NCBI GenBank assembly: GCA_021161825.1
Contig: JAGGZW010000114.1
Location: forward strand, 1 to 33,602
DNA length: 33,602 bases
DNA from: Thermoproteales archaeon
Lineage (GTDB): Archaea; Thermoproteota; Thermoprotei; Thermofilales; B69-G16
Direction of reading: 5' to 3'
Within the stretch, counting starts at the first letter, position 1, and every line of letters begins with the position of its first letter. Below the pieces are notes generated by a model. That model was given only the letters and a program-made list of their open reading frames with translations. It was not told the DNA's origin and did no database searches. Made by a program: the position numbers and the translations under genes. This document shows, piece by piece, positions 1 to 33,602 of the stretch.

Positions 1-8
1 AATGCCAT
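1..8 (-). CDS. Possible 5' end of a gene running off the window
   Basis: On the minus strand an ATG at position 8 is preceded, four bases upstream, by GGTGG, a good archaeal Shine-Dalgarno match. Only the first two codons (Met-Ala) lie inside the window, so the product cannot be named. It would follow sua5 in the same direction after about 70 bases. The AT-rich gap 9-78 shows no other feature. Confidence 0.3.
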
Positions 9-78
9 TTTACCACCACAATAAAGTAGTAGATTCAATAATATAAACTTGTTGTAAAAACTTATAATCATTTTAAGC

Positions 79-714
79 TTATCTAATTTTTATTCCCGTA
101 ATTTTAACCAATTTCTTAACAGGAAACGCTCCTTCCCTTAGCACAATTGGAGGCTTTTTAGATAAATCTATTACAGTCGACACTGGGCGTCTGGGCAATA
201 TACCCGCGTCTAGCAACAAGTCTACGTTTTCCAATTTAGCAATGATTAGTGAAGGTTCGTATATAGGAGGTTCTCCCGATAAATTTGCGCTAGTAGCCGT
301 TATTGGCACGCCTGAGATTCTAGCTATTTCTATAGGATATATGCAAAGAGGATACCTTATACCCACCGCTCCGTCAGGATTCAGAATGCCTTCTGGAAAG
401 AGCTTTGGATATTTAGTTTTCAAAATTAGAGTTAATTTCTCGGGTAGTAACGCTAGGAACTTACTCGCTATTTCATCGATCACAAATAGCTTTTCAATAG
501 TTTTAATAGAATCGACAAAAATTGACAACGGCTTGTGAAGACTTCTTCGCTTGATTTTAAAAACTTTTAGTACACAATCTTTTTCGAATGCGTTGGCGGC
601 AAGACCATAAGATGTGTCGGTGGGAATGGCAACTACACCGCAGCTTTTTATGATTTCAGCGGCTCTATTAATAGCATCGCTAATATTTTCACTAGTTACC
701 TTGATTATTTCCAT
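79..714 (-). CDS. sua5: Threonylcarbamoyl-AMP synthase (Sua5/YrdC family)
   Basis: This cytosolic enzyme makes L-threonylcarbamoyl-AMP from threonine, bicarbonate and ATP, the first step of the t6A37 modification of ANN-decoding tRNAs. The 211 residues cover a single YrdC domain. Visible family motifs are AIPTDTSYGLAANA near the N-terminus, the KPLSIFVDS strand, TATSANLSGEPP and STVIDLS towards the C-terminus. The length fits a YrdC-domain enzyme without most of the C-terminal Sua5 extension. The ATG start at 714 lies 25 bases beyond the pop5 stop, so it is probably the last or next-to-last gene of the operon that begins at eL15. Family assignment is firm; the substrate is inferred from the family. 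Confidence 0.93.
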   Translation of the reverse strand: MEIIKVTSENISDAINRAAEIIKSCGVVAIPTDTSYGLAANAFEKDCVLKVFKIKRRSLHKPLSIFVDSIKTIEKLFVIDEIASKFLALLPEKLTLILKTKYPKLFPEGILNPDGAVGIRYPLCIYPIEIARISGVPITATSANLSGEPPIYEPSLIIAKLENVDLLLDAGILPRRPVSTVIDLSKKPPIVLREGAFPVKKLVKITGIKIR

Positions 715-739
715 GCTTTACAAAATGAATTTCCGAATT

Positions 740-1069
740 TTATACTTTTACGCTAAGTATCTGAATACTATTTAAAATGCTTCTAGCCTTCTTGTAGGTA
801 CCGGTTATCTTTACCACTTTTAAAGTTACGTTATTAGCATTATAAAATGCGATTGTCGCTCGCGCAAAATGTACAAAATCACGTCGAACTTTTAAAATGC
901 CCCCCTTACCTTGTAGGTATTCAAGAATCAGAATTTTTGAAAACGCAAGTATTTTTTCACCAAACAATTCGCAAAAAAGTGATGTAAACTGTTTTACAAA
1001 GACGTTTTTTCCCGGTAGTTTTTCATCCGCTATAAACACAATGTATCTATACCTGTCACGTTTAATCAT
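740..1069 (-). CDS. rnp2: RNase P protein component 2 (Pop5)
   Basis: Pop5 is a protein subunit of archaeal RNase P, which cleaves the 5' leader from pre-tRNA; it pairs with Rpp30 and contacts the catalytic RNA. The protein begins MIKRDRYRYIVF, shows the family segment KGGILKVRRDFV and ends with the KVVKITGTYKKARSIL helix region. The frame stays open to 1144, but that extension lies inside rpp30 and lacks Pop5-like sequence. The ATG at 1069 gives 109 residues, the usual Pop5 size, and overlaps the rpp30 end by eight bases, which suggests translational coupling. A run of six C on the plus strand at 900-905 lies within the gene and does not break it. Confidence 0.92.
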   Translation of the reverse strand: MIKRDRYRYIVFIADEKLPGKNVFVKQFTSLFCELFGEKILAFSKILILEYLQGKGGILKVRRDFVHFARATIAFYNANNVTLKVVKITGTYKKARSILNSIQILSVKV

Positions 1070-1796
1070 GTTTTTCACTTTTAGAAGATATATAAACACC
1101 GGGCCAAATAAAACGTTTGGAAAGTTTAAATCTATTTCTTTCAACTATTTCAAAAATGTTTTTAGATAGCGAGTCTAGTGCGTCTTTATAACTTACGTCA
1201 AAAAAGGCGACCATAATCGACGCTAAGCTCCCGGCGTCTCTTAGCTCATAACATGTCGTAGCCCCGCTTCCAAACACCATTTTTATACCTTTGTGCAATG
1301 CTAATTTAATAATTTTTTCATATTGTTGGAGAGCCCTGACCCTTTTCTTAATATTATCTGCGAAGATTAAAGGCCTCGCAGTAAACTCCAAAACTTTACC
1401 TTGCTCGAGAATGTTTGCTATATCTCCTTTGAACAAAGTAAATTTATGATCTGGATCGAGGGAAATTATGTCTATCCTACGGTCTCTACAGCCAAACGAT
1501 ATAATCGCTCTATTAATTCCACGCAGTGATATTAGCTCTACTTTACGCCTGTATTTTTGAAGATGTTTTTTTATAAGCCATTGTTTTTCAAAAGTAACAT
1601 CTACCCTAGAGACTATATCCAAGTCAAAGCCTTTAGCTGCCTCTTGTATAATCGATAGGAAATTAGCCTTAGTAGCATGAACGTTAAATCCGACTAGTTT
1701 ATAATCTAATATCGAAGCCTTCAAGATAAGCTCTCTTATGCTATTAAAATCGAATCTTGACGGAGTTATCGTTATATCAGCAAATTTGCGGCTCAA
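1062..1796 (-). CDS. rnp3: RNase P protein component 3 (Rpp30)
   Basis: Rpp30 is the TIM-barrel-like protein subunit of RNase P that works with Pop5 to activate the RNase P RNA for pre-tRNA 5' maturation. Of the 244 residues, diagnostic segments are LDIVSRVDVTFE, the central SFGCRDRRIDIISLD strand, and the late GSGATTCYELRDAGSLASIM region that matches the Rpp30 AxxxYelR motif. The start is TTG at 1796, two bases after the stop of the COG1325 gene; no other start fits. The tight packing eL15 - COG1325 - rpp30 - pop5 is the classical archaeal exosome/RNase P superoperon arrangement. Confidence 0.93.
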   Translation of the reverse strand: MSRKFADITITPSRFDFNSIRELILKASILDYKLVGFNVHATKANFLSIIQEAAKGFDLDIVSRVDVTFEKQWLIKKHLQKYRRKVELISLRGINRAIISFGCRDRRIDIISLDPDHKFTLFKGDIANILEQGKVLEFTARPLIFADNIKKRVRALQQYEKIIKLALHKGIKMVFGSGATTCYELRDAGSLASIMVAFFDVSYKDALDSLSKNIFEIVERNRFKLSKRFIWPGVYISSKSEKHD

Positions 1797-1798
1797 AA

Positions 1799-2257
1799 CT
1801 ATACCCTTAAACCTAATATTTCGAGAACATGCATAAAGCTGTGTTTACGGCGTATGTGAGGTAAGAAAGATATCTTTACTTTAATGACGTCATCACCCTG
1901 ATGCAAGCGAAGCTTGCCTAGATAGGCCTGCTGTTTGTTAAATCTTAAGTATAAGTTAAAAGACGAATCCGTTCTAAGATCAAGGGTATCCAGTATTACC
2001 TTTTTATCTATATTGTCTAAATTTGAGAATATGAATTCCACCGTTTTTTGAGCTATTTTTTTATCTTTTATCCGAGACCTTATCAAAATTATAGGATTTT
2101 TATGGTGTCCAGATAATGGTATCTCGATAAAATCTACAACTTTTCTATATTCAGGATTTACTAAGCTCAAAATTGCATGCTTAACCTTATCGCAATCTTC
2201 AGTTGCATGACAGAAAGATTCGATAGAGACTGTCGCAACTACCTTATCCTTGCTCAT
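1799..2257 (-). CDS. Exosome-associated RNA-binding protein (COG1325 family)
   Basis: A 152-residue member of the COG1325 family, annotated as a predicted exosome subunit or RNA-binding protein because it sits in exosome/RNase P operons. Family features are [15 protein letters not shown] in the middle, then [16 protein letters not shown] and [10 protein letters not shown]. No enzymatic residues are expected; the fold is a ribosomal L5-like RNA-binding module. Its ATG at 2257 lies within the last codons of eL15 (14-base overlap), so translation is probably coupled. Binding to rRNA, tRNA precursors or the exosome is inferred from family and context, not from the sequence. Confidence 0.85.
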
Positions 2258-2771
2258 GAGCTTCTTCCTTAGCTTCAGGTATAAATTTTCTTTTCTTCTT
2301 TTTTATCTTTTTATAATATCCAGATACCCAATTTCTCTCTGGATCGCTTTTTATCGATGGATGGTGAGGATCTACTAGTACAACTTCATACCACTTATAC
2401 ATTCCATCTTCTCCAACCCAGTAAGATCCTAAAACGACTAGGTTAGGATGTTTGCGCTGGGCTCTTTCTTCAGCTATTAACTGCGCGCTCTTATGCGGCG
2501 AGTATCCATAAACGCCCATTCTTTTAGGGCGTCTACCTGACCTAGGTCTTGGCCTGTTCAACCCACCTTTCCGCACTTTTACCCTAACTACGACAAATCC
2601 TTGCTTCGCTTTATAGCCTAAAGCTCGTGCTCTGTTTATTCTCGTTGGTTTCTCTACTCTAACTATTGTCGGCTGTCGGCGCCACAGCATCAGCCGCTTT
2701 TTGTATATTTCTTTAAACTCGCTACTGGTCGGTTTTTTCCATATCGCCGCAACGTATTTATAATAGCCCAT
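2244..2771 (-). CDS. rpl15e: Large ribosomal subunit protein eL15
   Basis: A 50S ribosomal protein that wraps around 23S rRNA. The sequence starts [14 protein letters not shown] and contains the basic signature [20 protein letters not shown] and [14 protein letters not shown], all typical of L15e. The frame could begin at TTG 2783, but ATG 2771 is preferred because it matches the family N-terminus and has GGGGTG at 2776-2781 as Shine-Dalgarno. It is the first gene of the minus-strand operon down to sua5 and is driven from the divergent promoter shared with eS6. Very secure. Confidence 0.96.
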
Positions 2772-2800
2772 TATACACCCCAACAGTTGGTAGAATAGAA

Positions 2801-2810
2801 AATATTTAAA
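2801..2810 (-). promoter_or_regulatory. Probable TATA box for the eL15 operon
   Basis: Read on the minus strand this is TTTAAATATT. Its centre lies about 26 bases before the expected transcript start near 2780, leaving a very short leader that just includes the Shine-Dalgarno site and the ATG at 2771. Assigned by motif and spacing only. Confidence 0.5.
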
Positions 2811-2847
2811 GTTAGCGGGTATTTACGATTTGATATGAACAGTAACA

Positions 2848-2857
2848 TTAAATATTT
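2848..2857 (+). promoter_or_regulatory. Probable TATA box for eS6 - aIF2-gamma
   Basis: TTAAATATTT lies 39-48 bases before the eS6 ATG. A start about 26 bases downstream (near 2879) would keep the GAGGTG Shine-Dalgarno (2882-2887) inside the mRNA. A second TATA-like stretch at 2859-2868 would place the start after that site and is less likely. Confidence 0.45.
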
Positions 2858-2895
2858 GCTTTATATTTGGAAGGTAAAAGCGAGGTGCATAGTGT

Positions 2896-3264
2896 ATGCC
2901 TGAGTTTAAAGTAGTGGTCTCCGATCCTAAAACGGGAAAAGCAGAGAGTGCGGAGATAAAGGGAGATAAGGCGCTGAAGCTTATAGGGCACAAGATAGGT
3001 GATGTCATAGACGGAGCATTGATAGGTAAACCTGGACTAAAATTGAAGATAACCGGAGGGTCTGGGAAAGCGGGCGAGCCTATGTTACCGTTCCTGCCAG
3101 GTGGAGCTAAAAAACGCTTACTGCTTTCAGGACCACCGGGTTACCATCCACCTAAAAAGGGTATGAGAAAGCGTAAGCTTGTAAGAGGGAATGTAATAAC
3201 GGATGAAATTGTACAAATAAACATGGCAATAGTTTATTCGAGCGAGGATGAGACTAGCAGCTAG
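2896..3264 (+). CDS. rps6e: Small ribosomal subunit protein eS6
   Basis: A 30S ribosomal protein. The 122 residues include the family hallmarks GGSGKAGEPMLPF, the GPPGYHPPKKGMRKRKLVRG stretch and the ending ITDEIVQINM. ATG 2896 follows GAGGTG with eight bases between. Length and motifs agree with archaeal S6e, which lacks the long eukaryotic C-terminal tail. It is followed after eight bases by aIF2-gamma, a common archaeal pair that co-expresses a ribosomal protein and an initiation factor. The gene ends with TAG, which shows that amber codons are used here as ordinary stops. Confidence 0.96.
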   Translation: MPEFKVVVSDPKTGKAESAEIKGDKALKLIGHKIGDVIDGALIGKPGLKLKITGGSGKAGEPMLPFLPGGAKKRLLLSGPPGYHPPKKGMRKRKLVRGNVITDEIVQINMAIVYSSEDETSS

Positions 3265-3272
3265 GGATAAAC

Positions 3273-4517
3273 ATGTATATGCAACCTTTGATTAATATAG
3301 GAACGGCTGGTCACGTAGACCATGGTAAAACTACATTAGTTGAAGCTTTAACAGGAATATGGGCTGCAAGGCACTCAGAGGAGCTTAAAAGAGGAATAAC
3401 CCTAAAACTTGGATACGCTGACACGGCAATCTATAAATGTCCAAGTTGCCCTTCGCCACAAGCATATTATACAGAAAATACTGCTCCAAAAACGCTAAAA
3501 TGTAAATACTGTGGGAGCGATTTAGAGTATCTAAGAAGAGTATCTTTTGTGGATGTTCCAGGGCATGAAATGCTAATGGCGGTCATGTTGGCGGGTGCGG
3601 CTCTAATGGATGGAGTTATATTTGTGATAGATGCTTCACAGCCATGTCCACAACCTCAAACCCGCGAGCACTTTATGGCTTTAACTATTGTTGAAGCTAA
3701 AAGCATTATTATAGTGCAAAATAAGGTAGATATAGTTTCAAAAGAGCAAGCGAAGAAAAATTACGAAGAAATACTTAAGTTTATAGAGGGGACGTGGGCT
3801 GAAGGAGCCCCGATCATACCAGTATCGGCTGTTCACAAAGTAAATTTAGACGTTTTAATATGGGCTATTGAGGAGCTTATGCCGAATCCACAGAGAGATC
3901 CTACGAAACCACCATTAATGTTGGTTGCGAGATCTTTTGATGTTAACTTACCGGGTACTCCTATCGAAAAATTAAAGGGAGGAGTATTGGGAGGAACGAT
4001 AATGCAAGGTAAATTCCGTGTGGGTGACGAAATCGAAATAAGGCCTGGAGCCAGAGTGGAGGAACGGGGTAAGACCGTCTACCAGCCGTTGTTTACTGAA
4101 ATAGTAAGCCTCAAATCTGGTAGATTTGAACTCGAAGAGGCTTTTCCAGGCGGGTTAATAGGGGTTGGAACTAAGCTGGATCCAAGTCTTACAAAGTCGG
4201 ACAGCCTTATAGGAAATGTTGTAGGAAAGCCGGGATTGTTGCCCCCAGTTAGAGAAGATTTAGATATTGAGGTTCACTTGCTGGAGAGGGTAGTCGGCAT
4301 GAAGGAAATGGCTAAAGTTGAGCCTATCAAAAAGGGAGAGAAGCTCGTAGTTAATGTTGGAACAGCAGTATCGATAGGCGTAGTAAGTCACGTAGGAAAA
4401 GACAATATAAGTTTGAAATTGCGAATACCCGTTGCAGCGGCTGATAAAGCAAGAGTTGCTATAAGCAGGCAAATCGAAGGTAGATGGAGACTAATAGGAT
4501 ACGGGTTTATTATTTAA
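3273..4517 (+). CDS. eif2g: Translation initiation factor aIF2 subunit gamma
   Basis: The GTPase core of aIF2, which carries initiator Met-tRNA to the small ribosomal subunit. The 414 residues show G1 GHVDHGKTT (13-21), switch-region RGITLKLGYAD, a zinc knuckle with two Cys pairs (CPSC at about 56-59 and CKYC at about 78-81), G3 DVPGHE, G4 NKVD and G5 PVSAVHK, followed by the two beta-barrel domains ending in WRLIGYGFII. The length is normal. The ATG lies just past the eS6 stop; there is no strong Shine-Dalgarno, so coupling to eS6 is likely. The gene converges on the small RAM protein. Confidence 0.97.
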   Translation: MYMQPLINIGTAGHVDHGKTTLVEALTGIWAARHSEELKRGITLKLGYADTAIYKCPSCPSPQAYYTENTAPKTLKCKYCGSDLEYLRRVSFVDVPGHEMLMAVMLAGAALMDGVIFVIDASQPCPQPQTREHFMALTIVEAKSIIIVQNKVDIVSKEQAKKNYEEILKFIEGTWAEGAPIIPVSAVHKVNLDVLIWAIEELMPNPQRDPTKPPLMLVARSFDVNLPGTPIEKLKGGVLGGTIMQGKFRVGDEIEIRPGARVEERGKTVYQPLFTEIVSLKSGRFELEEAFPGGLIGVGTKLDPSLTKSDSLIGNVVGKPGLLPPVREDLDIEVHLLERVVGMKEMAKVEPIKKGEKLVVNVGTAVSIGVVSHVGKDNISLKLRIPVAAADKARVAISRQIEGRWRLIGYGFII

Positions 4518-4540
4518 ACAGAGTTGCTAGTTTCTTAAGT

Positions 4541-4771
4541 TTAAATTCCTATAAGTGTTTCGGTTCTTACAATGTCATCTATCTGTCGAATTGTTGTAAC
4601 GAGGTTATCCAGCTGTGCCATGCTATCTACTTCTATTTTGATTACGAGATCCCATGTTCCATAGGTTATTGTAACTTCTCGAACATTTTCTAGGCGAGAT
4701 ATCTTCTCGGCTACATCGTATTCTCGTCCAGTTCTCGTGACAGCCAATATGTAAGCAGTTATCAAACGCAT
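4541..4771 (-). CDS. Stand-alone Lrp/AsnC-type ligand-binding (RAM) domain protein
   Basis: About 76 residues forming a single RAM/AsnC effector domain with no DNA-binding helix-turn-helix. The sequence starts MRLITAYILAVTRTGREYDV and continues with the typical VREVTITYGTWDLVIKIEVDS strand-turn-strand. Stand-alone RAM proteins in archaea bind amino acids or partner with full-length Lrp regulators; which applies here is not visible. ATG 4771 is chosen over GTG 4780 because AGGTG lies six bases before it. It is monocistronic and converges with aIF2-gamma, 23 bases apart. Confidence 0.82.
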   Translation of the reverse strand: MRLITAYILAVTRTGREYDVAEKISRLENVREVTITYGTWDLVIKIEVDSMAQLDNLVTTIRQIDDIVRTETLIGI

Positions 4772-4901
4772 TGTCAGCACCTATGTAGGAGTCTTAACGC
4801 ATGGAAGAATATAAGCCTTTCTTCGAACAAGTAATTCCAAGAATTACATTTATTACAATCTTCTGACCTCAATATTTTCAGTATTAAATTTGGGGGTTAC
4901 G

Positions 4902-5672
4902 TTGAGCACAATATGTCCCTCCTTGTATAAGGACAAAGAAGGGAGATTCATATGCGGGTATGCTCAGCAGGAAGTTGATCCAGTCTTTATGCCCTGTCTA
5001 TCCAATTACATGGAATGTCCCATTTATATAGCGGCAATGGGTAAAAAAGAAGAAAAAAGAGAAGAAGAATTGCATATTAGATTAGAAAAAGAGGAATTAT
5101 TAACGGTTGAAGAGCCGAGGATCGAGGTGGAAGAAGAGGTAGCAGCAGAAAAGGAAGAAAAAGAGCTAGAACTAGTAAAGCAATTTGAGGATATGCTAAG
5201 GGAAATTGATGATGTAGATTCGCAATGGGTAGCTTACGAAACATCTGCAAACAATCTTTTAAAAAAGTGGGATAAGCTGAGAAGCGAAGCATTACGAACA
5301 TTGGCTAGCATTGATTCAATTATTCAAACTTATAACGATGAATTTAAAGAAATAGAAATGAAGCATGACTTTGGTTTTCTAAACGATGAGGATTATGAAC
5401 GATTTAAAGAGAAGCTAGAAAAAAATATGAAAAAATATGAAGACACAAGGACGCAAATAATAGACTACTTGGATACTATCGAAGCTCGAGTATTAAACCA
5501 TTATCAGCGATTAAAGATAACAGCGGCAAAACCGGATATTGGTAAATTAAAAGTTAGCTTAATGAAGCTCGAGGAAATGTATTCGCAAGGCAAAATAGAC
5601 AAAAACACGTATGAAAAAGTGAAAAGCGAAATAGAATACGAGATAAAAAGATTGGAAAAATTAGTGGGTTGA
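4902..5672 (+). CDS. Coiled-coil protein with N-terminal four-Cys domain
   Basis: I do not recognise the family. The protein (about 256 residues from TTG 4902; the frame is open from TTG 4890) opens with a compact domain having four cysteines in roughly 40 residues (ICP, FICGY, PCLS, ECPIY), suited to a zinc or Fe-S site. A highly charged Glu/Lys linker follows, then long helices with heptad character to the end. The last 45 residues resemble short 'LEELYxxGxIxxxxYEKxKxEI' tail modules. The downstream gene, four bases away, has matching helices and tail, so the two are paralogues in one operon. TTG 4902 is favoured by GGGGGTT just upstream. A structural or scaffold role is only a guess. Confidence 0.7.
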   Translation: MSTICPSLYKDKEGRFICGYAQQEVDPVFMPCLSNYMECPIYIAAMGKKEEKREEELHIRLEKEELLTVEEPRIEVEEEVAAEKEEKELELVKQFEDMLREIDDVDSQWVAYETSANNLLKKWDKLRSEALRTLASIDSIIQTYNDEFKEIEMKHDFGFLNDEDYERFKEKLEKNMKKYEDTRTQIIDYLDTIEARVLNHYQRLKITAAKPDIGKLKVSLMKLEEMYSQGKIDKNTYEKVKSEIEYEIKRLEKLVG

Positions 5673-5676
5673 AAAC

Positions 5677-6210
5677 ATGGCGTTACCTGAAGATCTGGAG
5701 AAGAAGCTATCGTATGACGAGAAGAAAATATACGATAATTACAGAGAATTATTTGCTAAACTTGACGAATTATGGGCTCAGTATGAAAAAGAGAGTTATG
5801 AAATTATAAAACGTTGGGACATAGATAAGATGCTCTTACTGGAAAAAATGTCAAAATTATCAGGACTATTAAAGAGGCTAGACGAGGAAATTAACGAATT
5901 AAGAGTAAAAGTTGATGTAGGCTTGATTTCGCATGAGGATGCTGAAACAAACATAGAAAAGCTCGAATCATTAAAAAATGAAACAATCGAAAAACTTACA
6001 GCTTTAGAGCAGGCTTATAGCATACTTTCTCAGAAGGCTGAAAAACACAAGAAGAAAATCTTGCCATTGAAAATAAAAGCGTCCAGAGAAGAGATCGAGG
6101 ATAAGCTAATAAAACTAGACGAGCGGTTTAAAAAGGGAGAAATTGAAGAAGCAGTTTATCAGAGACTTAGAAGAGAAATACTTGAATTGTTGAAGTACGT
6201 TCCTAGTTAA
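5677..6210 (+). CDS. Coiled-coil protein, paralogue of the preceding gene
   Basis: A 177-residue, mostly helical, highly charged protein without membrane segments or cysteines. Its layout repeats that of the upstream gene: a WAQYEKESYEIIKRWD helix (compare the WDKLRSEAL region upstream), a KVDVGLISHEDAETN hinge (compare HDFGFLNDEDYERF) and a C-terminal KLDERFKKGEIEEAVYQRL tail. It lacks the four-Cys domain. ATG 5677 follows four bases after the upstream stop, so the two are translated together and may form a hetero-oligomer (inference). It overlaps the end of the convergent Cys-rich gene by eight bases. Confidence 0.7.
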   Translation: MALPEDLEKKLSYDEKKIYDNYRELFAKLDELWAQYEKESYEIIKRWDIDKMLLLEKMSKLSGLLKRLDEEINELRVKVDVGLISHEDAETNIEKLESLKNETIEKLTALEQAYSILSQKAEKHKKKILPLKIKASREEIEDKLIKLDERFKKGEIEEAVYQRLRREILELLKYVPS

Positions 6211-6523
6211 CTTTTTTTAGATTGGAAGAAATAGTAGCTAGATAATTGCTTTTAATTCCTTCATGCTTTTTCATTTTTTCCAGCAATTTCAAGAATTTTT
6301 CTCTTTTTACCTTTTTTGGCGATATCAAGCGAATTTTTCCTCTTTCTTTTCTAACACTAAAACTATCCATGTTAGCCTTTCCATATGCTACGGCAATCTT
6401 TGTTAGATTATTAATTAATTTTCTAAAGTGCGCTTTACACATCAAATAATGCATTCCTCCAAATGTGACGATATAAGAGACCTTATTGGTACAGTTTACG
6501 TAACTGCATGTTTCGTCGCTCAT
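6203..6523 (-). CDS. Small Cys/His-containing protein, possible zinc finger
   Basis: A 106-residue basic protein of unknown family. The N-terminal third holds ETCSYVNCTNKVSYIVTF and HYLMCKAHF, a C-x4-C ... C-x2-H arrangement that could bind zinc; the rest is Lys-rich (RLISPKKVKREKFLKLLEKM) and may contact nucleic acid. ATG 6523 is chosen over GTG 6532 because AAGGTG lies six bases before it. It has its own divergent promoter with the adenosine-specific kinase gene. Function cannot be stated. Confidence 0.65.
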   Translation of the reverse strand: MSDETCSYVNCTNKVSYIVTFGGMHYLMCKAHFRKLINNLTKIAVAYGKANMDSFSVRKERGKIRLISPKKVKREKFLKLLEKMKKHEGIKSNYLATISSNLKKVN

Positions 6524-6550
6524 GCCATACACCTTTCAATACTGTAAGTT

Positions 6551-6575
6551 ATTTTTATATTAAAACCTTTATATT
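6551..6575. promoter_or_regulatory. Divergent promoter pair
   Basis: Between the Cys-rich gene and the adenosine-specific kinase lie a minus-strand TATA-like stretch (TTTTAATATAAAAAT, 6551-6565) and a plus-strand CTTTATATT (6567-6575). Their spacing to the two starts is about 26-35 bases, so leaders would be very short. Motif and spacing only. Confidence 0.4.
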
Positions 6576-6605
6576 GAAATTCCATAAGATATCTCGGTGA
6601 GAAGT

Positions 6606-7094
6606 TTGCAGCCAAAATTTGAAATAGTGCAAATGCAGATGCCCGAGGGAACGAACATAATAATAGGTATTTCGCATTTCATAAAAACTGTTGAAGATCT
6701 TTATGAAACTTTGATAACGCATGTTCCCGGCATAAAGTTTGGAATAGCATTTTGCGAAGCTTCAGGAGATAGGTTAATCAGATTTGAGGGAAACGATGAG
6801 GAATTGATAAAAAGTGCGATAGAAAACGCCCAAAAAATTGGTGCAGGGCATTCATTTGTAATCTTACTTAAAAATGCTTGGCCTATAAACGTGGTTAATG
6901 CCATTAAAAACGTCCAAGAAGTTTTAACTATAATTTGCGCGACTGCAAATCCGGTTCAAGTAATAATAGCCGAGACGAGCCAAGGTAGAGCTATAATCGG
7001 AGTTATTGATGGATACAAACCTTTAGGCGTCGAAGACGAGGAAAAGCGTAAAGAGAGAATGGAGTTTCTAAGAAAGATAGGATATAAAAAATGA
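6606..7094 (+). CDS. Adenosine-specific kinase family protein (COG1839/DUF355)
   Basis: About 162 residues. It matches the small archaeal/bacterial family annotated as adenosine-specific kinase: [56 protein letters not shown] and the closing LRKIGYKK are all family signatures. The annotated activity, binding or phosphorylation of adenosine, rests on little experimental work, so the precise reaction is uncertain. TTG 6606 is preferred over GTG 6597 because GGTGA (6596-6600) sits five bases before it. It leads a plus-strand group with pth2, truD and tmcA. Confidence 0.88.
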
Positions 7095-7106
7095 CTTGGT
7101 GTTTCT

Positions 7107-7475
7107 TTGTCTAAAATTTTTTTGTTTAAGCAGGTTATTGTTATCAGAACGGATCTCGAGATGAGTAAGGGGAAAACAGCAGTACAAGCGGCTCACGCAG
7201 CTGTTACCGCGGCGGAGCTTGCTCGTAAAGAATTTCCTGAATGGTTCAAAAAATGGTTTGCAGAAGGTCAAAAGAAGGTTGTTTTAAAAGTTTCTACAGA
7301 AAATGAGCTTCTAAAATTGCATGAAAAAGCTAAGCAGGAAAATCTCCCCACTGTCATTATAAGAGATATGGGATTGACTGAGATTCCTCCCGGAACTATA
7401 ACCGCTGTAGCTATAGGACCTGCGCCTGAAGAACTAGTAGATAAAATTACGGGACATTTGAAACTGTTAAGATAG
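7107..7475 (+). CDS. pth2: Peptidyl-tRNA hydrolase, Pth2 type
   Basis: This enzyme releases peptidyl-tRNAs that drop off stalled ribosomes and recycles the tRNA. The 122 residues match the archaeal/eukaryotic Pth2 fold: KQVIVIRTDLEMSKGKTAVQ with the conserved GK, AAHAAV, then IRDMGLTEIPPGTITAVAIG with the catalytic-site Asp and Thr. The start is TTG 7107 with GGTG five bases upstream. It lies 12 bases after the kinase gene and its TAG stop overlaps the possible GTG start of truD by one base, indicating one transcript. Confidence 0.95.
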   Translation: MSKIFLFKQVIVIRTDLEMSKGKTAVQAAHAAVTAAELARKEFPEWFKKWFAEGQKKVVLKVSTENELLKLHEKAKQENLPTVIIRDMGLTEIPPGTITAVAIGPAPEELVDKITGHLKLLR

Positions 7476-8863
7476 TGGGCTTAATGCGAGTATCAAATAT
7501 TGAATTAGATAAATTACTGGGACTTGAAGTCTACATATCCTCGGAAGATGGGATCGGAGGGAGAATTAAATACCTTACGGAAGATTTTATAGTCGAGGAG
7601 ATTTCAGAAAACGGAATTATCTGTTCAGTTGATAAAACGGAGTATGAAATAGAGGAAGGTAGTGGAGATTACACTTGGTTTATAATGGTTAAAAATGGCT
7701 TAGATTCTGTTTCTGCGCTAAGAAAAATAGGGAGATTTTTCGGTGTAAGCATAAAGCGTTTCTCCTTAGCTGGTCTAAAGGATGCTAAAGCTTTAACGTC
7801 GCAACTTGTCTGCGTTAGCAGACTATCTCCCGAAGATATTCTATCTTTCAAAGATGATAAGAATAAAGTGAGGATAGTTAAGGCATTTAGGCGGCCTTTC
7901 AAGCTCATGCCAGGTATGTTATACGGCAATAGGTTTAAGATAACGATCAGAGACTTGGACTATAGTAAAACAAGTATCGAGGAAAAAATTAGAAAAATAA
8001 TAGAAGAAATTGAAAAAAAGGGTGGATTGCCAGCCTATTATGGCTATCAACGCTTTGGTACGATAAGACCTATAACTCATATGGTAGGGCGCTACATATT
8101 AAAGCGAAATTTTGAAAAGGCTATATGGACTTTGCTGACGAGAATTTTCCCTTATGAATCTGAAAGAGCAAAAAAGGCAAGAGAATATTTGCTAAACACT
8201 AGAGATTTTAAGGGTTCTCTCGAACTATTTCCTAAAACTTTACATCATGAAAGGAGAATAATTCACTATTTAGTTGATCATCCAGGCGACTATGCTGGCG
8301 CTTTTCGATCCTTACCGTTTACTATAAGAAGACTTTTCATAAGTGCTTTTCAAGCGTACCTTTTTAACCGTGTCTTGAGCGAAAGATTGAAAAGCGGTCT
8401 ACCGTTAAGCAAAGCGGTAGTAGGTGACATCGTAGCAGTTTTCTCTCGAAGAAATTTAAGCATACGCGTAAAGGGTGTTTTTAGAGCTAATGCTTTGAAT
8501 ATAGATAAGTTGAACGAGTTTATCGATAGGGGAGTGGCTTATCTGGTTCTAAACGTTTTCGGATATAACACTGTTTTATGTGATGGTATTCCCGGAGAAA
8601 TAGAGCGTAAAGTCTTAAAAGAGGAAGGGGTATCTATAAAAGATTTCTATATCAAGCATATGCCGGAGATATCTTCCAGTGGAACTTTCAGAGTAGCTTC
8701 TTTCAAACCGGAAAATTTTGCTATTAATGAAATAGAGGATGATGACATATTTATCGGGAAGAGAAAACTAAAACTCGAATTTATTCTTAAGAAGGGAATG
8801 TACGCGACGGTTTTTCTAAGAGAGCTGATGAAACCAATCGATATTTATAAAGCAGGTTATTAA
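7475..8863 (+). CDS. truD: tRNA pseudouridine synthase D
   Basis: TruD converts U13 of tRNA (and related sites) to pseudouridine. The protein is about 460 residues, normal for archaeal TruD, which carries an inserted TRUD domain. The catalytic Asp is in AGLKDAKALTSQ (about residue 104), and the second family motif is PAYYGYQRFGTIRPITH. The start is ambiguous: GTG 7475 overlaps the pth2 stop, while ATG 7484 has a weak GGG-rich upstream stretch; the difference is three residues. The gene belongs to the tRNA-maintenance group pth2 - truD - tmcA. Confidence 0.95.
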   Translation: MGLMRVSNIELDKLLGLEVYISSEDGIGGRIKYLTEDFIVEEISENGIICSVDKTEYEIEEGSGDYTWFIMVKNGLDSVSALRKIGRFFGVSIKRFSLAGLKDAKALTSQLVCVSRLSPEDILSFKDDKNKVRIVKAFRRPFKLMPGMLYGNRFKITIRDLDYSKTSIEEKIRKIIEEIEKKGGLPAYYGYQRFGTIRPITHMVGRYILKRNFEKAIWTLLTRIFPYESERAKKAREYLLNTRDFKGSLELFPKTLHHERRIIHYLVDHPGDYAGAFRSLPFTIRRLFISAFQAYLFNRVLSERLKSGLPLSKAVVGDIVAVFSRRNLSIRVKGVFRANALNIDKLNEFIDRGVAYLVLNVFGYNTVLCDGIPGEIERKVLKEEGVSIKDFYIKHMPEISSSGTFRVASFKPENFAINEIEDDDIFIGKRKLKLEFILKKGMYATVFLRELMKPIDIYKAGY

Positions 8864-8872
8864 AAGTTTAAA

Positions 8873-11293
8873 GTGTTGCATATGCTCTCGGAAAAGGCGG
8901 TTCAGCATTTCCTACGATCCATGAGGGATGCTATCAGAAGCAATCATAGGCGTGTAATAGTTCTTACTGGTAACGACGATTCTAAACTGGTTGAATCTGC
9001 TGTGCAATTAATCGAAGAATACTTGAAACATTATGGAACTGGCAACAAAAAAATAGCATATGTGTTTCATGCATTCTACGAGGATGGCGTAAGGAGGAAG
9101 GAAATTTTTTCTGAAAGTTTTAAGCTTGACAAAGTTGCTTTTATTCCTTATCATGAAGTAAGGAAAATACTAGGCTTAACATACGATATTGCAGTGTTGG
9201 ATTTAATAAATAATCTCGAGCCAAACGATATTGGACGGCTTTCAGGAGTAGTTTCTGGGGGAGGCTTTTATATTTTTATAATGGCTAGACTATTAGACTA
9301 TGAAAAGATAATAACACGTTTTCAAAGAACCCTTTTAACGCCTCAATACAAGTTTGAAGATATTAGGCACATATTTGTTAGACGTTTTATAAAGAAATTA
9401 TTCGAGCATAATGGTATAGCTATATACGACGTGGATAAAAGGAAGTTCTTGAAAAAGTTTAGGCTACGGAGAAAAACCTATAAAATAGTCGAATATACTG
9501 GCAAACCTTTTGAAATACCGCTTAAATCAAGGTTTCCTAGGATAGCGTATGAGCTTGCGTTAACAAAGGATCAGGTGGAAGTGTTAAAAATATTGGAGGG
9601 TCTTTACGAAAGACCTGGAAAAGGAGAAAAAGTTGCTATAATAGTGACGGCAGATCGTGGCAGAGGAAAATCGTCTGTGATTGGAATCGGATTGGGAGCT
9701 CTTGCGCATAAGCTGAAAAAGGCTAAGGGGGTGTCTAGAATAATAGTCACTGCTCCCAACGAGTATAACGTTCAGCCACTATTCATGCTTGCACGTAAAG
9801 CCTTAGAAAAACTTGGTTATGAAGTTAATGTCTTTGAAAGAGATAATGTAATTCTTGCCTTAAGAGCGAAGGGGATAGATATTGAGTATTTCAATCCGCT
9901 AGAAGCGTCTAGGCGTAAAGCCGATATAGTAGCCGTTGACGAGGCTGCTGGTTTACAAGTTCCTATGCTTTTTACTATAATAAACAAGTTTGATAGAGTA
10001 ATTTTTTCTTCGACGATACACGGTTATGAAGGTGCTGGAAGAGGATTTTCTATAAGATTTTTGGGCAGATTAAAGAGAATGGAAAATGTTAGAATATTTG
10101 AGTACGAGATGGAGCAACCTATAAGGTACGCTGGAGATGATCCTATTGAAAAATGGATTTTTGATACTTTACTTTTAGATGCTGAACCAGCTCCGTTAGA
10201 TGATAAAGAAATGGAATATATTGAAAAGCTAGACGTTGAATACTATATCCCTCAATTGGAGAAATTCTTTTTAGAACAAGAAGATGAGCTTAGACAGTTT
10301 ATAGGAATATACATCGCGGCCCATTATCGGAACAATCCAAACGACTTAGGCATGATGATGGACGCGCCTCATCACGTAATAAGGGCTTTAAAAATTCCAA
10401 CGGGGAAAATTGTAGCGTCTCTTGAGCTTGCTGAAGAAGGACCCTTAAGAGATGAGTTGGCAAAAGAATCTGCGCGTGGAGCATGGATACTAGGTAACAT
10501 TATCCCTGATAGAATAATAAAGCATTATAAAATAGTTGATTTCGGCGATTTTATAGGATGGCGTATTGTGAGGATCGCGGTGCATCCCCATGTAATGGGT
10601 AGAGGATTAGGATCTAAGTTATTAAGCGAGCTTGAAAATGAAGCTAGGGAGAGAGGTTATGATTGGGTAGGAGCAGGTTTTGGCGTAACGTCAGAATTGC
10701 TTAATTTTTGGGTAAAAAACGGCTATACACCTATTCACATAAGTCCTGATAGAAATCCTGTGAGTGGAGAATATACAGTTCTGGTTGTAAAGCCATTAAA
10801 TGAAAAGGTGTCCGTTTATATTAAGTATGTTGCTATGGAATTTAAGAGAAAATTGCTAGATATGCTATACGAGCCATATCATGACATAGAGCCGGAAATA
10901 GCTTTAATGTTGCTAAAAGCAACCCCAGATATCGAAAATTTAGATTTGAAGCTTACTCCCTCGCAAACAGGGCGTTTCATGTCTTATGCTTGGAGCGACT
11001 TAACGCTGGAGAGTTGCATGGATTGCATGGTTGCGGTCACAAAATTTTATTTCGGCTCTAAAAACAAACCGCAGCTTTCAAAAACGCAAGAATTAATGCT
11101 GATAGTAAGAGTTCTCCAAGGTAAAAGTTGGAGAATGTCATGCGACGAGTTAAAACTTGAACCTCCATACTTCATGCAGGAAATAAAGAAAATAGCTAAA
11201 ATATTTTCCAAGTACTACTTTGATGTTGAGAGTTTAAGCGAAGCAGAGAAATTTTTCTTTTTGAAATTAGATGATTTAATCAGGAACTATTAG
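8873..11293 (+). CDS. tmcA: tRNA(Met) cytidine acetyltransferase TmcA
   Basis: A fused RNA helicase and GNAT acetyltransferase (806 residues) that makes N4-acetylcytidine in RNA from acetyl-CoA and ATP. In hyperthermophilic archaea the related enzyme acetylates many RNAs and stabilises them at high temperature. Domains in order: the N-terminal DUF1726-like region, a RecA-like helicase with Walker A DRGRGKSS (about 262-269) and Walker B VDEAAG (about 356), then GNAT with the acetyl-CoA loop VHPHVMGRGLGSKLL (about 568-582), and a C-terminal RNA-binding tail. GTG 8873 and ATG 8882 are alternative starts with little to choose between them. The 3' end overlaps the convergent Fe-S gene by 18 bases. 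Confidence 0.95.
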   Translation: MLHMLSEKAVQHFLRSMRDAIRSNHRRVIVLTGNDDSKLVESAVQLIEEYLKHYGTGNKKIAYVFHAFYEDGVRRKEIFSESFKLDKVAFIPYHEVRKILGLTYDIAVLDLINNLEPNDIGRLSGVVSGGGFYIFIMARLLDYEKIITRFQRTLLTPQYKFEDIRHIFVRRFIKKLFEHNGIAIYDVDKRKFLKKFRLRRKTYKIVEYTGKPFEIPLKSRFPRIAYELALTKDQVEVLKILEGLYERPGKGEKVAIIVTADRGRGKSSVIGIGLGALAHKLKKAKGVSRIIVTAPNEYNVQPLFMLARKALEKLGYEVNVFERDNVILALRAKGIDIEYFNPLEASRRKADIVAVDEAAGLQVPMLFTIINKFDRVIFSSTIHGYEGAGRGFSIRFLGRLKRMENVRIFEYEMEQPIRYAGDDPIEKWIFDTLLLDAEPAPLDDKEMEYIEKLDVEYYIPQLEKFFLEQEDELRQFIGIYIAAHYRNNPNDLGMMMDAPHHVIRALKIPTGKIVASLELAEEGPLRDELAKESARGAWILGNIIPDRIIKHYKIVDFGDFIGWRIVRIAVHPHVMGRGLGSKLLSELENEARERGYDWVGAGFGVTSELLNFWVKNGYTPIHISPDRNPVSGEYTVLVVKPLNEKVSVYIKYVAMEFKRKLLDMLYEPYHDIEPEIALMLLKATPDIENLDLKLTPSQTGRFMSYAWSDLTLESCMDCMVAVTKFYFGSKNKPQLSKTQELMLIVRVLQGKSWRMSCDELKLEPPYFMQEIKKIAKIFSKYYFDVESLSEAEKFFFLKLDDLIRNY

Positions 11294-12367
11294 ACGAACC
11301 CACTTTATTGCTTCTTGAGGGCATAGAGCGATACATAACCCACATGCATTACACTTGTTAGGATTCACGAATGGAATATTATTTTTAATGTAGATAGCAT
11401 CGTTCGGGCAAATTTCTTTACATAGATACGCGTTTTTGCACCTGTCACAGCCTATATCATCGATTTTTGCTTTGAAATTCATATCTTGAAGCTTATCGTC
11501 GAATGTAATAGAGGAAATTTTCTCTATTTTCAATTCAGGCAAAATGTATTGGATTGATGAATCGCCTAGAAGAAGATTGAGATCAAGTTGTAAAATTGAA
11601 ACTGTCTTCGGGATGTTATCTAGAGATTCTATACCATCTAGATCGATGCTAAAGCCATAATTTAAAGCGAAGTCGTCGTTTATTAGCTTTAATAAAGAAA
11701 TCTTTTCTAAAAACAGACGAGATAAAAAGGGAGAATGTAGAAAGTAGGGTATTCCATTATATGAAGCAACGCTATGCAAAGAAACTATTACAGTATCTAC
11801 GCCACTATCTTGAAGAGCTTTCAAGTAATCGCTGCGCATCCAATCAAGTGGAATTTTAACATAAATCTTTAAACTGTCTGTCTGTAAAATATTCATGCTT
11901 TCTGATAAGGCATCGGTAAACCTAAACAAAAAACGATCGCGCGCCTTCATGTCCAGCATAAAAAATGCAGGTACCAGGTTTAACTCGATATGTCCTAGTT
12001 GTTGTATCAGATCTTTTAGCTTTTCAACTAACAGAGGCAAAGTGCCCATGTTTAAAAACGTGAAGCTTAATCCTACAAACTTATTTTCGCTGAAAAAGTA
12101 TAGCCTTTCCGCAACCTCCTTTAAATCTTCAATTTTTCTCCACTTAGGGTAGACTCGACTTGCAATGACCATCCTATTGTGCAGGCGTATCTTTATGAGA
12201 TCTGGCGATGAAATCGTGTAAAAATTACTATCCAAAGAAAATGATGGTAAAAATAAACCGTTAACGCGTTCTCTGCTGAGAATCTTATAGAATAGGTTGC
12301 TAGACCAGAAATTTAATTCATTACCAAACGCTAACAAGACCTGGTTTTTCATCGACATTTGTTTCAT
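11276..12367 (-). CDS. Double [4Fe-4S] ferredoxin-domain protein with possible TIM-barrel-like body
   Basis: 363 residues. The C-terminal 60 hold two cluster motifs: CDRCKNAYLCKEICPND, which departs from the standard spacing, and CNACGLCIALCPQEA, a classic CxxCxxCxxxCP. The long N-terminal body has alternating strands and helices (LKIYVKIPLDW, then SGVDTVIVSLHS) reminiscent of dihydroorotate/dihydropyrimidine dehydrogenase barrels fused to ferredoxin domains, but no confident FMN-site motif is seen, so the assignment is tentative. An electron-transfer or redox role is inferred. It stands alone, divergent from reverse gyrase and convergent with tmcA. The ATG 12367 has no clear Shine-Dalgarno; a TATA box 26-38 bases upstream suggests a nearly leaderless mRNA. 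Confidence 0.72.
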   Translation of the reverse strand: MKQMSMKNQVLLAFGNELNFWSSNLFYKILSRERVNGLFLPSFSLDSNFYTISSPDLIKIRLHNRMVIASRVYPKWRKIEDLKEVAERLYFFSENKFVGLSFTFLNMGTLPLLVEKLKDLIQQLGHIELNLVPAFFMLDMKARDRFLFRFTDALSESMNILQTDSLKIYVKIPLDWMRSDYLKALQDSGVDTVIVSLHSVASYNGIPYFLHSPFLSRLFLEKISLLKLINDDFALNYGFSIDLDGIESLDNIPKTVSILQLDLNLLLGDSSIQYILPELKIEKISSITFDDKLQDMNFKAKIDDIGCDRCKNAYLCKEICPNDAIYIKNNIPFVNPNKCNACGLCIALCPQEAIKWVRLIVPD

Positions 12368-12392
12368 CTCAATTTAAATTAATACTTAATAC

Positions 12393-12440
12393 ATTATTTA
12401 TTTTACCCAAACCTTTTAGAAATCAGCAAAATTTAAATAA
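12393..12440. promoter_or_regulatory. Divergent TATA boxes for the Fe-S protein and reverse gyrase
   Basis: The minus-strand TAAAATAAATAAT (12393-12405) would start transcription about six bases before the Fe-S ATG. The plus-strand TTTAAATAA (12432-12440) would start near 12462, just before the reverse gyrase GTG at 12467. If so, the GAGG at about 12454 would be outside the gyrase mRNA and initiation would be close to leaderless. Confidence 0.45.
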
Positions 12441-12466
12441 CTCATAATTAGGTTAGAGGAAAATAA

Positions 12467-15400
12467 GTGGAAAAATTGGCATTGGCGATATTCAAAAAGC
12501 TATGTCCAATATGTAACGGAGAAATAACTTCAGAAAGATTGGAACAGGGTCTTCCCTGCAGTAAATGTCTACCCGACATTCACGATAAAAATACGTTCAA
12601 AAAAATAGAGCAATCGAAATGGGGTAATCTACTAAACGTGAAAAATAACGTTATAATGTTAAACAACTTCTTTAAATTGGCTCTAGGCTCTGAAATGTGG
12701 AGTGCTCAAAAATTATGGGCTAAAAGAATATTTCAAAATAAAAGCTTTGCCATCGTTGCGCCTACTGGTTCGGGGAAAACGGTTTTTGGAATAATCTTAA
12801 GCATATACCTTTCAATGCAAGGTAAGAAGGTATTGTTTATATTGCCAACATCAATTTTAGTCGAGCAGGTAAGCGAGAAGGCAGAGGCTTTTATTGAAAA
12901 AGTGAAAGCTTCAAAAATATCTATAGCCTATTACCATTCTTTTCTAACAAAAAAACAAAAAGAAGAAATGCTTAACAAAATTAAAAATAATGAAACTAAC
13001 TTCATAATTGTAACTTCAAACTTTGTGTCACGTTATCATTCATTCATGGTTGATAAAAAATTCGACCTCGTGTTTGTCGATGACGTAGATAGTATACTAA
13101 GATCTAGCAAAATTTTTGACAAAGTGCTCGAGTATATAGGCTTCGACAAAAAAACTATCCAATCTGCCTTGCAGATAGTAGACTTAAGATCGAAAGCCTC
13201 TAAAATGCGAAGATTGGGGCGCACGAGAGAAGCTGAATCGTATATGAAAATGATAGAGGATTTGAAGAGAAATCTGAACAAAGTTATTAAAAAAAGAAAA
13301 ATAGGAACTATAATAGTATCCGGAGCATCTTTACGAGGACGCCGAACAAGGCGTATCAAGCTTTTCAAAGAATTGTTAAATTTCGATGTCGGATCAAAAA
13401 CAGAATACCTAAGAAATATAGTTGACGCGTATGTATTTGCTAGCGATTTAAAAAACGAGGCTATTAAACTTGTTAAAAAACTTGGTTCAGGAGGCATTAT
13501 ATTTGTTCCACAGGACAAAGGATTAGGCTTTGTAAAAGAATTAGACAACGCTTTTAAAGAAGCCGGCATAAGATCCGAAGCCTACATTAGACCTCGTAAA
13601 GGTATTTTAAGAAGATTTTCTAAGGGCGAAGTTGACGTACTTATTGGCTTAACTTCCTATAAGTCTCCGCTAACAAGAGGTATAGATTTACCTCATGTTA
13701 TTAAATATGCAATTTTCGTGGGAGTTCCTAAATTTAAGCTATCGCTAAACATTGACGAGTTTAAACCGTCAAGAATGATAATATTGCTAGCCAATATCAG
13801 GGATTACTTGGATAAAGACTTGAGATACGAATGTGATAAGGGAATAGCTAAATTGCGTAACATCGTAATGCTGTATCGCGAGCAGCTAAAGGATATAATT
13901 GAAGCAATAAAGGCTGGTAGGAGGCTCGTTAACTACGAGGGATATGCTCAAAAAGTAATAATCTCAATATATGATTTTCTTAAGAATATTCTCTCAGATA
14001 AGGAAATACTGGCTAAAATAAAGGAAAGTCCTACATTAAGAATTTCAGAAGGTAGTGGCGAGATATCTTTCATTCTCGCAGACCCGATAGCCTACATTCA
14101 AGGCTCGGGAAGGACATCTAGATTATATAGCGGTGGAATATCGAAAGGCTTGGCTGTAACAATAGTCGACGACGATAAAGCATTCAAGCAGTTAAGCAAA
14201 GAATTGTCTTATCGATTGGACGATTTTAAATGGTATGATCTGGCTGAACTAGACTTAGACAAATTAATAAAAGAAATTTCCGATGAGAGAGTCTTAATAA
14301 AAGAGATTTTAGAAGGTAAAACCTTTCTAAGACTTAAAGATCCTATAAAAACAGCTCTTCTTGTCGTGGAATCTCCAAACAAAGCTAGGACTATATCGAG
14401 ATTTTACGGCGTACCCAATAAAAGAATAATTGAAGGTTTACCCGTGTACGAGGTAAATACGGGAGATAAAATTATACAGATAGCAGCTACTGGAGGACAT
14501 TTATTAGATCTCGTAACAAACGAAGGTATATACGGAATCTTGAATGTGGATGGCAAGGTAATCCCCATATATTCAACTATAAAAAAATGCTTAAAGTGCG
14601 GTGAGGTATTCACAGATGATGTTAAAAAATGCCCGAAGTGTAATGCTACCGCAATTAGAGATTCAATCAACATTATAAGAGCCTTGCGTAATCTCGCCTT
14701 TGAAGTGGATGAAGTTTTAATAGGAACAGATCCCGATTCGGAGGGTGAGAAGATAGCATGGGATGTAGCGCTGGCAGTAAGGCCTTATGTTGAGAAAATA
14801 AATAGAATAGAATTTCACGAAGTAACATCTTGGGCAATTAAAGAAGCTATGAAAAAGCCTAGAAGCCTAAACGAGAACCTTGTTAAGGCTCAAATTGTTA
14901 GGCGCATAGAGGACAGGTGGATAGGTTTCGGTTTAAGTGTCATTATACAGGATAAATTTGATCTAAGATCTCTGTCGGCTGGAAGAGTGCAAACGCCAGT
15001 GCTCGGCTGGATAATAGAGCGGTATAGGCAAAAACTGAACAGTAAGATATACATTGCTCAAGCAAAGCTTGAGAACGGCATATATCTCAATTTTGACTTA
15101 AAAGTTTCCAATGGTTGGGAAGCGCGAAGGAAAATTAAAGAGTTGAAGGGTAAAAAGGTAAAAGTTAGTGTAAGAGGGGAAAAAGAGGAGGAGATAAAGC
15201 CGCCGCCTCCGTTTACAACAGATTCTATGTTGAAAGATGCGGCGCTTAATCTCAAGATGACAGCAGACAAAGCTATGAGGATTGCCCAGCAACTTTTCGA
15301 AATAGGTTTGATAACTTATCATAGGACTGATAGCACGAGGGTGTCTCCTCTCGGAATATCCATTGCAAAAAGTTATATTTCGGAAAAATTTGGAGAAGAG

Positions 15401-16108
15401 TACTATCAGGGTAGAAGCTGGTCTTTTGGAAGCGAGGGAGCGCACGAATGTATTAGACCTACCAAGCCCATAGATGTTCAAGAACTGATTAAGCTTGTTA
15501 ACGCAGGAATTCTCAAATTTCCACAAAGATTGACAAGAGCCCATTATTCATTATATAATTTAATATTTAACAGGTTCATTGCCAGCCAGATGAAACCGGC
15601 GAGGTTTGTCAGAACGAAATATGTTTTTGATGTGGATTCTTATAGTGTGGAGTTAAATCTTTTCACTAGGATAGAATATCCTGGTTTTACAAAAGTTTTC
15701 AATATATTAGTTCACGACAAAATAACTCAAGAGCAGCTATCGATAGTAGATATAAAATACATAAAATCGTCTAAAGTAAAAATATTGACCCAGGGAGAGA
15801 TAATCTCTCTAATGAAAGAACGAGGGCTTGGAAGACCATCTACTTATGCAAAAATTGTGGGTACTTTGCTTAAGCGTAGATATGTTATGAGTGTCGGAAG
15901 ACAGAGTTATCTCATACCGCTTAAAAAAGGAATGAAGATATATGAATTCCTTTCAAAGCATTACGGTGAACTTGTTTCTGAAGAAAGAACAAAAGAACTA
16001 TTGTCTAAAATGGATAAAATAGAGGAAGGAAGTATCGATTATCAGAAAGTATTGTCAACATTACGGAATGACCTGGTGAAACTAAAAGTATTAAAACTTG
16101 AAGAATAA
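12467..16108 (+). CDS. rgy: Reverse gyrase
   Basis: This hyperthermophile-specific enzyme couples ATP hydrolysis to positive supercoiling. All parts are present in 1213 residues. There is an N-terminal zinc finger (Cys13, 16, 31, 34). The helicase module has Walker A APTGSGKT (98-105), DDVD (205-208) and the late GSGRTSRLYSGG motif. The topoisomerase IA module begins LLVVESPNKA (about 630) and carries a second zinc finger (about 708-726) and the TOPRIM acids DPDSEGE (Asp755, Asp757, Glu759). The catalytic tyrosine is Tyr951 in GLITYHRTDST. No break or inserted intein is seen. The GTG start places the zinc finger at the usual distance. It indicates growth at very high temperature. Confidence 0.98.
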   Translation: MEKLALAIFKKLCPICNGEITSERLEQGLPCSKCLPDIHDKNTFKKIEQSKWGNLLNVKNNVIMLNNFFKLALGSEMWSAQKLWAKRIFQNKSFAIVAPTGSGKTVFGIILSIYLSMQGKKVLFILPTSILVEQVSEKAEAFIEKVKASKISIAYYHSFLTKKQKEEMLNKIKNNETNFIIVTSNFVSRYHSFMVDKKFDLVFVDDVDSILRSSKIFDKVLEYIGFDKKTIQSALQIVDLRSKASKMRRLGRTREAESYMKMIEDLKRNLNKVIKKRKIGTIIVSGASLRGRRTRRIKLFKELLNFDVGSKTEYLRNIVDAYVFASDLKNEAIKLVKKLGSGGIIFVPQDKGLGFVKELDNAFKEAGIRSEAYIRPRKGILRRFSKGEVDVLIGLTSYKSPLTRGIDLPHVIKYAIFVGVPKFKLSLNIDEFKPSRMIILLANIRDYLDKDLRYECDKGIAKLRNIVMLYREQLKDIIEAIKAGRRLVNYEGYAQKVIISIYDFLKNILSDKEILAKIKESPTLRISEGSGEISFILADPIAYIQGSGRTSRLYSGGISKGLAVTIVDDDKAFKQLSKELSYRLDDFKWYDLAELDLDKLIKEISDERVLIKEILEGKTFLRLKDPIKTALLVVESPNKARTISRFYGVPNKRIIEGLPVYEVNTGDKIIQIAATGGHLLDLVTNEGIYGILNVDGKVIPIYSTIKKCLKCGEVFTDDVKKCPKCNATAIRDSINIIRALRNLAFEVDEVLIGTDPDSEGEKIAWDVALAVRPYVEKINRIEFHEVTSWAIKEAMKKPRSLNENLVKAQIVRRIEDRWIGFGLSVIIQDKFDLRSLSAGRVQTPVLGWIIERYRQKLNSKIYIAQAKLENGIYLNFDLKVSNGWEARRKIKELKGKKVKVSVRGEKEEEIKPPPPFTTDSMLKDAALNLKMTADKAMRIAQQLFEIGLITYHRTDSTRVSPLGISIAKSYISEKFGEEYYQGRSWSFGSEGAHECIRPTKPIDVQELIKLVNAGILKFPQRLTRAHYSLYNLIFNRFIASQMKPARFVRTKYVFDVDSYSVELNLFTRIEYPGFTKVFNILVHDKITQEQLSIVDIKYIKSSKVKILTQGEIISLMKERGLGRPSTYAKIVGTLLKRRYVMSVGRQSYLIPLKKGMKIYEFLSKHYGELVSEERTKELLSKMDKIEEGSIDYQKVLSTLRNDLVKLKVLKLEE

Positions 16109-16135
16109 TATTATATTCTTGCTGAGTAAACATCG

Positions 16136-16173
16136 TTGATGAAGGGTACCAAAGCTGACTACTAGAATGATGT
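16136..16173 (+). ncRNA. Possible C/D-box guide RNA core (weak)
   Basis: The 108-base gap after reverse gyrase contains TTGATGA (16136-16142, close to box C), a 12-base spacer, CTGA (16155-16158, box D'-like), an 8-base spacer and ATGATGT (16167-16173, box C'-like). The first spacer has the length of an archaeal guide. A convincing terminal box D at the right distance is missing, and box C deviates at its first base, so this may be chance. Confidence 0.18.
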
Positions 16174-16216
16174 TAATAAATCTTATTAGAAGATTGATTT
16201 ATAATATTGAGTTACT

Positions 16217-16444
16217 ATGAACAATTACAAGACTGTAAAATTGAAGATGACAGTGTATAATAGGCTGAAAAGGCATAAGCAGAGAAACGAAAGCTTTAAC
16301 GACCTAATCGAAAGAATTTTAAATTTTTACGAAGCTCTTTCTAATCCAGATATCTTGAGAGAATTAATACATTCTATACAAGAAGAGTATGGCGAACTTC
16401 AAACGATGTGGGAGGAGAAAGGCGAGTATGACTATCTAAATTAA
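16217..16444 (+). CDS. VapB-like antitoxin (DUF217 type), no toxin partner
   Basis: A 75-residue protein resembling archaeal VapB antitoxins of the COG1753/DUF217 kind: a short basic beta-strand start (YKTVKLKMTVYNRLKRHK), then RNESFNDLIERIL, and an acidic C-terminal half that would wrap the toxin. VapB proteins normally precede a PIN-domain VapC RNase by a few bases. Here the next 175 bases are non-coding and then ValRS begins, so no toxin is present on either side. It may be an orphan that cross-neutralises a distant toxin, a DNA-binding regulator, or a remnant. ATG 16217 is the only good start; no strong Shine-Dalgarno. Confidence 0.65.
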   Translation: MNNYKTVKLKMTVYNRLKRHKQRNESFNDLIERILNFYEALSNPDILRELIHSIQEEYGELQTMWEEKGEYDYLN

Positions 16445-16619
16445 ATGAGCATTTAAGGAAAGATATATATTGTTTTTATTGTTCTATGTTAACGGTGGGT
16501 GATACGCTGCCGGGAGTAAGTTATTAAAAAATCTCGAGTTTATTCTGTGCAGCTTTTTCCTAATCAAATCGCTTATAAATATCGTTTTTAATAAAGAAAG
16601 CATTCTAGGTGTTTAGAAT
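16445..16619 (+). promoter_or_regulatory. Intergenic region with the valS promoter
   Basis: These 175 bases contain no convincing gene. A TATA box TTATAAAT (16573-16580) would start transcription near 16603, and AGGTG at 16607-16611 serves as the Shine-Dalgarno for the ValRS ATG eight bases further on. Confidence 0.5.
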
Positions 16620-19046
16620 ATGGTAATGGATAAAAGATATAATTATAGAGAAGTTGAGCCTAAATGGCAACGTAAATGGGAAGAATGGCAAATATACAGG
16701 TTTGATCGTAGTGATGTTAAAAGACCGGTATATAGCATCAACACGCCCCCTCCCTATCCAAGCGGAGAATTTCACGTAGGTAATGCGCTCAATCATGCTT
16801 ACATAGATTTTGCCGCTAGATATAAAAGAATGCGGGGTTACAACGTGCTTTTCCCCCAAGGATGGGATTGTCATGGTTTGCCAACAGAAGTTAGAGTTGA
16901 GAGAACTGTTGGGAAAACTAAGAGAGAAATTCCGGAAGAAGAATTTCTACGACTATGTAGGGAATATACTCTTCAATGGATTAAACCTATGAAAGAGGCA
17001 ATAAAAAGACTGGGATGTTCAATAGATTGGTCGACAGAGTATAGAACAATGGACCCCGATTATTGGAGGCGCACACAACTTAGCTTTGTCGAAATGTATC
17101 GGAAAGGTTTTGTATATCGAGGAGAGCATCCGGTTTTTTGGTGTCCTAGGTGCGAGACTGCTATTGCTGAAGCAGAGGTGGAATATAAAGATACTTCGCG
17201 TAAGCTTTACTACTACTATTTTATGCTTGAAAACGGAGATAGAGTCCCTGTAGCTTCTACGAGACCAGAATTACTGGGAGCTTGCGTAGCTTTAGTCGTA
17301 AACCCTGAAGATCAACGATACAAGAGTATAGTTGGAATGTCAGCATATGTTCCAATATACAACAGAAAAATTAAGATTCTATCAGACTCGGAAGTAGATC
17401 CTAATTTTGGCACTGGCGTCGTAATGGTATGCACGTATGGTGATAAAACGGATGTTAGGTGGCAGAAAAGGTATAATCTCCCTGTTATAAAATTGATTAA
17501 TGAAAGAGGCTTGTTAACGGACGAGGCTGGACCTTTAAAAGGAATGAAAATAAATGAGGCGCGCAAGAAAATAATTGGACTCCTTAAAGAGAGAAGGCTT
17601 TACATCAAAGAAGAAGTTATCCAAAGTTCTGTTGGGACGTGCTGGCGCTGCCATACACCTGTCGAAATATTGCCTAAAAAGCAATGGTTTGTTAAGACTA
17701 TGGCTCTAAGGGAAAAAGTACTCGAAGAAGCTCTCAAGATAAAATGGGTTCCAGAACACGCTCGTTTGATACTTGAAAACTGGGTTAAAGGACTAGATTG
17801 GGATTGGACAATTTCGAGACAGAGGCTTTTCGCTACACCAATTCCAGCCTGGTATTGCGAAAAGTGCGGATATGTTATAGTTGCCGAACCTGAGTGGTTA
17901 CCAATAGATCCTAGAAGAGAACCTCCTAAAGTGGAAAAATGTCCAAAATGCGGGTCACGTAGTTTCAAAGGTGAAAGAGACGTTATGGATACTTGGATGG
18001 ATTCAAGTATTACAGCTGCGGTTCATGCCGGATGGCCTGAAAAACTAGACGAGAGAATTTTCCCAGCAGATCTGCAACCTAATGGCTATGATATCATTAG
18101 AACATGGGATTACTACCTTATGGTTAGAGGCATCGCGCTGTTCGATAAATCGCAGTTTAAAATCGCATTAATCAATGGCATGATGAGAGGAACCGACGGT
18201 AGAATGATGCATAAAAGCTATGGAAACTACATACCTCTTTCCGAAGTCCTTGAGAAATACGGTGCAGACGTGTTCAGGTTATGGATTGCATCCGCAATAG
18301 CAACAGGTTCGGACCTAAGGTTTTCATGGGAAGGTTTAGATTTCATAAGAAGATTCCTAACAAAGCTCTGGAATGCTGCTAGATTTGTCGCTATGTTCCT
18401 CGAAAATTACAAGCCTAGAAAGGATGTTAAGTTAAGACTTATAGATAAGTGGATACTTGAACTATCTAACAAGCTTTTGAGAGAGATTACTGAAGCTTTA
18501 GAAGAATACAATTACTATAAAGCATCACAGGCTATAATAGACTTTACGTGGCATAAGTTCTGCGACCATTATCTCGAAGCGGTAAAGTATAGAATGTCGA
18601 AAACTGGGGAAACGAAAGAAGCAGCTCAACATACTCTATATAAGGTATTACTGCGCATATTAATTCTAATTGCGCCTTTCACTCCACACGTTGCTGAAGA
18701 GATATACCAAAACATCTTTAGGAAAAATGAGAAATGGATAAGCATTACAGTAGCTGATTGGCCGCAATTGGAGAGCGTGGACGAAGATGTTATTGATAAG
18801 GGCGATGTTATAATTGATTTGATAGCGTCTATGCGTCATGTGAAACATGAGATGAGAATACCATTAAATCAGACTTTGGAAAAAGCAACTATTTATACTA
18901 AAGATGACTACTACCTGATTGTCAAAGAAAATGTAGATGATATAAAAGGAACGTTAAGGATAAACGATATTGAAGTTAGAAGTGATGGAGAAGGTGATTA
19001 TAAAGCTAGAAATCATCCAGCCATTAGCTTTGCCATCCATGCATAA
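16620..19046 (+). CDS. valS: Valyl-tRNA synthetase
   Basis: This class I synthetase charges tRNA-Val and edits mischarged Thr. The 808 residues include the HIGH-type motif FHVGNALNH (HVGN 52-55), the CP1 editing domain with STRPELLGA, zinc knuckles (CPRC, CWRCH, CEKCGY, CPKCG), WDWTISRQR and the anticodon-binding helices. The KMSKS loop reads MMHKS (529-533) in GRMMHKSYGN: the catalytically important second Lys (532) is kept while the flanking residues differ. Both ValRS and IleRS share this layout; zinc knuckle pattern and length favour Val. ATG 16620 follows AGGTG. The last 34 bases overlap the convergent prenyltransferase gene. Confidence 0.92.
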   Translation: MVMDKRYNYREVEPKWQRKWEEWQIYRFDRSDVKRPVYSINTPPPYPSGEFHVGNALNHAYIDFAARYKRMRGYNVLFPQGWDCHGLPTEVRVERTVGKTKREIPEEEFLRLCREYTLQWIKPMKEAIKRLGCSIDWSTEYRTMDPDYWRRTQLSFVEMYRKGFVYRGEHPVFWCPRCETAIAEAEVEYKDTSRKLYYYYFMLENGDRVPVASTRPELLGACVALVVNPEDQRYKSIVGMSAYVPIYNRKIKILSDSEVDPNFGTGVVMVCTYGDKTDVRWQKRYNLPVIKLINERGLLTDEAGPLKGMKINEARKKIIGLLKERRLYIKEEVIQSSVGTCWRCHTPVEILPKKQWFVKTMALREKVLEEALKIKWVPEHARLILENWVKGLDWDWTISRQRLFATPIPAWYCEKCGYVIVAEPEWLPIDPRREPPKVEKCPKCGSRSFKGERDVMDTWMDSSITAAVHAGWPEKLDERIFPADLQPNGYDIIRTWDYYLMVRGIALFDKSQFKIALINGMMRGTDGRMMHKSYGNYIPLSEVLEKYGADVFRLWIASAIATGSDLRFSWEGLDFIRRFLTKLWNAARFVAMFLENYKPRKDVKLRLIDKWILELSNKLLREITEALEEYNYYKASQAIIDFTWHKFCDHYLEAVKYRMSKTGETKEAAQHTLYKVLLRILILIAPFTPHVAEEIYQNIFRKNEKWISITVADWPQLESVDEDVIDKGDVIIDLIASMRHVKHEMRIPLNQTLEKATIYTKDDYYLIVKENVDDIKGTLRINDIEVRSDGEGDYKARNHPAISFAIHA

Positions 19047-19921
19047 TAAATAGCCATAACTGCGACGTATATAACACTAATTAAAATTATCTTTTTAATA
19101 GTTTCTAAAACCGTTTTAGGCATTGGGTTCTTAAGCATTTCTATATAAGTAAGTAAATCAAGTAGTAAATAAATCAGAGTGTGTGGATATTTTTTGAGGA
19201 AATCAAGCGATAAGAACATTCCGGCTGAGTGTAAAATGATGCATAAGAGGGCAGAGTTTTTTAAACCAAGTTTGACGGCGATAGTTTTAATATCATTTTG
19301 CAAATCAGACTCATAGTCGACCATTGCTGTCAATGTAAAGAAGGAAGAAGCCATTAAAGAAAATCCCGCGATAGTGGAGAGTGGTAGATCATCTAGACTG
19401 CTATGCGAAAACCATCCCATCATGAAGGGTATTAGGAAAAGTCCTAGAGTATTAGATATCACGTCTAGGGGTGCGTAGCTTTTCAATCGGGGAAAGTACG
19501 AGTAGGCTGTAGCTATGAGCAAACCAAGTATAACGAAAGGTAATACTATCGGCGTTGTGAATAAAACTACTATAATAGAAAGAACTGATGATGCAATTGC
19601 AATGGACAGGACGTCTTTAGTTTTTAAATCATATTTGATAACAGGGTTTACATAGTCCTTAACTAAGTCGTTGCTCTTATCCGTGTCAAATGAATCTTTG
19701 TAAGAGTTAATAATGTTGGAGTAAACTCCAGCTAAAAAAATAGAAGCTATAACGTCGAGCCTTACTGGTGGTATCACGTTGAGATAGTATAGTTCTAAAG
19801 AGATAAGCTTTATTAATTGTCTCCAGTAATAGCCCATTAAATAGCTTAAAGTTGCAAGTATAGGTAATGCAGGCCTAGCGATTGAATATATAAAGTCAGT
19901 TATTGTAGCAATTTTAATCAT
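19013..19921 (-). CDS. UbiA-family membrane prenyltransferase
   Basis: About 302 residues with eight or so hydrophobic segments. The two Mg/diphosphate-binding motifs of the UbiA family are visible: NSYKDSFDTDKSND after the second segment and the DYESDLQNDI stretch (DxxxD) near residue 215. UbiA enzymes transfer prenyl groups to lipid precursors (archaeal ether lipids), quinones or haem; the acceptor cannot be told. The region between motifs (AYSYFPRLKSYAPLDVISN) is also family-typical. ATG 19921 is used instead of the adjacent TTG 19924. The gene lies downstream of enolase on the same strand after a 90-base gap. Confidence 0.87.
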   Translation of the reverse strand: MIKIATITDFIYSIARPALPILATLSYLMGYYWRQLIKLISLELYYLNVIPPVRLDVIASIFLAGVYSNIINSYKDSFDTDKSNDLVKDYVNPVIKYDLKTKDVLSIAIASSVLSIIVVLFTTPIVLPFVILGLLIATAYSYFPRLKSYAPLDVISNTLGLFLIPFMMGWFSHSSLDDLPLSTIAGFSLMASSFFTLTAMVDYESDLQNDIKTIAVKLGLKNSALLCIILHSAGMFLSLDFLKKYPHTLIYLLLDLLTYIEMLKNPMPKTVLETIKKIILISVIYVAVMAIYYAWMAKLMAG

Positions 19922-20011
19922 CAAGCAATATGTAATAAAAAGTTACTTAAAAACTCATTGCTTAATGCTTTACTATCATAAAATAGAATAAGTAAAAAGA
20001 TTAAGTTAATT

Positions 20012-21310
20012 TTATAAAATCCTAGCAAAGGCTTTTTCTCCGGGAAAGATGGCACTAGAGCCTAGGTATTCTTCTATTCTTAACAGCTCGTTATATTTAG
20101 CTGTCCTCTCACCGCGTGCAGGTGCCCCAGTTTTAATCTGTCCCGTGTTAAGCCCTACAGCTATATGAGATATCGACGTATCCTCGGTTTCTCCAGATCT
20201 ATGGCTCACAATGACATTGTAACCATTTTCTAGAGCGATTTTAGCAGCATCTAAAGCTTCACTAAGCGTGCCGATCTGGTTCACCTTCAGTAGTAAAGCG
20301 TTCGCAGCGCCGAGTTCAATACCTTTGGTTAACCGCTGTGGATTAGTTACGAAAAGGTCATCTCCTACTATCTGAATATTCTTGCCTAGTCTTTCGGTAA
20401 TTATTTTAAATCCTTCAAAATCTTCCTCGTATAGTGGGTCTTCAATAGATATTATTGGATATTCATTTACCAATGTTTCATAAAATTCTATTAACTCGGC
20501 TCTATCAATCATCTTACCGTCAATGAAATATTTCTTTTCCTTTTCATCGTAAAAGCTAGAAGCAGCAGCATCTAACGCTACGAACACGTCTCTTCCAGCT
20601 TCGTATCCTGCTCTTTTTATAGCATTGATCAAAGCGTCTAGAGCTTCACGAGTAAATTCCATTGGAGGGGCAAATCCCCCCTCATCTCCTACGTTAATTG
20701 CTGTTTTTCCATATTTTGTCTCGAGAAAGCTTTTTAATGAGCTATAAATTTCGCATCCCATTCTTAAAGCATCTTTAAAACTCTCTGCGTCAACAGGAAC
20801 AATCATAAATTCTTGTATACTAAGCTTGTTACCAGCATGTTTTCCTCCATTTATGATATTCATCAGAGGAACGGGAAGCTTATTAGCATTCAAGCCTCCA
20901 AGATATTGGAAAAACGGCAAGCCGTAGCTATCCGCTGCAGCTTTTGCAACTGCAAGGGAAACGGCAAGGATAGCGTTGGCTCCGAGATGAGATTTGTTCG
21001 GTGTGCCATCTAGTTCGATCATAATGTTGTCGATTTCTCTTTGATTTCTAGCATCTAAACCTAGAATCTCCTTTGCTATAATCTCATTAATATTATTCAC
21101 AGCTTTTAAAACGCCTTTGCCTTTAAACCTGGAGTCTCCATCTCGCAACTCGATTGCTTCATGAACTCCTTTAGAAGCGCCAGCTGGAACGGCTGCTCGA
21201 CCGAATCCGATTCTTGTAGCTACATCTGCTTCAACGGTTGGATTGCCTCGAGAATCTATTATCTCTCTAGCGGTAACATATGTTATAATAAAATCCTCTT
21301 CTTCGAACAT
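20012..21310 (-). CDS. eno: Enolase (phosphopyruvate hydratase)
   Basis: Enolase interconverts 2-phosphoglycerate and phosphoenolpyruvate in glycolysis/gluconeogenesis. The 432 residues carry [41 protein letters not shown] and [11 protein letters not shown]. The three Mg ligands lie in [13 protein letters not shown] and VGDDLFVTN, the catalytic Lys in LLKVNQIGT, and the signature [10 protein letters not shown] follows. ATG 21310 is preceded by GGTGA with five bases between, so the longer frame to 21337 is not used. Complete and normal in length. Confidence 0.97.
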
Positions 21311-21425
21311 GTTGGTCACCAAGTCAATAACAAGCAAAGGATGAATAAAAACTTAGTGAGACAATTCTATATCACTACATAGTGAAATTAGTAAAATTTC
21401 AGATTTCCCATGCCTTCTTCATATA

Positions 21426-21502
21426 TCCGAAGTTCCAGCGCTCATCATCTAAAAATGTCTGATGTTCATATAGAACATCGGATTTTCCTAAAGTTCTTCG
21501 GA
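21426..21502. repeat. Nested inverted repeats upstream of the pilus locus
   Basis: The outer arms TCCGAAG (21426-21432) and CTTCGGA (21496-21502) enclose the perfect inner dyad GATGTTC-ATATA-GAACATC (21461-21479). The inner dyad extends imperfectly through AAAAT on the left and ATTTT on the right. It lies 65-140 bases before the first pilus-locus gene. It could be a paired operator, a hairpin at the end of an older element, or chance. Confidence 0.45.
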
Positions 21503-21600
21503 TCACAGGATATAGGGAGCTCTAGATTATTTATACTTTCCCATTTAAAAACATCAGCTTCTATACTCATGAAAACCCAGACTAAGATAATAACAGTAGC
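21469..21600 (+). repeat. Direct repeat, copy A (left edge of the accessory island)
   Basis: This stretch is clearly related to 27708-27842. Shared blocks, in the same order, are CGGATTTTCC, a TTCGGA-containing block, TTATACT, CCATTTAAAA, CTTTAT/CTTCTAT just before an ATG, and then AAAATCATAACAGTA/AAGATAATAACAGTA. It includes the promoter and first codons of the small membrane gene at 21569. Identity is partial, so the duplication is old. Confidence 0.6.
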
Positions 21601-21817
21601 CGGCACTGTGATAATGACAGGCGTTATAATTTTAGCCTTAAACCCGTTCCAAAGCGTATTCAGCTACAAACTCCAATACTTGAGGCAGACTGCCAAAGAA
21701 ATAGCAGAAGCTTTAGAGAAGGAAACACCAATAAGGCTTACCGAGCAGTTCTACACAAACGAGACTTCTATACAGCTTAAAGTTATAAAGCCTGGAGAAC
21801 AGGTTTTGACCATTTAA
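21569..21817 (+). CDS. Short single-span membrane protein at the head of the pilus locus
   Basis: An 82-residue protein of unknown family. It has a short basic start (MKTQTK), one hydrophobic segment (IITVAGTVIMTGVIILAL) and a polar outer region with two Asn-x-Thr/Ser-like sites near FYTNETSIQ. The architecture could be a minor pilin or an anchor subunit. The frame is open far upstream, but ATG 21569 is preferred: a TATA-like CATTTAAAA at 21542-21550 would place transcription start within a few bases of it, so the mRNA is likely leaderless. A degenerate copy of the same promoter and first codons is found at 27.8 kb. It lies 30 bases before the pilin. Confidence 0.55.
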   Translation: MKTQTKIITVAGTVIMTGVIILALNPFQSVFSYKLQYLRQTAKEIAEALEKETPIRLTEQFYTNETSIQLKVIKPGEQVLTI

Positions 21818-21847
21818 ATACCCCTGCATTTTATCCCCGGTGAAAAA

Positions 21848-22228
21848 ATGCGAGTAACCGTTGAAAACCTCCTATGGGTTGTCGCTGCAATAATAGCAGC
21901 TGCAATAGTTATAGGAGTTTTAATTGCCTATGCCCAGAGCGGAAGCCAAAGAGCGGATTTCATGGTCTACGACATCCAAGCATATAGCGATGGAACAGTA
22001 TACTTCACAGTTAAAAACATGGGCACAGTCCCCATAACGCAGGTAACAATAGATGGTACAGTTGCTTCAGCAACGGGTATAACAGCTCTTGAAGGTGGTC
22101 AGGAAGCATAGTATGTGGCTTCAGGCTTAACATTGACTGCAGGCGAATACCACGAGTTTACTATAGTAGCAACCTTCAGTAACGGGCAGGAAAAAATCCT
22201 AAGGCAGCGAGTTATAGTTAAAAGCTAA
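21848..22228 (+). pseudogene. Archaeal type IV pilin-like gene interrupted by an in-frame amber codon
   Basis: The frame opens at ATG 21848 with GGTGA just upstream. It codes for a pilin-like protein: the hydrophobic N-terminal helix NLLWVVAAIIAAAIVIGVLI, then a beta-rich domain with VYFTVKNMGTVPITQVTI. A TAG at 22109-22111 stops it after 87 residues. The same frame then runs on for 38 sensible residues (YVASGLTLTAGEYHEF...) to TAA at 22226, including the beta strands expected to finish the domain. The intact protein would have about 126 residues. Suppression or pyrrolysine is unlikely because TAG ends ordinary genes here (eS6, pth2, tmcA). The product is probably truncated and non-functional. 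Confidence 0.7.
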
Positions 22229-22262
22229 AATCTTAACCTTTTTTAGATTACCGCTTTTTTCT
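22229..22262 (+). terminator. T-rich transcription terminator candidate
   Basis: Directly after the pilin frame lie two pyrimidine/T tracts (CCTTTTTT and GCTTTTTTC). Such T runs terminate archaeal RNA polymerase without a hairpin. This would favour a short, abundant pilin mRNA over the downstream ATPase and platform genes. Confidence 0.4.
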
Positions 22263-22263
22263 C

Positions 22264-23198
22264 ATGTCACAATTCAAGCAAATATTTGGAAGCGTAATCG
22301 AGGAATATACTCTTGGCTTTTCAAAAATTAAAATAGTAGATATAGGATACGAGTACATATACACGGTAATACCTCCAGAATTTTCTGAACAAGAAAAGAG
22401 CGAAATAGAGGAAGTCATGGAAAAGCTTGCCTATGTAGTAAAGCCTGAAGAACTTTTAGATCCTGCAAGACTTGAGAAAAAGCTTAGAGAAGAAGGGGTA
22501 AGCGAGAAGGCTATCTACATTATAAACAGCAAGGTAAACGGCTACCGCTGGCTCCAGCCTTTAATGGAGGATCCCAATCTAGAAGATATACACTGCTTCA
22601 AAGCAAATACTGCGATAGGAGTTGTACATAGCAAGTATGGGCTTTTAAAGACGAATATAGTGCCTAGCTGAGGCAGTAAAGATTCTGATTCATACTCAAT
22701 TGTTTAGGGCTAGGAAAAACGGGAAAAAAGTTATAGCTAGGAGAGTAGAGGCTTTATACCTTGTAGAGGGCTTAGACGATTATCATCCAGTAATTTCGCC
22801 TATATTCGAGTTTAACAGGGTTGAAGACTCGCTTAATGAAGGGAATAGTCTTGCTAAAAGCCCTGAACTATGTCGAGGATATTCAGGGAGTAGAGCTTGA
22901 TCATGAACTGGCTTTGAGAGAGGAATTTTTGAAGTATATGACGTTGCTTGGCATAAAAAGGGCTGACGATTTCTGGAGTGTATATGTAAAGTTTAGGAGA
23001 AACCCTGAGCATACTCTTGAAGAGTTTAAAAAAGCCGTAGCCAAGAGGAAGGAATGGGAGATGCCTACAAAATACCAGATAGTAGCCTCGCTGGAGGAGA
23101 TAAAATTCTGTCCAAGATGTGGGGCAGAGCTTGAACTCGGCAGCCCGACATGTCTCAAGTACGGCTTCAAGCTTGTTATAAAGAGGGAGGTGGAATAA
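22264..23198 (+). pseudogene. Secretion/pilus ATPase (GspE/FlaI-like), core deleted and frameshifted
   Basis: The first piece (22264-22671) is the N-terminal domain of an archaeal type II/IV secretion ATPase, ending NLEDIHCFKANTAIG, VVHSKYGLLKTNI. Immediately after it, in another frame (about 22672-22865), comes the extreme C-terminal region (AVKILIHTQLF, RRVEALYLVEGLDDYHP, IFEFNRVEDSL). A second shift near 22857-22868 restores the tail ELALREEFLKYM up to 23198. Everything between, including Walker A, the Asp box and Walker B, is missing: a deletion of an estimated 200-270 codons. The tail carries an added zinc-ribbon-like CPRCGAELELGSPTC. It cannot hydrolyse ATP. Confidence 0.8.
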
Positions 23199-23350
23199 TG
23201 CACTTCATTATATGCGAAAAATGCGGGAAAAGGTTCTATTATCAAGGCTCAAGCCCCGAAACTAACGCTTACTGTCCTAGATGCATGAAGTCATGCTATC
23301 TTAAAATAGGTGGTGGAGATGCTGGAAGCCTTAAAAAGGGCGAGGGATAA
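23198..23350 (+). CDS. Small zinc-ribbon protein in the pilus locus
   Basis: A 50-residue protein with CEKCGKRF at the start and CPRCMKSC in the middle, a treble-clef or rubredoxin-like four-Cys zinc site. It has a strong Shine-Dalgarno (GGGAGGTGG) and its ATG overlaps the TAA of the ATPase remnant as TAATG, indicating translational coupling. Its last ten codons overlap the start of the platform gene. It is the only intact frame between two broken genes. Role unknown; it might have been an accessory to the ATPase, whose tail carries a similar ribbon. Confidence 0.55.
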   Translation: MHFIICEKCGKRFYYQGSSPETNAYCPRCMKSCYLKIGGGDAGSLKKGEG

Positions 23351-24436
23351 AGCGCATAAAAGACTGATACTTGGAGAGCCTAAAGGTCTAGGATTGAAAG
23401 CATTGCTGAAATACAAGGCTCAACTTTCTAAGCTTGAGAGAGAAGCACCATTCGCAGCTATAGCCGTAAACATAGCAGTTGAGAGCGGCTTAGACTCTGT
23501 AAAGTCGTTTGAGGCTCTGGAAAATTTGGACAGCCTGCCAGCCTGCAGCTTCGAGGCTAAAAGGATTAGACGTGACTGTATAATATTTGCTAGGCATCCT
23601 TTGGAGCAGTTGAGGCTTGAAGTTAAAGATGCCTTAGGGCTTTGGAAGAAGCTTTTAAGCACTATAGTTACTATCGAGGCTACGGGATTAGATCCAAAAC
23701 TAATATTTAAAGACCTTAGAAACCTAATACTTGCAGACTTGAGAGCTGACTATGAAAGACTTGCAGAAAGATTCAAGACATTAGTCTCTACTGCAAGCGT
23801 CCTCTTCGGAGCAATGCCAATGATGATAGCTGTAACATTATCGCTTTTCGCAAGCAGCAGCATAATACCCCTAATGCTTTCACTAGCGCTTGCAAACGCA
23901 GTCATAGCCGGCTTATGGATTATGAGCGTAGACTTCCAAGTCCCCGACACGGCTGACTACTCGGGATTCTACAAGTCGGCCCTAGTAAAGTGGCTTCCTA
24001 TAGGCTTGGCAGTCGGCTTAGCCACTTATTTTGCTTGGATAGTAATATCATTCACTTTAACGCTTAGAAGCACTGCAAGCCTATGCCTTGGAACCATAGC
24101 GTTCAGCCTACCCTTCTACCTAGACTGGAAACGGCAGACTAATGTTTTCAACGAGCTGCTTGACGATTTACCTCTCGTCTTGAGGGACATTGCCGAGCAG
24201 GTTGATAGAGAATTTAAGAGAAGCCTTCTACAGGTGTCTAAGCCACGTAATTATACTGACTGCTTTAACCAGCACGGCTGTGATAATGGGCAACCCCCCT
24301 GATACTATTGCTTGGAGGCTTCGGGGCAGGCTTATTCCTAGCATCCGCAATAGTCTACCCGAGCGAGATGGACAAAACCGAGAGATTCTACAAGTCTACC
24401 ATGCTCATCTATTCTCTGGGAGTATTATTCCTATAG
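23319..24436 (+). pseudogene. Pilus platform membrane protein (TadC/FlaJ-like), deleted and frameshifted
   Basis: ATG 23319 follows GGTGGTGG. The first ~300 residues are one GspF-type module plus membrane hairpins: a helical cytosolic part, TASVLFGAMPMMIAVTLSL, and later TIAFSLPFYLDWKRQ with DDLPLVLRDIAEQV, the usual start of the second module. Most of that second module is missing. After about 24230 the sequence jumps to frame 2 (SHVIILTALTSTAVIMGN), then at the C6 run 24294-24299 to frame 3 (LILLLGGFGAGLFLASAIVY ... GVLFL, stop 24434-24436), which is a plausible C-terminal membrane end. One deletion and two frame changes make a working platform unlikely. Confidence 0.72.
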
Positions 24437-24437
24437 G

Positions 24438-24449
24438 ATAAAATAAATA
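24438..24449 (+). promoter_or_regulatory. TATA box for the first ACT-V4R gene
   Basis: ATAAAATAAATA, directly after the stop of the platform remnant. Its centre is about 27 bases before the ATG at 24471, the standard archaeal distance to the transcription start, so the mRNA would begin at or next to that ATG (leaderless). This supports the ATG upstream of the G tract as a real start. Confidence 0.55.
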
Positions 24450-24470
24450 CGAGGAAAATTGAAGTTTAAC

Positions 24471-24536
24471 ATGGTGTATAGAATGAATTATCGCCCCGAG
24501 ACCGCTTTTCACGATACCTCGCCGGGGGGGGGGTGA
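24471..24536 (+). CDS. 21-codon leader frame ending at the G10 tract
   Basis: ATG 24471 opens a short frame (MVYRMNYRPETAFHDTSPGGG) that reads into the ten-G tract and ends at TGA 24534-24536. That TGA overlaps the GTG (24533) of the ACT-V4R frame as GTGA, the classic stop/start overlap for translational re-initiation. With eleven (or eight) G the leader would instead fuse in frame to the downstream protein. It may be either the N-terminus of a phase-variable protein or a coupling leader peptide. Confidence 0.45.
   Translation: MVYRMNYRPETAFHDTSPGGG
24524..24533 (+). repeat. Mononucleotide tract G10 (first ACT-V4R gene)
   Basis: Ten consecutive G at the junction between the leader frame and the ACT-V4R frame. 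Other G or C runs I noticed in this AT-rich window do not exceed six. Slipped-strand changes of one G here switch between in-frame fusion (8 or 11 G), leader plus GTGA coupling (10 G) and a third frame (9 G). Confidence 0.85.
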
Positions 24537-25243
24537 GAGAGAGATATTTTCCCGAGAGGAAAGTGGTTTTGATTAGTGTTGAACTCGATGATAAGGGTGA
24601 CTATGCCTTAGAACCTGTTAAGCTGTTCTCCAAGTATGGGGTTAAAATGCTTAGTTGTATTGTACAATCTCATCCTGATAGGGGTGCTGTTCATGCTTCG
24701 CTATTTCTCGATTTAACAGAAGCCAGCATAGATAAGAACGCATTGATAGTAGAGTTGAAGGCTTTGCCTCATGTAAAGAATATAGAATTGCTAGATTTGC
24801 CTTTTGCCCATGGAGAAGCTAGGCTAGTACTTTTCACTTTAGAAGAGATGCATAATTTATTCAAGGTACTTAGAAAACTTGGAGCCGGTGGCTTAGCGAT
24901 AATATATCATATGGGTTTTAAAGCCGGCGAGGCTATAGCAACTAAACTCTCCGGATATTTTGAAGACGGCAAAAAAGCATTGGAATACTTGTTACTCTAC
25001 TATGAGAGCTTAGGGCATGGAAGATTTAGAATGAAAAGCTATGTCGACGGAATATATTGCAGAGTAGTTGCTAGAGAGCTTTTAGAGTGTATAGATGTTA
25101 GCAGCGGCGAGCCTAACAGCCAACTGCTTAGAGGAATACTTGCAGGATTTCTTTCCAAGCTTTGGGGTAGAGAGGTTAAGGTTGTAGAGACAAAGTGTAT
25201 AGCTAAAGGGGATCCCTGTTGCGAGTTTGAAGCAAAAGCTTAA
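24533..25243 (+). CDS. ACT-V4R domain protein, paralogue 1
   Basis: About 236 residues. The N-terminal ~90 form an ACT-like regulatory domain (KVVLISVELD, LFSKYGVKMLSCIV, HASLFLDLTE). The rest is a V4R domain, a small-molecule-binding fold: GGLAIIYHMGFKAGEAIA, LLRGILAGFLSKLWG and the signature KCIAKGDPCCEF near the end. No DNA-binding or enzymatic domain is visible, so a sensor or adaptor role is inferred. The possible GTG start is the last base of the G10 tract, and the true start may be ATG 24471 when the tract length allows. The stop overlaps the convergent membrane gene by four bases. A paralogue lies at 26033-26807. Confidence 0.75.
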   Translation: MRERYFPERKVVLISVELDDKGDYALEPVKLFSKYGVKMLSCIVQSHPDRGAVHASLFLDLTEASIDKNALIVELKALPHVKNIELLDLPFAHGEARLVLFTLEEMHNLFKVLRKLGAGGLAIIYHMGFKAGEAIATKLSGYFEDGKKALEYLLLYYESLGHGRFRMKSYVDGIYCRVVARELLECIDVSSGEPNSQLLRGILAGFLSKLWGREVKVVETKCIAKGDPCCEFEAKA

Positions 25244-26058
25244 ATAATTGGCGCTTGTCTGCTGTAGACATAAATTCCCGTAGCTATGACTATATAACTT
25301 ATAACGTATAGTAAATCTAGAATATTTCCCGGATAGTAGCCGCCTATAACAAAGTAGGGTAGATCGCTTATTGCTAATAAGGCTAGTCCCGTTGAGAAAA
25401 GTATATTGCATTCAGCAGCTTTCCCTCCATAGAAGAATATCGTTGCCTCAAGCGAGAGAGCGAAGAGTATTAAGTCCAGGATGATGTAAGAAGTATCTAC
25501 TATTACTGTTAACAAGTCTTCCCTGGCTAAAGTATCTGGAATTGCGGCGAGAGTTGTTCCGATTAGTATGGCTCCTATAACTAGGGGACTTGCATAAATT
25601 ACTTTAGTTTTATAGTCTAGACCCGCGCTTTTAACTATGGAGTATAAGGGTTTGACGCTTTTGTAGAGGCCTGCTAATATGAATACGTATCCAAATATCC
25701 AAGCTAGGTCTGCAATTGAGAGCTCCTGCGGCTCTCCAAGGAGTATAATGTAAGTTAGCCATATTGTTTCAGCTGTAAGCCATAATCCTATTCCTATGGA
25801 TATGTAGAACCATGAAGCTTTTAAAAGATCATAGAGTATCCACTTCTGCCTATTTAAGACTTTTAAGCTAGCCCAAAAAGAAAATCCAGCAGTTAAAACT
25901 GTTAACGTGTTTAAATATAGTTCAACATATTGAGGCTCAGAGTAGGTAGACAAGATTATAAAAACCATTATTACAATTATTATCGATAAAGCAGATATGA
26001 GATATATCTTTTGATGTCCTATACTAACTAAGCTATACTTTTTCTGTATAGAATTCAC
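25240..26058 (-). CDS. Eight-helix membrane protein, possible sensor module
   Basis: About 272 residues with eight hydrophobic segments and short loops. A loop pattern GIGLWLTAETIWLTYIILLG followed by SIADLAWIFGYVFILAGL resembles the helical membrane input domains (MASE-like) found in front of bacterial and archaeal signalling enzymes; no output domain follows here. Start: the frame opens at TTG 26079, but GTG 26058 has GGTGA eight bases before it and is preferred. It overlaps the 3' end of paralogue 2 by about 26 bases on the same strand, so the two are translationally coupled and probably act together. Partnership with the cytosolic ACT-V4R protein is an inference from coupling. Confidence 0.65.
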   Translation of the reverse strand: MNSIQKKYSLVSIGHQKIYLISALSIIIVIMVFIILSTYSEPQYVELYLNTLTVLTAGFSFWASLKVLNRQKWILYDLLKASWFYISIGIGLWLTAETIWLTYIILLGEPQELSIADLAWIFGYVFILAGLYKSVKPLYSIVKSAGLDYKTKVIYASPLVIGAILIGTTLAAIPDTLAREDLLTVIVDTSYIILDLILFALSLEATIFFYGGKAAECNILFSTGLALLAISDLPYFVIGGYYPGNILDLLYVISYIVIATGIYVYSRQAPII

Positions 26059-26807
26059 AGTATGGATCACCTTTCGCAATACATTTAGATTCTATTACTC
26101 TTACATCGGTTTTTAGTAGTCCTGATAATAATCCGCTTAAATGTCCTCTTATCAACTGGCTCATAGGCTTATCTGAGCCTTCAAAAGCCTTACATTCAAT
26201 CGAATCGTATAGTCTTAAGATTATTTTCATTCTATAGGGATGATATTCTATTAGTTCTGCTCGTCCCCATCCGCTTGCTTGATAAATTTTTAGAATTTCT
26301 ATCAGAAGTTCTTCGCCTTTTAATTTTAACTTCTCTGAGAGATAGTCGGCTAGGAATTTCCCTCCTGAATAGGCTAAATGGTATAGGAGAGCTACGGCAC
26401 TTTCTCCTGCTTTCTCGTATAAGCCTTTAATCATTTCTTGGAAATCGTGTTCAAGTAGTATAATTGATCTAGCGCCCGGAAATACGTATAAGGGGAATGC
26501 AAATTCGTCTATCATAAAGCCTTTTACGGGAGATTTCTTAACTCCCCCCCCCCGTCGCAGTTTCCAGCTCTCTTCTTACTTGCTCGACGTTAACGTCGAG
26601 GTTTGTAATGTCTGCGAATATAAACACTGTTTGTCTCTGCCATTCGGGTAGTGCATAAGCGCTTAGGCTTAGAATATTTATTCCGTACTTTGCGAATATT
26701 TCAAGAACTTTTTCTAGTTGTCCAGGCTGGTTAGATATTGTAAAATAGAATTCTACAATATCCCTGCTCCTAGCGTATATCATCCATGGAATATATTTTT
26801 CAAACAC
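26033..26807 (-). CDS. ACT-V4R domain protein, paralogue 2, split by a G10 tract (currently out of frame)
   Basis: Two frames make up one protein. The first, from GTG 26807, encodes an ACT domain (IVEFYFTISNQPGQLEKVLE, FAKYGINILSLS, TVFIFADITN) and ends ETATGGGS at a TAA just past the tract. The second, 26033-26515 and open upstream to the tract, encodes the V4R domain (SAVALLYHLAYSGGKFLA, SQLIRGHLSGLLSGL, KCIAKGDPYCEF). With 9 or 12 G the two join through GVKKSPVKGFMIDEF; with the 10 present they do not. Order and motifs equal paralogue 1. A TATA-like ATTTATGC about 26 bases before GTG 26807 suggests a leaderless start. The eight-helix membrane gene follows with overlap. It is phase-variable, or a pseudogene, or a sequencing error in the tract. 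Confidence 0.72.
26544..26553 (-). repeat. Mononucleotide tract G10 (second ACT-V4R gene)
   Basis: Ten G on the coding (minus) strand, located between the ACT and V4R halves of paralogue 2. Nine or twelve G would give one continuous protein; ten or eleven give a stop shortly after the tract. The same tract length as in paralogue 1, at a different place in the gene. Confidence 0.85.
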
Positions 26808-26990
26808 TATACCACGAGATTTTCATGCATAAATGAAAAATAAATGTTACGATTTGGAGAATTGATAAATCTGTGTGAAGCAAAAAGCGTTACGGATTTT
26901 CGGGAAATTTAGACTAAATGATATGCATAGGGATGTGGTTGTGAGCTCACTAAGGCTCGATTAATACTTTTAGCGACTTACAGCAGGAAA
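26808..26990. other. Intergenic stretch between paralogue 2 and an unrecognised plus-strand frame
   Basis: An AT-rich start (promoter of paralogue 2 on the minus strand, TATA-like at 26827-26836) followed by about 120 bases without a convincing gene. The frame of the downstream protein can be read back to a TAG near 26933 (KARLILLATYSRK before the Met), with no start codon, which hints that the downstream gene has lost its 5' end. Confidence 0.4.
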
Positions 26991-27434
26991 ATGGGTTTAA
27001 TATGGACTTATGGCGTCGCCGTGTGGAGCTATAATTTAGAAGAGGCTGAGAAGTGGGCTGAAGAATTATTCACAGCCCTCAAAGCCGTCATCAGGGGCAC
27101 GTACAGGCAGATAGTATACCGTGATTTAACGATTGAAGAAGCCACTGAAATAATGAGGATATTAAGGGAATCAGACAGTGTAATTGCACTCGCTGGACTT
27201 CCAGAACCCCGTGATAGCTACTCTAGGTCGCCTGCCAAGGGCTACATGATAGGAGTGCGTATGATCGAGATGGTCGAGGAAATCGTCAGAGGGCTTGTCG
27301 CAGAGGATAAGGAGTTTATCTATCAGGTTCAGGCGCAGCCGGTACAGCCCATCCATAACCTCCCTAAACTCCTTTTCTTTTTCAAGCTCTTTCTTCTCCA
27401 TTTCAAGTCTAAGCTTTTCAAGCTCTTCTCTTAA
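26991..27434 (+). CDS. Unrecognised protein, probably a fragment
   Basis: From ATG 26991 roughly the first 100-115 residues look like genuine protein: WTYGVAVWSYNLEEAEKW, LTIEEATEIMRILRESDSV, MIGVRMIEMVEEIVRGL. After about 27330 the frame runs antisense through the recombinase coding strand and becomes low-complexity (LLFFFKLFLLHFK), so the true end is probably lost. No family is recognised. The sensible reading also extends upstream of the Met without a start codon. I read it as an internal gene piece placed head to head against the recombinase remnant by a past rearrangement. Confidence 0.4.
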   Translation: MGLIWTYGVAVWSYNLEEAEKWAEELFTALKAVIRGTYRQIVYRDLTIEEATEIMRILRESDSVIALAGLPEPRDSYSRSPAKGYMIGVRMIEMVEEIVRGLVAEDKEFIYQVQAQPVQPIHNLPKLLFFFKLFLLHFKSKLFKLFS

Positions 27435-27692
27435 AGGCTTTATCGAAGCCTCGACCAGTTCTGCAACCATAGACTCTGAAACACCCATAAAGACTATTAA
27501 CGCCCACATCCTCTTCTCATAATATCTTCTAAGCTGTTCCATGCTGAACCTGACATAGTAGTTTTTATGTCCTAAAAATGCTTCAACAACTTCATACGGC
27601 GCACCGGCAGCCTCCAAGTTTGTTCGGAAGAATTTTCTAAGCGTGTATAGGCGACGCCTGTATATCGTCTTCCTCCCATACTTTGCCCAGCC
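27171..27692 (-). pseudogene. Tyrosine recombinase/integrase remnant, 5' truncated, with coiled-coil tail
   Basis: On the minus strand a frame open from 27692 reads WAKYGRKTIYRRRLYTLRKF, then FFRTNLEAAGAPYEVVEAFL and LGHKNYYVRFSMEQLRRYYE. This resembles the C-terminal catalytic part of archaeal tyrosine recombinases: the LRKFFRT arginine box, LGHK, and a nearby tyrosine. A Glu/Lys coiled coil (ELEKLRLEMEKKELEKEKE) follows. The N-terminal half with the first catalytic Arg is missing, cut off by a TAG at 27693-27695 exactly where the right-hand repeat begins. Downstream of about 27300 the frame is antisense to the unrecognised gene and probably not original. A mobile-element relic. Confidence 0.6.
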
Positions 27693-27707
27693 CTAGGACT
27701 TCTTCTA

Positions 27708-27842
27708 TATGTTTGCCGGATTTTCCAAGATTTATTCGGAATATTCACTATATAAGCGCTGGGATAGTACTTATACTCTCACCATTTAAAAGCTCCGGCT
27801 TTATTCATGAAAAACTAAGGCCAAAATCATAACAGTATTTGT
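27708..27842 (+). repeat. Direct repeat, copy B (right edge of the accessory island), with a dead gene start
   Basis: This is the counterpart of 21469-21600. It has the same TTATACT...CCATTTAAAA promoter elements and an ATG (27807) followed by AAAAC TAA; after a one-base shift the codons read KTKAKIITVFVAC and stop, matching the TKIITVAGTV start of the membrane protein at 21569. It is a degenerate promoter plus 5' fragment of a second copy of that gene. The rest of 27693-27875 holds nothing else. Confidence 0.6.
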
Positions 27843-27875
27843 TGCTTGTTAACAGTATAAGAGCAAAATTGCAGG

Positions 27876-28610
27876 TTATTGGGTATTCGATTGACTATCA
27901 AGCATGCTTAAAGCATCAAAGACTATTTTTCCAGCAAGCTCTACTCTTTCTTTTAAGAATTCTTTATCGATATAATCTACCTTTTTAGCAAGACTATTGC
28001 TCACAATCAACATAGCACCTGTCCTAAAATTCCTTATTAAACCCAAGGCGAACAATGTTGCGCATTCCATCTCAACACTTATAACATTCCTAGAAGACCA
28101 AGTCTCCACAAATTTCTCATCTTCAGTGTAGAACGCGTCGCTGCTAAAGACTATTCCTGTTTTCGCGTTCACGCCATATTTAGAAGCTGTTTCAATAAGA
28201 AGTTTAGTAACGTAAAAATCAGGAACAGCACCAATATAGCCATCCGGCACGTACATTTCAAGATGTCCACGAGGATAAGCGGCCCCCAGTACAATAATAA
28301 TATCTCCTATATTAAGAGAAGGTATTAGAGCGCCAGTTGTTCCAAGCCTTACTATAACTTCGGCACCCAGCATCTTTAATTCCTCAAAAACAATAGCACT
28401 ACTAGGGCCTCCTATACCATGCGTTGCGACAGTTATCCGTGTGTTTTTCCAATATCCAGTATATGTTAGAAAGCCCCTGTTCTCGTTAACGAGAACGACA
28501 TTGCTTAAAAGCGAGCTTAACTGCTTAATGCGGCCGGGGTCACCCGCCGTTACTACAAAAGGCGAAATATATTCTTTATCGGCTTGAATATGAACAGGCT
28601 TTTTATGCAT
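27876..28610 (-). CDS. 5'-methylthioadenosine / purine nucleoside phosphorylase (NP-I family)
   Basis: Phosphorolysis of methylthioadenosine and purine nucleosides to base and sugar-1-phosphate, for purine and methionine salvage. The 244 residues are close in pattern to the Sulfolobus hexameric MTA phosphorylase: KPVHIQADKEY, VTAGDPGRI, NENRGFLTYTG, THGIGGPSSAIVFEEL, VRLGTTGAL, VFSSDAFYTED, SVEMECATLFAL and VSNSLAKK. All phosphate and ribose-binding segments are present. ATG 28610 has AGGTGATC just upstream. The substrate (MTA versus inosine/guanosine) is inferred from that resemblance. It marks the right-hand return to core genes. Confidence 0.92.
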   Translation of the reverse strand: MHKKPVHIQADKEYISPFVVTAGDPGRIKQLSSLLSNVVLVNENRGFLTYTGYWKNTRITVATHGIGGPSSAIVFEELKMLGAEVIVRLGTTGALIPSLNIGDIIIVLGAAYPRGHLEMYVPDGYIGAVPDFYVTKLLIETASKYGVNAKTGIVFSSDAFYTEDEKFVETWSSRNVISVEMECATLFALGLIRNFRTGAMLIVSNSLAKKVDYIDKEFLKERVELAGKIVFDALSMLDSQSNTQ

Positions 28611-28689
28611 GAGATCACCTTAAAGCATAACCTAATATATTATAATATGGTTAATATTGTTACTCCTATCTGGTAAAAGTGTGAGTTGC

Positions 28690-29214
28690 ATGTCTGAAAT
28701 ACTTGATAAAGTTAAGAAAGAAAAAAGACTTATTGAAGAGATAGAAACCTTAATCCCCGGTTTCCGCGGCTATAAAATGAGAGAACTGCGCCGCGAAGCC
28801 GATAAGCTAGTTAGAGATTACATAGTTAGGAAGTTAAAAGAAGCTAAAGATAATTTAAAAGAGTGCATGTTAATAGTAGCTGAAAATGATAGAGCGGAGC
28901 TCTATGGATTAATAAATAGGATATCCGCGTTGTTGGATCTCGTAACGAGCAAAATTGAACATGCAGACTACGGCTATAGCGGATTCTTTGATGCAGTAAA
29001 AATAAAAGTCGACGAGCTGGAAAAATTGTTAGAGTACGATAATTCGCTAATAAAAAGCGCGAATGAGATAGTAACTGCTGCAAAATCTGCGCAGGTTCTC
29101 GCTAATGATCTCAAATTCGACGAATTATCTTCAAAGCTTAGGGAATTTAAAAAACTTCTCGACCGCTTTGACGAACTTATAAATCAGAGAGAGAATATTA
29201 TATTAGGTGTGTAA
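28690..29214 (+). CDS. Coiled-coil partner of the SPFH/zinc-ribbon protein
   Basis: 174 residues, helical, no membrane segment. It matches a family I know only as a neighbour of SPFH zinc-ribbon proteins in bacteria and archaea, with LIPGFRGYKMRELRREADKL near the N-terminus and ADYGYSGFFDAVKI in the middle. The function is not established; PspA-like membrane-surface scaffolding is one possibility. ATG 28690 follows GTGAG; the longer TTG 28657 start lies in the promoter region. The next gene starts four bases after its stop, so the pair is co-translated. Confidence 0.72.
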   Translation: MSEILDKVKKEKRLIEEIETLIPGFRGYKMRELRREADKLVRDYIVRKLKEAKDNLKECMLIVAENDRAELYGLINRISALLDLVTSKIEHADYGYSGFFDAVKIKVDELEKLLEYDNSLIKSANEIVTAAKSAQVLANDLKFDELSSKLREFKKLLDRFDELINQRENIILGV

Positions 29215-29218
29215 TAGC

Positions 29219-30202
29219 ATGCCCCAAGTAATCGAATGGAAAAATCCTGGAAAAGACGATATTGTATGGCGATATCCGGATGAGAGGATAGAGTGGGGAG
29301 CTCAGCTAATCGTTAGAGAATACGAAGTAGCTGTTTTCTTTAGAGATGGAAAGGCTTACGATGTTCTAGGTCCTGGAAGGCACACGCTCACAACGCTAAA
29401 CTTGCCTCTTCTAACGGACTACCTGACCAGACTGCTAGGCTTTACAGAGTCTCCATTTAAAGCAACTATAATATTTGTATCTACAAAGCAATTCCAAGGA
29501 AAATTTGGCGGAAGATCTCAAACAACAGACCTGGCGCCGTTAACATTTTATGGCGGATACTGGTTCCGAGTTGGCGACCCTAAGATATTTGTAAACGAAG
29601 TTGTAGGAGGAAAAGACAAGTATACGACGAGCGAGGTGAACGAGTTTATAAGAGGCTTTATTAACGAACGTTTAATTGATTTCTTAGCTAAATACGATCT
29701 TCTTACAGTGTTTACTAAAATAGACGAGGTAAGCTTTAAAGCTAAAGCAACAGTTCAAGACGAATTTAAGAGGATAGGCCTAGAACTCATAGATTTAAAG
29801 TTTGAAGGAATAGATACTACTCCAGAATATAGAGAACGCCTATTCTGGATCAAGCAAAGCGGACAGGCTGCTTACGTGTTGCAGATGGAAACAGCAAAAA
29901 CCATGGCTAAGGAGCTTGGTAAATCTCCAGGAGCTGGATTTGGAGCTGGAATGGTAATGATTCCACCAGTGTTTACTCCGCCACCACCGCAACCAGCTAC
30001 TGTCCAGCCGGCAGTAACGGCGCCAGCTCAAACTAAAAAATGCCCAAATTGTAAAAGAGATGTGCCACTAGATGCAAAATTCTGCCCATACTGCGGCTTT
30101 GACTTTAGCAAGGCTTCTTCATCATATTGCCCGAATTGCGGCGCTCCACTGCCTCCAGGTGCAAAATTCTGTCCTAAATGTGGTAAAAAAATAGCAGAGT
30201 AA
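29219..30202 (+). CDS. SPFH-domain protein with C-terminal double zinc ribbon (YdjI/virion-core-like)
   Basis: About 327 residues. An SPFH/band-7 domain occupies roughly residues 20-230 (VIEWKNPGKDDIVWRYPD, REYEVAVFFRDGKAYDVLGP, LELIDLKFEGIDTT). A Gly/Pro-rich linker follows, then two CxxC...CxxC zinc ribbons (CPNCKRD/CPYCG and CPNCG/CPKCG). There is no N-terminal membrane anchor, unlike stomatins. SPFH proteins oligomerise on membranes and recruit proteases or ATPases; the ribbons may recruit partners. ATG 29219 with GGTG nine bases upstream is chosen. It converges on the Cdc48 gene six bases away. Confidence 0.85.
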   Translation: MPQVIEWKNPGKDDIVWRYPDERIEWGAQLIVREYEVAVFFRDGKAYDVLGPGRHTLTTLNLPLLTDYLTRLLGFTESPFKATIIFVSTKQFQGKFGGRSQTTDLAPLTFYGGYWFRVGDPKIFVNEVVGGKDKYTTSEVNEFIRGFINERLIDFLAKYDLLTVFTKIDEVSFKAKATVQDEFKRIGLELIDLKFEGIDTTPEYRERLFWIKQSGQAAYVLQMETAKTMAKELGKSPGAGFGAGMVMIPPVFTPPPPQPATVQPAVTAPAQTKKCPNCKRDVPLDAKFCPYCGFDFSKASSSYCPNCGAPLPPGAKFCPKCGKKIAE

Positions 30203-30208
30203 CCAAAA

Positions 30209-32365
<2,157 letters not shown>

Positions 32366-32413
32366 TTAAAACCCCAATCTTTAGTATATACAGCAGGTTT
32401 AAAAATCTATAAC

Positions 32414-33586
32414 TTAAGAAGAAATAATCTCTAGGACGTCACCATCTTCTAATACAAAATCCGCGCCAACTTTCTGAGGGCTAAACTTTAAGCGTGGACT
32501 CCAAACACGAGCATACCTAAAATTCTTGTAAAGACGCGAATGAATAATTTTGGCGACTTCTATAACTGTAATACCCTTTTTAACGACTAGCGGCCTCTTG
32601 GATATTTCTTTACTGTGAGGTTTCTTGGTGTAAACCCTAATCAAATTAAGAAGCTTAAACAGCTGAGCTCCCATAACATCGGGTGAAGAGTTGAAATTAT
32701 TTTGGATGGACACTTTAATACATGGTATATCTTCACTTAACAACTTCTGCTCAAAACTCTCAACTTCGCTCATATCACTTAGAGAATCTATCTTGTTTAT
32801 AATAACCAGAGCTGGCTTATACACTACATTTTCAAAAAGAGAATCTTCAATATCCGATAAAGTAGCTTCTCCCTCTACACGAACGAGCGCGTGATGTATG
32901 TTATACGATTTTAAAAGCTTCTCGACATCCCTAATCGAACATCCTTTTAATTGACCGACAACTATTATACCTCCATGACTTCTACGTTCGACGTTTACAA
33001 GTACTTGTTTCTTCCTTATGGATATTCGAGCTTTTTCTAACTCTTCTATTAATACCCTATATTGGTAATTGATATCCTGAGTTGCATCGATTAGAAGTAT
33101 TAAGCCATCTGCATTCCTAGCAAGAGCCAAAGTCTGCAATCCCCATCCTAAACCGGAGGAGGCGCCTTCAAAAATCGCAGGGGCTTCCACAAGCTGAAAA
33201 TATACGCCTTTAAAAACCAGCATCCCGGGAACGGGTTGTTTTGTTTCAAACGGAGAATCTGATATTTTAACGTTTGCATTGGTCAATTTTTTCAATAGTG
33301 AACTTTTTCCGCATTTTGTAAATCCAAGAATAACTATTTGAGCATCTCCCTCTTTTTCGATAAAGAACTTTGGACCTTTACCCTTCCTCTTTTTTCTCTC
33401 TAACTCCAGCTCTCTGCGTAGAGTAGCTATTTGCCTACGCACTTGCGAAATTAATTTTTCCGTTCCCTTATGTTTTGGAACTGAAGATAGGAAATCTTCT
33501 AAAGCTTTGATTTTTTCCTTTGCCGACTTAGCCTCCATGACTTTAATCCATTTCGCCCTGGCTTCAGCCGGTAGGTTAGCAGGCAT
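32414..33586 (-). CDS. DRG/OBG-family GTPase with TGS domain, divergent G motifs
   Basis: 390 residues in the DRG layout: an N-terminal helical hairpin (KLISQVRRQIATLRREL, then a Lys-rich stretch), a G domain and a C-terminal TGS domain (VVKKGITVIEVAKIIHSRLY ... EDGDVLEIISS). DRG proteins act on ribosomes. The G motifs are unusual. G1 is GFTKCGKSS instead of GxPSVGKST. The G3 region reads VEAPAIFEGASSGLGWG where family members have DxPG. G4 NKID is normal. GTP hydrolysis may be altered, while nucleotide binding looks possible. ATG 33586 follows GTGA and the gene is complete within the window. Upstream of Cdc48 on the same strand. Confidence 0.85.
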   Translation of the reverse strand: MPANLPAEARAKWIKVMEAKSAKEKIKALEDFLSSVPKHKGTEKLISQVRRQIATLRRELELERKKRKGKGPKFFIEKEGDAQIVILGFTKCGKSSLLKKLTNANVKISDSPFETKQPVPGMLVFKGVYFQLVEAPAIFEGASSGLGWGLQTLALARNADGLILLIDATQDINYQYRVLIEELEKARISIRKKQVLVNVERRSHGGIIVVGQLKGCSIRDVEKLLKSYNIHHALVRVEGEATLSDIEDSLFENVVYKPALVIINKIDSLSDMSEVESFEQKLLSEDIPCIKVSIQNNFNSSPDVMGAQLFKLLNLIRVYTKKPHSKEISKRPLVVKKGITVIEVAKIIHSRLYKNFRYARVWSPRLKFSPQKVGADFVLEDGDVLEIISS

Positions 33587-33602
33587 ACTTTCACACTAAT
33601 AT

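Follow-up and report, generated by a model that had tools for sequence, protein, structure and literature searches.

Phase variation by slippage in DNA repeats is known almost only from bacteria, most of them host-associated. The closest described systems are the poly-G/poly-C contingency loci of Campylobacter and Neisseria, in which a tract of about 8–12 G or C residues lies in or upstream of a coding region and a change by one base shifts the frame. Sensors are also targets of homopolymer switching in bacteria, as exemplified by the poly-C tract of bvgS in Bordetella. For archaea, Fitz-Gibbon et al. are said to have described in PNAS in 2002 that long G/C runs of Pyrobaculum aerophilum are variable, and to have tied this to missing mismatch repair.

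The loci described here have the same kind of tract as those of Campylobacter and Neisseria, but they occur in a thermophilic archaeon that lacks MutS, they concern genes for ACT-V4R sensors and a TFB-like gene, and their switching is a prediction. Pyrobaculum aerophilum, which presumably belongs to the same class of archaea, also has long G/C runs; there, however, they were read as a mutator state across many genes, whereas only three loci are concerned here. Homopolymer phase variation in mycobacteria (PMC11551767) likewise occurs with NucS present and MutS absent, and homopolymer indels persist. In contrast to the present case, mycobacteria are bacterial, and their tracts are in other genes.

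Among the papers searched, none dealt directly with archaeal homopolymer phase variation. A genome survey including archaea described poly-A/T tracts near 5' ends (PMC2831843), and a 2025 review left archaeal loci to future work (PMC11868660). Slippage phase variation is a known mechanism, but its application to a family of sensors in archaea appears to be new. The new elements are that the tracts occur in an archaeon, that one family of sensors is targeted repeatedly, and that a TFB-like gene has a tract in its upstream region.

Frame Logic of Two G10 Tracts

The window, i.e., the whole stretch of 33,602 nucleotides that was analyzed, is contig C114 of a draft assembly of 1.67 Mb in 132 contigs. 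Reverse gyrase and other proteins encoded in the window, together with the nearest named homologue (from a Thermofilaceae MAG, 60% identity), suggest that the host belongs to the order Thermofilales or is close to it. A sequence-only reading had reported ten-G runs at 24524-24533 and 26544-26553, in two genes that are called p1 and p2 (paralogue 1 and paralogue 2) in the following. The coordinates proved to be exact, and both runs are on the coding strand of their gene. It was also borne out that the other G/C runs of the window do not exceed six: apart from the two tracts, G runs have a length of at most five, and there are three C6 runs. A first-order Markov estimate predicted 0.006 runs of at least ten per window, compared to the two observed. 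The features of the region are as follows:

24440..24449, + strand: putative TATA-like box AAAATAAATA, 22-31 bases before ATG24471
24471..24536, + strand: p1 leader ORF at 10 G, MVYRMNYRPETAFHDTSPGGG-stop; ends in a TGA that overlaps GTG24533
24524..24533, + strand: p1 G10 tract; 8 or 11 G give an open frame
24533..25243, + strand: p1 ACT-V4R coding frame; ACT spans about residues 11-89, and V4R extends up to the C-terminus (Pfam, AlphaFold, Foldseek)
25240..26079, - strand: membrane protein for which about 7-8 TM segments are predicted; lies directly behind p2 and is convergent with p1
26033..26543, - strand: V4R half of p2, read in the V4R frame (Pfam V4R, 51 bits)
26538..26807, - strand: p2 ACT half with GTG start at 26807 (Pfam ACT, 31 bits); at 10 G it stops just past the tract
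26544..26553, - strand: p2 G10 tract in the linker between ACT and V4R; 9 or 12 G give an open frame

The joining lengths were recomputed for both genes over 7-13 G, and the results agreed with the earlier claims. From ATG24471, p1 is open into the ACT-V4R frame only with 8 or 11 G, and the ACT and V4R halves of p2 fuse only with 9 or 12 G. Thus, by computation, gain or loss of one G moves each gene in or out of frame. Based on the tract lengths of the assembled sequence, both genes would be off or reduced at 10 G. In the 10-G state of p1 the stop codon of the leader ORF (TGA 24534-24536) overlaps a GTG in the ACT-V4R frame (24533-24535), forming GTGA. Because of this overlap the 10-G state may represent lowered, not zero, expression, with a possible low-level restart.

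The spacing from the TATA-like box to ATG24471 suggests that the p1 transcript is leaderless. Tractless p1 orthologues have A+T-rich boxes at a similar spacing from their own start codon. A plain Shine-Dalgarno role of the p1 tract was considered and rejected, because most orthologues start ahead of the site, at TATA distance downstream of an A+T-rich box.

p1 and p2 Encode ACT-V4R Proteins

Both p1 and p2 are ACT-V4R proteins. The V4R domain (PF02830) was detected in p1 and p2 with 46.8 and 51.4 bits, respectively (Pfam cut-off 31), and the ACT domain (PF01842) in p2 with 31 bits (cut-off 27). Pfam revealed no ACT domain in p1; in this case the assignment comes from the AlphaFold model (mean pLDDT of 74.5, alignment of four sequences), which has an N-terminal beta-alpha-beta-beta-alpha-beta ACT fold and a C-terminal V4R fold. 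Foldseek matches of the model were the phenol-sensing domains of PoxR, MopR and DmpR, the V4R protein MJ1460, Bet3, and ACT domains, e.g., that of IlvN. The C-terminal fold resembles PoxR, MopR, DmpR and the V4R of MJ1460 (E about 1e-7), the N-terminal fold ACT domains such as IlvN. In contrast to PoxR, MopR and DmpR, p1 and p2 have no attached AAA+ or DNA-binding domain, and an ACT domain is fused N-terminally. The two proteins thus have the appearance of sensors for small molecules that lack a DNA-binding domain.

The host genome has about ten V4R genes, two of which are p1 and p2. They are not close twins, and each has its own orthologues. Neither gene has a lesion other than the tract. The two p2 halves are 61% and 73% identical to those of the genome G008, and the differences are mostly at third positions, which shows that coding constraint has been kept on both halves; it is given as codon-position counts only because dS is saturated.

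The neighborhood of the two genes was also inspected. The membrane protein between them had no match in a Pfam search, and a copy with 53% identity on contig C103 faces a further p1-like V4R gene in convergent orientation. On the other side of p1, a decayed type-IV-pilus/archaellum-type cluster was found at 21848-24441. It comprises a short pilin-like ORF, an N-terminal fragment of a secretion ATPase, an ORF with a zinc ribbon, and a TadC-like gene whose frame is broken twice, near 24230 and at the C6 run at 24294-24299. Elsewhere in the host genome several V4R genes are near contig ends, and one of them (contig C20, L125 at about 1465) is frame-broken near the contig end, away from a G/C tract.

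Tract Spectrum of the Host Genome and the TFB-like Locus

The G/C runs of the host genome were counted genome-wide by pattern search. There are 17 runs of length seven, none of length eight, none of length nine, and three loci with runs of at least ten. With this gap at eight and nine, the long runs do not appear to be simply the upper end of a random length distribution. The three loci, and no others, are p1, p2, and the region upstream of a TFB-like gene. The sequence-only reading had named two sensor genes as the switchable set; both are among the tract-bearing genes, and the set is wider in fact, as it includes the upstream region of the TFB-like gene and touches a V4R family of about ten members.

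The tract at the TFB-like gene is at a contig break. It was found as C10 on the end of contig C47 (L015 3675-3684) and as C12 on the end of contig C95 (L016 4257-4268). In the congener G002 the tract has a length of 11 (L090 2019-2029), and the order MTAP, MBL-fold protein, tRNA, tract, TFB-like gene, secretion ATPase is present on a single contig. The two host contig ends overlap and are syntenic with G002, and they therefore represent one locus; the alternative of two tract-bearing TFB genes was dropped, because G002 has one locus on one contig. The bases past the tract at both contig ends look error-laden, and, thus, the difference between 10 and 12 is weak evidence of a length mixture.

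The tract lies 15-23 bases before the TATA-like box GATTTAAAAA of the divergent TFB-like gene. This gene is the first of a type-IV-pilus-like operon, whose products include a type II/IV secretion ATPase and a protein similar to TadC. Its assignment as TFB-like is weak, the two Pfam matches being slightly below their cut-offs.

Recurrence of Tracts at V4R Genes across the Order

For 27 genomes of the order, G/C tract loci of at least nine were counted, and 1 kb was allotted per V4R gene. Of the 31 tract loci, seven were found in or at V4R genes, compared to 0.09 expected (P about 4e-12, with the V4R class picked after p1 and p2 had been seen). Without p1 and p2, the count is five of 29. Runs of exactly eight served as the control in the same genomes, and none of these 31 runs was found at a V4R gene; the tracts of at least nine are thus concentrated in one functional class. 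The seven loci are p1, p2, two in G005, and one each in G010, G023 and G014. A tract on contig C4 of G014, which precedes a V4R gene of a different type by about 90 bases, was regarded as borderline and excluded.

The five further examples have various frame states. The p2 orthologue of G023 is broken exactly at a C12 tract, and each half is intact. An ACT-V4R gene of G010 (contig C68) is broken at a run of nine C. The two V4R genes of G005, with C9 and G9, are both in frame. In the V4R gene of G014 the tract is in the leader. Besides the genus of the host, at least three genera of the order have tracts in this gene family. In the p2 orthologues that have a tract (G023, G005), it is located elsewhere than in p2. 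Because position, base and frame state of the tracts vary between the genes, they were gained independently, several times. The mixture of states fits random snapshots of genes that would be switching.

The orthologues of p1 and p2 without a tract, including those of the congener, are intact, and show that full-length proteins are the norm. The p1 orthologue of G008 has a G5 at the aligned site, which is a plausible seed for a tract. The comparison with relatives, which had been proposed as a check, thus gave a divided answer: tracts are present in the same family in other genera, but those of p1 and p2 are species-specific, and the orthologues of the congener lack them.

The species specificity is one of the observations that would be expected from neutral slippage and decay, i.e., tracts that grow in a lineage without MutS, and p1 and p2 as young pseudogenes knocked out at the tract. 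The decay of the adjoining pilus-type cluster, with its truncated ATPase and the two frame breaks in the TadC-like gene, points in the same direction, as does the V4R gene at the end of contig C20, which is broken away from any G tract. On the other hand, the tract is the sole lesion in p1 and in p2, both p2 halves are under coding constraint, and the two tracts of G005 are in frame. Neutral growth also fails to explain that five of the 29 other tracts are located in V4R genes, which make up a few thousandths of the genome, while runs of exactly eight never occur there. Neutral decay is therefore regarded as unlikely.

The varying positions also bear on programmed recoding, in which slippage of RNA polymerase or a frameshift of the ribosome at the G/C run would yield a short and a full-length protein from one DNA. 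Homopolymers of at least eight are typical sites of transcriptional realignment (PMC3711429). However, the shift that would be needed differs: it is -1 base for p2 and the G023 gene, +1 for p1 and the G010 gene, and 0 for the two G005 genes. A programmed site is expected to be conserved, but the tract position is not, even among p2 orthologues, and conservation in both position and direction was not found in the V4R tract genes. Recoding is thus highly improbable.

Nearly all of the tract-bearing V4R genes are from fragmented drafts. A contig end was located within 800 bases of the tract in seven of the 15 cases checked, and the contigs of G023 have a low listed coverage of about 1.8. Tract lengths in the drafts may be off by one or two. 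It could thus be argued that the broken frames are assembly or sequencing errors and that every cell in reality has tracts of in-frame length; the fragmentation, the clustering of contig ends at tracts and the error-laden bases at the ends of C47 and C95 would agree with this. But the genes for reverse gyrase, LeuRS, TmcA, TruD, CDC48 and enolase in the window are open throughout, and since these long housekeeping genes are open, the indel error looks low. In addition, even a tract of in-frame length, G9 or G12, would count as a long tract in this gene family, and the argument from recurrence would hold. Error as the sole explanation is given a slim chance.

Repair Background

MutS was absent in all 37 genomes searched, in a search that included a working control. 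NucS was present in 32 of the 37, including the host. NucS of M. smegmatis leaves indels of 1-2 bases unrepaired (PMC11551767), and in S. acidocaldarius frameshifts by one base feature prominently in short runs (PMC4471258). Because MutS is absent and NucS is reportedly blind to indels of 1-2 bases, slippage products should persist.

p1 and p2 as Putative Contingency Loci

The tracts, their frame logic, their recurrence in other genera and the absence of MutS are direct observations, and together with the ACT-V4R identity of the genes they favor the phase variation that had been proposed from the sequence alone. We infer slippage in vivo, a change of expression and a selective benefit, and with a probability of about two in three the tracts of p1 and p2 are contingency tracts for ACT-V4R sensors. 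Slipped-strand mispairing at replication would add Gs to the tracts or remove them, the gain or loss would bring each ACT-V4R gene into frame or take it out of frame, and clonal cells would come to differ in the ACT-V4R sensors they make. The switch of p1 would be at the N-terminus, between the leader ATG24471 and the ACT domain, and would be on at 8 or 11 G and possibly low at 10 G, via the GTGA restart. The switch of p2 would be in the linker between ACT and V4R, and would be on at 9 or 12 G. The evidence does not reach as far as the earlier claim that cells differ in "which sensor is expressed".

A broader version is more tentative, and we put it at somewhat below even odds. According to this version, a multi-member ACT-V4R family that repeatedly gains poly-G/poly-C switches, together with the gene for the TFB-like basal factor, its pilus-like operon and the variable upstream poly-C tract, would form a phase-variable regulatory layer in Thermofilales-type archaea. 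If true, one slippage event could switch whole regulons, and the system would be an archaeal counterpart of the switched sensors of bacteria. Phase variation of a sensor family in thermophilic archaea would show that bet-hedging by contingency loci is not bound to hosts or to immune evasion. The loci are named here, and existing reads would allow their tract lengths to be counted.

Long G/C Tracts at Other Places

In Thermofilum-like genomes the tracts are mostly at other or unassigned places. Two intergenic tracts of G010 (L093 1989-1998 and L094 2008-2016) share a flanking element, CGACGCCATTCA-C9/10 ... CTTTCTGGCG, which is perhaps a repeated promoter or a mobile element that carries its own tract. 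In G012 a G9 run splits a gene near the end of contig C176 (L096 2048-2056), and this is a candidate frame switch. The genomes G028-G057 (family f9, genus g17), which are probably Pyrobaculum, have up to 31 G/C runs of at least nine per genome, and the p1 ACT-V4R query had no match in any of them. The longest run among the tract loci fetched from relatives is a C18 on contig C8 of G040 (L118 2074-2091).
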